A DNA stretch of 64,000 bases. It comes from Spiribacter vilamensis. Its GTDB lineage: Bacteria > Pseudomonadota > Gammaproteobacteria > Nitrococcales > Nitrococcaceae. The DNA lies in contig NZ_SHLI01000001.1 in the NCBI RefSeq assembly GCF_004217415.1, forward strand, positions 1,488,001-1,552,000, read 5' to 3'. The notes under the pieces are model-generated. The model searched no databases and was not told the origin of the DNA. It saw nothing but the letters and a program-made list of their open reading frames with translations. The position numbers and the translations under genes were made by a program. Numbering within the stretch: position 1 is the first letter of the stretch; each line of letters begins with the position of its first letter. Of this stretch, positions 1 through 64,000 are shown one piece after another.

Positions 1-252
1 CGCCCCACCGCGCTGGTGGTCGGCATCCCGCGTCACGCCGATGGCAGTGCCTCGCACAGTACCCGCCTCGCGGAGCGGTTTGCGGGGGAACTGGCGCGAC
101 GCACCGGCTGCAGCGTCCATCGCATCGACGAGCACCTGTCGAGCCACGAGGCGCGGAGCGACCTGCGCCAGCGCGGTCGCCCGGCGAAGGTGATCGATGC
201 CGAGGCGGCGCGTATCATCCTCGAGACTTGGCTAAGCGAGCAGACCCCGTAA
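1..252 (+). CDS. ruvX: Holliday junction resolvase RuvX/YqgF, C-terminal part
   Basis: The reading frame is open from the window edge and ends at TAA 250-252, so only about 83 C-terminal residues are present. The visible part contains the VVGIPRHADGS stretch, matching the family's VVGLP.nmDGs motif, followed by a DEHLSSHEA segment, where the family carries the D-E-R-x-T/S acidic active-site region. RuvX is an RNase H-fold nuclease involved in processing structured nucleic acid, including pre-16S rRNA ends. The stop overlaps the pyrR start (TAATG), as in the Pseudomonas yqgF-pyrR arrangement. The call is firm from motif and neighbour. Confidence 0.9.
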   Translation, partial: RPTALVVGIPRHADGSASHSTRLAERFAGELARRTGCSVHRIDEHLSSHEARSDLRQRGRPAKVIDAEAARIILETWLSEQTP

Positions 253-761
253 TGACAGACCTGCCCGACATCGAACCGCTATTAACCACCCTGACCGAGC
301 GTGTCGCCGCGCTTGCCGAGGCGGAAGGCCCCGCACGATGCACGCTGGTCGGCATCCACCAGGGCGGCGCCTGGCTGGCACAGGCACTCCAGCAACGGCT
401 GGGCTGGCAGGAGGCGCCGGGGACGCTGGATATCGCGTTCTATCGCGACGATCTTGCCCGGGGCGGCCTACCCGGCGCCGTAAGGCCATCGAAGATGCCG
501 CTGGATATCGATGACCGGGTGATAATCCTCGTCGACGATATCCTCTACACCGGCCGGACCATTCGCGCCGCCCTGAACGAGATATTCGATTATGGCCGCC
601 CGGCGGCGGTACGACTCGCGGTGTTGCTCGAGCGTCCGGGCCGCCAGCTGCCGATCGCGGCGGACATTGTCGCAGCGCCCATCGACCTCGCACCGGGCCA
701 GCGCGTCAAGCTGCGCGGTCCCGATCCGCTGCACCTGGTGATCGAGGAGGCAAGCCCATGA
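252..761 (+). CDS. pyrR: PyrR bifunctional pyrimidine operon regulator / uracil phosphoribosyltransferase-like
   Basis: The 169-residue protein has a type I phosphoribosyltransferase fold, with the PRPP-binding loop [10 protein letters not shown] at about residues 94-103. In Bacillus PyrR is an RNA-binding attenuator; in Pseudomonas-like bacteria it is encoded directly before pyrB and acts as a pyr regulator. The ATG at 252 overlaps the ruvX stop. An upstream in-frame extension to 228 lies inside ruvX and was not used. The 3' end overlaps pyrB by ATGA, so translation is probably coupled. Whether this copy has UPRTase activity cannot be judged from sequence alone. Confidence 0.93.
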
Positions 762-1726
762 GCGTCCAACTCAACGAACGGGGCGAACTGCGCCATTTCC
801 TGACCACCGAGGGGTTGGACCCGCGCCTGCTCACGCGCATCCTCGACACCGCCGAGTCGTTTGCCGGGGTCATCGGCAAATCGGTCAAGACCGTCCCGCT
901 GCTGCGCGGTCGCACGGTGGTCAACCTGTTCTTCGAGTCGAGCACCCGCACCCGGACCACCTTCGAACTCGCCGCCAAGCGCCTCTCCGCCGATGTCCTC
1001 AACATCGCCGTCGACACCACCACCACCAAGGGCGAGAGCCTGCTCGACATGCTGCGCAATCTGCAGGCGATGCAGGCCGACATGTTCGTCATTCGCCATG
1101 ACCAGAGCGGCGCTGCGGAGTATTTCGCACGGCACGTCAACCCGGGCGTCGCCGTGCTCAACGCCGGTGACGGCTGGCATGCCCATCCCACCCAGGCGAT
1201 GCTCGATGCCTACACCATTCGGCAGCACAAGGGTGCGTTCGAGCCGTTGCGGATCGCCATTGTCGGCGACATCCGCCACTCGCGCGTGGCGCGCTCGCAG
1301 ATCCATGCCCTCAATGGCCTCGGCGCCGGCGAGGTCCGGGTGATTGCACCGAACACCCTGCTGCCGGCCGATGTGGATACGCTTGGCACGCATGTCTACA
1401 ACGACCTCGAGGCCGGACTGCGGGACGTGGATGTGGTCATCGCCCTGCGCCTGCAGCATGAACGCATGCAGGGGGCCCTGCTGCCCGGCGAGTCGGAATA
1501 CTTTCGCCACTACGGGCTCACCGAATCGCGTCTGCGCGCCGCCCACCCGGAGGCGATCGTCATGCACCCGGGCCCGATCAACCGCGGTGTAGAGATCGAC
1601 TCCGAGCTCGCCGACGGGCCGCGCTCGGTCATCCTCGACCAGGTCACCAACGGTATCGCGATCCGCATGGCGGTCATGACCATGGTGCTGGGCGTGCAGC
1701 CCGACAATCCGCGGGAGGCCTCATGA
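758..1726 (+). CDS. pyrB: Aspartate carbamoyltransferase catalytic chain
   Basis: The 322-residue protein condenses carbamoyl phosphate with aspartate in pyrimidine synthesis. The carbamoyl-phosphate motif STRTRT is at residues 61-66, HPTQ at about 143-146, and the aspartate-side HPGPINRG motif is near the C-terminus. No regulatory pyrI is present. Instead pyrB overlaps (ATGA) a pyrC' gene, which is the arrangement of the class A dodecameric ATCase of Pseudomonas, where PyrB needs the inactive dihydroorotase-like partner. PyrB is therefore inferred to form a complex with the next gene product. Confidence 0.97.
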
Positions 1727-3006
1727 GCCGCATCCTGATACGCAACGGCCGGTTGATCGACCCCGAGAGCGGGCTCGACGAAGTCGGCGATGTCGCCGTC
1801 GCGGATGGCCGCATCGTCCAGCTTGGTGGCCCCATCGACGACTTCACCCCGGACGAGTCCGTGGACGCCACGGATCGCTGGGTCATACCGGGACTGATCG
1901 ACCTGAGCGCACGGCTGCGCGAGCCGGGTGGTACCCGCAAGGCCGATATTGTCAGCGAGACCCGTGCCGCGGCCGCCGCGGGCATCACGACGCTGGTCAT
2001 GCCGCCGGATACGCATCCGGTCATGGACAGCCCGTCGGTGGTCGAACAGGTAGTCCGCCGGGCCGATCACGCCGCCAGTGCCCGGGTCGTGCCCCTCGGG
2101 GCGTTGACGCTGGGGCTGGCCGGCGAGCAGCTCTCCGGCATGGCCGGGCTGGCCGCGGCCGGCTGCCCGGCGGTCGCCGATGGCGGTCATCCGATCCGGG
2201 ATTCGCTGGTATTGCAGCGGGCCCTCGACTACGCCTGCACGTTCGCGCTACCGGTCCTGTTGACCCCGGTGGATACGGACCTGGCAACCGGTTGCCTGAA
2301 TGAAGGCCCGACGGCAACACGGCTCGGTCTGCCGGGCGTCCCGGCGGCGGCGGAGACCGCCGGCCTCGGGCGTCAACTGGCGGTGGCAGGGGGCACCCGC
2401 GCCCGGGTGCATTTCGGTCGCCTCTCAAGCGCGGAAGGGGTGCGCCTGCTGACCGGCGAGCTCGGCGAGAACCGGCACCTCACCGCCGATGTCGCCATCC
2501 ATCAGCTTTTCCTGACCGATCAGGACGCCATGGAATACGACGCCCGCTTCCATCTCGACCCGCCGCTGCGTGACATCGTCGATCGTCAGGCGCTGCGGCA
2601 GGCCGTTGCCGATCGGGTCATCCGCATCATCTGCTCCGACCACCAGCCGCATGACCAGGATGCCAAGGATGGGCCCTTCGCGAGCACCGCGCCCGGTGCC
2701 AGCGGACTCGACACGCTGCTGCCACTGGTACTGCGACTGGTCGAGGACGGGATCCTGACCCTGCCGCGCGCGCTGGCCACGGTCACCGTCGAGCCGGCTC
2801 GCCTGCTGGGACTCGAGGTCGGGCGCATGGCGGTCGGCGGCGCCGCGGACCTTACCGTGGTCGACCCCGTCGCCCCCTGGTTCTGCACCCGGGAGACACT
2901 GCGCAGCCGCGGCCACAACTCGCCCTTCCTGGGCTGGGAATTCAGCGCGCGTGCCACTCACACACTGGTCGCCGGCCGACTGGTGCACCGACCCGACGAG
3001 GCATGA
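1723..3006 (+). CDS. pyrC': Dihydroorotase-like PyrC', probably non-catalytic ATCase partner
   Basis: The 427-residue protein has the amidohydrolase fold of dihydroorotase. The canonical metal-binding D-x-H-x-H-x-R segment instead reads [10 protein letters not shown] at about residues 60-69, so both His ligands are replaced, by Ser62 and Arg64. A later ICSDHQPHD segment keeps the Asp-His of the family. Loss of the His pair is the hallmark of Pseudomonas PyrC', which is inactive as a dihydroorotase but needed for assembly of PyrB. A catalytic PyrC is expected elsewhere in the genome. The gene overlaps pyrB upstream and the next gene downstream by 4 bp each. Confidence 0.93.
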
Positions 3007-3695
3007 CGCCGGCACGGCTGATCGACGCGACACCGGTCACCGACGACTGGTGGCTCATCCGCATCGAGTGGACGGCCGAATCGCCGGCGCCGGGTCAGTG
3101 GCTGTGGCTGGACCTGAATGGCCAGCGCTGCTGCCTGCCGGTCCGCGATGCCGATACCGGCGAGGGCTGGCTGGCGGGGATCCTCCCCGGCGCCCAACTG
3201 CCAGCGGGGATACGGCCGGGCACGCCGGTCGCCGTGTCATCCCTGCAGGGTCGGCCGATCCAGACCAATGCCAATGACCGGTTACTGATCCTGGGCGAGG
3301 ATCTCGGTGTCGGTCCGGCCATTGCACTGGCAGAACGCCATCCCGATCAAACGCGACTGGTACTGCTCGGCGGGGAGCATGGCCTCCCCGGTCGTTTGGT
3401 CCCGTCCCGGTTTTTCATCCCGGCGCTGGCCGATGTCGCTATTGCCGGTCTCGCGTCACTCGAGCAGGCTGGCGTACCGGCCCGGGTGGCCCTTAATGAC
3501 GACCGCCCCGGCGTCCACGAGGGCGGCGTGCTCAATCTGCTGGGGCGCTACCTGAGCGACACCCCCGAGGAGACCCGGCAGACGCTGCGGCTCATCGCCT
3601 TCGGGCCGTGGCACAGCCTGCATCCGTTTCGGAACGGCGTTGCGGCGACCGTTAACAGCGTCGAATGGGTGGAGTTACCGGCAAAGCCGGCATAG
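3003..3695 (+). CDS. Ferredoxin-reductase-like (PyrK-like) protein of the pyr operon
   Basis: The 230-residue protein starts ATGA-coupled to pyrC'. It shows an N-terminal beta-barrel-like part (SPAPGQWLWLDLNGQ, residues about 22-36) and a nucleotide-binding-like LLILGEDLGVGPAIALAE segment, the order found in PyrK and other ferredoxin-NADP reductase relatives. The cysteines that hold the PyrK 2Fe-2S cluster are absent from the C-terminus, and no clear RxYS flavin motif is visible, so redox activity is doubtful. The position suggests a role in pyrimidine synthesis, but this is inference. A palindromic repeat starts 9 bp after the stop. Confidence 0.6.
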   Translation: MTPARLIDATPVTDDWWLIRIEWTAESPAPGQWLWLDLNGQRCCLPVRDADTGEGWLAGILPGAQLPAGIRPGTPVAVSSLQGRPIQTNANDRLLILGEDLGVGPAIALAERHPDQTRLVLLGGEHGLPGRLVPSRFFIPALADVAIAGLASLEQAGVPARVALNDDRPGVHEGGVLNLLGRYLSDTPEETRQTLRLIAFGPWHSLHPFRNGVAATVNSVEWVELPAKPA

Positions 3696-3703
3696 CGCGG
3701 AGT

Positions 3704-3807
3704 TTTTCGGTGTCTTTTCCCGGGCTCATGAGAGACGCGGGGCGTTTCAGGCGGTGGATATCATTCTTAACGGCGTCTCAAAATCGCCCGGGAAAAGACA
3801 CCGAAAA
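3704..3807 (+). repeat. Palindromic repeat, copy 1 (conserved core, private arms)
   Basis: The arms at 3704-3725 and 3786-3807 are perfect 22-bp inverted repeats. They enclose a 60-nt core (3726-3785) that has its own inner stem, gagacgc (3732-3738) with gcgtctc (3773-3779), and the sequence GCGGTGGATATCATT. The core differs from copy 2 (5103-5208, opposite orientation) at only 3 of 60 positions, while the outer arms are quite different in sequence. The element lies just after the pyr operon, and no T-tract follows it, so it is not a classical terminator. Confidence 0.85.
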
Positions 3808-3828
3808 CCCTTTGGCCTGGGACCTTGC

Positions 3829-4044
3829 TCATACAGCTACTTCCGTAATCTCGGAATCTGGCCCATATGTCGCGTCGTCTTCGACGGTCTCCAAGTACAG
3901 TTCGACGGACTCCCTGATATTTTTTAGAGCCTCATCTTTGTTTTCGCCTTCGCTAATGCATCCTGTCAGGCTGGGCACGTAAGCGGTGTACCCACCTTCC
4001 TCACTGGGCTCGGGAACAACTGCTAATTTCATATCAAACTCCAT
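3829..4044 (-). CDS. HicB-family antitoxin-like protein, without HicA
   Basis: The 71-residue protein has the HicB/UPF0150 pattern: a beta strand (KLAVVPEP), then GGYTAYVPSLTGC and EALKNIRESVELYLE. HicB proteins normally neutralise the HicA mRNA interferase. No hicA-like frame is found on either side: upstream is an attC-like site and a ParE remnant, downstream is repeat copy 1. An alternative start is the Met at 4032, which would remove four residues. It is therefore an orphan antitoxin, possibly a single-gene cassette whose own attC has been lost. The call rests on motif shape only. Confidence 0.75.
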   Translation of the reverse strand: MEFDMKLAVVPEPSEEGGYTAYVPSLTGCISEGENKDEALKNIRESVELYLETVEDDATYGPDSEITEVAV

Positions 4045-4063
4045 AATTCTCTAGTCTCAAAGA

Positions 4064-4141
4064 CTCTAACGCCCGACTCACGCGCCGGTCTGGATCCGCT
4101 AAGCAGCGGAAACTCGGTCGCTGTGCAGCCGATTGTTAAAG
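4064..4141 (-). other. attC-like integron recombination site
   Basis: Read on the minus strand, the 78-bp site opens with CTTTAAC (plus 4141-4135), fitting the R'' box RYYYAAC. It closes with GTTAGAG (plus 4070-4064), fitting GTTRRRY except for the last base. Between them lie imperfect complementary L-box regions and a central TCCGCTgcttAGCGGA hairpin, as in the variable loop of attC. The stop codon of the ParE remnant falls inside the R'' box, which is common for cassette genes. Folding and a covariance-model search were not run. Confidence 0.65.
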
Positions 4142-4300
4142 CCTGCCTAGCCAGTACTGCGGACGCCGCCGGTCATGGGCAATGGCCAGAATCTCAAATT
4201 CCTCTATAAGGGCACCACCTAATCCCGGAACTTTTGATTCGTAATAACCAACTGACTCCAGGAACTCGACTTCCGCCGCCGGGTGGAAAGAATAATTCAT
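4136..4300 (-). pseudogene. ParE/RelE-family toxin with internal in-frame deletion
   Basis: The 54-residue frame starts ATGA-coupled to the antitoxin upstream. Its N-terminus (MNYSFHPAAEVEFLESVGYY, residues 1-20) and its C-terminus (ILAIAHDRRRPQYW, residues 37-50) are both typical of ParE toxins. In the family these two parts are separated by roughly 40 residues carrying the central beta strands and basic catalytic or binding residues. Here they are joined directly after EEFE, so the middle is missing without loss of frame. The product is unlikely to be toxic. The stop lies in the adjacent attC-like site. Confidence 0.75.
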
Positions 4301-4521
4301 TTGATCAGTGCTTTAGCCTTCCTCATAACATCTTCACCAGACACAGCCTGAACTGTTCCGTTGTCGATCTCTTCGCCTCTGCGTTGAGCCTCCAGCAACC
4401 AATCGGATTTGAGCTCGTCGTCTGACGGAGACTCCAGACTCAACACCAGTCGCTGGATCAATTGGGCCCGTTCCTTTTTAGGAAGGTGGAGCGCCTCATC
4501 TTCGATTTTCTGGAGATTCAT
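4297..4521 (-). CDS. Addiction-module antitoxin (TIGR02574-like)
   Basis: The 74-residue protein matches the small antitoxin family whose members read like IEDEALHLPKKERAQLIQRL at the N-terminus, followed by LSLESPSDDELKSDW and an EEIDNG segment. These proteins pair with ParE-type toxins. It overlaps the shortened parE downstream by ATGA, confirming operon order antitoxin then toxin. With its partner apparently disabled, the antitoxin may persist as an anti-addiction gene or simply be decaying. Together with parE and the attC-like sites at 4064-4141 and about 4675-4734 it would make one cassette of about 0.6 kb. Confidence 0.8.
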   Translation of the reverse strand: MNLQKIEDEALHLPKKERAQLIQRLVLSLESPSDDELKSDWLLEAQRRGEEIDNGTVQAVSGEDVMRKAKALIK

Positions 4522-4674
4522 GGGAAACCTCTCGTAAACGTATTATTGAATTTTGACACAGATGGGTACTAGGGGTACCGAATATGCGGTATGAGCGGCC
4601 ACATCGCCTGCTCAGAACATCTCCAATTCAGCTGAGTAGAAACGTTTCCTCAAGCGATTTCCACCAGCATGTAC

Positions 4675-4734
4675 GGCTAACTGGCCGCTTATGCAGATGT
4701 TGAAGTAAAAGCGCCGCATAAACCGGTGCTCCAG
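4675..4734 (-). other. Possible degenerate attC-like site
   Basis: On the minus strand this 60-bp stretch ends in GTTAGCC and contains complementary blocks CCGGTTTATGC and GCATAAGCGGCCA around a short loop, the shape of an attC site. The expected R'' box at the other end reads CTGGAGC and does not fit RYYYAAC. It lies upstream of the antitoxin, exactly where the preceding cassette's attC would sit. It is called only as a candidate. Confidence 0.35.
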
Positions 4735-4774
4735 CCATTTAAGATTGGCGGTACATCAATGCTCTCTCGCTACA

Positions 4775-4885
4775 TCATGTGCCTATCACGACGAGCCGCT
4801 CATCTTGAATCTCGCAGATCACCCGATAGGCGCCCACCCGGTAGCGCCATAGACCGGTGAGCGAGCCACGCAAGGGAGCGCGCAT
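4775..4885 (-). pseudogene. RelE-family toxin fragment
   Basis: A 36-residue frame contains [20 protein letters not shown] followed by [10 protein letters not shown], the diagnostic central part of RelE toxins (PL.G.l.[14 protein letters not shown].i.d..lvv). The N-terminal 45 or so residues are missing, and the C-terminal IGHRREVY ending is replaced by IGT and a stop. It follows a truncated RelB-like antitoxin, so the pair is a decayed relBE-type module. No function is expected. Confidence 0.7.
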
Positions 4886-4887
4886 AC

Positions 4888-5007
4888 TCAACTGTCCACG
4901 CCACGCCAGAACTCCGCCGCACTCACGACCTCCTCGTCACCGCGACGCACCCGTTCAAGTGTTTGTTCGGCCAAGTAGATATCCTCGGTGTGTCCGGTGA
5001 CATACAT
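4888..5007 (-). pseudogene. RelB/RHH-type antitoxin fragment
   Basis: A 39-residue frame contains [20 protein letters not shown] and ends EFWRGVDS, matching the C-terminal toxin-binding half of ribbon-helix-helix RelB-like (DUF6290-type) antitoxins. The DNA-binding N-terminal half is absent: upstream sequence does not continue the family pattern. It lies directly before the RelE fragment (2 bp between the antitoxin stop and the Met of the fragment), in the normal antitoxin-toxin order. Both genes of the pair are broken. Confidence 0.6.
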
Positions 5008-5102
5008 GTATAGCGTATGTAGTGGGTCGTTGGAAAACTTAGGAGGGATGCCTCACAAGGCCAGTCGTAGACCCCACGCTCACCACCCGTGACCTTCCAC
5101 GT

Positions 5103-5208
5103 CTTTCCGGGGTGTTTCACCGGGCGATTTTGAGACGCCGTGAAGAATGATATCCACCGCCCGAAACGCTCCGCGTCTCTCATGAGCCCGGTGGAACACC
5201 CCGGAAAG
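5103..5208 (-). repeat. Palindromic repeat, copy 2 (inverted relative to copy 1)
   Basis: The arms at 5103-5125 and 5186-5208 are 23-bp inverted repeats with a single G-T type mismatch. The 60-nt core between them (5126-5185) read on the minus strand matches copy 1 at 57 of 60 positions. The arms share little with those of copy 1 beyond the innermost CGGGC, yet still pair with each other. The element lies 58 bp upstream of yggS and closes the toxin-antitoxin patch. Confidence 0.85.
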
Positions 5209-5266
5209 CCCCCGGACCACGAACCGGTATTCGACGCCATGACACCTCCCGCCGTATTATTTCGCC

Positions 5267-5977
5267 ATGACAACGACCGATGAAAACGACATCGCTACAC
5301 GCCTGGCTGCCGTGCGCCAGCGGATCCGCGACGCGGAGCTGACCTACGGCCGCGAGCCGGGCAGTGTGGCGCTGCTTGCGGTGAGCAAACGCCAGCCCGT
5401 CTCGGCGCTGCGAACGGCGCTCGCCGAGGGGCAGCACGCCTTTGGCGAGAACTACCTCCAGGAGGGCGCGGACAAGCGCGAGGCCCTCGCTGCCGAGGCC
5501 ATCGAGTGGCATTTCGTGGGCGCCATTCAGTCCAACAAGACCCGGGCGGTGGCCGAGGGATTCGACTGGGTGCATACGGTCGATCGGCTCAAGATCGCGC
5601 GACGGCTGTCGGAACAGCGCCCCGAGGGTCTGCCACCGCTGCAGTGCTGTCTGCAGGTCAACGTCAGCGGCGAGGCGAGCAAATCCGGCGCCGAGCCGGC
5701 GGCGGTGCGGGAACTGGCGCATGCCATTGCCGCCCTCCCCAACATCCGCCTGCGCGGCCTGATGACGCTGCCCGAGGCGGTCAGCGAGTTTGACGCCCAG
5801 CGCGCCGCGTTCCGCCGGCTGCGCGAGCAGCAGGCCGAGCTCATCGACGACGGACTGGCACTCGATACCCTGTCCATGGGCATGTCCAACGATCTGGAAG
5901 CGGCGGTGGCCGAGGGGGCGACAATGGTTCGCCTCGGTACCGCCGTTTTCGGACCCCGACCGGAGAAACAGCCTTGA
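5267..5977 (+). CDS. yggS: PLP homeostasis protein, YggS/PROSC family
   Basis: The 236-residue protein has a single alanine-racemase-like TIM barrel that binds pyridoxal phosphate. The PLP lysine lies in LLAVSKRQPV at about residues 36-45, and HFVGAIQSNKTR and LSMGMSNDLEAAV are family signatures. YggS proteins buffer PLP and influence amino-acid pools rather than catalyse a known reaction. The ATG at 5267 was chosen because it precedes the first conserved residues and follows the repeat. The gene overlaps proC (TTGA), and yggS-proC-yggT is a widespread operon. Confidence 0.95.
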   Translation: MTTTDENDIATRLAAVRQRIRDAELTYGREPGSVALLAVSKRQPVSALRTALAEGQHAFGENYLQEGADKREALAAEAIEWHFVGAIQSNKTRAVAEGFDWVHTVDRLKIARRLSEQRPEGLPPLQCCLQVNVSGEASKSGAEPAAVRELAHAIAALPNIRLRGLMTLPEAVSEFDAQRAAFRRLREQQAELIDDGLALDTLSMGMSNDLEAAVAEGATMVRLGTAVFGPRPEKQP

Positions 5978-6801
5978 GTGAGAAAACCATCGCCTTCATC
6001 GGTGGCGGCAACATGGCCCGCAGCCTGATCGGCGGGCTGATCGCCGATCGCCACCCGGCCACCCGACTGCGCATCGCAGAGCCGGACGCCGAGCGTCGCA
6101 AGGCCCTGATCGACGATTTCGACGTCCAGGCCTTCCAGGAAAACGCCACGGCAATACGCGGTGCCGACGTGATCATGCTGGCCGTCAAGCCGGCACGGAT
6201 CGCCGACGTGGCCCGCGAGCTCGCACCCCATATCCGTGATCAGAAAAGCCTCGTGATCTCGGTGGCGGCCGGGGTTCGCTCCGCCGACATCAATCGCTGG
6301 CTGGGTGGCGAGAGCCCGGTGGTGCGAGCCATGCCCAATACACCGGCACTCGTGCAGACCGGCGCGACGGCCCTGTTCGCCAACGAGCAGGTCAGCGAGG
6401 AGCAGCGCAACCTCGCCGAGAGCATTCTCCGCGCCGTGGGCATGGTCGTATGGCTGACCGATGAGCAGGACATGAATACCGTTACCGCCATCTCCGGCAG
6501 CGGGCCCGCGTATTTCTTCCTCACCATGGAGGCCATGCAGGCCGCCGGCGAATCGATGGGACTGGACGCGAGGACCGCGCATCTGCTCACGCTCGAGACC
6601 GCCCTGGGGGCGGCGCGTATGGCGCTGGAAAGCCCCGAGGACGTCGATAAACTCAAGCGTCGGGTAACCTCGCCGGGAGGGACCACCGCCGCCGCCATCG
6701 GCGAACTGGAAGACGGCGACCTGGCCGGGCTCTACCGACGGGCCCTGCGGGCCGCCGCCCACCGCGCCGAGGAGCTGGGCAACGAACTGGGGGATCAGTA
6801 G
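5974..6801 (+). CDS. proC: Pyrroline-5-carboxylate reductase
   Basis: The 275-residue enzyme performs the last step of proline synthesis using NAD(P)H. The Rossmann motif FIGGGNMARSLIGGL is at the N-terminus, and the C-terminal dimerisation domain holds ISGSGPAYFF and the VTSPGGTTAAAI signature. The start is TTG at 5974, overlapping the yggS stop; no ATG fits the conserved N-terminus. Its GTG-starting neighbour yggT follows after 2 bp. Proline is also an osmoprotectant, which would fit a salt-living host, but that is inference. Confidence 0.96.
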   Translation: MSEKTIAFIGGGNMARSLIGGLIADRHPATRLRIAEPDAERRKALIDDFDVQAFQENATAIRGADVIMLAVKPARIADVARELAPHIRDQKSLVISVAAGVRSADINRWLGGESPVVRAMPNTPALVQTGATALFANEQVSEEQRNLAESILRAVGMVVWLTDEQDMNTVTAISGSGPAYFFLTMEAMQAAGESMGLDARTAHLLTLETALGAARMALESPEDVDKLKRRVTSPGGTTAAAIGELEDGDLAGLYRRALRAAAHRAEELGNELGDQ

Positions 6802-6803
6802 TC

Positions 6804-7382
6804 GTGGGATCGGGCTATCTCGCCAACCCCCTCGCCTTCCTGGTGGACACGGTATTCAGCCTGTACATCATGGCGGTCATGCTGCGTTTCCTGCTGCAGT
6901 GGTCGCGGGCGGATTTCTACAACCCGCTCTCGCAGTTCCTGGTGCGCATCACCCAGCCGGCGCTACAGCCACTGCGTCGGTTCATCCCCGCCTGGGGGGG
7001 CGTCGACATCGCGGCGATCGTGCTGATGATCATTCTCCAGATCATCGCGCTCAGCCTACTGATGGCCATCGCCGGGGTGACGCCACGTATCGATTACCTG
7101 CTGCTGCGTGCGCCGGCCGAGCTGATCAGCCTGCTGCTCAACGTCTACCTGATCGCGATCGTGGTCCGGGCGATCCTCTCCTGGGTCAGCCCCAATGACT
7201 ACAATCCCGCAACGACGGTCCTGCTCGGTCTTACCGAGCCGGTCATTCGCCCATTCCGCGCGATCCTGCCCGATCTGGGCGGGATCGACCTGTCACCGCT
7301 TGCCGCTATCGTTGCCATTCAGGTGGTGAAGATGCTGGTGCTGCCACCGCTCGACCAGATCGCCCCCGGGCTGATGATGTAA
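6804..7382 (+). CDS. yggT: YggT-family membrane protein
   Basis: The 192-residue integral membrane protein contains two YGGT repeats. Each has a hydrophobic helix pair and an F/W-S/Y-x-P-x-D-x-Y/F-N-P-like segment ([17 protein letters not shown] and [19 protein letters not shown]) followed by a second helix. YggT proteins are linked to osmotic stress and secretion or cell-division functions in different bacteria; the biochemical role is unsettled. The start is GTG at 6804, two bases after the proC stop. It is part of yggS-proC-yggT, with metX starting 2 bp downstream. Confidence 0.92.
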
Positions 7383-7384
7383 CC

Positions 7385-8539
7385 ATGACAGCGCTGGCCG
7401 ACGAGGGCTCGGTGGGGGTCATTACCCCCCGGACCGTGGATTTTGACGAACCCCTGGCGCTGGACTCCGGGCGAGTCCTGCCGGCCTATACGATCGCCTA
7501 CGAGACCTACGGCGAGCTCAACGCCGACGCCAGCAACGCCATCCTTGTCTGCCACGCGCTGTCCGGGAACCACCATGCGGCGGGCTATCACCACCACGAC
7601 GAGCGCAAGCCGGGCTGGTGGGAGGCCTGCATCGGGCCGGGAAAACCGCTGGACACCAACCGGTTTTTCGTTGTCTGCAGCAACAATCTCGGTGGCTGTC
7701 ACGGCTCGACCGGACCAACGTCGACAGACCCCGAGACCGGCCACCTCTACGGCGCCGACTTCCCCCTCGTAACGGTGCGTGACTGGGTGCGCAGCCAGGC
7801 GCGACTTGCCGATCATCTCGGTATTGAACGCTGGGCGGCGGTGGCCGGTGGCAGCCTGGGTGGCATGCAGGCCATGCAATGGGCCATCGACGAGCCCGAG
7901 CGCCTGCGGCATGCCGTCGTGATTGCCGCGGCGCCGCGCCTGTCCGCACAGAACATCGCCTTCAACGAGGTCGCGCGCCAGGCGATCCGCTCCGATCCGG
8001 ACTTCCAGGAGGGCCGGTACGCCGTCACCGGTGATCGACCCCGGACGGGTCTGATGCTGGCGCGCATGCTCGGTCACATCACCTATCTCTCGGAAGCGGC
8101 CATGGGCGAGAAATTCGGGCGCGACCGGCGCGGCACGGCCGGCGGCTATCGCTACAACTATGATGTCGAGTTCGAGGTCGAGAGCTATCTGCGCTACCAG
8201 GGGCAGTCGTTCGTCGACCGCTTCGATGCCAATACCTATCTGTTGATGACGCGGGCACTGGACTATTTCGATCCGGCGGCTGGCCATGATGGTGATCTGG
8301 CGGCGGCGCTCAGCGGCGTCACGGCGCCGTTTTTCGTTGCCTCTTTCACCAGCGACTGGCGGTTCCCGCCGGCGGCAAGCCACGAGATCGTCCGTGCCCT
8401 GCTCGATACCGACAAGCGGGTCAGCTATGCCGAGATCCGCGCCAACCAGGGCCATGACGCCTTTCTCATGCCCGTGCCGCGTTATCGCGAGGTGTTTACC
8501 ACGTATATGCAGCGGGTGGCCGCGGAGGTCGGGGTATGA
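7385..8539 (+). CDS. metX: Homoserine O-acyltransferase, MetX family
   Basis: The 384-residue alpha/beta hydrolase activates homoserine for methionine synthesis. The catalytic Ser lies in [12 protein letters not shown], the Asp in FTSDWRFPP and the His in NQGHDAF, in the expected order. Many gammaproteobacterial MetX enzymes paired with MetW use succinyl-CoA rather than acetyl-CoA; the acyl specificity cannot be settled here. The gene overlaps metW by ATGA. MetW has been reported to partner MetX in some proteobacteria, so the pair probably works together. Confidence 0.95.
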
Positions 8540-9138
8540 GTCCGTTGCGCTCGGATCTGGAGATCGTCGCCAGCTGGGTCGGTCGTGGCGATCGAGTACT
8601 CGACCTCGGCTGTGGCGACGGTCGTCTCCTCAGACACCTGTTCGATCGCCGCCAGGCCACGGGCTATGGCCTGGAGATCGACCCGGAGGGCATCACCCGG
8701 AGCATTGCCAACGGCGTCAACGTCATCGAGAGCGATATCGACGAGGGGCTGTCCGATTTCGACGACAATGCCTTCGATCAGGTCATCCTCACCCAGACCC
8801 TGCAGGCCGTGCAGCGGCCCGATCAGCTGCTGAGGGAGATGCTGCGGGTGGGCCGGACCGGGATTGTGACCTTCCCCAATTTCGCTTATTACCGCCTGCG
8901 CTGGCATCTCGCGGTCAAGGGTCGGATGCCGATGAGCCATGCACTCTCCTATGCCTGGTACGAGACGCCGAACATCCATTTCTGCACGATCCACGACTTC
9001 GAAGCGCTCTGCGAGCAATTGAGTATTCACATTATCGAGCAGCGCGTGTTATCTCATGACTACAAGAGCCCGTTACTGGCGCGCTGGATTCCCAACCTGT
9101 TCGGAGAGGTCGCGCTCTACCGAATCTGTCGGGCCTGA
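8536..9138 (+). CDS. metW: Methionine biosynthesis protein MetW
   Basis: The 200-residue protein has a class I SAM-methyltransferase-like fold, with the SAM-binding loop [15 protein letters not shown] at about residues 20-34. The [11 protein letters not shown]-like segment appears as [16 protein letters not shown]. MetW is found directly after metX and is considered an activator or partner of the homoserine acyltransferase; no methyl-transfer substrate is established. ATGA overlap with metX supports co-translation. The downstream DUF4426 gene begins 13 bp later, with an apparent GGAGAG ribosome binding site. Confidence 0.94.
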
Positions 9139-9151
9139 AGGAGAGAAGAAC

Positions 9152-9592
9152 ATGAGGCACTACGGCCCCTGCATCGCCGTCCTGGTGGCGGCCCTGCTGC
9201 TGAGCCTCCCGGTTGCTGCGCACGCGCAGCAGTCCGATCGCTTCGGCGACTATGAAATCCACTACAGCGCCATACCCACCGGGATGCTCAACGACCAGGT
9301 CGCCGGCGAATACGGCATCGTCCGCAGCCGCACCCGGGGAATGGTCATGATTACCATCCTTCGCGACGGCAAGGCGGTCTCCGGTCAGGTGGATATCCTC
9401 GCCCGTGACGAGGATGACAAGGTGACTGAGGTCGGTGCCCAGCGTGTCCGCGAAGATGGCTGGGTCTCCTATGTCGGTACCTTCCCGATCGAGGCGGGCG
9501 ATGCGCTGATATTCGAGATCGAGGTCAACCCCCATGCCGGTAGCGAGACCTACCCGGTGGCATTTCGGCAAACCTTCTACCCCGGAGAGTGA
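9152..9592 (+). CDS. DUF4426 periplasmic protein
   Basis: The 146-residue protein begins with a signal peptide (hydrophobic IAVLVAALLLSLPVAAHA, cleavage after AHA-Q) and continues as a beta-rich domain containing YEIHYSAIPTGML and the terminal GSETYPVAFRQTFY. This matches DUF4426, a family often encoded next to metXW in gammaproteobacteria and of unknown function. The ATG at 9152 follows a GGAGAG site; a longer frame inside metW was not used. Its role is presumably in the periplasm. No catalytic residues are evident. Confidence 0.88.
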   Translation: MRHYGPCIAVLVAALLLSLPVAAHAQQSDRFGDYEIHYSAIPTGMLNDQVAGEYGIVRSRTRGMVMITILRDGKAVSGQVDILARDEDDKVTEVGAQRVREDGWVSYVGTFPIEAGDALIFEIEVNPHAGSETYPVAFRQTFYPGE

Positions 9593-9597
9593 ACAAC

Positions 9598-10521
9598 GTG
9601 TCGACCTGGTTGATCAGCCACAACGATTGCCTGCACCACGATACTGGTAGCAATCACCCCGAGCGCATCGAACGGCTGGAGGCCATCCTCGCCGCGCTGG
9701 ACACGCCCGGATTCTCCGAGCTCGAGCGCCACGAGGCGGAGATGGCGTCCCGAGCGGCCCTGCAACGCGCCCACGGCGAGGATTACATCGACGCCGTAAT
9801 GGCCGCTATCCCGTCCGCCGGTCATTCGCAGTTCAACGCCGACACCACCCTGTCGCCGGGATCGGGGGATGCCGCCCTGCGCTCCGCCGGCGCGGCGATT
9901 CAGGCGGTCGATGCCATCCAGAATGGCGACGCGCGGCGCGTTTTCTGCGCCACACGCCCCCCGGGGCACCATGCCGAGCCCGACGAGTCGATGGGCTTTT
10001 GCCTGTTCAGCAACGCGGCCATCGCGGCACTGCACGCGCAGGCCGCGCATGGTGTCCAGCGCGTCGCCGTGGTCGACTTCGACGTGCATCACGGCAACGG
10101 CACACAGACCATCCTCACCGGGCGCGAGGGGCTTTTCTACCTCTCCACCCACCAGTATCCGCTGTTCCCGGGGACGGGCAGCCGCAAGGAGAACCGGCCC
10201 GGTAATATCCTCAACATCCCGATGCCCGAGGGGACCGGGTCGGCGGATTATCGCCAGCAATTCCACTGCGAGGCGATCTCCGCGCTCATCGACTTCGATC
10301 CCGAACTGCTGATCATCTCGGCCGGGTTCGATGCCGCCGTCGAGGACCCGCTCGCGGGACTCGCCCTGACAACGGATGATTTCGCGTGGATCACCGACGA
10401 GCTGGTCGCCGTCGCCAACTACTGCTGCGGGGGTCACATCTGCTCGTTACTCGAGGGTGGATATGACCTCGATGCCCTCGCCCGTGGGGTGGCTGCCCAC
10501 GTCGGCGGACTCATGAAATAG
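9598..10521 (+). CDS. Histone-deacetylase-fold amidohydrolase
   Basis: The 307-residue protein is an HDAC-superfamily hydrolase. It shows the RPPGHHAEPDESMGFC active-site stretch with the His pair, the zinc ligands in DFDVHHGNGT, and a later SAGFDAAVEDPLAG segment with the second Asp. Bacterial members act on acetylated polyamines, acetoin-related substrates or other small amides; the substrate here is unknown. GTG 9598 is preferred over GTG 9589 because it sits 8-9 bases after GGAGAG. No neighbour gives a pathway clue. A 220-bp unusual intergenic stretch follows. Confidence 0.9.
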   Translation: MSTWLISHNDCLHHDTGSNHPERIERLEAILAALDTPGFSELERHEAEMASRAALQRAHGEDYIDAVMAAIPSAGHSQFNADTTLSPGSGDAALRSAGAAIQAVDAIQNGDARRVFCATRPPGHHAEPDESMGFCLFSNAAIAALHAQAAHGVQRVAVVDFDVHHGNGTQTILTGREGLFYLSTHQYPLFPGTGSRKENRPGNILNIPMPEGTGSADYRQQFHCEAISALIDFDPELLIISAGFDAAVEDPLAGLALTTDDFAWITDELVAVANYCCGGHICSLLEGGYDLDALARGVAAHVGGLMK

Positions 10522-10742
10522 GTCTTGACAGATCCGGTTGTGCACAGCATAGAGCCCGCGAGCGACGCCGCGGAACGCTAACTGCCTGATACCGGCGGAT
10601 AAATCATAACCCATTGTTTTTATTGACCATTTATAAATGGTTAATGATTCACCAATTCGCGAAAACATCCGTCATCAGGGCATTTGCGCCATTCATCCCC
10701 GTGTTCCTCCACAGACTTGTCCACAGGGTCTGGGGAAAACCT
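10522..10742. other. AT-rich intergenic stretch with promoter-like and DnaA-box-like motifs
   Basis: A perfect -35 (TTGACA, 10525-10530) is followed at 17 bp by a weak -10 (CATAGA, 10548-10553). An AT-rich tract spans about 10600-10655 and includes the perfect 16-bp palindrome accatttataaatggt (10626-10641). Two DnaA-box-like words, TCCTCCACA (10705-10713) and TTGTCCACA (10717-10725), each deviate from TTWTNCACA. No protein-coding gene is supported. It could hold a small RNA, a protein-binding region or nothing functional. Confidence 0.4.
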
Positions 10743-11843
10743 TCACGGCCGGTGGGGCAAGGCCAGATACTCGTAGGACTGCATCTCCCGCAGCCTCGAG
10801 ACGATGCGTCGAAACTCGAAATGCAGGTACCGGCCGCGGTACAGCCACTCGATATCCGCAGTCGCCGAGATAATCAGCTTGACGCCCCGATCGTAGAACT
10901 CGTCCACCAGGGCCGCGAAGCGACGGGCCGCGTCTTCCCGGTCCCGATCAAGGATCGGCACGCCCGAGAGGATGACGGTGTGGAACCGGCGGGCGATCTC
11001 GACGTAGTCATCGGCGCTCCGCGGTCCCTCGCACAGGGCACCGAACCGGCACCAGAGCACGCCGTCGCCAAGCGCGCGCACGGGGATGTCGCGCTGGTTG
11101 ATCGCAAGCTCCGGCGTCTCGTGATCGCGCTCCGGACACATCCGCTCGAAGGTCTCCGCCAGCGCAGTCTCGGCACGATCGTCCGCGGGGACGTGATAGA
11201 TCGGCGCACGGCTGAGCAGCCGCAGGCGATAGTCGATGCCGCCATCGACGTTCACGACCCGCAGGTTGCGCTCGAGCAGCTCGATTGCCGGCAGGAACCG
11301 GTCGCGCTGCAATCCGCCCGCGTAGAGCCCCTCCGGGGGGATGTTCGACGTCGCCACCAGCGTTACCCCCTCGTCGATCAGACCGTGGAGGAGGCCCGAG
11401 AGGATCATGGCGTCACCGATATCACTGACAAAGAACTCGTCGAAGCACAACACCCGCAGATCGGCCGCCCATTCCGTGGCGAGGCTGCGGAGCGGATCGG
11501 GCTGCTCCCGGAGCCAGCGCAGACGGTAGTGGGCGGACTGCATGAAGCGGTGGAAATGCACCCGCCGCTTACCGATCTCCGCCGGCAGGCATTCGTAGAA
11601 CGTATCCATCAGGTAGGTCTTGCCCCGGCCGACGCCACCCCATAGGTACAACCCCGGAATGACATCGGTTGACTTGCCGCGATGGCGATCCCACCAGCCG
11701 CGCCAGCCCGTCGGCCGCGAGGGCTGCGCGAGCAGGGATGCATGCAGCGTATCCAGCGCCTCGACCGCGACGCGCTGCGCCTCGTCGTCGACGAAATCCC
11801 CGCCGGCCAGATCCGCCTCGTAGCGGTTCTTTGGCGTTGTCAC
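10743..11843 (-). CDS. zapE: Cell division protein ZapE / AFG1-like ATPase
   Basis: The 366-residue AAA-type ATPase has a Walker A motif GVGRGKTYLMD and a Walker B-like LCFDEFFVSDIGDAM, as in the AFG1/ZapE family. ZapE binds FtsZ and modulates the division ring in E. coli, while mitochondrial relatives help degrade respiratory-complex subunits. GTG 11843 (reading VTTPKNRYEADL) was chosen because the family begins shortly before the P-x-x-x-Y-E motif; the frame stays open to 11975 but that would consume the ilvD promoter region. The gene is divergent from ilvD. Confidence 0.9.
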   Translation of the reverse strand: MTTPKNRYEADLAGGDFVDDEAQRVAVEALDTLHASLLAQPSRPTGWRGWWDRHRGKSTDVIPGLYLWGGVGRGKTYLMDTFYECLPAEIGKRRVHFHRFMQSAHYRLRWLREQPDPLRSLATEWAADLRVLCFDEFFVSDIGDAMILSGLLHGLIDEGVTLVATSNIPPEGLYAGGLQRDRFLPAIELLERNLRVVNVDGGIDYRLRLLSRAPIYHVPADDRAETALAETFERMCPERDHETPELAINQRDIPVRALGDGVLWCRFGALCEGPRSADDYVEIARRFHTVILSGVPILDRDREDAARRFAALVDEFYDRGVKLIISATADIEWLYRGRYLHFEFRRIVSRLREMQSYEYLALPHRP

Positions 11844-11988
11844 CGCCCGTGCCTGCCCTGTCGCTTCGATCGGCCACAGAGTATGCCATTCCGATGCCCC
11901 GAATGATGACCGGCAACAATTGCCAGCCGTCCCGGAGTTTCGTATTTTGACGGTCTGATCTTCTCTGTCACGCAATCAAGGACTGGAA

Positions 11989-13680
11989 ATGGCCGACAAC
12001 CGCCGTAGCCGCGTCGTCACCGAGGGACGCGCTCGCACCCCCAACCGCGCAATGATGCGAGCCGTTGGCTTCACCGATGACGACTTCGAAAAGCCCATCG
12101 TTGGCGTCGGGAATGCCCACAGCACCATCACGCCCTGCAACATCGGCATCGGCGCGCAGGCCGAGCGCGCCAGTGACGCCCTGCGCAGTGCCGGTGCCAT
12201 GCCGGTGAGCTTCGGCACGATCACCATCTCCGACGGCATCTCCATGGGCACCGAGGGGATGAAATACTCCCTCGTATCCCGCGAGGTGATCGCCGATTCC
12301 ATCGAGACCGTCTGCAACGGCCAGAGCCTCGATGGCGTCCTTGCCACCGGCGGCTGCGACAAGAACATGCCCGGGGCGATGATCGGCATCGCCCGGCTGA
12401 ATATCCCGGCGATCTTTGTCTACGGCGGCACCATCAAGCCCGGCCATTACAAGGGCGAGGATCTCACCATCGTCAGTGCCTTCGAGGCGGTGGGACAGTC
12501 CGCGGCCGGCAACCTGTCGGACGAGGATCTCAAGGGCGTGGAGATGAATGCCTGCCCGGGGGCCGGTTCCTGCGGGGGCATGTTCACCGCCAACACGATG
12601 TCCAGCGCCTTCGAGGCGATGGGGATGAGCCTCATGGGCTCGAGCACGGTGTCGGCGGTGGATGACGAGGCCCGCGAGGTCGCGAGCCGCGCCGCCGAGG
12701 TACTGGTCGACGCCATCCATCACCAGCGCCTGCCCCGCGACATCATGACCCGCCCGGCCGTCGAGAACGCGGTAACCGTGGTCATGGCGCTAGGCGGATC
12801 GACGAACGCGGTACTGCATCTGCTGGGCATCGCCAACGCCTGCGAGGTGGATTTCTCCATCGACGATATCGAGCGTATCCGCCAGCAGGTGCCGGTGCTC
12901 TGCGACCTCAAGCCCTCGGGACGGTTCGTGACCAGTGAGTTCCACGATGTCGGCGGGACACCACAGGTCATGAAGATGCTGCTCGCGAAAGGGTTGCTGC
13001 ATGGTGACTGCATGACCATCACCGGCCAGACCATCGCCGAGCTGCTGGCCGACGTGCCGGCGACGCCGCCGGCTGACCAGACGGTCATCCACGACTTCGA
13101 CAATCCGGTGTACGCCGAGGGGCATCTGGCGATCCTGCGCGGCAACCTGGCCGCCGAGGGGGCGGTCGCCAAGGTCAGCGGTATCAAGAAACGCCGCATC
13201 GAGGGACCCGCCCGGGTGTTCGACTCCGAGGAGCTCGCCATGGAGGCGATCCTCAACGACAGCATCCAGGCGGGTGACGTGGTCATCATCCGCTACGAGG
13301 GGCCGAAGGGAGGCCCGGGCATGCGCGAGATGCTCGCTCCCACATCGGCGATCATCGGCCGCGGGCTGGGTGACGCGGTGGGCCTGATCACCGATGGCCG
13401 GTTCTCCGGCGGCACCTATGGCATGGTCGTCGGGCACGTGGCGCCGGAGGCGGCCAGCGGCGGCAACATCGGACTGGTGGAGGAAGGCGATACCGTGATC
13501 ATCGATGCCGACCGGAACCTCCTCGAGGTCGCGGTCAGCGAGGACACGCTCGCCGAACGCCGTGCCCACTGGCAGCCGCGACCGCCCAACTACCGGCGCG
13601 GGGTGCTGGGCAAGTTCGCCCGGCTGGTGAGCTCGGCCTCCTACGGCGCCGTGACCGACAAGGACCTGTTCGAGGACTAG
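11989..13680 (+). CDS. ilvD: Dihydroxy-acid dehydratase
   Basis: The 563-residue enzyme is a dehydratase of branched-chain amino acid synthesis. Iron-sulfur cysteines lie in [13 protein letters not shown] and in the [16 protein letters not shown] signature, and the C-terminal [17 protein letters not shown] motif is complete. Length matches the shorter ilvD class (about 560 residues). It is a single-gene unit, divergent from zapE with about 145 bp between starts. Its TAG stop shares the CTAG palindrome with the stop of the convergent SCO gene, so the two 3' ends overlap by 4 bp. Confidence 0.97.
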
Positions 13681-14276
13681 CTCCGGGCGATGCGCCGAAG
13701 ATCGGCGGCCATCGCGGTCACGCTGTCGCTCGGGCGGAACAGCGCCCGGGCATCGCCGTCGGCATCGAACACATACATCGCGCTGGAGTGGGAGACGTTG
13801 TAGTCCCCGTATTCATTCGGTTTGTCATAGCCGAAGGTTGCACGGTAGCGCTTGGTGAGCTCCCGGACCCGCTCGACCGGCGCCGTGGCCCCGGTCACCC
13901 GGTCACTGAAGAACGCGGTGTAGTCGCTGAGACGCTGTGGCGTATCCCGACCGGGATCCACCGAGACAAACAGCACCTGGAGCTCGGTATCCAGCCCCTC
14001 GCCGGCCGCTTTCGTGGCCGCGGTTATCCGCGCCATGGCGGTCGGGCAGACATCCGGGCAGTGCGTGAATCCGAAAAAGACCACCGTTGGCGCGCCCTCC
14101 ATGTCGGCGGCGGTGATCGTCTCGCCGGTCTCGCTGGTCAGGCGGAAGGTCAGATCGGGCAGCAGTCCCTCGATCCCCTTGGTCTGGTAGCCACTGCCGC
14201 CGCAGGCACCGAGCCCCACGGCCATGAGGATCGGCAGGACGATGCGGGCGGCCAGGCCGGAATATCGGTTATGCAT
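13677..14276 (-). CDS. SCO1/SenC-family copper chaperone
   Basis: The 199-residue thioredoxin-fold protein carries the copper-binding CPDVCP motif and the distant His in [13 protein letters not shown], all needed for SCO function. An N-terminal hydrophobic stretch ending [10 protein letters not shown] looks like a lipoprotein signal or membrane anchor. SCO proteins deliver copper to the CuA site of cytochrome oxidase subunit II. ATG 14276 is chosen because AGGAG lies 8 bases upstream; GTG 14285 is an alternative. The gene overlaps the ctaG-like gene by a few bases and likely shares its mRNA. Confidence 0.92.
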
Positions 14277-15087
14277 CGGAGTCACTCCTCTCCAGACGGA
14301 ATGCCAGCACGATCACGGCGGCCATTACGCTCATCATCGACGCCGGAATCCAGGTAATCAGCCCGCCGATCTGCTGGTCGAGCAGCGGATCGATGGGAAA
14401 CGCCCGGCCACAGACATCGTATATCTCGAACAGATTCTGCCGGCTGAAGGTGATGTAGGCACCCAGGGCGATTTGCGGCGGCATGACCAGTGCCAGCAAC
14501 AGGATACGACGTCCGGGACTCAGCCGGGGTGTCGATCCCGGATTGCCACGCTCGAATATAAGCCACCAGAACAGCAGCCCGTCGAGCATCATCGTCCAGT
14601 TCATGAACCAGTAGAGATCGATGCTCAGCATGGCATCGAAATGGATCTCGGGGGTCAGCCAGAAGTAGATCAGCCCCACGAAAAGCGTCCCGGCGATGAA
14701 CGGTTGTTGCAGCCCGCGGTAGATCGTTCGAAGTACCCGAAAGGCCGGTGCCGCACGCCCCTGCGGCAGCGCCCGGATCCGTGCCGGCATGGCCGTGGCC
14801 AGCACCGACGCCGGCATCGCCAGGGCAATCAGGAACGGCCCGAGGTGATGCAGAATCAGATGCTGGAGGCGATGGGCGGCAAACAGGTACTGCGAATAGT
14901 AGTCGTAATGCGTCTGTGTGACCGCGTAGATCAACGCGATCCCGCCGAAATACGACAGTGCCGCCCAGAATCCCGGTTGCGCGCCGCGCATCATGCCGAT
15001 GGCATACAGGCTGACCGCGAGCGCACAGGCAAGGAACACCGGTAGCGACGGTTCCCAGGGCTGCAACCAGGTGGCAAGCGTGTTCAT
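14269..15087 (-). CDS. ctaG: Cytochrome c oxidase assembly protein, caa3-type CtaG family
   Basis: The 272-residue polytopic membrane protein has about seven hydrophobic helices and the family's His-rich segment AAHRLQHLILHHLGPFLIALAMP. Another conserved run is WFMNWTMMLDGLLFWWL. This is the Bacillus-type CtaG, thought to help copper insertion at CuB, and is unrelated to Cox11, which is also called CtaG. Coupling with the SCO gene supports a copper-delivery role. No Cox11 gene is present in the oxidase cluster at 24-28 kb, so this protein may replace it. Confidence 0.88.
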   Translation of the reverse strand: MNTLATWLQPWEPSLPVFLACALAVSLYAIGMMRGAQPGFWAALSYFGGIALIYAVTQTHYDYYSQYLFAAHRLQHLILHHLGPFLIALAMPASVLATAMPARIRALPQGRAAPAFRVLRTIYRGLQQPFIAGTLFVGLIYFWLTPEIHFDAMLSIDLYWFMNWTMMLDGLLFWWLIFERGNPGSTPRLSPGRRILLLALVMPPQIALGAYITFSRQNLFEIYDVCGRAFPIDPLLDQQIGGLITWIPASMMSVMAAVIVLAFRLERSDSDA

Positions 15088-15389
15088 TGCGAGCGAAGAC
15101 TAGCAACGCCCTGCATCTGCGTACAGGCGTTGCGGGTGACCAGGATCGCGGCCTGGCTGCTTTGATAGAGCGCTCCGGCCTCGCGCATTCGTGCCAGCAA
15201 CCGGGCGGTCGCCTCGTCGCTCGGGGCAGCAATCGTTTCGACAAAGAAATCGCGGTCTTCCACCAGTACCGGCAGGCGACGCTTGAATGCCCGAAATGCC
15301 GTTCCCTTCTGCACAGCACTCGCCCGATCGACCTGCCGCAGTGTCCACACCTCGACACCGCGATGGAGAAATGCCGGTTCATTCATCAT
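15084..15389 (-). CDS. Hypothetical protein before ctaG-like gene
   Basis: The 101-residue protein is not recognised. It is soluble by appearance, mixed alpha/beta in pattern, with segments such as EVWTLRQVDRASAVQKGTAF and a C-terminal AAILVTRNACTQMQ. The start at 15389 (MMNEPAFLHRG) follows the conserved-looking part; the frame remains open to 15476 with low-complexity basic sequence that is unlikely to be translated. It is ATGA-coupled to the ctaG-like gene and so belongs to the same copper-assembly operon. Function cannot be assigned. Confidence 0.65.
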   Translation of the reverse strand: MMNEPAFLHRGVEVWTLRQVDRASAVQKGTAFRAFKRRLPVLVEDRDFFVETIAAPSDEATARLLARMREAGALYQSSQAAILVTRNACTQMQGVASLRSQ

Positions 15390-15487
15390 CGGTCTTGCCC
15401 TCCCCTGCGCCGGGTGGCTTCTTTCACGTGGTGGCTCGCGTAAACTCGGTGCTTTATCACGATCGGCATTCATCAAAGGAGAATGCG

Positions 15488-16492
15488 ATGGAATTCGTGC
15501 AGGATTATGCCTCTTTCCTGGCTCGCGTGCTTACCCTGCTGGTCGCCTTTGGGGTGCTGCTGGGCATGATCGGCGGCATGACCAGCCGCCGTCGCGGCCG
15601 TCATCGCGAGGAGCTCGAGGTCGAGCCACTCAATCGCCGCTACGAGGCCATGAGCCGTCGCATCCAGCACGGCCTGCAGCGCAACCGCCGCAACCTCCTG
15701 CAGCGCCTGAAAGAGCGCCGCCAGAAAAAGCGCAAGCAGGAGGGTGAGGGCCGACTGCCACGCCTGTTCGTTCTCGATTTCGACGGTGATATCCGCGCCA
15801 CGGCGGTTGATTCGCTGCGCGAGGAAGTCAGCGCCATCATTGCCAGCGCCAAGCGCGACGACGAGGTCCTGGTGCGGCTCGAGAGCCCCGGCGGCGCCGT
15901 CCCCGGTTACGGCCTCGCCGCCAGCCAGCTGGCCCGGCTGCGCGAGGCCAACATCCGGCTAACCATCTCGGTCGACCGGGTTGCCGCCAGCGGCGGCTAC
16001 CTGATGGCCTGTGTAGCGGATCGGATCGTCGCTGCTCCGTTCGCCCTGATCGGCTCGATCGGCGTAGTGGCCCAGCTACCCAACTTCCATGGCCTGCTCA
16101 AGCGCAACGACGTCGAGTTCGAGCTGCATACCGCCGGCGAGTACAAACGCACGCTGACGATGTTCGGCGAGAACACCGATGAAGGGCGGGAGAAATTCCG
16201 CGAGTCGCTCGAGGAAATCCACGACCTGTTCAAGCACCACATCGCGCGCTACCGCCCGCGGCTCGACCTCGACCGGGTCGCGACCGGGGAACACTGGCTG
16301 GGGGAGCGCGCGCTTGAACTGGGCCTGGTGGATGACCTCGGCACCAGTGATGACCTGCTCCTCGAGCGGCGCGAGCGCATGGAACTGATCAGTCTGAGCT
16401 GGCACCAGGCGCCGTCGTTCACCCGCCGGCTGTCGGTGGTGGCGGAGTCGCTCCTGGCCCGGCTCAAGGGCCCTTCTCAAGCCAGAATGTGA
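15488..16492 (+). CDS. sohB: Inner-membrane serine protease SohB (S49 family)
   Basis: The 334-residue protein has an N-terminal membrane helix (LARVLTLLVAFGVLLGMIGG), a basic coiled linker at about residues 37-85 rich in Arg and Lys, and an S49 signal-peptide-peptidase-like domain. The likely catalytic Ser is in VAASGGYLMACVADRI and the Lys in GEYKRTLTMFGEN, the SohB arrangement. Length and domain order match E. coli SohB. The gene is divergent from the hypothetical gene upstream. Its last 29 bp overlap the 3' end of convergent tusA. Confidence 0.93.
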   Translation: MEFVQDYASFLARVLTLLVAFGVLLGMIGGMTSRRRGRHREELEVEPLNRRYEAMSRRIQHGLQRNRRNLLQRLKERRQKKRKQEGEGRLPRLFVLDFDGDIRATAVDSLREEVSAIIASAKRDDEVLVRLESPGGAVPGYGLAASQLARLREANIRLTISVDRVAASGGYLMACVADRIVAAPFALIGSIGVVAQLPNFHGLLKRNDVEFELHTAGEYKRTLTMFGENTDEGREKFRESLEEIHDLFKHHIARYRPRLDLDRVATGEHWLGERALELGLVDDLGTSDDLLLERRERMELISLSWHQAPSFTRRLSVVAESLLARLKGPSQARM

Positions 16493-16712
16493 GCACGTCG
16501 TCGCCCTGCTCCTCGTGCAACAGCCGGTGCTCGGTGGTGTCACAAAAGGCACGGAAATCGATCACGGCGTGCGGGTCCGTCGCCTGCACGGCCACGCACT
16601 CGCCGACCGCCATGTCGCGGAGTGCCTGCTTGGTGCGCAGGATGGGTAGCGGGCAGCTCAGGCCGCGCAGATCCAGTTCGCGATGGGCATGGGGCTGTGA
16701 CGTTGCGGCCAT
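16464..16712 (-). CDS. tusA: Sulfurtransferase TusA
   Basis: The 82-residue protein has the TusA/SirA fold with the active-site motif LDLRGLSCPLPILRTKQAL, where Cys carries persulfide. TusA relays sulfur for tRNA 2-thiouridine formation and, in sulfur oxidisers, other pathways. Nothing in the surroundings indicates a dsr or hdr sulfur-oxidation cluster. The 3' end overlaps sohB by 29 bp on the opposite strand, an unusually long convergent overlap that may allow antisense pairing of the transcripts. Confidence 0.93.
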   Translation of the reverse strand: MAATSQPHAHRELDLRGLSCPLPILRTKQALRDMAVGECVAVQATDPHAVIDFRAFCDTTEHRLLHEEQGDDVLTFWLEKGP

Positions 16713-16779
16713 GGAGGCGATCCGGTTTCGAACGTATACTGGATTTTACAACAGATGGTCAGGATTCGGAGGTGTCGTC

Positions 16780-16989
16780 ATGAGCAATGAACGGCCGAAC
16801 GAGACAGAACACGACCCGACAACATCGTCGAACGACGAGCAGCAGCAGGGCCACGATCCGCGGCCGGTCAGTGACGGCCGTCTGCGCGAGGAAATGAGCC
16901 GCGAGGAGGTTGAGACCTACCGGAAGGACGCCGACAAGGCCCACGCCAACTGGTTTTCGGTCATGAACAACCCCTACGGCAAGGACTGA
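16780..16989 (+). CDS. Small hydrophilic hypothetical protein
   Basis: The 69-residue protein is very polar (Asp, Glu, Asn and Gln rich) in its first 45 residues, then ends with a more ordered [20 protein letters not shown] 16780 is preceded by GGAGGTG, a strong ribosome binding site, which supports real translation. No family is recognised. It lies 19 bp upstream of lipA on the same strand, so the two are probably co-transcribed. The disordered head and conserved-looking tail suggest a small adaptor or stress protein, but that is speculation. Confidence 0.65.
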
Positions 16990-17008
16990 ACCAGGCAAGG
17001 AGTCGGAC

Positions 17009-18016
17009 ATGCCGGAACTCAAGGGCATCCCCGTTGTTGTCAGCGGCCAGAAGGTCGACAAGGACAACGGCATTCGTGCAATCAAGAACGGCGTCAAGGC
17101 GCAGCGGGACACGGCACCGATCGGGCGCGGCGACAAACCGGACTGGCTGCGCGTCAAGGTCCCGACGGGCGAGACGTATCAGAAGGTCCGCAACACCGTA
17201 CGCGAACACAAGCTGGCAACGGTCTGCGAAGAGTCCATGTGTCCCAACATGGGTGAGTGCTGGAGTGCCGGCACGGCCACGATCATGCTCATGGGCGACG
17301 TCTGCACGCGGGCGTGCAAGTTCTGCGCAGTCGACACCGGCAACCCGAAGGGCTGGCTTGATGACAACGAGCCCAACGGCGCCGCGACCACCGTCGAGCT
17401 GATGGGCCTGAAGTACGTCGTGCTGACCTCGGTGGATCGCGATGACCTACCCGACGGCGGGGCACAGCACTATGCGGACTGCATTCGCGAGATCAAGCGC
17501 CGCAACCCGAACACCGCCGTCGAGGCCCTGACCCCGGACTTCAACGGCCGCCACGAGGCGATCAACACCGTCGTGGATACCGGGCTGGAGGTCTTCGCCC
17601 AGAACGTCGAGACGGTCAAGCGCCTCACCCATCCGGTCCGGGATCCGCGGGCGGGCTATCAGCAGACGCTGGATGTCCTCGCCTATGCCAAGCAGCGGCG
17701 CCCGGACGTGCTCACCAAGACCAGCCTCATGCTGGGCCTGGGCGAGACCGACGAAGAGATCATCGAGACCATGGACGATCTACGCGCCATCGGTATCGAT
17801 ATCGTGACCTTCGGGCAGTACCTGCGCCCCACGGTCAACCATCTGCCGGTGGATCGGTATGTAACGCCGACGGAGTTCGAGCGCTACCGCGAGATCGGCC
17901 TCGGCAAGGGATTCCTGGAGGTGGTCTCCGGCCCGCTGGTGCGCTCGAGTTACCGCGCCGATCGCGTCCTCGAGAAGAACAACGTCGGTCTCGACAAGGC
18001 TGCCGGCGAAGGCTGA
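17009..18016 (+). CDS. lipA: Lipoyl synthase
   Basis: The 335-residue radical-SAM enzyme inserts sulfur into octanoyl groups on lipoyl domains. The auxiliary cluster cysteines are in [12 protein letters not shown] and the radical-SAM motif is CTRACKFC, followed by the substrate and SAM regions [13 protein letters not shown] and TPDF. Length agrees with the family, with a slightly long N-terminus. An AAGGAG site precedes the ATG at 17009. No lipB is next to it. The stop lies 3 bp from the convergent stop of the Kef-type antiporter. Confidence 0.97.
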
Positions 18017-18019
18017 GCA

Positions 18020-19744
18020 TCAGGACGATTCGTCGGGCGTCTCGTCCGGCGCAATCGTCGGTATCGGCGTCCTCTGCAATTCCTCGGCGCCGCAGATCAG
18101 GTCTACGGCCCGGTCGGCGGCGTCCTGGAATGGCTCCAGCACCATATCCGCACCATGCTCACGCAGCTCCTCGCTCTCGTGGGCATTGTGCGAGGCGATG
18201 GCGATCCGGCCATTGAACGGATGCGCGCGAATCACCTGCGCGAGGGTATGACGGCTGTCCTCATGGCTCAGGCCCGTGGGATGCCGGGGCATGGTGCTCA
18301 GGGCCCATTGCGCACCATCCAGTGGCAGCGAGCCGACGAATTCCGGATCCGCCGCATCCCCGTAATCGGCGTTGAGCCCCAGTTCCCGGGCGCGGTGGAC
18401 CGCCCGCGGATTGAAATCGATCCCCAGCACGGACAGGCCGCGCTTTTGCAGACGCAGGCCGATCGCCGTACCAAAGCGCCCCATGCCGAAGATCACCACA
18501 TCGAAGGTCCGACCGCTGTGCTGGAACTCGCCCTCGGGCTCGCGCCAGGGTGTCCTGCGCTCGAAAACGGAGAGATAGGGACCGAAGCGATCGTACAGCT
18601 GACCTGAATACGTGATCATGTAGACCGACACGGCGATGGTGACCAGGCCGACCAGTGTCACCAGGCCCAGCGCCTCCTCGCCGATATGACCCAGCGTTAG
18701 TCCCATGCTGATGAAAATCAGCGAAAACTCGGAAATCTGCGCGACTGTCAGCCCGGCGAGGAAACCGGTTCGACGCCGATAGCCGATGGCCCCCATGATC
18801 GCCAGCACGATCAGCGGGTTGCCGATCAGCACGAACGCGGAGAAAACAAGCGCCATGCCGAGGCTATCGCCCAGCAGCGTCATATCCAGCGTCGACCCGA
18901 GCGAGATGAAGAAGAACAGCAGCATGAAGTCGCGTAGCGGCGCCAGTCGGGCGGAGATAGTCTCGCGATAGGGGGTCGAGGCGAGCGACACCCCGGCCAG
19001 CAGTCCGCCCAGTTCCTTCCCCAATCCAATGACATCCGCCACGGTGGCAATCACCGCGGCCATTGCAATGGAGAAGATCACGAGCAGTTCCGGTGCTTGC
19101 GCGAGACGGGCACTGAGGGGATTCGCGGCATAGCGTACGAAGAGCACCACGAGGCCGACCAGCGCGACGCCGGCCGCCAGAACCAGCAGGACGCTCATAC
19201 CGCCCCCGCCCTCCTGGCTGCCAATGCCCAGGGTCGAGAGCACGATCATGGCGACGACCACCACCAGGTCCTGGACAATCAGGAACCCGAGCGCGATCTG
19301 GCCATGCAGGGATTCGATCTCGCGCTTGTCGGAGAGCAGCTTGACAATAATGATGGTACTGGAGAACGTAAGCGCAACGGCGACGTAGATCGAGGTCACC
19401 GGATCCAGTCCCATCATCAGCCCGATGACAAAGCCGAAACCGGCCGTAAACGCGACCTGGCCGAGCCCGGTAATGACCGCGACGGCGCCGAGTGAACGGA
19501 CCAGTTTTATATCGAGCTTGATGCCGACAAGGAACAAGAGGATTGCGATGCCCAGTTCGGACAGTAGCTCGATTTGCTCTTCGGAGTGAACGATGTCGAG
19601 GACGGAGGGACCGGCGATAATCCCCACCGCAATGAAACTCACGATCAGCGGCTGGCGCAGCACGAGGCCGATCGAGCCGATGACGGCGGCAAGCATCAGC
19701 AGCGTGGCGACCTCGGCGAATGCGGAGTTGAGCATGAATTCCAT
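18020..19744 (-). CDS. Kef-type cation/proton antiporter with TrkA-N domain
   Basis: The 574-residue protein has about twelve membrane helices (residues 1-380) of the CPA2 monovalent cation:proton antiporter family. A cytoplasmic Rossmann domain (FDVVIFGMGRFGTAIGLRL, from about residue 410) resembles the NAD-binding regulatory domain of KefB/KefC and YbaL. It probably exports K+ or exchanges cations under stress. ATG 19744 has a GAGGGA site eight bases upstream; the longer frame to 19843 would overlap the divergent usp gene and was rejected. Ion specificity is not determined. Confidence 0.9.
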   Translation of the reverse strand: MEFMLNSAFAEVATLLMLAAVIGSIGLVLRQPLIVSFIAVGIIAGPSVLDIVHSEEQIELLSELGIAILLFLVGIKLDIKLVRSLGAVAVITGLGQVAFTAGFGFVIGLMMGLDPVTSIYVAVALTFSSTIIIVKLLSDKREIESLHGQIALGFLIVQDLVVVVAMIVLSTLGIGSQEGGGGMSVLLVLAAGVALVGLVVLFVRYAANPLSARLAQAPELLVIFSIAMAAVIATVADVIGLGKELGGLLAGVSLASTPYRETISARLAPLRDFMLLFFFISLGSTLDMTLLGDSLGMALVFSAFVLIGNPLIVLAIMGAIGYRRRTGFLAGLTVAQISEFSLIFISMGLTLGHIGEEALGLVTLVGLVTIAVSVYMITYSGQLYDRFGPYLSVFERRTPWREPEGEFQHSGRTFDVVIFGMGRFGTAIGLRLQKRGLSVLGIDFNPRAVHRARELGLNADYGDAADPEFVGSLPLDGAQWALSTMPRHPTGLSHEDSRHTLAQVIRAHPFNGRIAIASHNAHESEELREHGADMVLEPFQDAADRAVDLICGAEELQRTPIPTIAPDETPDESS

Positions 19745-19759
19745 GAATCGCTTCCCTCG

Positions 19760-20605
19760 ATGAACCATCTCCTCGTTGCGACCGACCTGAGCGACCGCTC
19801 CGAGCGCGCACAACGCCGCGCCACACTGCTGGCACGTCGACATGGTCTGGCAATCAGGCTGGTCTATGTGATTGATACCGACCAGCCTGCTGCGCTGATC
19901 GAAAGCCAGCGTGATCAGGTCTCTACGATCCTACAGCGGCTTGCACGGACAATCGAGACATCGGATGGCATCAGCTGCTCGACCGATGTCCGGACGGCTG
20001 GGAGCATCGAGGTGGGCATCCAGTCCAGCTTGAGCGATGACACCCGCCTGATCGTGCTTGGCAGCCACCGCAAACGGCCATTCCGGGACCTGTTCCTGGG
20101 CGGGACCTCCGAGCGCATCATCGCCCATGCCGAGCGGCCCGTCCTTGTTGTCCAGGGGCCACCGATCGAGGATTATCGAAGAGTGCTGCTGACCACAGAT
20201 CTCTCGGCGGGATCGCGCGAGGCCGCCGATCAGCTCGCCAGTCAGTCACTGATCGCCGATGCCTCCGTTACGGTCCTGCATGTCGCCGGATCCCTGGAGC
20301 GATCAGCGACTGCCAGCAATCAGGCGACGGACGCCGGTCAGGAGAAGATGCTCGCCCATGCACAGGCCGTAGCGGCGGACGCCCTCGACCGGTTGGTCAC
20401 GGAATCGAACCTGGGGATGGTGGCGCAGCGCGTGGAAGCGGACCCACGCCCGGTCGCCGCCACGATCCTGGAAGTCGCGGAACGCGAAGGCAGCGATCTC
20501 ATCGTGCTCGCGCCCCGCCAGCGCACCGGCGTCGAGACCTTCCTCCGCTACAGCGTCACGACACGAATGCTGAACGCGTCACCGGTGGACTTACTCGTCC
20601 TGTAA
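19760..20605 (+). CDS. Tandem universal stress protein (UspA family)
   Basis: The 281-residue protein contains two UspA domains. The first (residues 1-133) runs from HLLVATDLSDRSERA to RPVLVVQG, and the second (about 142-281) from RVLLTTDLSAGSREA to SPVDLLVL. The ATP-binding G-x2-G-x9-G-S/T pattern is partly visible in the first domain (LGSHRKRPFRDLFLGGTSERI) and weaker in the second. Usp proteins respond to starvation, salt or oxidative stress. The start codon lies only 15 bp from that of the divergent antiporter, suggesting shared control. Confidence 0.9.
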   Translation: MNHLLVATDLSDRSERAQRRATLLARRHGLAIRLVYVIDTDQPAALIESQRDQVSTILQRLARTIETSDGISCSTDVRTAGSIEVGIQSSLSDDTRLIVLGSHRKRPFRDLFLGGTSERIIAHAERPVLVVQGPPIEDYRRVLLTTDLSAGSREAADQLASQSLIADASVTVLHVAGSLERSATASNQATDAGQEKMLAHAQAVAADALDRLVTESNLGMVAQRVEADPRPVAATILEVAEREGSDLIVLAPRQRTGVETFLRYSVTTRMLNASPVDLLVL

Positions 20606-20624
20606 CGCCACCCGAGGGTAGTCT

Positions 20625-20736
20625 GCCGCCTTTGGTCCTTCCTCCCGGGCTCACACGAGATGCGAAGCCTGTCAGGCAGTGGATATCACTTTGATCGGCA
20701 TCTCGAGATCGCCCGGGAGGAAGGACCAAAGGCGGC
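20625..20736 (+). repeat. Palindromic repeat, copy 3
   Basis: Perfect 26-bp inverted arms (20625-20650 and 20711-20736) enclose a 60-nt core (20651-20710) with the family features: inner stem cgagatgc with gcatctcg, a GCCTgtcAGGC mini-hairpin and the GTGGATATCAC near-palindrome. The arm sequence is unlike that of copies 1 and 2. It lies between the convergent usp and cyoE genes, where it could also terminate transcription in both directions, although no T-run follows. Confidence 0.85.
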
Positions 20737-20748
20737 ATGCCATGGGGT

Positions 20749-20839
20749 GTCGACGAGATACGGAGCCCGTCAGGCGGTGGATATCATTTTGATCGGCATC
20801 TCGTGTGAGCCCGGGAGAAGGGGCAAAAGGCGGCATGCC
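20749..20839 (+). repeat. Palindromic repeat, copy 4 (tandem, left arm incomplete)
   Basis: The core at 20749-20808 aligns without gaps to copy 3, including TCAGGCGGTGGATATCATTT and the inner stem cgagat with atctcg. The right arm continues from 20809 as gcccgggagaaggggc and ends in ggcggcatgcc, a word also found at the right end of copy 3. The left arm lacks the central part. The right arm of copy 4 is nearly complementary to the left arm of copy 3, so the two may fold together. Confidence 0.75.
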
Positions 20840-20853
20840 CCCCCTCCGGGGAG

Positions 20854-21807
20854 TTATCCAGCCAGTAGTCCCCAGACCACCGGTAGGTAGGCGTCGACCA
20901 GCAGGACCGCGAACAGCGCCATCAGGTAGACGATACTAAAGCCGAATGATCGCATTGGCAGCGATTGATCGTCGGGTCGGGCGAGTAGTGCATAGCCGAA
21001 CCAGAGGTAGCGCCCGCCCAGTATCAGCGCGCCGGCGAGGTAAACCGGCCCGCTCATGCCGGTGGCGAACGGCAGCAGTGTGACGCCCACCAGCATCACG
21101 GTGTAGAAGAGGATCTGCCAGCGGGTGAAACGGTCACCATGAGTCACTGGCAGCATCGGGATATCGACGCTTGCATATTCCTCGCGGCGATGGATCGCCA
21201 GCGCCCAGAAATGCGGCGGGGTCCAGGTAAAGATGATCAGGAACAACAGCAGGGCATGGGGATCGATGCTGCCGGTCACCGCCACCCAGCCCAGTACCGG
21301 GGGAGCAGCCCCGGCGGCGCCGCCGATCACAATGTTCTGGGGGGTCGCCCGTTTGAGGAACAGCGTGTAGATGAACGCATAGCCGATCAACGAACCAAAC
21401 GTTAGCCAGGCCGTGAGCGGATTGACCAGAAAGTACAGTAGCGACAGGCCGGCAAGTCCGAGTACACCGGCGAACAGGCTGGCATGGCTCGTGCGCAGGC
21501 CGCCGGTGGGGAGCGGACGTCCCCGGGTACGCTTCATTCGTGCATCGATCCGGCGGTCGACGAGATGATTGATCGCGGCGGCGGAGCCGGCCGCCAGGGC
21601 AATGCCGATGTTACCGACCGTCAACGCCATCCAGGGGATCGCACCGGGGCTCGCCAGCAGCTCGCCAACCACCGCCGTAAACACCATCAGGGCAACAACG
21701 CCGGGCTTGGTCAGCTCGTAGTAGTCATGCCAGCGTTGCAGCGTGTGCTGCGCCAGTGCGGCAACGCCCGAGGACGGATTGGTTGTGGCGTCTAGAATTC
21801 GGCTCAT
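20854..21807 (-). CDS. cyoE: Protoheme IX farnesyltransferase (heme O synthase)
   Basis: The 317-residue UbiA-superfamily membrane prenyltransferase farnesylates heme B to heme O. The prenyl-binding motif [21 protein letters not shown] is at about residues 79-99, followed by the [14 protein letters not shown]-type loop seen as [15 protein letters not shown]. About eight to nine hydrophobic helices are visible. It is ATGA-coupled to the cox15 gene upstream, so heme O and heme A synthesis are made together. The gene would be called ctaB in oxidase-centred nomenclature. Confidence 0.96.
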
Positions 21808-22814
21808 GGTCGTGCAACGGGTTGCCGGACATGGAAAACGGTTACCAGCACCAGCATAAGCAATGCCGCCCCAGCATTGTGCGCGACCGCGAGTGCCAGC
21901 GGCAAGTTGTAGATGACGTTACCGATACCGATCAACACCTGCAGCGCCAACGCGCCGGCAACGGCCATCCCCATGGTCCGCCCCAGGCCACCGGCACGCC
22001 AGAGCCAGAATGCCAGCCCCCCCAGCACGAGCGTGACGACAATCGCCCCCACGCGATGAACCAGGTGGATTGCCATTCGGGCCGGATGATCCAGTACTCC
22101 GAATTCGTAGTTGACCCCGAGTCCGCGCCAGAGCACGAAGCCCTCGGCGAAATCCGCCTCCTCGGGCCAGTACTCGCCGAGGCTGCAGGCCGGGAAGTCG
22201 TTACAGGCAAGGGCCGCGTAATTGGTGCTGGTCCACCCCCCGAGACTGATCTGCGCAACCGCTACGAGCGTCCCGATTGCGAGAAACGCCCCCAACCCCG
22301 GAACTCGCGACAACCGGCCGCCCCCGCCCATTTGATTGCTGCGCAGCGTGACCCACCAGAGCAGCGATAGCGTCGTGAGTCCGCCGAGCAGATGCGCAGT
22401 TACCACCGCGGGCTTGAGCTGCCAGGTCACTGTCCATGCCCCCAGTACGCCCTGGAAGCACACGAGAGCGACCAGCAGCAACGGGACCCGCCAGGGCTGT
22501 CCGGGGCGGTGTCGCTGGCGCCATGCGAAAACCCCGAGACCGACGATCAGCAATCCCAGCATGCTGGCGAGATACCGATGGACCATTTCCCGCCAGCCCT
22601 TGCCGATATCGACCGGCGTGTCGGGGAAGGCCTGGTTCGCCGCGGCGATCGCCTCATCGGTATTGGGCACATCCCACTGACCATAACAGCCAGGCCAGTC
22701 CGGACAGCCCAGGCCGGCATCGGTGAGTCGCACCCAGGCGCCGAGGACAACGACGCAAAGCGCCATCGCCGTCGCCACCAGGCTCAAACGATAAAACCAG
22801 GGGTGGGCATTCAT
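21804..22814 (-). CDS. ctaA: Heme A synthase, Cox15/CtaA family
   Basis: The 336-residue membrane protein has eight hydrophobic segments in two homologous halves and converts heme O to heme A. Likely heme-ligand His residues are in [15 protein letters not shown] and in [13 protein letters not shown], with others in [12 protein letters not shown] and [12 protein letters not shown]. The N-terminal helix ends in [22 protein letters not shown], a Cox15 signature with a cysteine pair. It is coupled to the neighbours on both sides by ATGA overlaps, in the order surf1, unknown gene, cox15, cyoE. Confidence 0.95.
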
Positions 22815-23401
22815 TCAGCCGTCGCCTCCTCAAGGGCTCGGCGCTCGGCCTCTTCCTTCGCCAGACGCAGGAGGTTTTCCAGGTCGTCGAGCAGTCCGGA
22901 GGCATCGAGGGGCCGGGCATAGCGCATCACGTGATATCCGCGGTAATCGACAATGTGGGCGGCCATCGGTTCGCCCTCGTGCCGTGCGAAGCGGTCGACC
23001 ACGGCGTCCGGGGCGGAGAGATTGAGGATGCCGGGCACCGGCTCGAACACGGGCGCTTCGCGCGAATCCGGCTGCAGGACCACGAGGCGCACCCGTTCGA
23101 TATCCCGATCAAGGGCGATTTGCGCCCGGTTCAGCTGATCCACGCGGTCCCGGCAGTCACTGCCACAATCTCCACGCTGCGGGGCCACGATGAGCCAGTC
23201 TCCGGCGAGGGTGGGCGCCTCCTCGGTCACTCCGCGCCACTGCCCCGGATTCAGCTGCTCGGCGGGCTGGACCAGGTCACCATTGTTGGTAAAGGTGCTG
23301 GGGCGCCAGTCGCTGAACACCATGACCATGGCGCCGACGGTCGGCAGACCGAATATCGCCAGCAGTGCAAGTGGCTGCCACCGGCCCCTGAGTCGTTCCA
23401 T
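22811..23401 (-). CDS. Oxidase-cluster transmembrane protein of unknown function
   Basis: The 196-residue protein has one N-terminal membrane helix (PLALLAIFGLPTVGAMVMVF) and a soluble, probably periplasmic domain containing GDWLIVAPQRGDCGSDCRDR. That segment resembles the place where SCO and thioredoxin-like proteins keep a redox Cys pair, spaced C-x3-C. It ends with a Glu-rich helix. Similar genes occupy this position between surf1 and cox15 in Pseudomonas-type clusters. An accessory role in oxidase or copper handling is inferred. The start at 23401 overlaps the surf1 stop. Confidence 0.75.
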   Translation of the reverse strand: MERLRGRWQPLALLAIFGLPTVGAMVMVFSDWRPSTFTNNGDLVQPAEQLNPGQWRGVTEEAPTLAGDWLIVAPQRGDCGSDCRDRVDQLNRAQIALDRDIERVRLVVLQPDSREAPVFEPVPGILNLSAPDAVVDRFARHEGEPMAAHIVDYRGYHVMRYARPLDASGLLDDLENLLRLAKEEAERRALEEATAE

Positions 23402-24165
23402 CAAGCGGCGTCTCCTCGTTTTTGCCGGCGCGTATTCACCACCAGCCAGATCAGCGTGAGTGCAGCGGCCAGCGCGAACCACTGCACGGCATAGCCCTCG
23501 TGGCGTGCCGGGCCGAAGCGCCAGGCGTCGCGCTCACCACGACGGGCAACCGCATCGGTCGCCAGTGATCCCTCCACCAGCAGGTAATCACTGAGGGGAT
23601 AGTCGAGCGTGGCGTCCATGTAATCAAAATCGATGTACTGCAAACGCCGGGGCCACCGCTTTGTCCCGTCCGCGGCCTCCCCCAGGCGCATTCCGACCGA
23701 GGGTCCCGCGCTGATCCTCCCGCTGACGCGTGCCTCCGGCTCCACCGGTGGCAGTGTCGGGAGCTCCTGGCGACTGTCCGCGATCGGTATGAATCCACGG
23801 TCAACGAGCACCGCTGCGTCCCGTCCCTCGAGCCTCAGGGGTGTAATGACGCGATAACCGATGCGACCGTCCTCGACCTGGTTGTCGAGCAGGAACTGAT
23901 GGTCGGTATCGAAACGGCCGGCCGCCGTTGCCCGGCGATACTCGTGCCGCGCCAGCGTCGCAGCCTGTTCGTTGACGGAAATCACCGGTGCCTTTGTCGC
24001 GGCGGCGCGCTCGGCAAGCGCGGTGCGCTTCTCATCCGCGCGATCCAGCTGCCATTGCCCCAGACCAATCAGAACCACCAGCAGTACCAGGTAAACCGCC
24101 GTCGGCACCAGTCCCGGTGCGAAAACCCATTCGCCCACTCGGATCCCGTGCCAGGAGCGGCTCAA
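23401..24165 (-). CDS. SURF1-family oxidase assembly protein
   Basis: The 254-residue protein shows the SURF1 layout: an N-terminal helix (VPTAVYLVLLVVLIGLGQWQLDR, shortened to fit), a large periplasmic domain with YRRATAAGRFD and VLVDRGFIP, and a C-terminal helix (QWFALAAALTLIWLVV). The QWQLDRADEK and the GYAVQWFALA segments are typical. SURF1 binds heme A and aids its insertion into subunit I. It is the first gene of a four-gene run toward cyoE and is divergent from the DUF2909 gene with 57 bp between starts. Confidence 0.92.
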   Translation of the reverse strand: MSRSWHGIRVGEWVFAPGLVPTAVYLVLLVVLIGLGQWQLDRADEKRTALAERAAATKAPVISVNEQAATLARHEYRRATAAGRFDTDHQFLLDNQVEDGRIGYRVITPLRLEGRDAAVLVDRGFIPIADSRQELPTLPPVEPEARVSGRISAGPSVGMRLGEAADGTKRWPRRLQYIDFDYMDATLDYPLSDYLLVEGSLATDAVARRGERDAWRFGPARHEGYAVQWFALAAALTLIWLVVNTRRQKRGDAA

Positions 24166-24222
24166 ACCAGCCGATACCCGGATGTTGCTTTATACTGAGC
24201 AGAAAACGGCCGGGGATAGCCC

Positions 24223-24441
24223 ATGGATCTCGCAATTCGACTCACCATACTGCTCACACTGTTCGTCATCGTCGCGAGCCTTGGATCGGGACTGTTCTAT
24301 CTGATCCGCGACCGGGGCGAGTCGCGACGGACGCTCAACGCCCTCACCCTTCGCATCACCCTGTCGATCGTCCTGTTCGTCCTGATCCTGATCGGCTTTG
24401 TCACGGGCGCCATCTCGCCGAACAGCAGCCCGCTTTCCTGA
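24223..24441 (+). CDS. DUF2909 twin-transmembrane protein
   Basis: The 72-residue protein has two hydrophobic helices (LTILLTLFVIVASLGSGLFYLI and ITLSIVLFVLILIGFVTG, each shown in part) separated by a short charged loop RDRGESRRTLNAL. This matches DUF2909, commonly found between coxC and surf1 in gammaproteobacteria. A TATACT hexamer at 24191-24196, 27 bp before the ATG, may be its -10 element. Its stop is 4 bp from the convergent stop of coxC. Its role in oxidase biogenesis is unknown. Confidence 0.85.
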   Translation: MDLAIRLTILLTLFVIVASLGSGLFYLIRDRGESRRTLNALTLRITLSIVLFVLILIGFVTGAISPNSSPLS

Positions 24442-24445
24442 CCCG

Positions 24446-25306
24446 CTAGAGGATGTAGACGAAGATGTAGAGGCCGAGCCACACCACATCGACGAAATGC
24501 CAGTACCAGGCGGCCGCCTCGAAACCGAAATGGGAGTTCGGCCGGAAGTGGCCCTTCATGCACCGGAGCGTGATGACCAGCAGCATCAGCGTACCGATAA
24601 CCACATGCATTCCGTGGAATCCGGTCAGCATGAAGAACGTCGATCCGTAAATCCCGGTATCCATGCGAAGGTTCAGATGGGCGTAGGCCTCGTAGTACTC
24701 GTAACCCTGCAGCCCGATGAACAGCGTTCCGAGCAGGACCGTCGCCCACATGAAACCGATGAGCTTGCGCCGATTGGCGTCTTTCAGCGCATGGTGAGCG
24801 ACCGTCAGCGTCATGCCGGAGGTCAACAGGATCATGGTGTTGATCGTCGGCAGGGGCCAGGCGGCCATGGGCTGCCAGTCCATACCGGCGTTGGCGGGGC
24901 CGGCAGTCGGCCAGTTCAGCACCATGGAGTCCCAGAGCAGACGACTGGTCGCGGCATCCTCGCCGGACAACCAGGGCACGGACAGGAGCCGGGCGTAGAG
25001 AAGCGCGCCGAAGAAGGCCCCGAAAAACATGATTTCGGAGAAGATGAACCAGATCATGCCCCAGCGCAGCGATCGGTCTACCTGATCGCTGTACAGGCCC
25101 TTGACGCCCTCGCTAATCACATCGCGTAGCCAGCCGAAGACGAACCCGGCGGTAATCAGGCCGCCCGTGCCCATCACCCATGTACCCGACGCCATGCCCT
25201 CGAGGTACATCGCAATCCCGACCACCAGCGCAGTGACGCCAATGGTGCCGATTATCGGCCAGTAACTCTGGTGCGGGACGTAGTACCCGCCTTCTGCCTG
25301 TGCCAT
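24446..25306 (-). CDS. coxC: Cytochrome c oxidase subunit III
   Basis: The 286-residue membrane protein has seven helices. Recognisable segments are YYVPHQSYWPIIGTIG at the N-terminus, FIFSEIMFFGAFFGALLY, SGMTLTVAHHAL and FHGMHVVIGTLML, ending with AAWYWHFVDVVWLGLYIFVY. This is the typical subunit III of aa3-type oxidases. A strong GGGAGAGGGAG stretch precedes the ATG. It is the last gene of the run DUF2244-coxB-coxA-small ORF-coxC on the minus strand. Confidence 0.97.
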   Translation of the reverse strand: MAQAEGGYYVPHQSYWPIIGTIGVTALVVGIAMYLEGMASGTWVMGTGGLITAGFVFGWLRDVISEGVKGLYSDQVDRSLRWGMIWFIFSEIMFFGAFFGALLYARLLSVPWLSGEDAATSRLLWDSMVLNWPTAGPANAGMDWQPMAAWPLPTINTMILLTSGMTLTVAHHALKDANRRKLIGFMWATVLLGTLFIGLQGYEYYEAYAHLNLRMDTGIYGSTFFMLTGFHGMHVVIGTLMLLVITLRCMKGHFRPNSHFGFEAAAWYWHFVDVVWLGLYIFVYIL

Positions 25307-25336
25307 AGGTTTAGCTCCCTCTCCCCCGTCTGATCG

Positions 25337-25450
25337 CTAGAGGCGATCGAGGAAAACCCCCGTGTAAATGCCCAGAACGATCAGCACCAGCAGGACAACC
25401 GTCCAGCGGATTCTACGCCGCGTGCGCCGATCGACTTCGCGATTGATCAT
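25337..25450 (-). CDS. Small single-helix protein between coxA and coxC
   Basis: The 37-residue frame reads a basic head (MINREVDRRTRRRIRW), one hydrophobic helix (TVVLLVLIVLGIYTGVF) and a short DRL tail. It begins 3 bp after the coxA stop and precedes coxC by 30 bp, a slot that in related bacteria holds either cox11 or a short oxidase assembly protein. It may be such a small assembly factor or a relic of the Cox11 N-terminal anchor. No SD is evident, so translation is probably coupled to coxA. Confidence 0.65.
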   Translation of the reverse strand: MINREVDRRTRRRIRWTVVLLVLIVLGIYTGVFLDRL

Positions 25451-25453
25451 CGA

Positions 25454-27028
25454 TTATCGAACGACCGGTGGCGTATCAAACGTATGGTGCGGCGCCGGTG
25501 ATGGCACATCCCACTCCAGGCCATCGGCGCCTTCCCACGCCTTCGCCTCGGCCTGCTGACCACCGCGGATGCACTTGATGAGAAGCCACACGAAAATCAG
25601 CTGGGCGAATCCGAACCCGAATCCGCCGATGCTGGATACCATGTTCCAGTCCGCGAACTGGACCGAGTAGTCCGGGATACGGCGGGGCATGCCGGCCAGT
25701 CCCAGGAAGTGCTGCGGGAAGAAGAGCACGTTCACGAATATCACCGACAACCAGAAGTGCCACTGGGCCAGGCGCTCGCTATACATGTGGCCGGTCCATT
25801 TGGGCATCCAGTAGTAGGCGGCCGCGAGAATCGCGAACACCGCACCGGTCACCAGCACGTAGTGGAAATGCGCCACCACGAAATAGGTGTCGTGGTACTG
25901 GAAGTCCGCGGGGGCAATCGCGAGCATCAGACCGGAGAAGCCGCCGATGGTGAACAGGAACACGAAGGCCAGTGCGAACAGCATCGGTGCCTCGAACGTC
26001 ATCGCGCCCCGCCACATGGTCGAGACCCAGTTGAAGACCTTTACGCCCGTCGGGACCGCGATCAGCATCGTGGAGTACATGAAAAAGAGCTCGCCGGCGA
26101 GCGGCATGCCCACCGTGAACATGTGATGCGCCCACACAATGAACGAGAGGAAGGCGATCGACGCGGTGGCATAGACCATCGAGCTGTAGCCGAACAGCGG
26201 CTTGCGAGCGAAGGTCGGGATAATCGTGGAGATGATGCCGAACGCCGGCAGGATGAGGATGTACACCTCGGGATGGCCGAAGAACCAGAAAATGTGCTGG
26301 TAGAGCACCGGGTCACCACCACCCGCGGCGCTGAAGAAGGTCGTGCCGAAGTACTGATCGGTCAGCAGCATGGTGACGGCACCGGCGAGAACCGGCATGA
26401 CGGCGATCATCAGGTAGGCGGTGATCAGCCAGGTCCAGACGAACAGCGGCATCTTCATCAGGCTCATGCCCGGCGCCCGCATGTTCAGAATAGTCGCGAT
26501 CACGTTGATCGAGCCCATGATGGAGCTGATGCCAAGCACGTGGATCGCAAAGATCACGAACGGGAAGGCCATCCCCGTCTGCAGCATCAGCGGCGGATAC
26601 ATGGTCCAGCCGCCGGCGGGACCGCCCCCCGGCATGAACAGCGTTGACAGGAGCACGGCAAAACCGAACGGCAGCAGCCAGAAGCTCCAGTTGTTCATTC
26701 GCGGCAGCGCCATGTCCGGTGCGCCGACCATCAGCGGAATCATCCAGTTGGCGAGACCGGTGAACGCGGGCATGACCGCGCCGAAGATCATCACCAGGGC
26801 GTGCATGGTGGTCATCTGATTGAAGAAGTACGGGTCGACGATCTGCAGACCGGGCTGGAACAGCTCGGCGCGGATGACCAGTGCCATCGCTCCACCCAGC
26901 AGGAACATGGCGAGCGAGAACAGCAGGTACATCGAACCGATGTCCTTGTGATTCGTCGTCACCAGCCATTTCTTGAAACCGTAAGGTTCCGCTTCGTGTG
27001 CCGCGTGATCATGGGTTGTTGCCGTCAT
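25454..27028 (-). CDS. coxA: Cytochrome c oxidase subunit I
   Basis: The 524-residue, twelve-helix heme-copper oxidase core subunit contains the CuB/Tyr segment HPEVYILILPAFGI and the HFHYVLVTGAVFAI heme a/a3 ligand region, with the paired FIVWAHHMFTVGM histidines. The start MTATTHDHAAHEAEPYG at 27028 is preferred, since the longer frame to 27079 runs almost to the coxB stop. It is an A-type (aa3) oxidase. The gene lies 28 bp after coxB and is followed by the 37-residue ORF. Confidence 0.98.
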   Translation of the reverse strand: MTATTHDHAAHEAEPYGFKKWLVTTNHKDIGSMYLLFSLAMFLLGGAMALVIRAELFQPGLQIVDPYFFNQMTTMHALVMIFGAVMPAFTGLANWMIPLMVGAPDMALPRMNNWSFWLLPFGFAVLLSTLFMPGGGPAGGWTMYPPLMLQTGMAFPFVIFAIHVLGISSIMGSINVIATILNMRAPGMSLMKMPLFVWTWLITAYLMIAVMPVLAGAVTMLLTDQYFGTTFFSAAGGGDPVLYQHIFWFFGHPEVYILILPAFGIISTIIPTFARKPLFGYSSMVYATASIAFLSFIVWAHHMFTVGMPLAGELFFMYSTMLIAVPTGVKVFNWVSTMWRGAMTFEAPMLFALAFVFLFTIGGFSGLMLAIAPADFQYHDTYFVVAHFHYVLVTGAVFAILAAAYYWMPKWTGHMYSERLAQWHFWLSVIFVNVLFFPQHFLGLAGMPRRIPDYSVQFADWNMVSSIGGFGFGFAQLIFVWLLIKCIRGGQQAEAKAWEGADGLEWDVPSPAPHHTFDTPPVVR

Positions 27029-27056
27029 CTCAACCGTCTCCCCTGTCTGATTCTCG

Positions 27057-27917
27057 TTACCGGGCGGCGAGCTCGCCATCGGTGTCCGGTGTCTGCTCGG
27101 CGTCGGCGGTCATGCCCGAGCCGCCGGCCTGGCGATTCGCTAGCCACTCGTTGAATTCGTCCTTGGGCAGCGCCTCGACCACGATGGGCATGAACCCGTG
27201 GTCACGACCGCAGAGCTCGGCACAGCGGCCACGATAGACGCCCGGCTCCTCGATCTCTGTCCACATCTCGTTGACGTATCCCGGGATCGCGTCCTTCTTC
27301 CAGCCCAGGTCCGGCATCCACCACGAATGGATGACATCCGCACCGGTAATCTGGAAGCGCACACGCGTGTCGACGGGAAGCACCAGTCGCTGGTCGACGT
27401 TCTGGAGATAATTGTCGACCGAGGCAGGCTGAATTCCCGACCCCAGCCGCCTGGCGCGGTCACTGTCGGCATCCAGGCGACTCAGGAACTGGACGTCCTC
27501 GCCCATGTATTCGTAGCCCCAGAACCACTGATAGCCGGTCACTTTGACCGTCATCTCCGATTCGCTCGTATCGTCGAGGTCGATCAGAACCCGGGTGGCG
27601 GGCACCGCCATCGCCACCAGGATCACCAACGGAATAACCGTCCAGACGATCTCCATCGTCGTGCTGTGATGGAACTTCGATGGCTCCACCCCCCGCGATT
27701 TCCGGTGCCGGAAGATCGAATAGAACATCGCGCCGAACACACCGGCGCCGATAACGACGGTAATCAGGAATATCGTCATGTGCAGGCCGTAGATATCACG
27801 GCTCGATTCCGTGACGCCCTGCGTCATGTTGAGCAGGCTGAAATCGGCGCTGGCCGGCGCGGTTGCGAGCACGGCAGCTATCGCCACCGATTGAGCGAGT
27901 CGGGTTATTACCGTCAT
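27057..27917 (-). CDS. coxB: Cytochrome c oxidase subunit II
   Basis: The 286-residue protein has a signal peptide (SVAIAAVLATAPASA), two membrane helices and a CuA cupredoxin domain. CuA ligands are in GRCAELCGRDHGFM near residue 240, plus the His in VIHSWWMPDLG. It stops soon after the CuA domain, so no fused cytochrome c domain is present and the enzyme is aa3 rather than caa3. ATG 27917 overlaps the DUF2244 stop (ATGA) and has a GAGAGAAG site inside that gene. Confidence 0.97.
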   Translation of the reverse strand: MTVITRLAQSVAIAAVLATAPASADFSLLNMTQGVTESSRDIYGLHMTIFLITVVIGAGVFGAMFYSIFRHRKSRGVEPSKFHHSTTMEIVWTVIPLVILVAMAVPATRVLIDLDDTSESEMTVKVTGYQWFWGYEYMGEDVQFLSRLDADSDRARRLGSGIQPASVDNYLQNVDQRLVLPVDTRVRFQITGADVIHSWWMPDLGWKKDAIPGYVNEMWTEIEEPGVYRGRCAELCGRDHGFMPIVVEALPKDEFNEWLANRQAGGSGMTADAEQTPDTDGELAAR

Positions 27918-28495
27918 CCCGTCTTCTCTCCAGCGTTGGGGGCGATGCCCGGGGCCCACGATGCCCCCGGCTCACCGGAATCGGTTGTCGACACCGGGCG
28001 ATCGTCTCCCCACCGCGCCATTGGACCGACGCAGGCGCGGAGCGCCCGATCCAGGCTGCGCCGCTCGTCCGCGTCGAGGAAGGCCCCGATGATCAGGGTC
28101 TGCTCGCGCGAGCGCAGCTCCAGCCGTGTCTCGTCCCAGCGGCGGGATAACTGGTGGAGCCGGACATCCGTCCAGGTCCGATCCATTTCCCAGCGCTCCT
28201 CGACCCGTCCGCGGCCTTTCTCGACGATGACCGTGTTATCGACGACATGGATGACTTCGCGGTCGAGAGAGCGACGCGCCGATGCGTAGAGCGCCCAGCC
28301 CAGCGTGATCACCTCCAGGCCCGCGAACGGCAGGACCGGCCAGAATCCGAACCAGGTGCAAACGAGTGCAATCCCCAGGCAAACCGAGCTCATGCCGATA
28401 AAGATCCAGACGGTCTGTTGCCAGTCCGGTGCGATGTTCGGCGCCAGCACGAAGCGGCGCCCGCTGTTGCCCTCGATGTCGGTCGAAGTAGTCAT
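27914..28495 (-). CDS. DUF2244 membrane protein, first gene of the oxidase operon
   Basis: The 193-residue protein has two hydrophobic helices near the N-terminus (TVWIFIGMSSVCLGIALVCT and a WPVLPFAGLEVITLGWALY segment) and a soluble C-terminal part with RLELRSREQTLIIGAFLDAD. It matches DUF2244, a family of unknown function often linked to oxidase genes. It is ATGA-coupled to coxB. Its upstream region holds an FNR-like box 26 bp before the ATG, so the whole oxidase operon may be oxygen-regulated. Confidence 0.85.
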   Translation of the reverse strand: MTTSTDIEGNSGRRFVLAPNIAPDWQQTVWIFIGMSSVCLGIALVCTWFGFWPVLPFAGLEVITLGWALYASARRSLDREVIHVVDNTVIVEKGRGRVEERWEMDRTWTDVRLHQLSRRWDETRLELRSREQTLIIGAFLDADERRSLDRALRACVGPMARWGDDRPVSTTDSGEPGASWAPGIAPNAGEKTG

Positions 28496-28520
28496 TGGCC
28501 TGCCTCGTCCAGATCGGAAA

Positions 28521-28534
28521 CTGATCTACATCAA
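28521..28534 (-). promoter_or_regulatory. FNR/Anr-like box upstream of the oxidase operon
   Basis: On the minus strand the site reads TTGATGTAGATCAG, matching the FNR/Anr consensus TTGATnnnnATCAA at 9 of 10 fixed positions. It follows directly after a TAGACT hexamer that could be a -10, with a poor TTTCCT -35 at 17 bp. A site overlapping the transcription start would be expected to repress under low oxygen. The fnr/anr gene itself is not in the window. Confidence 0.5.
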
Positions 28535-28586
28535 GTCTAGTGAATTCCATCCGCAGAGGAAAGCAATCGAGTGGAAACAATCACCT

Positions 28587-29483
28587 TTATCGCTGTCGGC
28601 GAGGAACTGAGAGCGTATCCAGCGGAACCCGCACCGCCCCGTCATCTCCGGTGACCTGCATCTGCGCGTCGGTCCCCCAGGCATGGCCGTAGGCCACCTC
28701 CCAGGTCGCCGGAAGACGGCCCTCGGCGTTGGCAGCCGCCTGGTAGGCCGACTCCATCGCACGCCAGCGACGTGGCGACGTCAGCCCGGGTTGACGGGCG
28801 GTCAGCGCATTGCGCAGACCGAGGGCGTCGAGATCACGAACCAGTGAGCGGACATCGGCGTAGGTGAGGGTGAAGTGCTCCATGTCCATCACCGGATCCG
28901 CCAGGCGTGCCTTGACCAGAGCATCACCGATATCGTGCATGTCGACGAAACCGTGGACGTGGGGGGTGTCATCCACCGCCTGCCAGGCGGTCCGCAACTC
29001 ATCGAGGGTATCCGGGCCAAAGGTCGCGAACAGGAGGACACCATCCGGCCGCAGAACGCGCTGCAGCTCGCGGGCCGTCGCCGAGAGATCGGGGACGCGG
29101 TGCAGCGCCAGGCTCGAGAAAACAAGATCGAAGCTGTCGTTACGGAACGGCAGCTGATCCATTCCCGCGCAGACCCCGGGGACGCGCCGCCAGCGCCCGC
29201 CCTGGCGCCGCGCCCGGGCAACCAGCGGCGCTGCCAGATCCATGCCAACGTAGTCCGCTTTCGGATAGCGCTTGCGCAGTGCACTGGTGTTCAACCCGCT
29301 GGCGCAGCCCATATCGAGCATCGATGCGGGCTGCAGGCGGATATAGTCGAGCCGCTCGACCAGCCGCCGGCCAACCTCGCGGTGTAACACGGCCGCCTCG
29401 TCAAACCCCGGAGCGGCCTGCTCGAGGCGTCGACGGAGAACACGGGAATCGAGCTGGAGGGGATCGCCGGATAGGTCTGCCAT
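28587..29483 (-). CDS. bioC: Malonyl-ACP O-methyltransferase BioC-like
   Basis: The 298-residue SAM-dependent methyltransferase has the BioC layout: an early RLDYIRLQPASMLDMGCASG binding loop, then FDLVFSSLALHRVPD and VLLFATFGPDTLDELRTAW. The GPDTLxEL segment is a BioC hallmark. BioC methylates malonyl-ACP to start pimeloyl synthesis for biotin. The other bio genes are not next to it, which is common. It is divergent from comF with about 86 bp between starts, and its 3' end is 91 bp from the start of the oxidase operon. Confidence 0.88.
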   Translation of the reverse strand: MADLSGDPLQLDSRVLRRRLEQAAPGFDEAAVLHREVGRRLVERLDYIRLQPASMLDMGCASGLNTSALRKRYPKADYVGMDLAAPLVARARRQGGRWRRVPGVCAGMDQLPFRNDSFDLVFSSLALHRVPDLSATARELQRVLRPDGVLLFATFGPDTLDELRTAWQAVDDTPHVHGFVDMHDIGDALVKARLADPVMDMEHFTLTYADVRSLVRDLDALGLRNALTARQPGLTSPRRWRAMESAYQAAANAEGRLPATWEVAYGHAWGTDAQMQVTGDDGAVRVPLDTLSVPRRQR

Positions 29484-29569
29484 ACGTTCATCCTGACATA
29501 ATCGACCGCTTATCGGCAGATCGCCGCGGGTCGCTGGCGCAACGACGATCGGACCGGCAGCCTCGTCGC

Positions 29570-30292
29570 ATGCCGATCTCCATCACGCGTCACTCCTCTC
29601 CCCCGCCATGGCGGCTGCCCGGCCGGGGATCGGCCTATCTGCATAATCTGTTCAGCGGGCGCTGCCGGTTCTGCCACGCCCGCAGCCTCTCCCGCGGACT
29701 CTGCCCGGGTTGTTGCGAGGATCTGCCCTGGATCAGCGCGGCATGCCGGCGCTGCGGGTTACCGTTGGCCTCCGGGGCCGCGGAATGCGCCGGCTGTCTC
29801 GCCGACCCGCCACCGTTCGACCGCGCCCGGGTGCTTTGGACCTACGGGGACGGTGTCGATGAACTCATTCGCGCTTTCAAACTGCGCGAGGATCTGGCCG
29901 CCGGTCGGCTGCTCACCGAGCTTGCCGCCGAGGCCCTGTGCGAGCGCGGCGTCGCCTGCCACGGCCCGCTGGTGCCCATACCACTGCACACGGCACGTTA
30001 CCGGCAGCGCGGCTTCAACCAGTCGGCACTGATCGCCCGCTGGCTGGGTGCAGCGGTCATGGAATCACTGGTCTTTCGTCATCGGCATACACCGCCCCAG
30101 CGGGGCCGCAGCGCCGCCGACCGACGGGCCGCCCTGCACGGTGCCTTCCGCCTGCAGCGACCACCCCCTCGCAGCGTCACGCTGGTGGATGATGTCGTCA
30201 CCACCGGGGCGAGCCTCGCCGCGGTGGCCGAGTGCCTGCGCGAGGGCGGCGTCGAGCGTGTCGAGGTCATCGCCCTGGCCCGGGCGATCTAG
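29570..30292 (+). CDS. comF: ComF-family phosphoribosyltransferase-like protein
   Basis: The 240-residue protein has a zinc-ribbon-like head with CRFC, CPGC, CRRC and CAGC pairs (about residues 30-82). The phosphoribosyltransferase domain ends in [17 protein letters not shown]. ComF family members are required for natural transformation in several bacteria, acting on single-stranded DNA handling in the cytoplasm. Together with the pil cluster at 45-49 kb this suggests competence, though this is inference. ATG 29570 is the only start near the first Cys motif. The 3' end overlaps ubiA by 4 bp. Confidence 0.9.
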
Positions 30293-31170
30293 GCCGTTGT
30301 CAGATACGACAGGACGATCCCGGCGAACACGATCCCGCCGTAGATATTGTTATTGAGGAACGCCTGGAAGCTGCCGTCGCGACTGCGGTCACGGATCAAC
30401 CACTGCTGGCGGACAAACAGGCCACTGGCCGCCACCAGCCCGATCAGGAACGGCGCACCCAGCCCCGCGCGCCAGCCGATAACCGCGAGCAGCAGGGTCA
30501 GCAACACCTGCAACAGGGCGATCATGGCCCGGTCATAAGCACCGAAGAGCACGGCCGTGGATTTGATCCCCACCTTGAGGTCATCGTCGCGATCCACCAT
30601 GGCGTACTCGGTGTCGTAGATCGTCGCCCATACCACCGATGAAGCGAACACCAGCCAGGCGAGGACGGGCACCGTCCCGGTCTGGGCCGCAAACGCCATC
30701 GGGGCCGCCCAGCCGAAGGCCGCACCGAGGTGGACCTGCGGGAGATGGGTATGGCGTTTCATGAACGGATAGGTCGCGGCGAGCGCGACGCCGCCCAGCG
30801 ACAGCAGTACGGTCAGGCGATTCATGAGCAAGACCAGCGCGAATGCGACGAGGCACAGCACGGCGAAGAGGATCAGCGCCTCGCGCTCGGTCACCGCACC
30901 GGTGGTCAGCGGCCGCGCCCGCGTGCGCTTGACGTGCCGATCGTAATCGCGGTCGGCGTAGTCGTTGATCACGCAGCCCGCCGCCCGCATGACCAGCACA
31001 CCGAGGACGAAGACCACCAGCACATCCGTCCGCGGCATCCCCTCGGCTGCCAGCCAGAGCGCCCAGAGTGTCGGCCAGAGCAGAAGGAAGTTGCCGATCG
31101 GCCGATTCAGCCGCGCCAGCCTTGCGTAAAGCGACAGCCGATGTCCCCAGTCAGTCACGGATGGGGTCAT
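30289..31170 (-). CDS. ubiA: 4-hydroxybenzoate octaprenyltransferase
   Basis: The 293-residue polytopic prenyltransferase attaches the isoprenoid tail to 4-hydroxybenzoate in ubiquinone synthesis. The first Asp-rich motif is in [20 protein letters not shown] at about residues 66-85, and the second in [13 protein letters not shown]. It overlaps the upstream ubiC by 20 bp, giving the usual ubiCA order. Ubiquinone agrees with the respiratory genes nearby. The 3' end meets convergent comF with a 4-bp overlap. Confidence 0.96.
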
Positions 31171-31717
31171 GGGAGAGCTCCTCGATCAAGGGTTGTAGAA
31201 AGACCTCGGTGACCAGCAGCGGTCGACCGGTAATCGCGAATACCGACCGGCGCGCCCAGCGGGGCGCCGCACCCTGCGCCAGCGCACGGGCACCAAGCCG
31301 CGATGCCGGGGTGAGCGGCGCCACCTCGATCGCCCCGCGTACCACCGGGTAGCGGCCGAACAGCAGGGCCCCCAGCGGCTGTCGGCCCAGCGAGCGAAGC
31401 CGCCGCAGCGGGCCGCGAAGGCTGCTCCGCGGAATCACGCTGCGGGCATAAACGAGCGGTTGATCACCGCGACCCAGGCGGACTTCGCGAATCCAGAGCC
31501 ATTCGGGGCCCCGACACCCCAGGCGCCGGCGCTCATCGGGCCAGGCACGCCCCCAGTGCTCGTCGAGGACCCGGACGCTGAATGCCTCGCCGGCGAGACC
31601 ACGCAGCCGCCGGGTCAAAGAACCGGGTTCATCCAGCCAGTTGCGCAACGCACCGGGACGCGGTCGGGCGCCGGGCACGCCGCGCGGACGCCAGTGGCGC
31701 AATCCCGGCTCAGCCAT
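31151..31717 (-). CDS. ubiC: Chorismate lyase UbiC
   Basis: The 188-residue protein matches UbiC, which makes 4-hydroxybenzoate from chorismate. Recognisable parts are [17 protein letters not shown] near the start, the basic [20 protein letters not shown] region, and a late GARSVF-type element here as [20 protein letters not shown]. The last segment contains the conserved ...L.TEvFl ending. ATG 31717 is preferred; GTG 31729, immediately after the recG stop, is possible. It is co-oriented with recG and ubiA. Confidence 0.9.
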
Positions 31718-31729
31718 GCTGGAATCCAC

Positions 31730-33808
31730 TCATACCTGTGCGTAACGCTCGCCCTCGCCCACCCAGCGACGGATCAGTTCGGAAACGGCGGCCGGTTCAT
31801 CGCGGAGCAGGGGCTGTGCCGCCGATTGTACCGAGTCGAGGAGATCGCCATCGCGCATCAGATCGGCGATGCGGTACGTCAGCGCGCCGGTCTGGCGGGT
31901 CCCGAGCACTTCACCCGGCCCGCGGATCTCGAGATCGCGACGGGCGATGCGAAAGCCGTCGTTACTCTCACGCATCACGCCCAGGCGGGATCTTGCCGTT
32001 TCGCCCAGCGCACCATGGTACAGCAGCACGCAGCTGCTCTGGGCATGGCCGCGACCGACCCGGCCGCGGAGCTGGTGGAGCTGCGAGAGCCCCAGACGCT
32101 CGGCGTTTTCGATAATCATCAACGAGGCATTGGGGACATTGACCCCGACCTCGATCACCGTCGTCGCCACCAGCAGGTCCACCTCGCCGGCCTCGAACCG
32201 CGCCATGACGGCCTCCTTTTCGGCGGCGGGAAGACGTCCGTGCACCAGGCCGATCGCGAGCGCCGGCAGCTGCTCGCGGAGGCGTTCCGCAGTCGCCTCC
32301 GCCGCTTCGGCCTCGAGGACGTCCGAATCCTCCACCAGGGTGCAGACCCAGTAGGCCTGGCGCCCCTCGGCGCCCACCGCGCGGATACGCTCGATCACGG
32401 CCTCACGGCGAGTGTCCGGTAGCGCAACGGTCTGCACGGGCAGCCGCCCCGGCGGCAACTCATCGATCACCGAGGAATCAAGGTCGGCGTAGGCGGTCAT
32501 CGCCAGTGTTCGCGGTATGGGGGTAGCCGTCATCACCAGCTGATGGGGCTGGCTTTGCGCGCTTCCCTTGTCGCGCAAAGCCAGGCGCTGGTGGACTCCG
32601 AAACGGTGCTGCTCATCGATCACCACCAGGCCCAGGGACCGGAACACGACATCGGCCTGGAACAGGACATGGGTCCCTACCACCACCTGGATGTCGCCAT
32701 CCGCCAGCCCGGCCAGGGTATCGCGACGCCGGGCGGCAGCGGCGCGCCCACTCAGCCAGCCTACCCGCAGCCCGAGGGGTTCAAGCCAGTCACGAAAACT
32801 CCGCTCGTGCTGCTCGGCCAGTAATTCCGTCGGTGCCATGATCGCCACCTGCCAGCCGGCCGCCACGACGTGCAGCGCCGCGAGCGCGGCAACCACCGTC
32901 TTGCCCGAGCCAACGTCGCCCTGGACGAGTCGCAGCATGGGCGCCTGGCGACCGAGGTCAGCCACCACCTCGTCATGGACACGCCGCTGGGCGCCGGTCA
33001 GATCAAACCCCAGCCCTCCGAGGAATCGCCCGATCAGCGCCTCGTCCCGGGGGATGACCGGCGCGGGCATGACCTGTTGCTGTTCCGCGCGTAACCGCAA
33101 CAGGCTCAGCCGGTGGGCAAGCAGTTCCTCGAAGGCAAGACGGCGAATGGCCGGATGCCGGCCCTCGAGGAGGGCCTCCGGATCGGCGTCCGCCGGAGGC
33201 GCATGGACGAGCGCCAGGGCCTCCTCGAGCGGGGGCAGGTCCATCGACTCGCGCAACGCCCCGGGCAACCACTCGGTCACCGCGCCGGGTTGGGCCAGCG
33301 CCGCGCCGATGGCCCGCCTCAGCGCTGGCTGCGTGATGCCCTCGGTCGCCGGGTAGACGGGCTTGAATTCGCCCTCCGCGGGCGTCGATCCGGGCTCGAC
33401 GCGCTGCCAGTCGGGGTGGATGAGCTGCAGCACCACCGGACCGGCCCGGGCCTCGCCGAATACACGCAGGTGCACCCCGCGCGCCATCTGGCGCTGCTGA
33501 CTGGCATAGAAATGGAAAAACACCAGCTCGAGGCTGCCGGTCCCGTCGCTGATCCGGCAGATCAGGCGCCGACGCTGACCGCCAACGATCTCGGTGGCGG
33601 TCACCTCGCCCTCGATGAGGGCGGAGATCCCGGGGCGCAGGCTACCGATGGCGAGCACCCGGGTCCGGTCCTCGTAGCGTATCGGCAGGTGGAACGGCAT
33701 GTCCTCGACCCGCTTGAGGCCGAGCCGTGCGAGCTTCTCAGCGAGCCGTGGACCGATCCCCGGCAACCGGACCACCGGCGTGCCGGACACCGCCGCACCA
33801 TCGCTCAT
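31730..33808 (-). CDS. recG: ATP-dependent DNA helicase RecG
   Basis: The 692-residue superfamily 2 helicase has an N-terminal wedge/OB domain (about 1-230), Walker A in VQGDVGSGKTVVAALAAL, the DEQH box in VVIDEQHRFGVHQR, motif III in MTATPIPRTL, and late motifs in GRVGRGHAQSSCVLLY. RecG remodels stalled replication forks and branched DNA. Length is typical. It lies 3 bp after ridA and directly before ubiC, in the common spoT-ridA-recG order. Confidence 0.97.
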   Translation of the reverse strand: MSDGAAVSGTPVVRLPGIGPRLAEKLARLGLKRVEDMPFHLPIRYEDRTRVLAIGSLRPGISALIEGEVTATEIVGGQRRRLICRISDGTGSLELVFFHFYASQQRQMARGVHLRVFGEARAGPVVLQLIHPDWQRVEPGSTPAEGEFKPVYPATEGITQPALRRAIGAALAQPGAVTEWLPGALRESMDLPPLEEALALVHAPPADADPEALLEGRHPAIRRLAFEELLAHRLSLLRLRAEQQQVMPAPVIPRDEALIGRFLGGLGFDLTGAQRRVHDEVVADLGRQAPMLRLVQGDVGSGKTVVAALAALHVVAAGWQVAIMAPTELLAEQHERSFRDWLEPLGLRVGWLSGRAAAARRRDTLAGLADGDIQVVVGTHVLFQADVVFRSLGLVVIDEQHRFGVHQRLALRDKGSAQSQPHQLVMTATPIPRTLAMTAYADLDSSVIDELPPGRLPVQTVALPDTRREAVIERIRAVGAEGRQAYWVCTLVEDSDVLEAEAAEATAERLREQLPALAIGLVHGRLPAAEKEAVMARFEAGEVDLLVATTVIEVGVNVPNASLMIIENAERLGLSQLHQLRGRVGRGHAQSSCVLLYHGALGETARSRLGVMRESNDGFRIARRDLEIRGPGEVLGTRQTGALTYRIADLMRDGDLLDSVQSAAQPLLRDEPAAVSELIRRWVGEGERYAQV

Positions 33809-33811
33809 CGA

Positions 33812-34204
33812 TCAGCGATCTTCTGCCAGGCTCAGGATCGCCTCCACCTCGACCATCGCACCCTTCGGCAGTTCGCGCACGCCGACCGCGGCCCGCGCCG
33901 GGTAGGGCTCTGCGAAGTAGTCGGTCATGATCGAGTTGACGGTCGCGAAGTGCCCCAGATCGGTCATGAAGATGGATAGCTTGCAGATCGACGCCAGATC
34001 ACCACCCGCAGCGACACAGACATGACGCAGATTGTCGAACACCCGTCGGGTCTGGGTATCGATATCGGCCTCGACCAGCGTCATCGTCACCGGATCGAGC
34101 GGAATCTGCCCGGAAATGAACACCAGATCGCCGACCTGCACTGCCTGCGAATAGGGGCCGATCGCCGCGGGCGCCTGGTCTGTCTGAATGATACGGCGTG
34201 TCAT
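33812..34204 (-). CDS. ridA: RidA-family enamine/imine deaminase
   Basis: The 130-residue protein has the RidA signature [14 protein letters not shown], the catalytic Arg in [16 protein letters not shown] and the terminal VEVEAIL. RidA hydrolyses reactive 2-aminoacrylate and similar enamines formed by PLP enzymes, protecting branched-chain and other PLP-dependent enzymes. The gene lies 31 bp downstream of spoT and 3 bp upstream of recG, the usual gammaproteobacterial arrangement. Confidence 0.95.
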
Positions 34205-34235
34205 GGGCTACTCCCTGTCGGGTTGCTCGAGATGT

Positions 34236-36407
34236 TCAGCCGCGGCGCCGAGTGATGCGCAGCACGGCCGAGAGACCGCGCAGCCGGCGCATGATACGGG
34301 CCAGGTGAGCCCGGTCGCGGACGCCCATGACCAGCCGCAGGGTTGCAATCATGCCTTCCTTTTCCTCGATTTCAACCGCGTCGATGTTGGAGTCGAGATC
34401 AGACACCACCGCCGTTACGCTCGCGAGCACACCGCGGTTGTTCATGACGTCCATGTCGACGGCGACCGGGTACTCTCCCTCGGCGATCGCATCCCACTGC
34501 ACATCCACCCACTTCTCGGGATGCTTGCGATACTCGCGGATGTTGTTGCAGGCCTCGTGGTGGACGACCACGCCGCGCCCCGCACTCGCGAAACCGACGA
34601 TCGGGTCACCGGGGATGGGACGGCAGCAGCGCGCGAAGGTCACGACCGCGCCCTCGTCACCGCGGAGCATCAGCGAGCCGCCGCTGCCTCCCGCCCGGCC
34701 AACGCTGCGGGTCGAGTCATCGCCCTCCGCGAGATAGCGGGCCACGAACCAGGGCATCCGCTGACCGAGCCCGACCTCCTCGAAGACCTCGTCGACCCGC
34801 TCGACGCCGAACGTGGTCAGCGCCTGTTCGATCTGCTCGTCGGCCAGATCGCCGAGGCTCAGATCCATGGCGTTGAGGCCGCGCTCGACCAGGCGGCGCC
34901 CGAGATCGGTGGCCTCGGCGCCTTTCAACCGCTTGAGGCTGTGCCGGATGGCGGCGCGGGCCTTGGCGGTGACAACGAAATCCAGCCACGCCGGATTCGG
35001 CCGGGCGACGGGCGCGGTGATGACTTCCACCGTCTGGCCCGTCCTGAGCGGCGTGCGCAGCGGTGCCAGTCGGTTGTCGATGTTCGCCGCAATGCAGGCA
35101 TCGCCGATTTCGGAGTGCACCATGTAGGCGAAATCCACCACCGTGGCCCCCTTGGGCAACTCCATGATGTCGCCCCCCGGCGTGAAGACATAAACCTCGT
35201 CGGGCAGCAGATCGATCTTGACGTTTTCGATGAACTCGAGCGAGTTGCCGACGTTTTCCTGGATTTCGAGCAGGCCGTGGACCCATTCGCGGGCCCGCGT
35301 CTGCGCCACGTTGCTCGGCTGCCCCGGCTCTTTGTACAGCCAGTGCGCCGCGATGCCGGCCTCGGCCACCCGATCCATTTCCGCAGTACGGATCTGGACT
35401 TCGAGCTGGATGCGGCGCGGCCCGAGCAGGGTGGTATGCAGGCTCTGGTAACCGTTTGCCTTGGGGATCGCGATGTAGTCCTTGATGCGCCCGGGCAGCG
35501 GCTTGTAGCGACCGTGGCAATGCCCGAGCACGCGGTAGCAGGTATCGACATCGCTCACGACCACGCGAAAGCCGTAGACATCGAATATGTCCTCGAACCC
35601 GGCCTGCTTGCTGCGCATCTTCTGGTAAATACTCCAAAGATGCTTCTGTCGTGCCGTGATCTGCGCATTGATATCGGCCTCGGTCAGACTCGCCTGGATC
35701 TCGTCGCGAACCTTGTCGAGGAGCTCGCGCCGGGATCCGAGCTGCTGGCGGACACGCTCCTTGAGGACCCGGTAGCGCATGGGATGCAGTGCCGCAAAAC
35801 CGAGATCTTCGAGTTCAACCCGGATGCTGTTGATGCCGAGCCGCTGCGCGATGGGGGCGTAGATCTCGAGGGTCTCCCGCGCAATGCGCGCCCGCTTGCT
35901 GGGCGGCATCACGAAGATCGTACGCATGTTGTGGAGCCGGTCGGCGAGCTTGATGAGGATGACGCGGATGTCTTTCGACATCGCGAGAATCATCTTGCGG
36001 AAGTTCTCCGCCTGCGCCTCCGCTTTGCTGCGGAAGTTGATCTGGGTGAGCTTGGAGACGCCATCGACGAGCTGGGCCACTTCACCGCCGAATGCCTCGG
36101 CGATCTCGGCTTTTGCGGTGGGCGTGTCCTCGATGACGTCGTGGAGAATCGCGGCGCAGAGGCTGTCCGCGTCGAGTCCCATCTCGCCGAGCGTGCGGGC
36201 GACCGCAAGGGGGTGGGTGATGTAGGGCTCACCCGAGAGTCGGCGTTGGCCCTGGTGGGCATCGGCGCCGAACTGGTAGGCGCGGTAGACCTTCTGGACG
36301 TTGTGCGGGTCGAGGTAGTTTTCGAGCAGCGAACACAGATCGGCCGCCCGGCCCGCGGAGTCGGGACCGGCCGCTTCCGGTGTCAGTGCTGCACCGCTAC
36401 CCGCCAT
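34236..36407 (-). CDS. spoT: Bifunctional (p)ppGpp synthetase/hydrolase SpoT
   Basis: The 723-residue protein contains an HD hydrolase domain with intact HDVIEDT, a synthetase domain with DVYGFRVVVSDVDTCYRVLG and YIAIPKANGYQSLHTT, a TGS domain (YVFTPGGDIMELPKGATVVD), and a C-terminal ACT domain. The intact HD motif supports hydrolase activity, so this is SpoT/Rel-like rather than RelA. ATG 36407 falls just after the rpoZ stop; ATG 36437 would overlap rpoZ. It is transcribed with gmk? and rpoZ upstream, as in other gammaproteobacteria, linking alarmone control to RNA polymerase omega. Confidence 0.95.
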   Translation of the reverse strand: MAGSGAALTPEAAGPDSAGRAADLCSLLENYLDPHNVQKVYRAYQFGADAHQGQRRLSGEPYITHPLAVARTLGEMGLDADSLCAAILHDVIEDTPTAKAEIAEAFGGEVAQLVDGVSKLTQINFRSKAEAQAENFRKMILAMSKDIRVILIKLADRLHNMRTIFVMPPSKRARIARETLEIYAPIAQRLGINSIRVELEDLGFAALHPMRYRVLKERVRQQLGSRRELLDKVRDEIQASLTEADINAQITARQKHLWSIYQKMRSKQAGFEDIFDVYGFRVVVSDVDTCYRVLGHCHGRYKPLPGRIKDYIAIPKANGYQSLHTTLLGPRRIQLEVQIRTAEMDRVAEAGIAAHWLYKEPGQPSNVAQTRAREWVHGLLEIQENVGNSLEFIENVKIDLLPDEVYVFTPGGDIMELPKGATVVDFAYMVHSEIGDACIAANIDNRLAPLRTPLRTGQTVEVITAPVARPNPAWLDFVVTAKARAAIRHSLKRLKGAEATDLGRRLVERGLNAMDLSLGDLADEQIEQALTTFGVERVDEVFEEVGLGQRMPWFVARYLAEGDDSTRSVGRAGGSGGSLMLRGDEGAVVTFARCCRPIPGDPIVGFASAGRGVVVHHEACNNIREYRKHPEKWVDVQWDAIAEGEYPVAVDMDVMNNRGVLASVTAVVSDLDSNIDAVEIEEKEGMIATLRLVMGVRDRAHLARIMRRLRGLSAVLRITRRRG

Positions 36408-36417
36408 GGCGCCCGGT

Positions 36418-36756
36418 TCAGTCGCCGGGCCTCTCATCGCCGTTATCGGTCGGCGCGGCAGGCTCTGCCGCGTCATCATCGAGTGCGGTATCGGCCGCGG
36501 CGCCCTGCGCCTGTTCGGCGGCATCATCCAGCGCTCCCAGGGCCTCGGCCGCCTCGGCCTCGACGTTGAGAATCTCCGAGGTGACATAGCCGTCGGCGAT
36601 CTCGCGCAGCGCAACGACGGTCGGCTTGTCGTTCTCCCAGTCCACGAACGGCTGAGCGCCATGGGCGATCTGGCGGGCCCGACGGGTGCTGGCCAGCACC
36701 AGCTCGAAGCGGTTATCGATGTTGTCGAGGCAGTCCTCGACGGTAATTCGTGCCAT
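36418..36756 (-). CDS. rpoZ: DNA-directed RNA polymerase subunit omega
   Basis: The 112-residue protein starts [20 protein letters not shown] and continues with [13 protein letters not shown] and [13 protein letters not shown], the omega signature. A C-terminal acidic, Ala-rich tail of about 45 residues (many Asp, Glu and Ala) is longer than in E. coli and probably disordered. Omega stabilises RNA polymerase and helps bind ppGpp in E. coli, consistent with its position directly before spoT. Confidence 0.96.
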
Positions 36757-36864
36757 GGCGGCAATCTCCAGAATTAGCGCAATTCGAAATTGATGATAGT
36801 TTAGCGCGAAACGCCGTTTTCAATAAAGGCCTGATTATCCAGCCAGAAACGTCGCAACCGCCGG

Positions 36865-37506
36865 TTACCCGTGCCGGCTGTCGGCGTCGATCAAAGCGGA
36901 TAGCGCCTCGCCGTTCATGATCCGCTGATGCGTGACATGCAGGCGTCGGGCGCGGATCACCGCCTGTAGATCCGCCAGGGCGACCGCAAAATCATCGTTC
37001 CAGATAATGTAATCGTATTCGGTGCAATGGCTCATCTCGTCGACCGCCGCTGCCATCCGCGCGGCGATCACGTCGTCACTGTCCTGGCCGCGTCCGCGCA
37101 GGCGCTCTTCGAGTGCTCCGCGCGATGGCGGCAGCACGAAGATGGAGACACAGCCGGGCATCCGCTCGCGGATCTGCCGCGCCCCCTGCCAATCGATCTC
37201 CACCAGCACGTCCCGGCCCGCGGCCAGGTCCTCGTCGATCGCCGCCCAGGACGTCCCGTAGCGACGGTCGAACACGTGCGCGTGCTCGAGGAACGCATCG
37301 GCCTCTACCAGCGCCTGGAAGGCCGCGTCGTCCACGAAGTGATAGTCATGCCCGTCGCGCTCGCCGGAGCGCGGCTGCCGGGTGGTGTGCGATACCGAAA
37401 AGCAGAGCCGGTCATCGCCCTTCATCAGTGCGCGCAGCAGTGACGTTTTTCCGGCGCCCGAAGCTGCCGAGACGATGTAGAGAGTGCCTGCCGTGCCCGT
37501 TTCCAT
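36865..37506 (-). CDS. gmk: Guanylate kinase
   Basis: The 213-residue enzyme phosphorylates GMP. The P-loop is in [16 protein letters not shown], the GMP-binding region in [21 protein letters not shown] (quoted in part), and WQGARQIRE and the Arg-rich lid follow. The start [13 protein letters not shown] at 37506 is the first Met before the P-loop; longer frames run into the divergent rph gene. It precedes rpoZ by 108 bp on the same strand. In related genomes yicC sits between rph and gmk, but it is absent here. Confidence 0.96.
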
Positions 37507-37567
37507 CGCGACGATGTTACCCTTTCCGCTGATTTTTAGCATCTTGCCAAGTACTCGGGAGACCTGC

Positions 37568-38284
37568 ATGCGCCCCAGCGGCCGAAACCCTGACCAGCTC
37601 CGATCCATCCGCTTCACCCGGGGATTCACCCGACATGCCGAGGGCTCGGTGCTGGTGGAGTTTGGCGATACCCGGGTGCTTTGCACCGCCTCCGTCGAGG
37701 AACGCGTACCGCCATGGCTGCGCAACAAGGGACGCGGCTGGGTAACGGCCGAGTACGGCATGCTGCCCCGCGCCACGGGCAGTCGCAACGACCGCGAGGC
37801 CACCCGGGGTCGACAGCAGGGTCGAACGATCGAGATTCAGCGCCTGATTGGACGCGGCCTGCGCGCCGCGGTGGATCTGGAAGCGCTGGGCGAACGACGC
37901 GTGGTGATCGACTGCGACGTCCTCCAGGCCGACGGAGGCACGCGCACCGCCGCCATTACCGGCGGTTACGTAGCGCTCGCCGACGCTGTCCAGACCCTCG
38001 TGGACAAACGCAAAATCCGCCGTAACCCCCTGCACGGCCACATCGCCGCCATCTCCGTCGGCATCTACCAGGGCACACCGGTCCTCGATCTCGACTATGC
38101 CGAGGACTCCGAGGCGGAAACCGATATGAACGTCATAATGAATGAAGCCGGCCACTTCATCGAGGTGCAGGGCACCGCCGAGGGCCATGCCTTCCGCCGC
38201 AGCGAGCTCGACTCGATGCTCGATCTGGCGGCGTCCGGCATCGAGGAGCTGGTCACCGCCCAGCGCGTGGCACTGGAGATCTGA
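37568..38284 (+). CDS. rph: Ribonuclease PH
   Basis: The 238-residue exoribonuclease trims tRNA 3' ends phosphorolytically. Characteristic motifs are [20 protein letters not shown] at the start, [20 protein letters not shown] (cut to 20) with the Arg/Asp residues for phosphate and substrate binding, and [19 protein letters not shown]. Length is normal. ATG 37568 was chosen as the start; gmk is divergent 61 bp away. rdgB follows immediately, giving rph-rdgB-hemW. Confidence 0.97.
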
Positions 38285-38285
38285 A

Positions 38286-38900
38286 ATGGCGCTGATCCAC
38301 CGACTGGTGCTTGCCAGCGGAAACGAAGGCAAGCTAGCGGAACTGACGAGTCTTTTGAGCGGACAGGTGGGTGAGATCATTCCGCAGTCGTTCTATTTCG
38401 TGCCCGCGGCCGAGGAGACCGGCTCCACGTTTGTCGAAAACGCCATTATCAAGGCGCGCAACGCGGCGGCTCACACCGGCCTCCCCGCCATCGCGGACGA
38501 CTCGGGCCTGGAGATTCCGGCGCTCGACGGCGAACCGGGTGTCCGCTCGGCCCGCTGGGCCGGCGAGGACGCCACCGATGCCGATAACAATGCCCGGCTC
38601 CGCGATGCCCTCATTGACCTCGATCCGCATCAGCGGGGCGCCGCCTATCGATGTGTGCTGGTGGCCATGCGGCATGCCGCCGACCCGGCGCCGTTGATTG
38701 CCGAGGGGATGTGGACTGGTCAGCTGGTCGAGGCGCCCCGGGGCGACAGCGGTTTCGGCTATGATCCGCATTTCTATCTGCCCGAGGCCGACTGCACCGC
38801 CGCCGAACTGCCGCCAGACACCAAGAATATGCTGAGCCATCGCGGCCAGGCACTCAGTGCGCTTCGGCGCCGACTGGAGCAGGAATGGCAGCGACTCTGA
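38286..38900 (+). CDS. rdgB: XTP/dITP pyrophosphatase (RdgB/HAM1)
   Basis: The 204-residue protein cleans the nucleotide pool of deaminated purines such as dITP and XTP. The N-terminal VLASGNEGKLAEL and the metal and base region DDSGLEIPALDG followed by GVRSARW are diagnostic, and the C-terminal MLSHRGQALSAL is also conserved. It starts one base after the rph stop and overlaps hemW by 16 bp, so the three genes are probably one transcript. Confidence 0.96.
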   Translation: MALIHRLVLASGNEGKLAELTSLLSGQVGEIIPQSFYFVPAAEETGSTFVENAIIKARNAAAHTGLPAIADDSGLEIPALDGEPGVRSARWAGEDATDADNNARLRDALIDLDPHQRGAAYRCVLVAMRHAADPAPLIAEGMWTGQLVEAPRGDSGFGYDPHFYLPEADCTAAELPPDTKNMLSHRGQALSALRRRLEQEWQRL

Positions 38901-40072
38901 CCCCACCGCCACTGGGGCTCTACATCCACCTGCCCTGGTGCGTGCAGAAATGCCCGTACTGCGATTTCAACTCGCACGCACTGCGCGGGGAGCTGCCGGA
39001 GCAGGCGTACACCGATGCCCTGTTGCGGGATGCCGACCGCGAGGCAATCGCGGCCGGCGGCCGCGCGGTGGAGACACTGTTCATCGGCGGCGGCACGCCC
39101 AGCCTGTTCAGCGCCGACGCCATACAGACACTACTGGATGGCCTGCGTCAGCGACTCAATATTGCACGCGATGCCGAGATCACGCTCGAGGCGAACCCCG
39201 GGACGCTCGAATCCGGCCGCTTCGAGGGCTTTCTCGTCGCGGGCGTCAATCGACTGTCGATCGGCGTTCAGAGCTTCAACGACCAGCGCCTGCAGCGGCT
39301 CGGGCGCATTCATGGTGGCGACGAGGCGACCCGTGCCATCGCTACCGCCCGGCGCGCCGGGTTCGAGCGGATCAATGTCGATCTGATGCACGGGCTGCCC
39401 GGGCAATCACCCGCCGAGGCGCTCGCCGACGTCGAACAGGTCATGGCACTCGGCATCGAGCACCTCTCGCACTACCAGCTGACGCTGGAACCCGGGACGG
39501 CATTCCATGCGAGGCCGCCGGCCCTGCCCGACGACGATCAGCTCGCGGATATCGAAGCCGCCTGCGCCGAACGGATCCATGCCGCGGGGCTGCGACGCTA
39601 CGAGGTCTCGGCCTGGGCGACACCCGGCGATGAATGCCGACACAATCTCAACTACTGGCGCTTCGGTGACTACCTGGCAATCGGGGCCGGCGGCCATGGC
39701 AAGCTCAGTCATGCCGACGGCGGCATCCGGCGCTATCGCAAGCAGCATCTGCCGCGGCTCTACCAGGAGCAGGCGGGCACCGAGACAGCGACCGTGGAAG
39801 ATCGGGCCATCACGGCCGATGAACGTCCGCTGGAGTACCTGATGAACGCCCTGCGGCTGACCGACGGTACCGACCTGCGGGCCGCGATGGCCCGTACCGG
39901 CCTGCCGGCATCGGCCTTCGAACCGGGGCTGACCGAAGCGCGGCGCCGCGGGCTGCTGATCGACGACCCGACACGGCTACAGGTCACGCCGCTCGGGCAG
40001 CGTTTCCTCAACGATCTGCTGGATGTTTTCCTCGAAGCGGAAACACCGGCCAACCGGGTGAATGCGGGATGA
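38885..40072 (+). CDS. hemW: Heme chaperone HemW (radical SAM family)
   Basis: The 395-residue protein belongs to the HemN-like radical-SAM family, with the Fe-S motif as CVQKCPYCDFNSH near residue 20, preceded by GLYIHLPWC. Further conserved stretches are LFIGGGTPSLFS and GVQSFNDQRLQRLGR. The absence of a fourth-Cys extension and the HxxCxxxC-like loading motif agree with HemW rather than true coproporphyrinogen dehydrogenase. HemW passes heme to respiratory proteins. The gene overlaps rdgB and the CPXCG gene. Confidence 0.93.
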   Translation: MAATLTPPPLGLYIHLPWCVQKCPYCDFNSHALRGELPEQAYTDALLRDADREAIAAGGRAVETLFIGGGTPSLFSADAIQTLLDGLRQRLNIARDAEITLEANPGTLESGRFEGFLVAGVNRLSIGVQSFNDQRLQRLGRIHGGDEATRAIATARRAGFERINVDLMHGLPGQSPAEALADVEQVMALGIEHLSHYQLTLEPGTAFHARPPALPDDDQLADIEAACAERIHAAGLRRYEVSAWATPGDECRHNLNYWRFGDYLAIGAGGHGKLSHADGGIRRYRKQHLPRLYQEQAGTETATVEDRAITADERPLEYLMNALRLTDGTDLRAAMARTGLPASAFEPGLTEARRRGLLIDDPTRLQVTPLGQRFLNDLLDVFLEAETPANRVNAG

Positions 40073-40251
40073 TAGAGAACGTCACGATCGAGTGCCCCTA
40101 TTGCGGCGAGGCCTTCACGACCGTTGTCGACTACTCCGCGGGAGACCAGGACTACATCGAAGACTGCGTGGTCTGTTGCCGCCCCATCGAGTGTCGGCTG
40201 ACCGTCACTGCCGACGGACCGCAGCTGACGGTCCGTCGCGATGACGACTGA
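40069..40251 (+). CDS. CPXCG-motif cysteine-rich protein
   Basis: The 60-residue protein reads MIENVTIECPYCGEAF and later DCVVCCRPIEC, giving CPYC and CVVCC/C pairs that likely bind one zinc ion. It matches the small family known for its CPXCG motif in gammaproteobacteria, of unknown function. ATGA overlap with hemW supports translation. The stop is directly adjacent to the stop of the convergent SirB2-like gene. Confidence 0.88.
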   Translation: MIENVTIECPYCGEAFTTVVDYSAGDQDYIEDCVVCCRPIECRLTVTADGPQLTVRRDDD

Positions 40252-40632
40252 TCAGATCGGCAGCGGCGTTTTGTAGAACGCCACCAGGAGGATATAGCCG
40301 TACACCGCCAGCGCAGCGAAAAAGGCGGCAACCCGGATGGTCGCCGTGCGACCGCGCTTGAGCGCGATGATGCCGAGAACGATATAGACAACCAGTGCAA
40401 GGATCTTTGCGGTGATCCAGTCGTGCAGGACGACCGGGTAGCGCCAGCCGACCCAGGCAACCGCGAAAGAGGTAACCAGCAACGTGGTATCAATAACGTG
40501 AGGCAGTATCTTTACCCACTTGCGCTGGAGCATTGAAGACCCCATCGCCATCCAGCCGCCGCGCAGAATGAACAGCAGCACTGTCAGCGTCGCCACGGTG
40601 GTATGCAGGTGTTTAAGCCCGATGTAGAGCAT
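40252..40632 (-). CDS. SirB2-family membrane protein
   Basis: The 126-residue protein has four hydrophobic helices, beginning YIGLKHLHTTVATLTVLLFI and ending YGYILLVAFYKTPLP, in the pattern of SirB2. The family name comes from a Salmonella invasion locus, but members are widespread and the function is unknown. ATG 40632 is the best start since the family begins just before the LKxLH segment; a longer frame reaches 40749 with non-membrane sequence. It stands alone between convergent and divergent neighbours. Confidence 0.85.
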   Translation of the reverse strand: MLYIGLKHLHTTVATLTVLLFILRGGWMAMGSSMLQRKWVKILPHVIDTTLLVTSFAVAWVGWRYPVVLHDWITAKILALVVYIVLGIIALKRGRTATIRVAAFFAALAVYGYILLVAFYKTPLPI

Positions 40633-40772
40633 GGAGGCAGTCCCTGTGATGCGGCCGATTCGGTATCGGTATCCTACCGCCGGGGCAAACGAGGGTCGAG
40701 TGTGTCCCTTGTACCGCCGGCGGTGACCGCCTAACATACGCGAATTCAATAACCAGCTTATCGAGATAGGGC

Positions 40773-41036
40773 ATGAAGAAAGACATCCATCCCGGATACC
40801 GCCAGGTGGTATTCCAGGACATTTCCGCCGATTACTCCTTCCTGACGCGCTCGACGGTCAAGACCAACGAGACGATTCAGTGGGAAGACGGCAATGAATA
40901 CCCCCTGGTCAAGGTTGAAATTTCCAGCGCCAGTCATCCGTTCTACACCGGCAAGCAGCGCGTGCTGTCGAGTGGCGGCCGAGTCGACCAGTTCCGCCGT
41001 CGCTATGGCGGAATGGCGAAGGGTAGCAAGAGCTGA
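40773..41036 (+). CDS. rpmE2: 50S ribosomal protein L31 type B
   Basis: The 87-residue protein starts [16 protein letters not shown] and ends with the [21 protein letters not shown] block (given in part) of L31. It lacks the CxxC zinc pairs of the standard form, so it is the zinc-independent type B paralogue. In many bacteria this form is under Zur control during zinc shortage, but no convincing Zur box was recognised in the 140-bp upstream region. That region holds a perfect 12-bp palindrome, ACCGCCGGCGGT (40713-40724). Confidence 0.95.
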
Positions 41037-41068
41037 CGCGTGAGCGCCGGATAACAGGAGGCGTCCCG

Positions 41069-42367
41069 ATGGCCGACAAGACCGTCACGATCACCGATAA
41101 CGAGACTGGCAAGAAAGCGGACATGCCAGTGCGCCAGGGCACGCACGGCTCCGATGTCATCGACATCCGCTCGCTGCACAACGAGCTCGGCTATTTCACC
41201 TATGATCCGGGTTACAGCACGAGTGGCAGCTGTCAGAGCGATATCACCTACATCGACGGCGAGCAGGGCATCCTGCTCTATCGGGGCTATCCCATCGAAC
41301 AGCTGGCCGAGCATGCCTCGTTCCTCGAGGTGGCCCGGCTGCTGATTCACGGCGAACTGCCGAACAAGACCGAACTCGAAGACTTCGACCGGGCGATCAC
41401 GCGCCACACGATGGTCAACGAAAGCCTGCGGATCTTTTTCAACGGCTTCCACTACAACGCCCATCCGATGGCCATGCTCACCGGCGTCGTTGGTTCACTG
41501 TCGGCCTTCTACCACGACACCATCGACATTACCGACCCCGAGAACCGCCTGCTCTCCGCCCACCGTATTATCGCGAAGATGCCGACGATTGCCGGGGCGG
41601 CGTTCAAGCACATGGTCGGCGAGCCGTTTGTCCATCCGCTCAATCGCCTGTCCTACACCGGCAACCTCCTCAACATGCTTTTCGCGCGGCCCAGCGAGGA
41701 TTTCGAGATCAACCCGGTGGCCGAGCGCGCACTCGATCAGCTCCTGATCCTGCATGCCGATCACGAGCAGAATGCCAGCACATCGACCGTGCGGCTTGCC
41801 GGCAGCACCGGGGCCAACCCGTTTGCGGCCATTTCCTCCGGGTGCGCGGCACTCTGGGGTCCCGCTCACGGCGGTGCCAACGAGGCGGTTCTCAACATGC
41901 TGAGCGAGATCGGTACGGTCGATCAGGTGCCGAAGTACATCGACAAGGCCAAGGACAAGAACGATCCGTTCCGGCTGATGGGCTTCGGACACCGGGTCTA
42001 CAAGAACTACGACCCGCGGGCGACGATCATCCGCAAGACCTGTCACGAGGTCCTCGATGAACTGGGCGTGGGTAACGACCCGCAGCTCGAGCTCGCGATC
42101 CGGCTCGAGGAGATCGCCCTGGCGGATGATTACTTCGTCGAGCGCAAGCTCTATCCCAACGTGGATTTCTACTCGGGCATCATCTACCGCGCGCTGGGCA
42201 TTCCCAAGGAGTTCTTCACCGTGCTGTTTGCGATCGGTCGCACGCCGGGCTGGATCGCGCAGTGGATGGAAATGCTCTCCGATCCGGAGCAGCGCATCGG
42301 ACGGCCGCGGCAGCTCTATACCGGTGCCGCCCGGCGCGATTACGTGCCCCTCCACCGCCGCGGCTAA
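41069..42367 (+). CDS. gltA: Citrate synthase (type II)
   Basis: The 432-residue enzyme condenses oxaloacetate and acetyl-CoA. Active-site segments are [20 protein letters not shown] followed by HGGANEAVL with the catalytic His, [15 protein letters not shown] with the second His, and the C-terminal [14 protein letters not shown]. The N-terminal strand domain (residues about 10-70) is that of the hexameric, NADH-sensitive gram-negative form. An AGGAG site precedes ATG 41069. The next gene is convergent, 3 bp away. Confidence 0.97.
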
Positions 42368-42370
42368 GGT

Positions 42371-42994
42371 CTATTCGTCGGCGCTGGCGCCCCCTGCGAC
42401 CAGCGCCTCGACCTCGCGCCGACCCGCCCGCTGCATCGGACGCCCGTCGATCGAGCTTCTGGGCGGCTGGTTATTACCCCGACCGGAGAAGACGGCGACC
42501 GTAACGGCGGTCTCCCCCGCCGCGAAGTGGTGAACGGGGATCGATTCGTAGTCTTCCTCGAAACGGAACCGCTTCTCGAGTGTGTCGAAGGGGATGTCGT
42601 GATCCATGAGGAAAAAAACGACATCCTCGGCGGTATCGGCAAAGCAGTGCAGATCTACCGCACTGTCCGGCCGCGCCGTGCCGTCGAGCACCGAACCAAC
42701 CAGCCGCGGACGGAATGCGGCGAAAAACCCCATCGCCTCCAGCGCCGCTTCGCGCAGCGACTGCAGCGCCGAGAGCTGCGCCTCACCACCGAACAGCCGC
42801 TGGTAGTCCTGCAGCGCCGCCTGGATTTCGCGGTTCTGGGGCAGATTGGTGGTTCGCGGTGCATTCAGCTGCAGCGCCGCCTTGCGCTTGGCAATCGAGA
42901 AATCGCCGATGCCCTCGACCGCCATGATCCGGGCCGATTCCTGGATCAGTCGCTCACGCATGCGGGCGTCGCGGTTCGCTTTTCCCCTCGCCAT
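42371..42994 (-). CDS. Conserved protein of unknown function (nucleotidyltransferase-like)
   Basis: The 207-residue protein starts with a helical region (RMRERLIQESARIMAVEGIG, residues about 11-30) resembling the first helices of TetR-type regulators but without a recognisable HTH. It continues with a part containing LVGSVLDGTARPDSAVDLHC and TAEDVVFFLMDHDIPFD. The G-S-V-x-D-G plus D-x-D/H pattern is vaguely like a minimal nucleotidyltransferase. Related hypothetical proteins occur in gammaproteobacteria. It lies upstream of and co-oriented with no operon partner; mrcA follows in the same strand order 16 bp upstream. Confidence 0.7.
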   Translation of the reverse strand: MARGKANRDARMRERLIQESARIMAVEGIGDFSIAKRKAALQLNAPRTTNLPQNREIQAALQDYQRLFGGEAQLSALQSLREAALEAMGFFAAFRPRLVGSVLDGTARPDSAVDLHCFADTAEDVVFFLMDHDIPFDTLEKRFRFEEDYESIPVHHFAAGETAVTVAVFSGRGNNQPPRSSIDGRPMQRAGRREVEALVAGGASADE

Positions 42995-43010
42995 TGTTTT
43001 CCACTCCGGA

Positions 43011-45341
43011 TCAGAAAAGAGGCTGGTCAGTGGCGTCGTCATCACCCGATCCACCATTATCCGACGCTGCGGACGGCGGTTCCGGCAGGTTGGCGGTGCG
43101 GAATGTCTCGAACACCGCGTCCGCCGCGTCACCGGGCACCCGTTTGCCGGTCTCGGGATCGATCTTCACCGTCACCAGGTCATCCGGGCGCGGCCACTGG
43201 GTCGGCGGTCGGTCCGCCAGCGCCTCGCCCATGAAGTCCATCCAGATCGGCAAAGCCGCGCGTCCCCCGGTTTCGTAGCGACCCAGAGTGCCGCGTTCGT
43301 CGAACCCGACCCAGACCGTTGTCACCAGGTCGCCGTTGAACCCCGAGAACCAGGCATCCTGCTGGTCATTGGTGGTGCCGGTCTTACCCGCGATGTCGTC
43401 CCGGCCAAGCTCGCGGGCGGCACGCGCCGTGCCCTCCCGGACCACGTCCTGCAGCATCGATCGCATCAGCCAGGCGTTCTCGGCACTGATTGCTCGTTCG
43501 ACCGGCGCCGACGCCTCGTAGGCCGTCTCGCCCTGGTTACCGACCACCCGATCGATGAAATGCGGCTCGACCCGCTTGCCGCCATTGGCAAACACGGCAT
43601 AGGCCCGCGCCAGCTCGAGCGGTGTCACTCCGGCGGCGCCCAGGGCCAGCGACAGGTTGCGTGGCAGCCGGTCACCGGGCAGACCGAACCGCTCGATATG
43701 ATCGATGGTGGGCTCGGTGCCGACACGCCGCAGGACACGGATCGACACCAGGTTGCGCGAATACGTCAGTGCCTCGCGCAGCCGGGTCGGACCGAACACC
43801 CGACCGCTGTAATTCTCCGGCCGCCAGACGTCCTCGAGGGCGGTGTCCGTAAACACCACCGGCGCGTCGTTCACCAGCGTCGCCGGCGTGAGACCGTTGG
43901 CCAGCGCCGCCGAATAGATCAACGGCTTGAACGCGGAGCCGGGCTGCCGCGACGCCTGGGTCACGCGATTGAACTTGCTGAACGAGAAATCGTAACCACC
44001 GACCAGCGCCCGGATACGCCCGTCGGTCGGGGCCAGCGACACCAGCCCGCTCTGCGGCTCCGGCAGCTGGGCAAGCCGCCATCCGTTGTCGGTCTCCCGC
44101 AGATGCACGACATCGCCCACCGACAGCACATCAGCCGCCTGGTCCGGAGCGGGACCCATCGAGTCGCGGCCGAGCTGGGGACGGGCCCACTCCAGCCCCG
44201 CCCAGGGCACCTCCACCCGCTCGTCCGCGCGGGTCAGCAGTGTCGCGGCTTGCCCGTCGAGCGCGCTGACCACCGCCACCTGCAGATCGCCGGGGCGCGA
44301 AAAGCCGGACAGGCGCTCGCGGAGCGACTCGCGGGATCCTTCCAGGACGGTCCGGTCGAGCCGGGCCAGTGGCCCGCGGTAGCCATGACGCTCGTCGTAG
44401 GCATGCAGCCCGTTCCTCAGCGCGGCACGCGCCTCGCGCTGACGCTCACCGGAAATCGTCGTGTGCACTGTATAGCCCCGGGTGTAAGCGGCTTCCCGGC
44501 CATAGCGCTCAACCATCCACGCGCGCGCCATCTCCGCAATATACGGGGCGTCCACGCTATTCCGGCGACGATGGTAATTCGCCGTTATCGGCGCCGCCAT
44601 GGCCTGCTCGTAGCGGTCCGAATCGATGACTTCCGTGTCGAGCATGCGGCCGAGCACGTAACCGCGGCGGCGCAGTGATTCGTCGGGGTTTGCCAGCGGA
44701 TTGGATGCCGAGGGCGCCTTGGGCAGACCCGCGATGGTGGCCTGCTCGGCAAGCGTCAGTTCGTCGAGCGGTCGCCCGTAATACGTCCGCGCGGCCGCGG
44801 CAACGCCATAGGCCCGCTGCCCGAGATAGATCCGGTTGAGATACAGCTCGAGGATCTTTTCCTTATCCAGCTCCTGTTCGATACGCAGCGCCAGGAGGAT
44901 CTCGCGGAGCTTGCGCAGATACGTCTGCTCGGAGCTGAGGAACAGATTGCGGGCCAGCTGCATCGTGATGGTGCTGCCGCCCGGTCCTTTCTCGCCAGTG
45001 CGAACCAGGTACCAGACCGCGCGGGCGATCCCTTCATAATCGACACCCGGGTGTTGATAGAAACGCTGATCCTCGGCCGCGATGAAGGCCTCGACCATGG
45101 ACCGGGGAATCTCGTCGAGTTCAACAGGCGTGCGACGCACATCGCCGAATTCCTCGATGAGCTCGCCCTCGGTGGTATAGACCCGCATCGGGACCTGCAG
45201 CTCGACGTTGCGCACCGATTCGACACTGGGCAGTCCCGGAGCGAGAACGATGTAGGCGACCACCAGCGCACCGATCGCCAGGAACCCGAGCGAGGCCAGC
45301 CCCGCGAATATCTTCAGTGAGCGCCGAACGATGACCGACAT
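43011..45341 (-). CDS. mrcA: Penicillin-binding protein 1A
   Basis: The 776-residue class A PBP has an N-terminal helix (IFAGLASLGFLAIGALVVAY), a glycosyltransferase domain with EDQRFYQHPGVDYEGIARA and LARNLFLSSEQTYLRK, and a transpeptidase domain with SAFKPLIYSAAL (active Ser and Lys), and KTGTTNDQQDAWF. The C-terminus is acidic and Ser/Asp rich. ATG 45341 has AAGGGG upstream. It is divergent from pilM, with their start codons overlapping, as in the classical ponA-pilMNOPQ arrangement. Confidence 0.95.
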   Translation of the reverse strand: MSVIVRRSLKIFAGLASLGFLAIGALVVAYIVLAPGLPSVESVRNVELQVPMRVYTTEGELIEEFGDVRRTPVELDEIPRSMVEAFIAAEDQRFYQHPGVDYEGIARAVWYLVRTGEKGPGGSTITMQLARNLFLSSEQTYLRKLREILLALRIEQELDKEKILELYLNRIYLGQRAYGVAAAARTYYGRPLDELTLAEQATIAGLPKAPSASNPLANPDESLRRRGYVLGRMLDTEVIDSDRYEQAMAAPITANYHRRRNSVDAPYIAEMARAWMVERYGREAAYTRGYTVHTTISGERQREARAALRNGLHAYDERHGYRGPLARLDRTVLEGSRESLRERLSGFSRPGDLQVAVVSALDGQAATLLTRADERVEVPWAGLEWARPQLGRDSMGPAPDQAADVLSVGDVVHLRETDNGWRLAQLPEPQSGLVSLAPTDGRIRALVGGYDFSFSKFNRVTQASRQPGSAFKPLIYSAALANGLTPATLVNDAPVVFTDTALEDVWRPENYSGRVFGPTRLREALTYSRNLVSIRVLRRVGTEPTIDHIERFGLPGDRLPRNLSLALGAAGVTPLELARAYAVFANGGKRVEPHFIDRVVGNQGETAYEASAPVERAISAENAWLMRSMLQDVVREGTARAARELGRDDIAGKTGTTNDQQDAWFSGFNGDLVTTVWVGFDERGTLGRYETGGRAALPIWMDFMGEALADRPPTQWPRPDDLVTVKIDPETGKRVPGDAADAVFETFRTANLPEPPSAASDNGGSGDDDATDQPLF

Positions 45342-46344
45342 GAACCCCTTCGCGCACAGTAAATCGATTAGCTCGAAGTATATCACCGGCAGTGTCCGCA
45401 ACCGCCGTCATCCGATCGTGGGTCTCGATATCGGCACCACGGCGATCAAGGCCGTCGGCCTGAAGCGATGCGCCGAAAGGGTGATCATCAGCGGTTTCGG
45501 CATCGAGCCGGTCGCAGCGACTGCCACCTCTGCCGATCCCGGTATACCCGGCAAGGCGCTCACCGCCGGTATCAGGCACGCCGTCAATGCGGCGGCGCCG
45601 GGTGCGCGTGTAGCGGCGACCGCCCTGCCCGACGAAGAGGCCATCACCCGCATGCTCGAAGTCCCGGCGGGTCTCGATGATAGAGCCCTCCACACCCGGG
45701 TCAGCCTCGACATCGAGGCATCGCTGAAACAGCCCCGTCACGAACTGGTCTGCGACTTCCGCCGCCTCGCCGTCGATCCCGACAGTGGCAAGCAGCCGGT
45801 CCGCGTGGTTGCCGCCCGGGCCGAGGCGCTTACGCGGCGCCAGAGGCAGCTGAAGGCCGCTGGCCTGCAATGCCGGCTCGTCGATCTCGATTCCCACGCC
45901 ATTGCCCGCGCCGCCCTCGCCGATCCCCGGCTGCATACGGGGCCGGACGACCCCCCGATCGCCCTGCTGGATATCGGCACACGACTTCACCTGACGGTAT
46001 TCGATCGCCAGCGCATCCATTACCGCCAGGATCACGCCCTCGGCGGCAGGCCCGATGACGACGATCGCCTGCGGGGCATCGAGCAGGCACTGGCCATGCA
46101 CCACGGCAGCTCGGACGCTCGCGCGCCGGACGTGCTGGGTCTGACCGGCGGAGCCATCACCTCGTCGCTGGCCGATGCACTGGGCCGGCGACTGGCGAGC
46201 CGTTGCCAGCGCATCGATCCATTGCACGCACTTGAGACCGACGAGGCCGTGGACACGGACACGCTGGCCGGCTCGATGCCCCGGCTCCTGACCGCCATCG
46301 GTCTCGCCCTCCATGCCGGAGACCCGAATGCCCATTGGCGTTAA
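45331..46344 (+). CDS. pilM: Type IV pilus assembly protein PilM
   Basis: The 337-residue actin-like protein has phosphate-binding motifs VGLDIGTTAIKAVGL at about residues 30-44 and ALLDIGTRLHLTVFD later, followed by LGLTGGAI. PilM binds the PilN N-terminus on the cytoplasmic face of the pilus or competence machinery. Starts at ATG 45331 or 45340 both overlap the 5' end of mrcA; no later start keeps the first motif. No clear SD is seen. The gene overlaps pilN by 17 bp. Confidence 0.9.
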   Translation: MTDMNPFAHSKSISSKYITGSVRNRRHPIVGLDIGTTAIKAVGLKRCAERVIISGFGIEPVAATATSADPGIPGKALTAGIRHAVNAAAPGARVAATALPDEEAITRMLEVPAGLDDRALHTRVSLDIEASLKQPRHELVCDFRRLAVDPDSGKQPVRVVAARAEALTRRQRQLKAAGLQCRLVDLDSHAIARAALADPRLHTGPDDPPIALLDIGTRLHLTVFDRQRIHYRQDHALGGRPDDDDRLRGIEQALAMHHGSSDARAPDVLGLTGGAITSSLADALGRRLASRCQRIDPLHALETDEAVDTDTLAGSMPRLLTAIGLALHAGDPNAHWR

Positions 46345-46894
46345 TCTGCTGCCCTGGCGCGAGAGGCGCGCGCGGCGCGAGCGCCGGTGCCTGTGGCTGA
46401 TCACGGGGTTGGCAGGGCTCGCCGGCCTGACGATCATGGTCGCGACCGCGGCACCGATCGGTAACGACAACGCCCACCTGAACAGCCGCCAGACCGAACT
46501 GCGCGACCGCGTCGCCGCGCTCGCGCCGAATGTCGACCGTGCCCGCCGCATGGACCGGCAGATCGACCGCCTCGATGCGCGACAGTCGGCAATGGACCGA
46601 CTTCGACAGCGGCGAACCCGGGCTGTCGATGCACTCACCACGGTGGTGAGCGCGCTGCCACCATCGATTGCCCTCGTCCATCTCGAACACGGCTCCGACA
46701 GGCTTGTGATCGAGGGTCTCAGCCCGAAGTCCCGCGCCATCCCGCGCCTGATCGATGCACTCCGCGCAACACCGGGATTTACCGGGTTCCGCATCCAGCG
46801 TCTCGCCAATCGCCCCTCGGAATCGGCCCCTGGCCAGCGGTTTCGCCTGGTACTCGAGCGCAACCCCACTGCGTCCCCCGACCATGATCGCTAG
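46328..46894 (+). CDS. pilN: Type IV pilus assembly protein PilN
   Basis: The 188-residue inner-membrane protein starts with the PilM-binding motif (INLLPWRE), here MPIGVNLLPWRERRARRERR, followed by a membrane helix (LWLITGLAGLAGLTIMVATA) and a coiled and alpha/beta periplasmic domain. ATG 46328 is chosen because the motif must be near the N-terminus; it overlaps the pilM end. The gene ends 11 bp inside the pilO-pilP gene, so pilM, pilN and pilOP are coupled. Confidence 0.92.
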   Translation: MPIGVNLLPWRERRARRERRCLWLITGLAGLAGLTIMVATAAPIGNDNAHLNSRQTELRDRVAALAPNVDRARRMDRQIDRLDARQSAMDRLRQRRTRAVDALTTVVSALPPSIALVHLEHGSDRLVIEGLSPKSRAIPRLIDALRATPGFTGFRIQRLANRPSESAPGQRFRLVLERNPTASPDHDR

Positions 46895-47789
46895 AGCACT
46901 GAAACGGGCGACACTGGCGCTGCTTCTCGGCCTGATCGCGGGCTGGTTCGTCACGCTGCGACCGGTACTTGCCGAGCGCGACGCCGTGGGTGCGCGCGTA
47001 CACGCACTGGATCAGCGACTCGAGGCCCACCGGCGCACGTCGGCCGGGCTTGCCGATCAACGCGAGCGGCTCGGCGCCATGCGTAATGCGATCAGGCAAC
47101 ACCCGATGCGTTTGCCGGACCGGCCCGATGAGTCCGGACTGATCGGCCGTATCACCGCACTCACCGCCGACAGCGCCATTCGCCTCGTCGACATTGCGCC
47201 CGGCGGGACCGGCGAGTCGCCGCGATATCGCCACCGGGACATCACCGTCCGCATGGAAGGCCCATGGGACGCGCTCATGCGCCTTCTCGCGCGGATCGAT
47301 GAGACGACCCGGGCCGTCGCCCTGACCGGCCTCGAGCTGGATCGAGCGAAGAACGGCGATGGCCGGCGATGGCTCACGCTGGGGCTCCACCTCCGGGGCT
47401 ACTGGCAACCCGGTCCGACGGACAATATCGCGACCACGGCCGGAAACGGGGACAGCGGATGGATCCTGACGGCCGGAGCGGTCGAGGCCCACACCGTAGC
47501 GCCCTCGCTGCGCCGCGATCCCTTCCACCCGGCCACCCGCGTCACGCGGGTCGAGCGGCGCGATATCGCGTACCTGGGACGGATCACACGGGGCGACGCA
47601 CAGTGGGCGCTGATCCGCGACGCCGACGGCCAGCTCCACCGGCGGCGCACTGGCGATCCAGTGCCCGGACTGGGGCGCCTGACCCGGATCCGGCCACGCG
47701 CCATTACGGTCGAATCGGCGGTCTCGGACGGCAGCGACCGGCGGCATATCGTCCGCCGGCATTCGAACACCGACGGGAGAGGAGACTAG
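46884..47789 (+). CDS. pilOP: PilO-PilP fusion protein
   Basis: The 301-residue protein begins like PilO: a membrane helix (residues about 8-25), a coiled segment (31-70) and a ferredoxin-like domain to about residue 175. It then continues, after a linker, into a PilP homology region (about 209-280) with RDPFHPATR, IAYLGRITRGDAQWALIRDA and the TGDPVPGLGRLTRI strand. Normally PilP is a separate lipoprotein that links PilN/PilO to the secretin. Here it has no signal peptide or lipobox and is carried by PilO. No internal stop or separate start suggests two genes. Confidence 0.85.
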   Translation: MIARALKRATLALLLGLIAGWFVTLRPVLAERDAVGARVHALDQRLEAHRRTSAGLADQRERLGAMRNAIRQHPMRLPDRPDESGLIGRITALTADSAIRLVDIAPGGTGESPRYRHRDITVRMEGPWDALMRLLARIDETTRAVALTGLELDRAKNGDGRRWLTLGLHLRGYWQPGPTDNIATTAGNGDSGWILTAGAVEAHTVAPSLRRDPFHPATRVTRVERRDIAYLGRITRGDAQWALIRDADGQLHRRRTGDPVPGLGRLTRIRPRAITVESAVSDGSDRRHIVRRHSNTDGRGD

Positions 47790-47792
47790 CGG

Positions 47793-48914
47793 ATGCAGGC
47801 TACGGGCATACACTACCTGGCAATGGTGGCCGTGCTGATGGGACTGGTAACCGGCCCGGTCGCGGCCCGCGAGGCCGTCCGCCTGGATGTGGAAGACGTC
47901 ACCCTCCCGGAGGTCAGGCAACAGGTCGACGCCATCAACGGCCGGTCACCCGCCACCGACCCTGCCACACCGACCACTACCCCGAATCGGAAAGCCGCCC
48001 CGACACGAACCGTTTTCCTGCCGGTGAAATACGCCAGCGCCAAAGACCTTGCCGGCCTGCTGGAAGATGCCCGGGTGCGTGTCGATCAACGCACCAACAC
48101 GCTTATCATCAGCGGCGACGAGCCGGCCATCGAGCGGGCGCGGGGACTGATCAGGAGGCTCGATGTGCCAGTCCGCCAGGTCCTCATCGAGGCGCGCATC
48201 GTGATCGCCAGTGATGACTTCAGCAATGAGATCGGGGTGCGTTTCAATGCCGAGCGCACCAACCGGACCGGCGACACCACCATCAACAGCGGTGGCACCC
48301 TCGGCGAGGATGGCCTCATGGTGGATCTGCCCGTTGGCAACGCCGCCGGGGGCGCGGGTGTTGCCATCGGCAAGATCGGCAGCTATCTGCTCGAGCTCGA
48401 GCTCTCGGCGATGGAGAGCGAAAACGAGGGCGAAATCATCTCCAGCCCGCGTGTGGTCACCGCCAGCCACCAGGAGGCCGAGATCAAGCAGGGTGTCCAG
48501 ATCCCCTTCGAGCAGGCCACCTCCAGTGGCGCCACCAGCATCGCCTTCCGCGAGGCGGTACTGGGGCTGGTGGTCACGCCGCAGATCACTCCTGACGGCC
48601 AGGTGCAGCTGGCGCTTGCCATCAACCAGGACAGCCGTGGCGAGGAGACGCCGGAAGGCCCGGCCATCAACACCCAGGCGGTGCGCACGCATGTCCTCGT
48701 CGCGGACGGCGAAACCGTGGTGCTGGGCGGCGTATTCGAGCAGACCCGCCGCGAGGGGGTCAGCCGGATCCCCGTGCTCTCGGAACTACCGGTGGTCGGC
48801 CCACTGTTCCAGCGCCGCTCCACTGTCAACGACCGCAGTGAGTTGCTGATCTTCGTCACGCCCCGCATTCTCGATGCCCCGACGATCGGGGCAAAAACGG
48901 TAGAATCCCGATAA
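47793..48914 (+). CDS. pilQ: Shortened PilQ secretin
   Basis: The 373-residue protein has a signal peptide (MVAVLMGLVTGPVAA), a short remnant resembling the start of the N0 domain (VRLDVEDVTLPEVRQQVDAI), an N1 domain with VFLPVKYASAKDLAGLLED, and a complete secretin beta-domain from about 130 to 360, ending SELLIFVTPRIL. Full-length PilQ is about 700 residues, with AMIN repeats and a complete N0, all missing here. The beta-barrel sequence looks intact. The gene is coupled to pilOP (3 bp) and aroK (overlap). Confidence 0.9.
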   Translation: MQATGIHYLAMVAVLMGLVTGPVAAREAVRLDVEDVTLPEVRQQVDAINGRSPATDPATPTTTPNRKAAPTRTVFLPVKYASAKDLAGLLEDARVRVDQRTNTLIISGDEPAIERARGLIRRLDVPVRQVLIEARIVIASDDFSNEIGVRFNAERTNRTGDTTINSGGTLGEDGLMVDLPVGNAAGGAGVAIGKIGSYLLELELSAMESENEGEIISSPRVVTASHQEAEIKQGVQIPFEQATSSGATSIAFREAVLGLVVTPQITPDGQVQLALAINQDSRGEETPEGPAINTQAVRTHVLVADGETVVLGGVFEQTRREGVSRIPVLSELPVVGPLFQRRSTVNDRSELLIFVTPRILDAPTIGAKTVESR

Positions 48915-49447
48915 TGACGAGAAAAGACCGCGTATTCCTCATCGGCCCCATGGGCGCCGGCAAGAGCACGATCGGCCGACGCCTCGCGGCACGGCTACAC
49001 CTGTCGTTCGTGGATCTGGATGCCGCCATCGAGGCGCGGACCGGGGTGGACATCCCGCGCATTTTCGACATTGAGGGCGAGGCCGGCTTCCGGCGCCGGG
49101 AGGCCGGTCTGCTCGACACGCTGACCCGACAGCCCGGTATCCTCCTCGCCACCGGCGGCGGTGCCATCCTCGATCCCGAAAACCGCCGCCACCTGGCGGA
49201 GCGCGGCCAGGTTGTCTACCTGCGTGCCGGCGTGCCGGCGCAGCTTGCCCGGATCCGCCACAGCGACCGCCCGCTGTTGCGCGGCGAAGATCCGGCCGGC
49301 CGGCTCCGCGGGATCTTCGAAGAACGCGCCCCCCTTTACGAATCGCTGGCCGACATCAGCATTGATACCGAGGAGGGTCCGCCCGAGCGGATCGCCGAAC
49401 GGCTGGCCCGGCGACTGCTGAAAACGGAGCTCTCGCATGAAGGATGA
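48914..49447 (+). CDS. aroK: Shikimate kinase
   Basis: The 177-residue kinase carries the P-loop GPMGAGKSTIGRRLA, the DLDAAIE shikimate segment and the LATGGGAIL motif, with the lid Arg in RHSDRPLLRG. It phosphorylates shikimate in aromatic amino acid synthesis. It is transcribed with aroB, which overlaps by 11 bp, and follows pilQ with overlapping stop and start. This pilQ-aroK-aroB order is ancestral in gammaproteobacteria. Confidence 0.97.
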   Translation: MTRKDRVFLIGPMGAGKSTIGRRLAARLHLSFVDLDAAIEARTGVDIPRIFDIEGEAGFRRREAGLLDTLTRQPGILLATGGGAILDPENRRHLAERGQVVYLRAGVPAQLARIRHSDRPLLRGEDPAGRLRGIFEERAPLYESLADISIDTEEGPPERIAERLARRLLKTELSHEG

Positions 49448-50531
49448 ACCCCGCCGCGTGGACGTTGCGCTCGGCGAGCGCAGCTACCCGATCATCATCG
49501 GCCGTGGCCTGCTCGATGACGGCGAGCTGTTACGCGAGCATATTCCCGCTCACGAGGTTATGGTGGTGAGTAACGACACCGTAGCGCCGCTTTATCTCGA
49601 TCGGCTGGCATCGGCATTCGGTACCCGGCGATTCGCGAGTGCCTGCCTGCCGGACGGCGAAGGCGAGAAACGGCTCGAATCAATGCTGCCCGTGTTCGAC
49701 ACCATGCTGGTCAACGGCTTTAGCCGCGACTGCCGGATCATCGCCCTCGGCGGGGGCGTTATCGGCGATCTCGCGGGTTTCGTCGCCGCCACCTACCAGC
49801 GCGGCGTCGATTTCGTGCAGGTGCCAACCACGCTGCTGGCAATGGTCGACTCATCGGTGGGCGGCAAGACCGGCGTCAACCATCCGCGCGGCAAGAACAT
49901 GATCGGCGCCTTCCATCAGCCGCGCGCGGTAATCGCCGACCTGGCCGTCCTCGACACGCTCCCCGTCCGGGAACTGCGCGCCGGTATGGCGGAAGTCATC
50001 AAGTATGCCCTGCTCGGCGATCACGGCTTCCTCGAATGGCTCGAGGCGCATATCGATGCCGCCATGGCGCGTGACCCGGAGGCCATGGCGTTCATCATCG
50101 AACGCTGCTGCCGCAACAAGGCGGCGATCGTCACCGCCGACGAGCGTGAATCCGGCCAGCGCGCGCTGCTCAACCTCGGCCACACCTTCGGTCATGCCAT
50201 CGAGGGCGCCCGCGGCTACGGTGACTGGCTGCATGGCGAGGCGATCGCCGCGGGCATGTGCATGGCGGCACGCATGTCGACCCGCCTCGGCTGGATCAGC
50301 CCCGCGCAGCGTGACCGCGCCATCGACCTGATCCGGCGTGCGGGCCTGCCGGTGCGGGCGCCGGACGATATCGGCGCGGCACGGTTTCGCGAATTCATGG
50401 CCCGCGACAAGAAAAACCGCCACGGCGAGCTGCGCCTGGTGCTCCTGCGGGACCTCGGTGACGCGACGGTCACCGCCGATTACGATCCGGACGCACTCGA
50501 TGCAACACTGGAGTCCGCCGGTCATGAGTGA
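49437..50531 (+). CDS. aroB: 3-dehydroquinate synthase
   Basis: The 364-residue enzyme makes 3-dehydroquinate from DAHP. NAD and metal-site motifs are ALGGGVIGDLAGFVAATYQR, the VPTTLLAMVDSSVGGKTGVN segment, GHTFGHAIE with the zinc His residues, and HGEAIAAGM. Length is standard. It overlaps both aroK and dgt by 8 to 11 bp, so it is translationally coupled with its neighbours. Confidence 0.97.
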   Translation: MKDEPRRVDVALGERSYPIIIGRGLLDDGELLREHIPAHEVMVVSNDTVAPLYLDRLASAFGTRRFASACLPDGEGEKRLESMLPVFDTMLVNGFSRDCRIIALGGGVIGDLAGFVAATYQRGVDFVQVPTTLLAMVDSSVGGKTGVNHPRGKNMIGAFHQPRAVIADLAVLDTLPVRELRAGMAEVIKYALLGDHGFLEWLEAHIDAAMARDPEAMAFIIERCCRNKAAIVTADERESGQRALLNLGHTFGHAIEGARGYGDWLHGEAIAAGMCMAARMSTRLGWISPAQRDRAIDLIRRAGLPVRAPDDIGAARFREFMARDKKNRHGELRLVLLRDLGDATVTADYDPDALDATLESAGHE

Positions 50532-51696
50532 TCCGATCCAGGACCCGCCGGGCCTCGCGCCCTATGCCTGCCGCCCGTCCATGAGCCGCGGCCGCCTCCA
50601 TGCGGACTCGCGGCCGGACCTGCGCAACGCCTTCCAGCGTGACCGCGATCGGATTATCCACAGTTCGGCGTTTCGGCGCCTGGAGTACAAGACCCAGGTG
50701 TTCGTGAACCACGAGGGGGATCTGTTCCGCACCCGGCTCACGCACAGCCTGGAGGTGGCGCAGATCGCACGGACCATCGCCCGGGCACTGGGTCTTAACG
50801 AGGATCTGACCGAGGCCATCGCGCTCGCGCATGATCTCGGCCACACCCCGTTCGGCCACGCCGGACAGGCGGCACTCAACGATTGTATGACCGATTACGG
50901 CGGATTCGAGCACAACCTGCAGTCACTGCGCGTGGTCGACCAGCTCGAGGCACGCTATCCGGATCACGATGGCCTCAATCTGACGTTCGAGACGCGGGAG
51001 GGGCTGGTCAAGCGTTGTCCGCTGGCCAATGCCGAGCGGCTCGGTGCCGTCGGACAGCGATTCATCGATGGCACGCAGCCGGCCCTGGAGGCGCAGCTCA
51101 CCAACATCGCCGATGAAATCGCCTACAACAGCCACGACGTCGATGATGGCCTGCGGGCCGGGCTGCTGGATCTCGATGCACTGCGCGGCGTGGAATGGAT
51201 CGACACGCTGTACCGTCATGTCGAGACCGACCACCCACGGCTTGGTGGTCGTCGGCAGGTCTACCGGATCGTCCGCGAACTCATCGCCGGGCAGGTCAAC
51301 GACCTCCTGACGACCAGTCGCGAACGCATCGAAGCGGCGGGACCGGACAGCCCGGCCGCCGTGCGTGCGCGGCAACAACCGCTGATCGGATTCAGCCCGG
51401 ACATGTACGCGCGACACCGCGCGCTCAAGGACCACCTGATGGAAAACCTCTATCGGCACTACCGCGTCCACCGTATGACCACCAAGGCGGATGAGGTCGT
51501 TCGCACCCTGTTCCGGCGCTTCATGGGCGACGCCCGGCTGCTGCCGCCGGCGTTCCGGACCACTCCGGTGGAGCAGTCCTCGCCGGGGGGTGAACGCGGC
51601 CAGGCCCGCGTGATTGCCGACTACATCGCCGGTATGACGGATCGTTTCGCCCTCGAGGAATACGAGCGACTCACCGATCCGAGGAAACTCACCTAA
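50524..51696 (+). CDS. dgt: Deoxyguanosinetriphosphate triphosphohydrolase-like protein
   Basis: The 390-residue HD-domain protein has RTRLTHSLEVAQIARTIA and AIALAHDLGHTPFGHAG, giving the H...HD...D metal site, and DEIAYNSHDVDDGLRAG. It belongs to the shorter dGTPase-like class often called type 2; the substrate may be a range of dNTPs. The ATG at 50524 overlaps the aroB stop. Its TAA is immediately followed by the likely gltB promoter. In Pseudomonas-type genomes this gene sits in the same aroB-gltB interval. Confidence 0.93.
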   Translation: MSDPIQDPPGLAPYACRPSMSRGRLHADSRPDLRNAFQRDRDRIIHSSAFRRLEYKTQVFVNHEGDLFRTRLTHSLEVAQIARTIARALGLNEDLTEAIALAHDLGHTPFGHAGQAALNDCMTDYGGFEHNLQSLRVVDQLEARYPDHDGLNLTFETREGLVKRCPLANAERLGAVGQRFIDGTQPALEAQLTNIADEIAYNSHDVDDGLRAGLLDLDALRGVEWIDTLYRHVETDHPRLGGRRQVYRIVRELIAGQVNDLLTTSRERIEAAGPDSPAAVRARQQPLIGFSPDMYARHRALKDHLMENLYRHYRVHRMTTKADEVVRTLFRRFMGDARLLPPAFRTTPVEQSSPGGERGQARVIADYIAGMTDRFALEEYERLTDPRKLT

Positions 51697-51725
51697 TTGC
51701 CGTAAAACGGCGCCCGCGCTATATT
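51697..51725 (+). promoter_or_regulatory. Predicted sigma-70 promoter of gltBD
   Basis: A TTGCCG hexamer (51697-51702) and a TATATT hexamer (51720-51725) are separated by 17 bp, a good match to sigma-70 spacing. They lie just after the dgt stop, giving an inferred start near 51732 and a leader of roughly 145 nt before gltB. Confidence 0.6.
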
Positions 51726-51758
51726 GTCCAACCATTTGCCCGCTGACATAAACGTTGT

Positions 51759-51860
51759 TCAACCGGTTGAGGACATCAACCGCTGGCGGCACCGGAGGCG
51801 TTAACCACATCCCGTCCCGACAGGGTCCGCACGGATGTGAACGCCAACCCCAGTCAATAA
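51759..51860 (+). promoter_or_regulatory. Structured leader before gltB
   Basis: The leader holds the palindrome TCAACCGGTTGA (51759-51770), half of which can alternatively pair with TCAACCG (51776-51782) across a 5-nt loop. A second possible stem is formed by CACATCC near 51806 and GGATGTG near 51833. The alternatives are mutually exclusive, as in attenuators or operator sites. No leader peptide is recognised. Confidence 0.35.
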
Positions 51861-51876
51861 CAGAGAGGCAGTTCGC

Positions 51877-57754
<5,878 letters not shown>

Positions 57755-57768
57755 AGCGATTGTCGTCG

Positions 57769-58833
57769 ATGAGTGAGCTCCACAACGACCGCCTGCTTCG
57801 CGCGCTTGCTCGCGAGCCCGTGGACCGGACGCCGGTCTGGATCATGCGCCAGGCCGGGCGCTACCTGCCGGAATATCGGCGCATCCGCGAGGAAGCCGGC
57901 AGCTTCATGAACCTCTGCCGCAATCCGGAGCTGGCCTGCGAGGTCACGCTCCAGCCGCTGCGGCGATTCAACCTGGATGCGGCGATCCTGTTCTCCGACA
58001 TCCTGACCGTGCCCGACGCCATGGGACTCGGCCTTTATTTCGAGCCCGGCGAGGGGCCACGGTTCGAGCGGACGGTCCGCGATGCGGCCAGCGTCGATCG
58101 CCTGCCGATCCCGGACGTGGACAGCGAGCTGCGTTACGTCACCGACGCGATCAGCCGGGTACGTCGCGAGCTGCAGGGCAGCGTCCCGCTGATCGGTTTC
58201 GCCGGCAGCCCGTGGACGCTCGCGACCTACATGGTCGAGGGCGGCAGCAGCAAGGACTTCCGGCATATCAAGGCACTCGCCTACGACCAGCCCGAGGTCA
58301 TGGAGCGGCTGCTCGACAAGACCGCGCGCGCCGTCACCGCCTATCTCAACGCCCAGATCGAGGCCGGCGCCCAGGCGGTCATGATCTTCGATACCTGGGG
58401 CGGATCGCTGGCCCACGATGCCTACCCGCGATTCTCGCTGCGCTACGCCCGGCAGATCATCGACGGTCTGATCCGCAACCGGGAGGGCCGGCGCGTGCCG
58501 GTCATCTTCTTCACCAAGGGCGGTGGCATCTGGCTCGAGACCGTCGCGGACAGTGGCGCCGACGCGCTGGGCATCGACTGGACGCTGTCCATGGACGAGG
58601 CCCGACAACGGGTGGGCGACCGGGTGGCGCTGCAGGGCAACCTCGACCCGAGCATCCTCTACGCCCGACCCGAGGTCATCCGCCGCGAAGTCGAGCGCGT
58701 CCTGCGGGAGTTCGGCCCCGGCAGCGGCCATATCTTCAACCTCGGGCATGGCGTGCACCCGCAGATACCGCCGGAGCACGTCGAAGCGATGGTCGATGCC
58801 GTCCGATCGCTGAGCCCGGCATGGCATGACTAG
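57769..58833 (+). CDS. hemE: Uroporphyrinogen decarboxylase
   Basis: The 354-residue enzyme decarboxylates uroporphyrinogen III. The signature [16 protein letters not shown] contains the conserved Arg, and [17 protein letters not shown] carries the substrate Asp. Further blocks are [16 protein letters not shown] and [19 protein letters not shown] 57769 is preferred over TTG 57760 because the family begins with a short head. The stop overlaps the Nudix gene by 8 bp. Confidence 0.97.
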
Positions 58834-59290
58834 GCAGAATCCCCGGATCCTCTCCGCCGGCATTATCCTGGTTCGTGCCGAGAATGCCGCCTGGCGATTC
58901 CTGCTCCTGCGGGCCTACCAGTACTGGGACTTCCCCAAGGGCCGCACCGAGACCGGCGAGACGCCGCTCGAGGCCGCGCGCCGCGAGGTCGCCGAGGAGA
59001 CCGGCATCACCCATCTACGCTTTAACTGGGGCGAGGACTTCACCGAGACCGGCCCGTATGCCCGCGGCAAGGTCGCGCGCTATTACCTGGCGGAGACCCC
59101 GACCCGCGAGGTGGTCCTCGGCATTGCACCGGAACTGGGCACGCCCGAGCACCACGAATGGCGCTGGGTGGACCGGCGAACGGCCTATCGAATCACCGCA
59201 CCACGGGTTCGGCAGGTGCTCGACTGGGCGCTCGCTCGCCTCCCGGAGCATCCGCCCCAACCCACCCCGCGCGATCACTGGAGGGACTGA
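58826..59290 (+). CDS. Nudix hydrolase, bis(5'-nucleosyl)-tetraphosphatase-like
   Basis: The 154-residue protein carries a full Nudix box: G at [20 protein letters not shown] with T-G-I following. The [10 protein letters not shown] lead-in is typical of asymmetric Ap4A hydrolases rather than RNA-decapping RppH. It probably removes alarmone-like dinucleotides. The start overlaps the hemE stop, and hemB starts 3 bp after its stop, so it shares the heme transcript. No secretion signal is seen. Confidence 0.88.
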
Positions 59291-60310
<1,020 letters not shown>

Positions 60311-60333
60311 GCCCCCGCTTACCGGAGGACACC

Positions 60334-61152
60334 ATGGATTTCTATGCCGTTTTCGGTCATCCCGTCGGCCATTCACTCTCGCCCCGCATCCACGAGCTGT
60401 TTGCCCACGAGACGGCGCAACAGCTCGAGTACACGCGGCGCGAACCGCCCCTCGACGGATTCGCGGGCGCCATCGAGGCGTTCCGCGCCGAGGGCGCCCA
60501 TGGCGCAAATGTCACCGTGCCGTTCAAGGAAGAGGCCTGGTCGCTGGCGGATCAGCGCAGTGATCGCGCCGAGCGGGCCGGCGCCGCGAATACCTTGATC
60601 TTCGGTGACGGCATCTATGCCGACAACACGGATGGCGAGGGGCTGATCAACGACCTGCGCAATAACCTGGGCGTGGGCCTCGCCGGCAAGCGGATCCTGA
60701 TGATCGGTGCCGGCGGCGCCGCCGGTGGTGTACTCGGTCCACTGCTCGACGAGAATCCCGCCAGCCTCGTCGTCGCCAACCGCACCGCTGAGCGCGCCCA
60801 TACGCTCGCCCGGGCCTTTGCCGATGTCGGCACCGTCGAGAGCTGTGGCCTCGACGACCTGGCGGGTGAGCGCTTCGAGGTGGTCATCAATGCCACGTCC
60901 AGCGGACTCGAGGGGGATGTCCCGACACTCCCGTCGAGTATCGTCGCCGACGGGGCGACGGCCTTCGACATGCTCTACGGCGCGGAACCCACGCCCTTCC
61001 TGCGCTGGGCGGAGGAAAACGGCGCATTCCGGACCCGCGACGGTCTCGGCATGCTGGTGGAACAGGCCGCCGCTGCGTTCGAACTGTGGCGCCGGATCCG
61101 GCCGAGTACGGCACCGGTGATCGAGGCACTGCGCAACGACACCCGACCCTGA
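60334..61152 (+). CDS. aroE: Shikimate dehydrogenase
   Basis: The 272-residue enzyme reduces 3-dehydroshikimate with NADPH. The substrate site is in GHPVGHSLSPRIH and NVTVPFKEEAW (catalytic Lys) and the nucleotide motif is LMIGAGGAAGGVL, with the NRT segment ANRTAERA indicating NADP preference. An AGGAGGA site precedes ATG 60334. It is the third shikimate gene in the window (with aroK and aroB). Confidence 0.97.
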   Translation: MDFYAVFGHPVGHSLSPRIHELFAHETAQQLEYTRREPPLDGFAGAIEAFRAEGAHGANVTVPFKEEAWSLADQRSDRAERAGAANTLIFGDGIYADNTDGEGLINDLRNNLGVGLAGKRILMIGAGGAAGGVLGPLLDENPASLVVANRTAERAHTLARAFADVGTVESCGLDDLAGERFEVVINATSSGLEGDVPTLPSSIVADGATAFDMLYGAEPTPFLRWAEENGAFRTRDGLGMLVEQAAAAFELWRRIRPSTAPVIEALRNDTRP

Positions 61153-61161
61153 GTCGCGCCA

Positions 61162-62409
61162 GTGGTCGAGGCGAGCGCGACACCGGATTCGGTGATGGTC
61201 ATGCTGGTCGGCGGCGCGACGCTGCTGGCCATACTCGTGCGGCACGTCTTCGCTCGGCTCCGGCTTCCCGCTCTGGTCGGCTACATCCTGATCGGGCTGG
61301 GGCTGCGACTGGGCCACGACGTGATTCCCATTCTGGATCCGGCCGTGCGCGGTGCCTTCGATCTGCTCGCCGCGCTAGGGCTGGTCGCCCTGTTGTTCCG
61401 GGTAGGCCTCGGCAGCAATCCGCAACGCCTGCTCAGCAAACTGCCCGGCGCCAGCGTAATCTGGCTATTCAGCGTGATCGTCTCCGGTCTGGCCGGCTAC
61501 TACGCGGCCCGCTGGGCAGGATTCGACCTCGTGCCGTCCCTGGTCGCGGGCGTGGCCCTGACCGCCACCAGCATCGGTGTCGCCCTGCCGCCCTGGCAGG
61601 CCGCAGGCGCCCTGGGTAGCGAACAGGGCTCCCTGGTGCTCGATGTCGCCGAACTCGATGACATCTCCGGTGTGGTTCTCATGGCGCTGCTGCTCGGCAT
61701 CATCCCGACGTTGACCGCCGGCAGCGGCATCGCCTGGACCGGCGTACTGACGACAAGCGCCGGGCTGGTCATGAGCCTGGCGGCATTCACGGCCGGCTGC
61801 TACGCCTTTGCCCGCTGGCTGGAACCCCCGCTGACGCGAGCGCTCTTACAACACGAACGCGCGCCGGCCCGAATGATGATCGTGGTCGCAATGGGTAGCC
61901 TGATCGCGGCGCTCGCAGGGATGCTCGGCTTCTCGCTGGCGATCGGTGCCCTGTTCGCCGGCCTCATGTTCAGCAAGGCACCGCGGCGCATCCATCGAGA
62001 CCGCGCCTATATCGTGCTCTACGATTTCCTCTCACCGTTTTTCTTCATCGGCATCGGCCTCAAGCTGGAACCGGCCGCCCTGACCGGCGCGCTCGGCGCC
62101 GGCGGCCTGCTGCTGGTCGCGGCCGTGCTCGGCAAGGTCATCGGCACCGCTCTGCCGGCCTGGCTGGTCGCGCCCCGCGGTAGCGTCCTGGTGATCGCCA
62201 CGAGCATGGTGCCGCGAGCGGAAATCTCAATGGTGATCATCGATCAGGCCGGTCGCTACGGCACCGACGTCGTACCACCGACCCTGTATGGCGGCATGAC
62301 CATGGTCGCGCTGGCCACCTGCGCCGTTACACCCGGCATCGTCGAGCGCCTGCTCGCGGTGGAAAGGGCCGATCCGGGCGGCCCCGATCAGCCGGCGTCG
62401 GGGCGGTGA
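61162..62409 (+). CDS. Cation:proton antiporter (CPA2-type membrane protein)
   Basis: The 415-residue protein has 11 to 13 hydrophobic helices and the CPA layout: an early LPALVGYILIGLGLRLGHD segment, then VLDVAELDDISGVVLMALL (with the acidic pair of the transport site) and FDFLSPFFFIGIGLKL-like YDFLSPFFFIGIGLKLEPAA. It lacks the TrkA-N domain present in the antiporter at 18 kb. The ion is probably Na+ or K+. GTG 61162 is used; ATG 61195 is an alternative start. No operon partner beyond aroE is evident. Confidence 0.85.
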   Translation: MVEASATPDSVMVMLVGGATLLAILVRHVFARLRLPALVGYILIGLGLRLGHDVIPILDPAVRGAFDLLAALGLVALLFRVGLGSNPQRLLSKLPGASVIWLFSVIVSGLAGYYAARWAGFDLVPSLVAGVALTATSIGVALPPWQAAGALGSEQGSLVLDVAELDDISGVVLMALLLGIIPTLTAGSGIAWTGVLTTSAGLVMSLAAFTAGCYAFARWLEPPLTRALLQHERAPARMMIVVAMGSLIAALAGMLGFSLAIGALFAGLMFSKAPRRIHRDRAYIVLYDFLSPFFFIGIGLKLEPAALTGALGAGGLLLVAAVLGKVIGTALPAWLVAPRGSVLVIATSMVPRAEISMVIIDQAGRYGTDVVPPTLYGGMTMVALATCAVTPGIVERLLAVERADPGGPDQPASGR

Positions 62410-62918
62410 CGGCCCATCAGGCGGACGTAATGATCGGCTGAGTACGCGAGCCGCTCGCGCTCGTCGTCACTGAGCGCTCGAACCGCCCGCGCGGGGCTGC
62501 CGAGGTAGAGGTAGCCGCCATCGAGCTGCTTGCCCGGTGGCACCAGCGCCCCGGCGCCGAGGATCGCCTCGTCACCGACCACGGCGCCATCCAGCACCAT
62601 CGCCCCCATACCCACCAGCACCCGGTTACCGATGGTGCAGGCATGGATGATCGCCCGATGGCCCACGGTCACCGCCTCGCCCACGATGGCCGGATAACCG
62701 GGCTGGTACGGCCCCTCGTGGGCGACATGCACAATCGCCCCATCCTGGATATTGCTTCGGGCCCCGATCTCGATGCGGTGCACGTCACCCCGCAGCACCG
62801 CCGTCGGCCAGACCGAGACGGAGTCGTGGAGAGTGACGTCACCGATCACCACGGCACTTTCATGGACCCAGGCCGAGGCCGCGATACCGGGATGGATGCC
62901 CTGGTAGGTCTCGATCAT
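62388..62918 (-). CDS. Gamma-class carbonic anhydrase family protein
   Basis: The 176-residue protein is a left-handed beta-helix of hexapeptide repeats, with metal-binding His residues in DGAIVHVAHEG and VTVGHRAIIHACTIG. The RIEIGARSNIQDGA part is a family hallmark. Members of this YrdA-like group bind zinc or iron; whether they hydrate CO2 is not settled. The 3' end overlaps that of the antiporter gene by 22 bp, and the start is 19 bp from the end of gor upstream. Confidence 0.9.
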   Translation of the reverse strand: MIETYQGIHPGIAASAWVHESAVVIGDVTLHDSVSVWPTAVLRGDVHRIEIGARSNIQDGAIVHVAHEGPYQPGYPAIVGEAVTVGHRAIIHACTIGNRVLVGMGAMVLDGAVVGDEAILGAGALVPPGKQLDGGYLYLGSPARAVRALSDDERERLAYSADHYVRLMGRHRPDAG

Positions 62919-62937
62919 CGCGTTACTCCCCGTCGGC

Positions 62938-64000
62938 TCAGGTCATGGTGACCAGTTCTTCGGCGCTGGTCGGGTGAATGGCTACGGTCTCGTCGAGATC
63001 GTGCTTGCTGGCCCCCATCTTCACCGCCACGGCGAAGCCCTGCAGCATCTCGTCACTGCCGACACCGAACAGATGCACGCCCACGACGCGCTCTTCCTCG
63101 CCGACGCAGATCAGTTTCATGGTGCTGCGCTGCTTCGCCTCCGCGGGGGCCAGGGCGAAATCCATGGGCACGAAGCGGGTCTGGTAGACCCGAACGGCGT
63201 CACCATGGGCGGCACGCGCATCGGCCTCGGTCAGGCCCACGCTGCCGATGGGCGGATGCGTGAACACCACGGTGGGGACATCGCGATACTCGAGCCGCCG
63301 GTCGCTCTCTCCGCCCCAGACCCGATCTGCCAGTCGCCGCCCCGCCGCGATGGCCACCGGTGTCAGCGGATAGGGGTTCTCGGTCACATCGCCGAGGGCG
63401 AAGATATGCGGCTGGTTACTGGCCTGCCAGGCATCGACGGGAATCGTTCCGGATTCATTGATCTCCACGCCGGCGGCCTCGAGACCCAGCTCGTCGGTAT
63501 TGGGCAGCCGCCCGACGGCCCAGATCACCTGGTCGAGCCCCTCCAGCGAGCGGCCGTCGGCACTGTGCAGGGTGTAGCCACCCCATGCCGCCTCGAGGCC
63601 GGCGGGCGTGAAGTGGTTGACGAGGGTCGGACCGTGGGCGTCGATGGCCTCGACGTAGGCATCCTGGATCGCCGTATCGAAGCCGCGCAGGGGCTTTTCG
63701 CGCCGGACCACCAGCTGCACGTCGCTACCCAGCTGGTGCAGGACGCCGGCCAGCTCGACGGCGATGTAACCGGCCCCCACCACCGCCACTTTCTCCGGGC
63801 GGTCGGCCATCTCGAAGAAGCCATCGGAATCGATACCCAGATCACCGCCGGGAATCCCCGGTCGGCCCGGGGTGCCGCCGGTCGCGATCACGAAGCGCTC
63901 GGCCCGGTAGTGCTGACCGTCCACCACCACGGTATGCGGGTCGATGAAATGCGCATGCCCGGTGATCAGATCAACGCCGGAGTTGCCGAGATTACGGTCG
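62938..64000 (-). CDS. gor: Glutathione-disulfide reductase, C-terminal part
   Basis: About 354 residues are visible; the frame is open to the window edge at 64000, so the N-terminus with the FAD site and redox disulfide is missing. The visible part shows [16 protein letters not shown], the NAD(P)-binding [20 protein letters not shown], the FAD-contact [17 protein letters not shown] and the dimer-domain [14 protein letters not shown] with the later [12 protein letters not shown]-like [13 protein letters not shown]. It ends [13 protein letters not shown] with the catalytic His, as in GorA. It is the gene after the carbonic-anhydrase-like one on the minus strand. Confidence 0.9.

Follow-up and report, generated by a model that had tools for sequence, protein, structure and literature searches.

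The closest described counterparts of the element reported here are the REP and BIME repeats. According to the sections of PMC8266576 and PMC3733652 used here, these repeats are extragenic, lie mostly downstream of genes and occur as inverted pairs with a linker; in E. coli their stems carry a conserved mismatch, and the folded form is recognised in a strand-specific manner. The REP palindrome is 20–50 nt long. The CGTC-tagged REPs, as covered by the same part of PMC3733652, are palindromes found mostly as head-to-head dimers without a dedicated transposase, with stems of 8–9 bp and the CGTC tag at one end. REPINs have two inverted parts and form a hairpin with common compensatory changes; their ends are conserved and their spacer is free, and the excerpts of PMC3116915 at hand mention no strand asymmetry of mismatches. 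Other stem-loop families are the subject of PMC2267715 and PMC1590033. Descriptions of palindromic repeats usually rest on sequence, and it is seldom evident whether folding of the DNA or of the RNA keeps them. Folding MITEs (ERIC, NEMIS and Correia) are small, dispersed, capable of folding in RNA and defined by shared terminal repeats, while the base motif of an integron attC hairpin is the AAC/GTT core site.

Comparing genomes of the genus Spiribacter, we found a family of paired hairpins with covarying arms and mismatches that are asymmetric between the strands, occupying sites that are empty in other species and flipped, as a unit, at the same locus. The stretch of DNA analysed (the window) comprises 64,000 nt of the Spiribacter vilamensis genome (G000:C1:1488001-1552000, where G000 is this genome; G001 and so on are other genomes of the genus, and L numbers are loci). 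It contains the following features.

3704..3807, minus strand: hairpin 1 (unit member A), with the core word GTGGATATCA on the plus strand and the minus strand as the putative foldable strand
3725..3786, minus strand: conserved 62-nt core of hairpin 1, whose edges are a 3x3 internal loop
3829..4044, minus strand: HicB-like antitoxin gene between hairpins 1 and 2 (Pfam PF15919, E 3.8e-9)
4136..4300, minus strand: 54-aa ORF beside the antitoxin gene, with no Pfam match, resembling a short ParE/RelE-type toxin by eye only
4297..4521, minus strand: antitoxin-like gene, a putative addiction module component (Pfam PF09720, E 1.1e-14)
4775..4891, minus strand: ParE toxin fragment (Pfam PF05016, E 1.3e-5), covering only profile positions 43–79 of 89
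5103..5208, plus strand: hairpin 2 (unit member B), opposite in orientation to hairpin 1, with the plus strand as the putative foldable strand
5267..5977, plus strand: gene beside hairpin 2, presumably yggS-like, whose upstream gap is occupied or empty among relatives
20624..20737, minus strand: hairpin 3, full, with arm pairing 24/24 and the minus strand as the putative foldable strand
about 20755..20840, no strand assigned: copy 4, a partial, rearranged unit with the inner core in plus orientation and a right arm of the opposite type, without a matching left arm
20854..21807, minus strand: gene beside copy 4, which we take to be ctaB-like; in G002 C18 and G009 C7, too, there are hairpins beyond the 3' end of its match

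By analogy, the Spiribacter element appears nearest to the REP/BIME repeats among known kinds. Its pairs are likewise inverted, linker-separated and extragenic, and the apparent selection for a single strand per hairpin recalls the strand-specific recognition of the folded REP. However, the Spiribacter hairpins are about 80–110 nt long, have no invariant GTAG or CGTC foot in alignments inspected by eye, and are present in few copies per genome. The opposed pairs recall the CGTC-tagged REPs, whose stems are short and tagged at one end; the outer stem here measures about 20 bp or more, and conservation is found in an internal loop. REPINs resemble the element in their two inverted parts and compensatory changes, but here the internal loop is the fixed part and the outer stem varies. 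Folding MITEs are also small and dispersed, but here the arms vary between copies. An integron attC site was rejected by eye, as no invariant AAC/GTT was seen at the hairpin base. We met no description of this hairpin family in a literature search that covered few subscription papers.

The earlier note on this DNA had proposed looking for a RAYT gene. No match to the RAYT family (TnpAREP, PF01797, E ≤ 0.001) was obtained in nine of the 11 genomes that carry the element, S. vilamensis included, which also sets the family apart from REP/BIME repeats, and RAYT was rejected as the mobiliser on this ground. Among the 14 genus genomes, PF01797 matches occur in three: G002 (below the cut-off), G004 and G005. 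The best of them is in G004, a genome without any hairpin hit. PF00589 members are present in all 14 genomes, and in a by-eye listing no tyrosine recombinase stood out as tracking with the elements. No transposase gene was noticed between hairpins in the loci that were read, and no clear target-site duplication was seen by eye between empty and filled sites.

Each of hairpins 1, 2 and 3 is one long imperfect hairpin. Folded as DNA, copies 1 and 2 (both strands) and copy 3 (plus strand) gave z values of −7.6 to −13.3 against shuffles, none of 200 shuffles folding as well in each of the five folds. Hairpin 1 is 104 nt long, and short-core forms elsewhere measure about 80 nt. The loop that bounds its core reads, on the minus strand, 5'-C GAT Y / R TGA G, with the oppositions G.A, A.G and T.T. 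Copies 1 and 2 are indeed present in opposite orientation, as the earlier note had stated; the core identity that it gave as 57 of 60 positions is 59 of 62 in our comparison, which is the same finding, and the arms of both copies pair with their own partners as it had claimed (Watson–Crick at 22 of the first 24 arm positions in each). Its description of the arms of these two copies as strongly different was overstated: they are not identical, but the left arms agree at 15 of 21 positions. Copies 3 and 4 had also been counted as members. This is right for copy 3 with its fully paired arms; copy 4 does not bear it out, for it has the core word but pairs its own arms at only 8 of 24 positions. 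The right arm of copy 4 is of the reverse-complement type of the copy 3 left arm (an inverted repeat of 61 nt, 77%), so that in copy 4 the inner core is reversed with respect to the one outer arm left, as an inversion of the loop via its own inner repeat would produce. An Rfam scan of the window gave no match at the gathering score; at hairpin 1 there is a sub-threshold SNORD90 match (26.9 bits, 41 required).

The family extends beyond these copies. The 2.08-Mb S. vilamensis genome has further copies at 188 kb and 1851 kb of the contig, and sister species have many more, so the element exists in more than the four places first described. A blastn search with hairpin 1 gave matches in five of 59 genomes, that is, the genome itself and four of 58 relatives, all of the same genus. 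Covariance model R1, built from 16 copies on the strand used in the earlier note (the GTGGATATCA frame; E ≤ 0.01), matched 11 of the 14 genus genomes, S. vilamensis included, and none of nine other genomes of the family. Model R2, built from 33 copies on the opposite strand, matched 10 of the 14 genus genomes and, under the stricter filters of the order-wide search, none of 40 other genomes of the order. In a class sample of 274 genomes R2 matched S. vilamensis alone, a weak result with at most 13 candidates per genome scored among the matches listed. G004, G007 (74% complete) and G011 gave no match with either R1 or R2, and phage and plasmid collections gave none at E 0.01. One viral-contig match lies within apparent coding sequence, has no hairpin arms and was judged to be chance. 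A loose core pattern search was likewise discarded as mostly chance; it allowed gaps of up to 50, too few to span the main core, and a backwards control gave a similar number. Judging from these searches, the hairpin family is so far restricted to the genus Spiribacter. Several draft contigs (G009 C7, C11, C20 and C25) and locus L025 start or stop inside or near an element, and copy numbers in those drafts are therefore likely to be too low.

We collected hairpins by a motif scan of 27 loci, which gave 49 hits; five were judged to be chance in apparent coding sequence, and two hairpins at G009 contig ends were added, leaving 46. The collection required at least 14 of 24 arm positions to be Watson–Crick, a filter that is blind to the difference between A.C and G.T and that places partial copies such as copy 4 outside the paired percentage; several model matches (for example, G005:C1:12127 and G002:C52:5518) are missing from the 46. 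Core lengths are 62 nt (25 hairpins), 61 (3), 60 (5), 59 (3), 32 (1), 29 (6) and 28 (3). The usual unit consists of two opposed hairpins whose starts are 140–141 bp apart (G008, G010, G001 and G012), or 108 bp where a short-core hairpin comes first, with some 30 nt of linker between them as judged by eye. Wider pairs are found at 272 bp in G008 (1887 kb), at 344 and 492 bp in G000 and at about 1.4 kb in the window, and single hairpins also exist. In the window, hairpins 1 and 2 are split by about 1.3 kb of seemingly decayed toxin–antitoxin genes, small antitoxin-like genes being clustered with a truncated toxin at 3829–5007.

The constant part of the hairpin is the internal loop, which in the GTGGATATCA frame reads CTC A/G Y ... 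R A/G TCG and on the complement 5'-C GAT Y ... R TGA G-3', with GAC/CGA in one subtype and a few hairpins off by one base. On that strand, tandem G.A/A.G and a T.T, replaced by C.C in one subtype, make up a 3x3 loop. Of the 46 hairpins, 21 have C.T at outer-stem position 21, which is A.G on the complement. The arm sequence is free to vary and pairing is retained. An alignment of 33 long-core hairpins (eight short-core and five other hairpins of the 46 excluded) bore out the proposal that the arms covary. On the complement, the strand that we call selected for the reasons given below, 94.8% of 1120 cells are paired and the covariation score is 0.608 against 0.191 in shuffles (0/500 as high); shifting the partners by 1–3 columns lowers pairing to 35–46%. 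On the other strand, 91.2% of the cells of the same 33 hairpins are paired and the score is 0.515 (0/500 shuffles as high), since the element is a palindrome and both strands exceed the shuffles. The selected strand has 69 further pair types (0/500 shuffles as high), whereas the 50 of the other strand are not above the shuffles (427/500 at least as high). Complementarity of the arms likewise persists in copies from further loci and species, although partial copies, copy 4 among them, exist.

We then compared the mismatches on the two strands. Two G009 contig-end hairpins that need a gap were set aside, leaving 44, among which 35 arm pairs are distinct. In the GTGGATATCA frame, the 700 cells of their 20-bp outer stems comprise 647 Watson–Crick pairs, 37 A.C, 1 G.T, 12 C.T and 3 others. 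By distinct context the ratio of A.C to G.T is 25:1 (one-sided sign test, 4e-7), and over all 46 hairpins without gaps it is 49:3; the sequences are related, so such counts are not numbers of independent events. Read on the complement, nearly all A.C mismatches become G.T in DNA or G.U in RNA. The asymmetry is present in both genome orientations (16:1 and 21:0), which argues against a simple bias of one genome strand, and in both types (CTCA 24:1, CTCG 12:0). Mismatches seen once within their own genome are also asymmetric (22 A.C to 1 G.T), as are those seen once among all 44 hairpins (7:1, the strictest private count and a small one). A minimum spanning tree has 19 edges of 12 differences or fewer, and on these the one-sided changes from Watson–Crick pairs lead, on the selected strand, to G.T/G.U in 21 cases, to A.C in 2, to A.G or G.A in 8 and to other states in 4, and one more change is between two non-standard states. 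A mutation bias would presumably need both C to T and A to G changes on the same strand of each hairpin. A retrieval bias, if any, would oppose the result, since R1 was built on the non-selected strand. The asymmetry suggests that selection acts on one folded strand of each hairpin, which seems to be the outward-reading one, and so the earlier idea of selection on a hairpin can be sharpened to one strand. The A.C to G.T ratio is a cheap test of whether, and on which strand, a hairpin is under selection, and it is applicable to any dispersed palindrome family.

Sites of the element are turned over between species. At the phaC locus, hairpin units are present in some species and absent from others. 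In G001, G012 and G013 a unit occupies the gap beside the inositol-monophosphatase gene. This gap is without a unit in G003, G004, G005, G006, G008, G010 and G011; in G002 it has a longer spacer without a hairpin, and G009 is not comparable. The gap beside the ABC permease gene of this locus holds a unit in G001, G012, G013, G008 and G010. Unit flips were found at one locus in each of two species pairs (loci L146 and L147; L137 and L142): between the same flanks, the units of G001 and G012 (231 bp, 97.8% identical) and those of G008 and G010 (266 bp, 89.1% identical) have opposite orientations. S. vilamensis has no close phaC (best 44%). Where relatives have this gene, between the ABC permease and inositol-monophosphatase genes, its genome has two opposed hairpins enclosing an HTH_37 antitoxin-like gene (G000:C1, about 1849000–1854000, at 1851 kb; L149), and the flanks of this pair look like the same neighbours as at the phaC locus of relatives. 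Upstream of the yggS-like gene, whose protein has its best relatives in an uncultured Spiribacter (86%) and, among named species, in Spiribacter salilacus (69%), there is no hairpin in L023, L026, L027, L028 and L029, a remnant in L024, a contig that starts inside a hairpin in L025 and a full unit in G008. Within 330 bases of the 3' end of the ctaB-like gene, no hairpin is found in G001, G004, G005, G010, G012 and G013, the plus-strand genomes that alone are informative. Copies at the same site in two species agree on average at 0.72 of the arms and 0.80 of the core (22 pairs), against 0.60 and 0.69 for copies at different sites (203 pairs). Within genome pairs, same- and different-site arms are close (G000/G008 0.41 vs 0.49; G008/G010 0.80 vs 0.74), in a comparison with few pairs and with G010_C10 typed A though it resembles the other type. 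Thus, old positions do not appear to be strongly remembered in the sequence, and either re-insertion or within-genome homogenisation would explain so little site memory.

The earlier note had suggested mapping the copies relative to gene ends. At the six sites where both neighbours were worked out (some of the neighbour gene names being our assumption), three are convergent, three co-directional and none divergent, and at all six at least one of the two neighbours has the element downstream of it. Where two hairpins are opposed, each has its selected strand reading outward, so that transcription from either side meets the hairpin of non-selected sense first and then that of selected sense. At the co-directional sites, one hairpin per pair is out of sense with the neighbours and shows no obvious decay by eye, with very few changes to judge from. 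It is odd that such units are kept, flipped and refilled in genomes whose median intergenic gap is 14–19 nt (two Spiribacter genomes, in the part of PMC3832224 used here).

We believe, with moderate confidence and from sequence comparison, that this is an interspersed element of REP/BIME-like kind confined to one genus, a pair of hairpins under selection on the outward strand that works as a structure-recognised folded single strand, most likely RNA. The outward-reading strand would form a 20-bp outer stem of free sequence closed by the conserved 3x3 loop, often with the extra A.G mismatch at position 21, and the hairpin would act as a folded single strand that is recognised by its structure. 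As RNA, it would belong to the 3' part of transcripts that enter the gap from one side or the other; for both directions of transcription, the later of the two hairpins is in the selected sense and may give 3'-end protection or processing. An enzyme acting in trans, or recombination between copies, could account for spread and flipping, and toxin–antitoxin genes would sometimes be caught between two hairpins. We favour RNA over single-stranded DNA because the rare and private mismatches show the asymmetry too, as would be expected if resident copies are under selection, and because each of the six sites is downstream of a gene on at least one side. The out-of-sense hairpins that persist at co-directional sites argue against a purely co-transcribed role of the RNA. 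G.T and G.A are the better tolerated mismatches in DNA hairpins as well, which leaves room for single-stranded DNA, the main rival. A recombinase or transposase that recognises structure would then act on the selected strand, as TnpAREP does on REP and the integron integrase on attC, with the hairpins as ends and the toxin–antitoxin genes as cargo, a tentative reading that we think rather unlikely. Inverted pairs, a conserved stem mismatch and strand specificity are what enzymes recognising single-stranded DNA use (PMC8266576, in the portion used here), and the unit flips at two loci, the absence from S. vilamensis of the phaC that relatives carry beside the elements, and the toxin–antitoxin type genes between hairpins at three places (the window, G000 at 1851 kb and G002 C52) fit it. 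However, the two hairpins of G002 C52, with an ORF pair between them that we take to be an antitoxin with a PIN toxin, have the same orientation and not opposite ones. The failure to find PF01797 in most carriers, its best match being in a hairpin-free genome, speaks against the reading too, as does the lack, by eye, of a tracking recombinase, an enclosed transposase or a clear target-site duplication, and neutrality after insertion would not give the 22:1 asymmetry of mismatches seen once per genome. In a related proposal that we consider unlikely, a cassette that moves or flips would be bounded by the two opposed single-strand hairpins, and the enzyme would read loop geometry, not sequence; the arms could then drift freely, and toxin–antitoxin genes would be picked up between the ends.

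The outward-strand RNA element has also to be set against two readings in which the hairpin does not move or is not selected. A bidirectional transcription terminator or mRNA 3'-end stabiliser with a host function only would sit well with the position at gene 3' ends, with an inverted pair that serves both directions and with the fact that several species have it at the same intergenic sites. An intrinsic terminator was rejected because inspection by eye of the sequences read revealed no T-run past the hairpin foot. That units are flipped and genes trapped suggests an element that moves or recombines, and we think this host-only reading quite doubtful. A promoter and terminator scan of 3600–5300 gave chance numbers and one terminator-like site, off the hairpins; it considered loops of 3–8 only and is blind to hairpins of this kind. 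The earlier note had also offered palindrome renewal, in which template switching corrects the quasi-palindrome, so that the arms stay complementary with no need of selection. Double changes that require transversions occur even between near-identical copies (four of seven double changes on the close edges), as such renewal would produce. Yet it predicts neither a strand preference nor preserved mismatches, whereas the observed ratio is 25:1, the 3x3 loop is conserved and C.T recurs at position 21. As the sole cause, template switching is thus unsupported and, in our judgement, very improbable; it may have contributed.

Two short sequences recur in parts of the family. An outer foot of the GTGCNGTGCCG type is found in several subfamilies and was not seen at window hairpins 1 and 2. 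The TTATCCAC loop, which is not kept in other subfamilies, is found on the selected strand of several G008 and G010 copies and is, we presume, close to a DnaA box.
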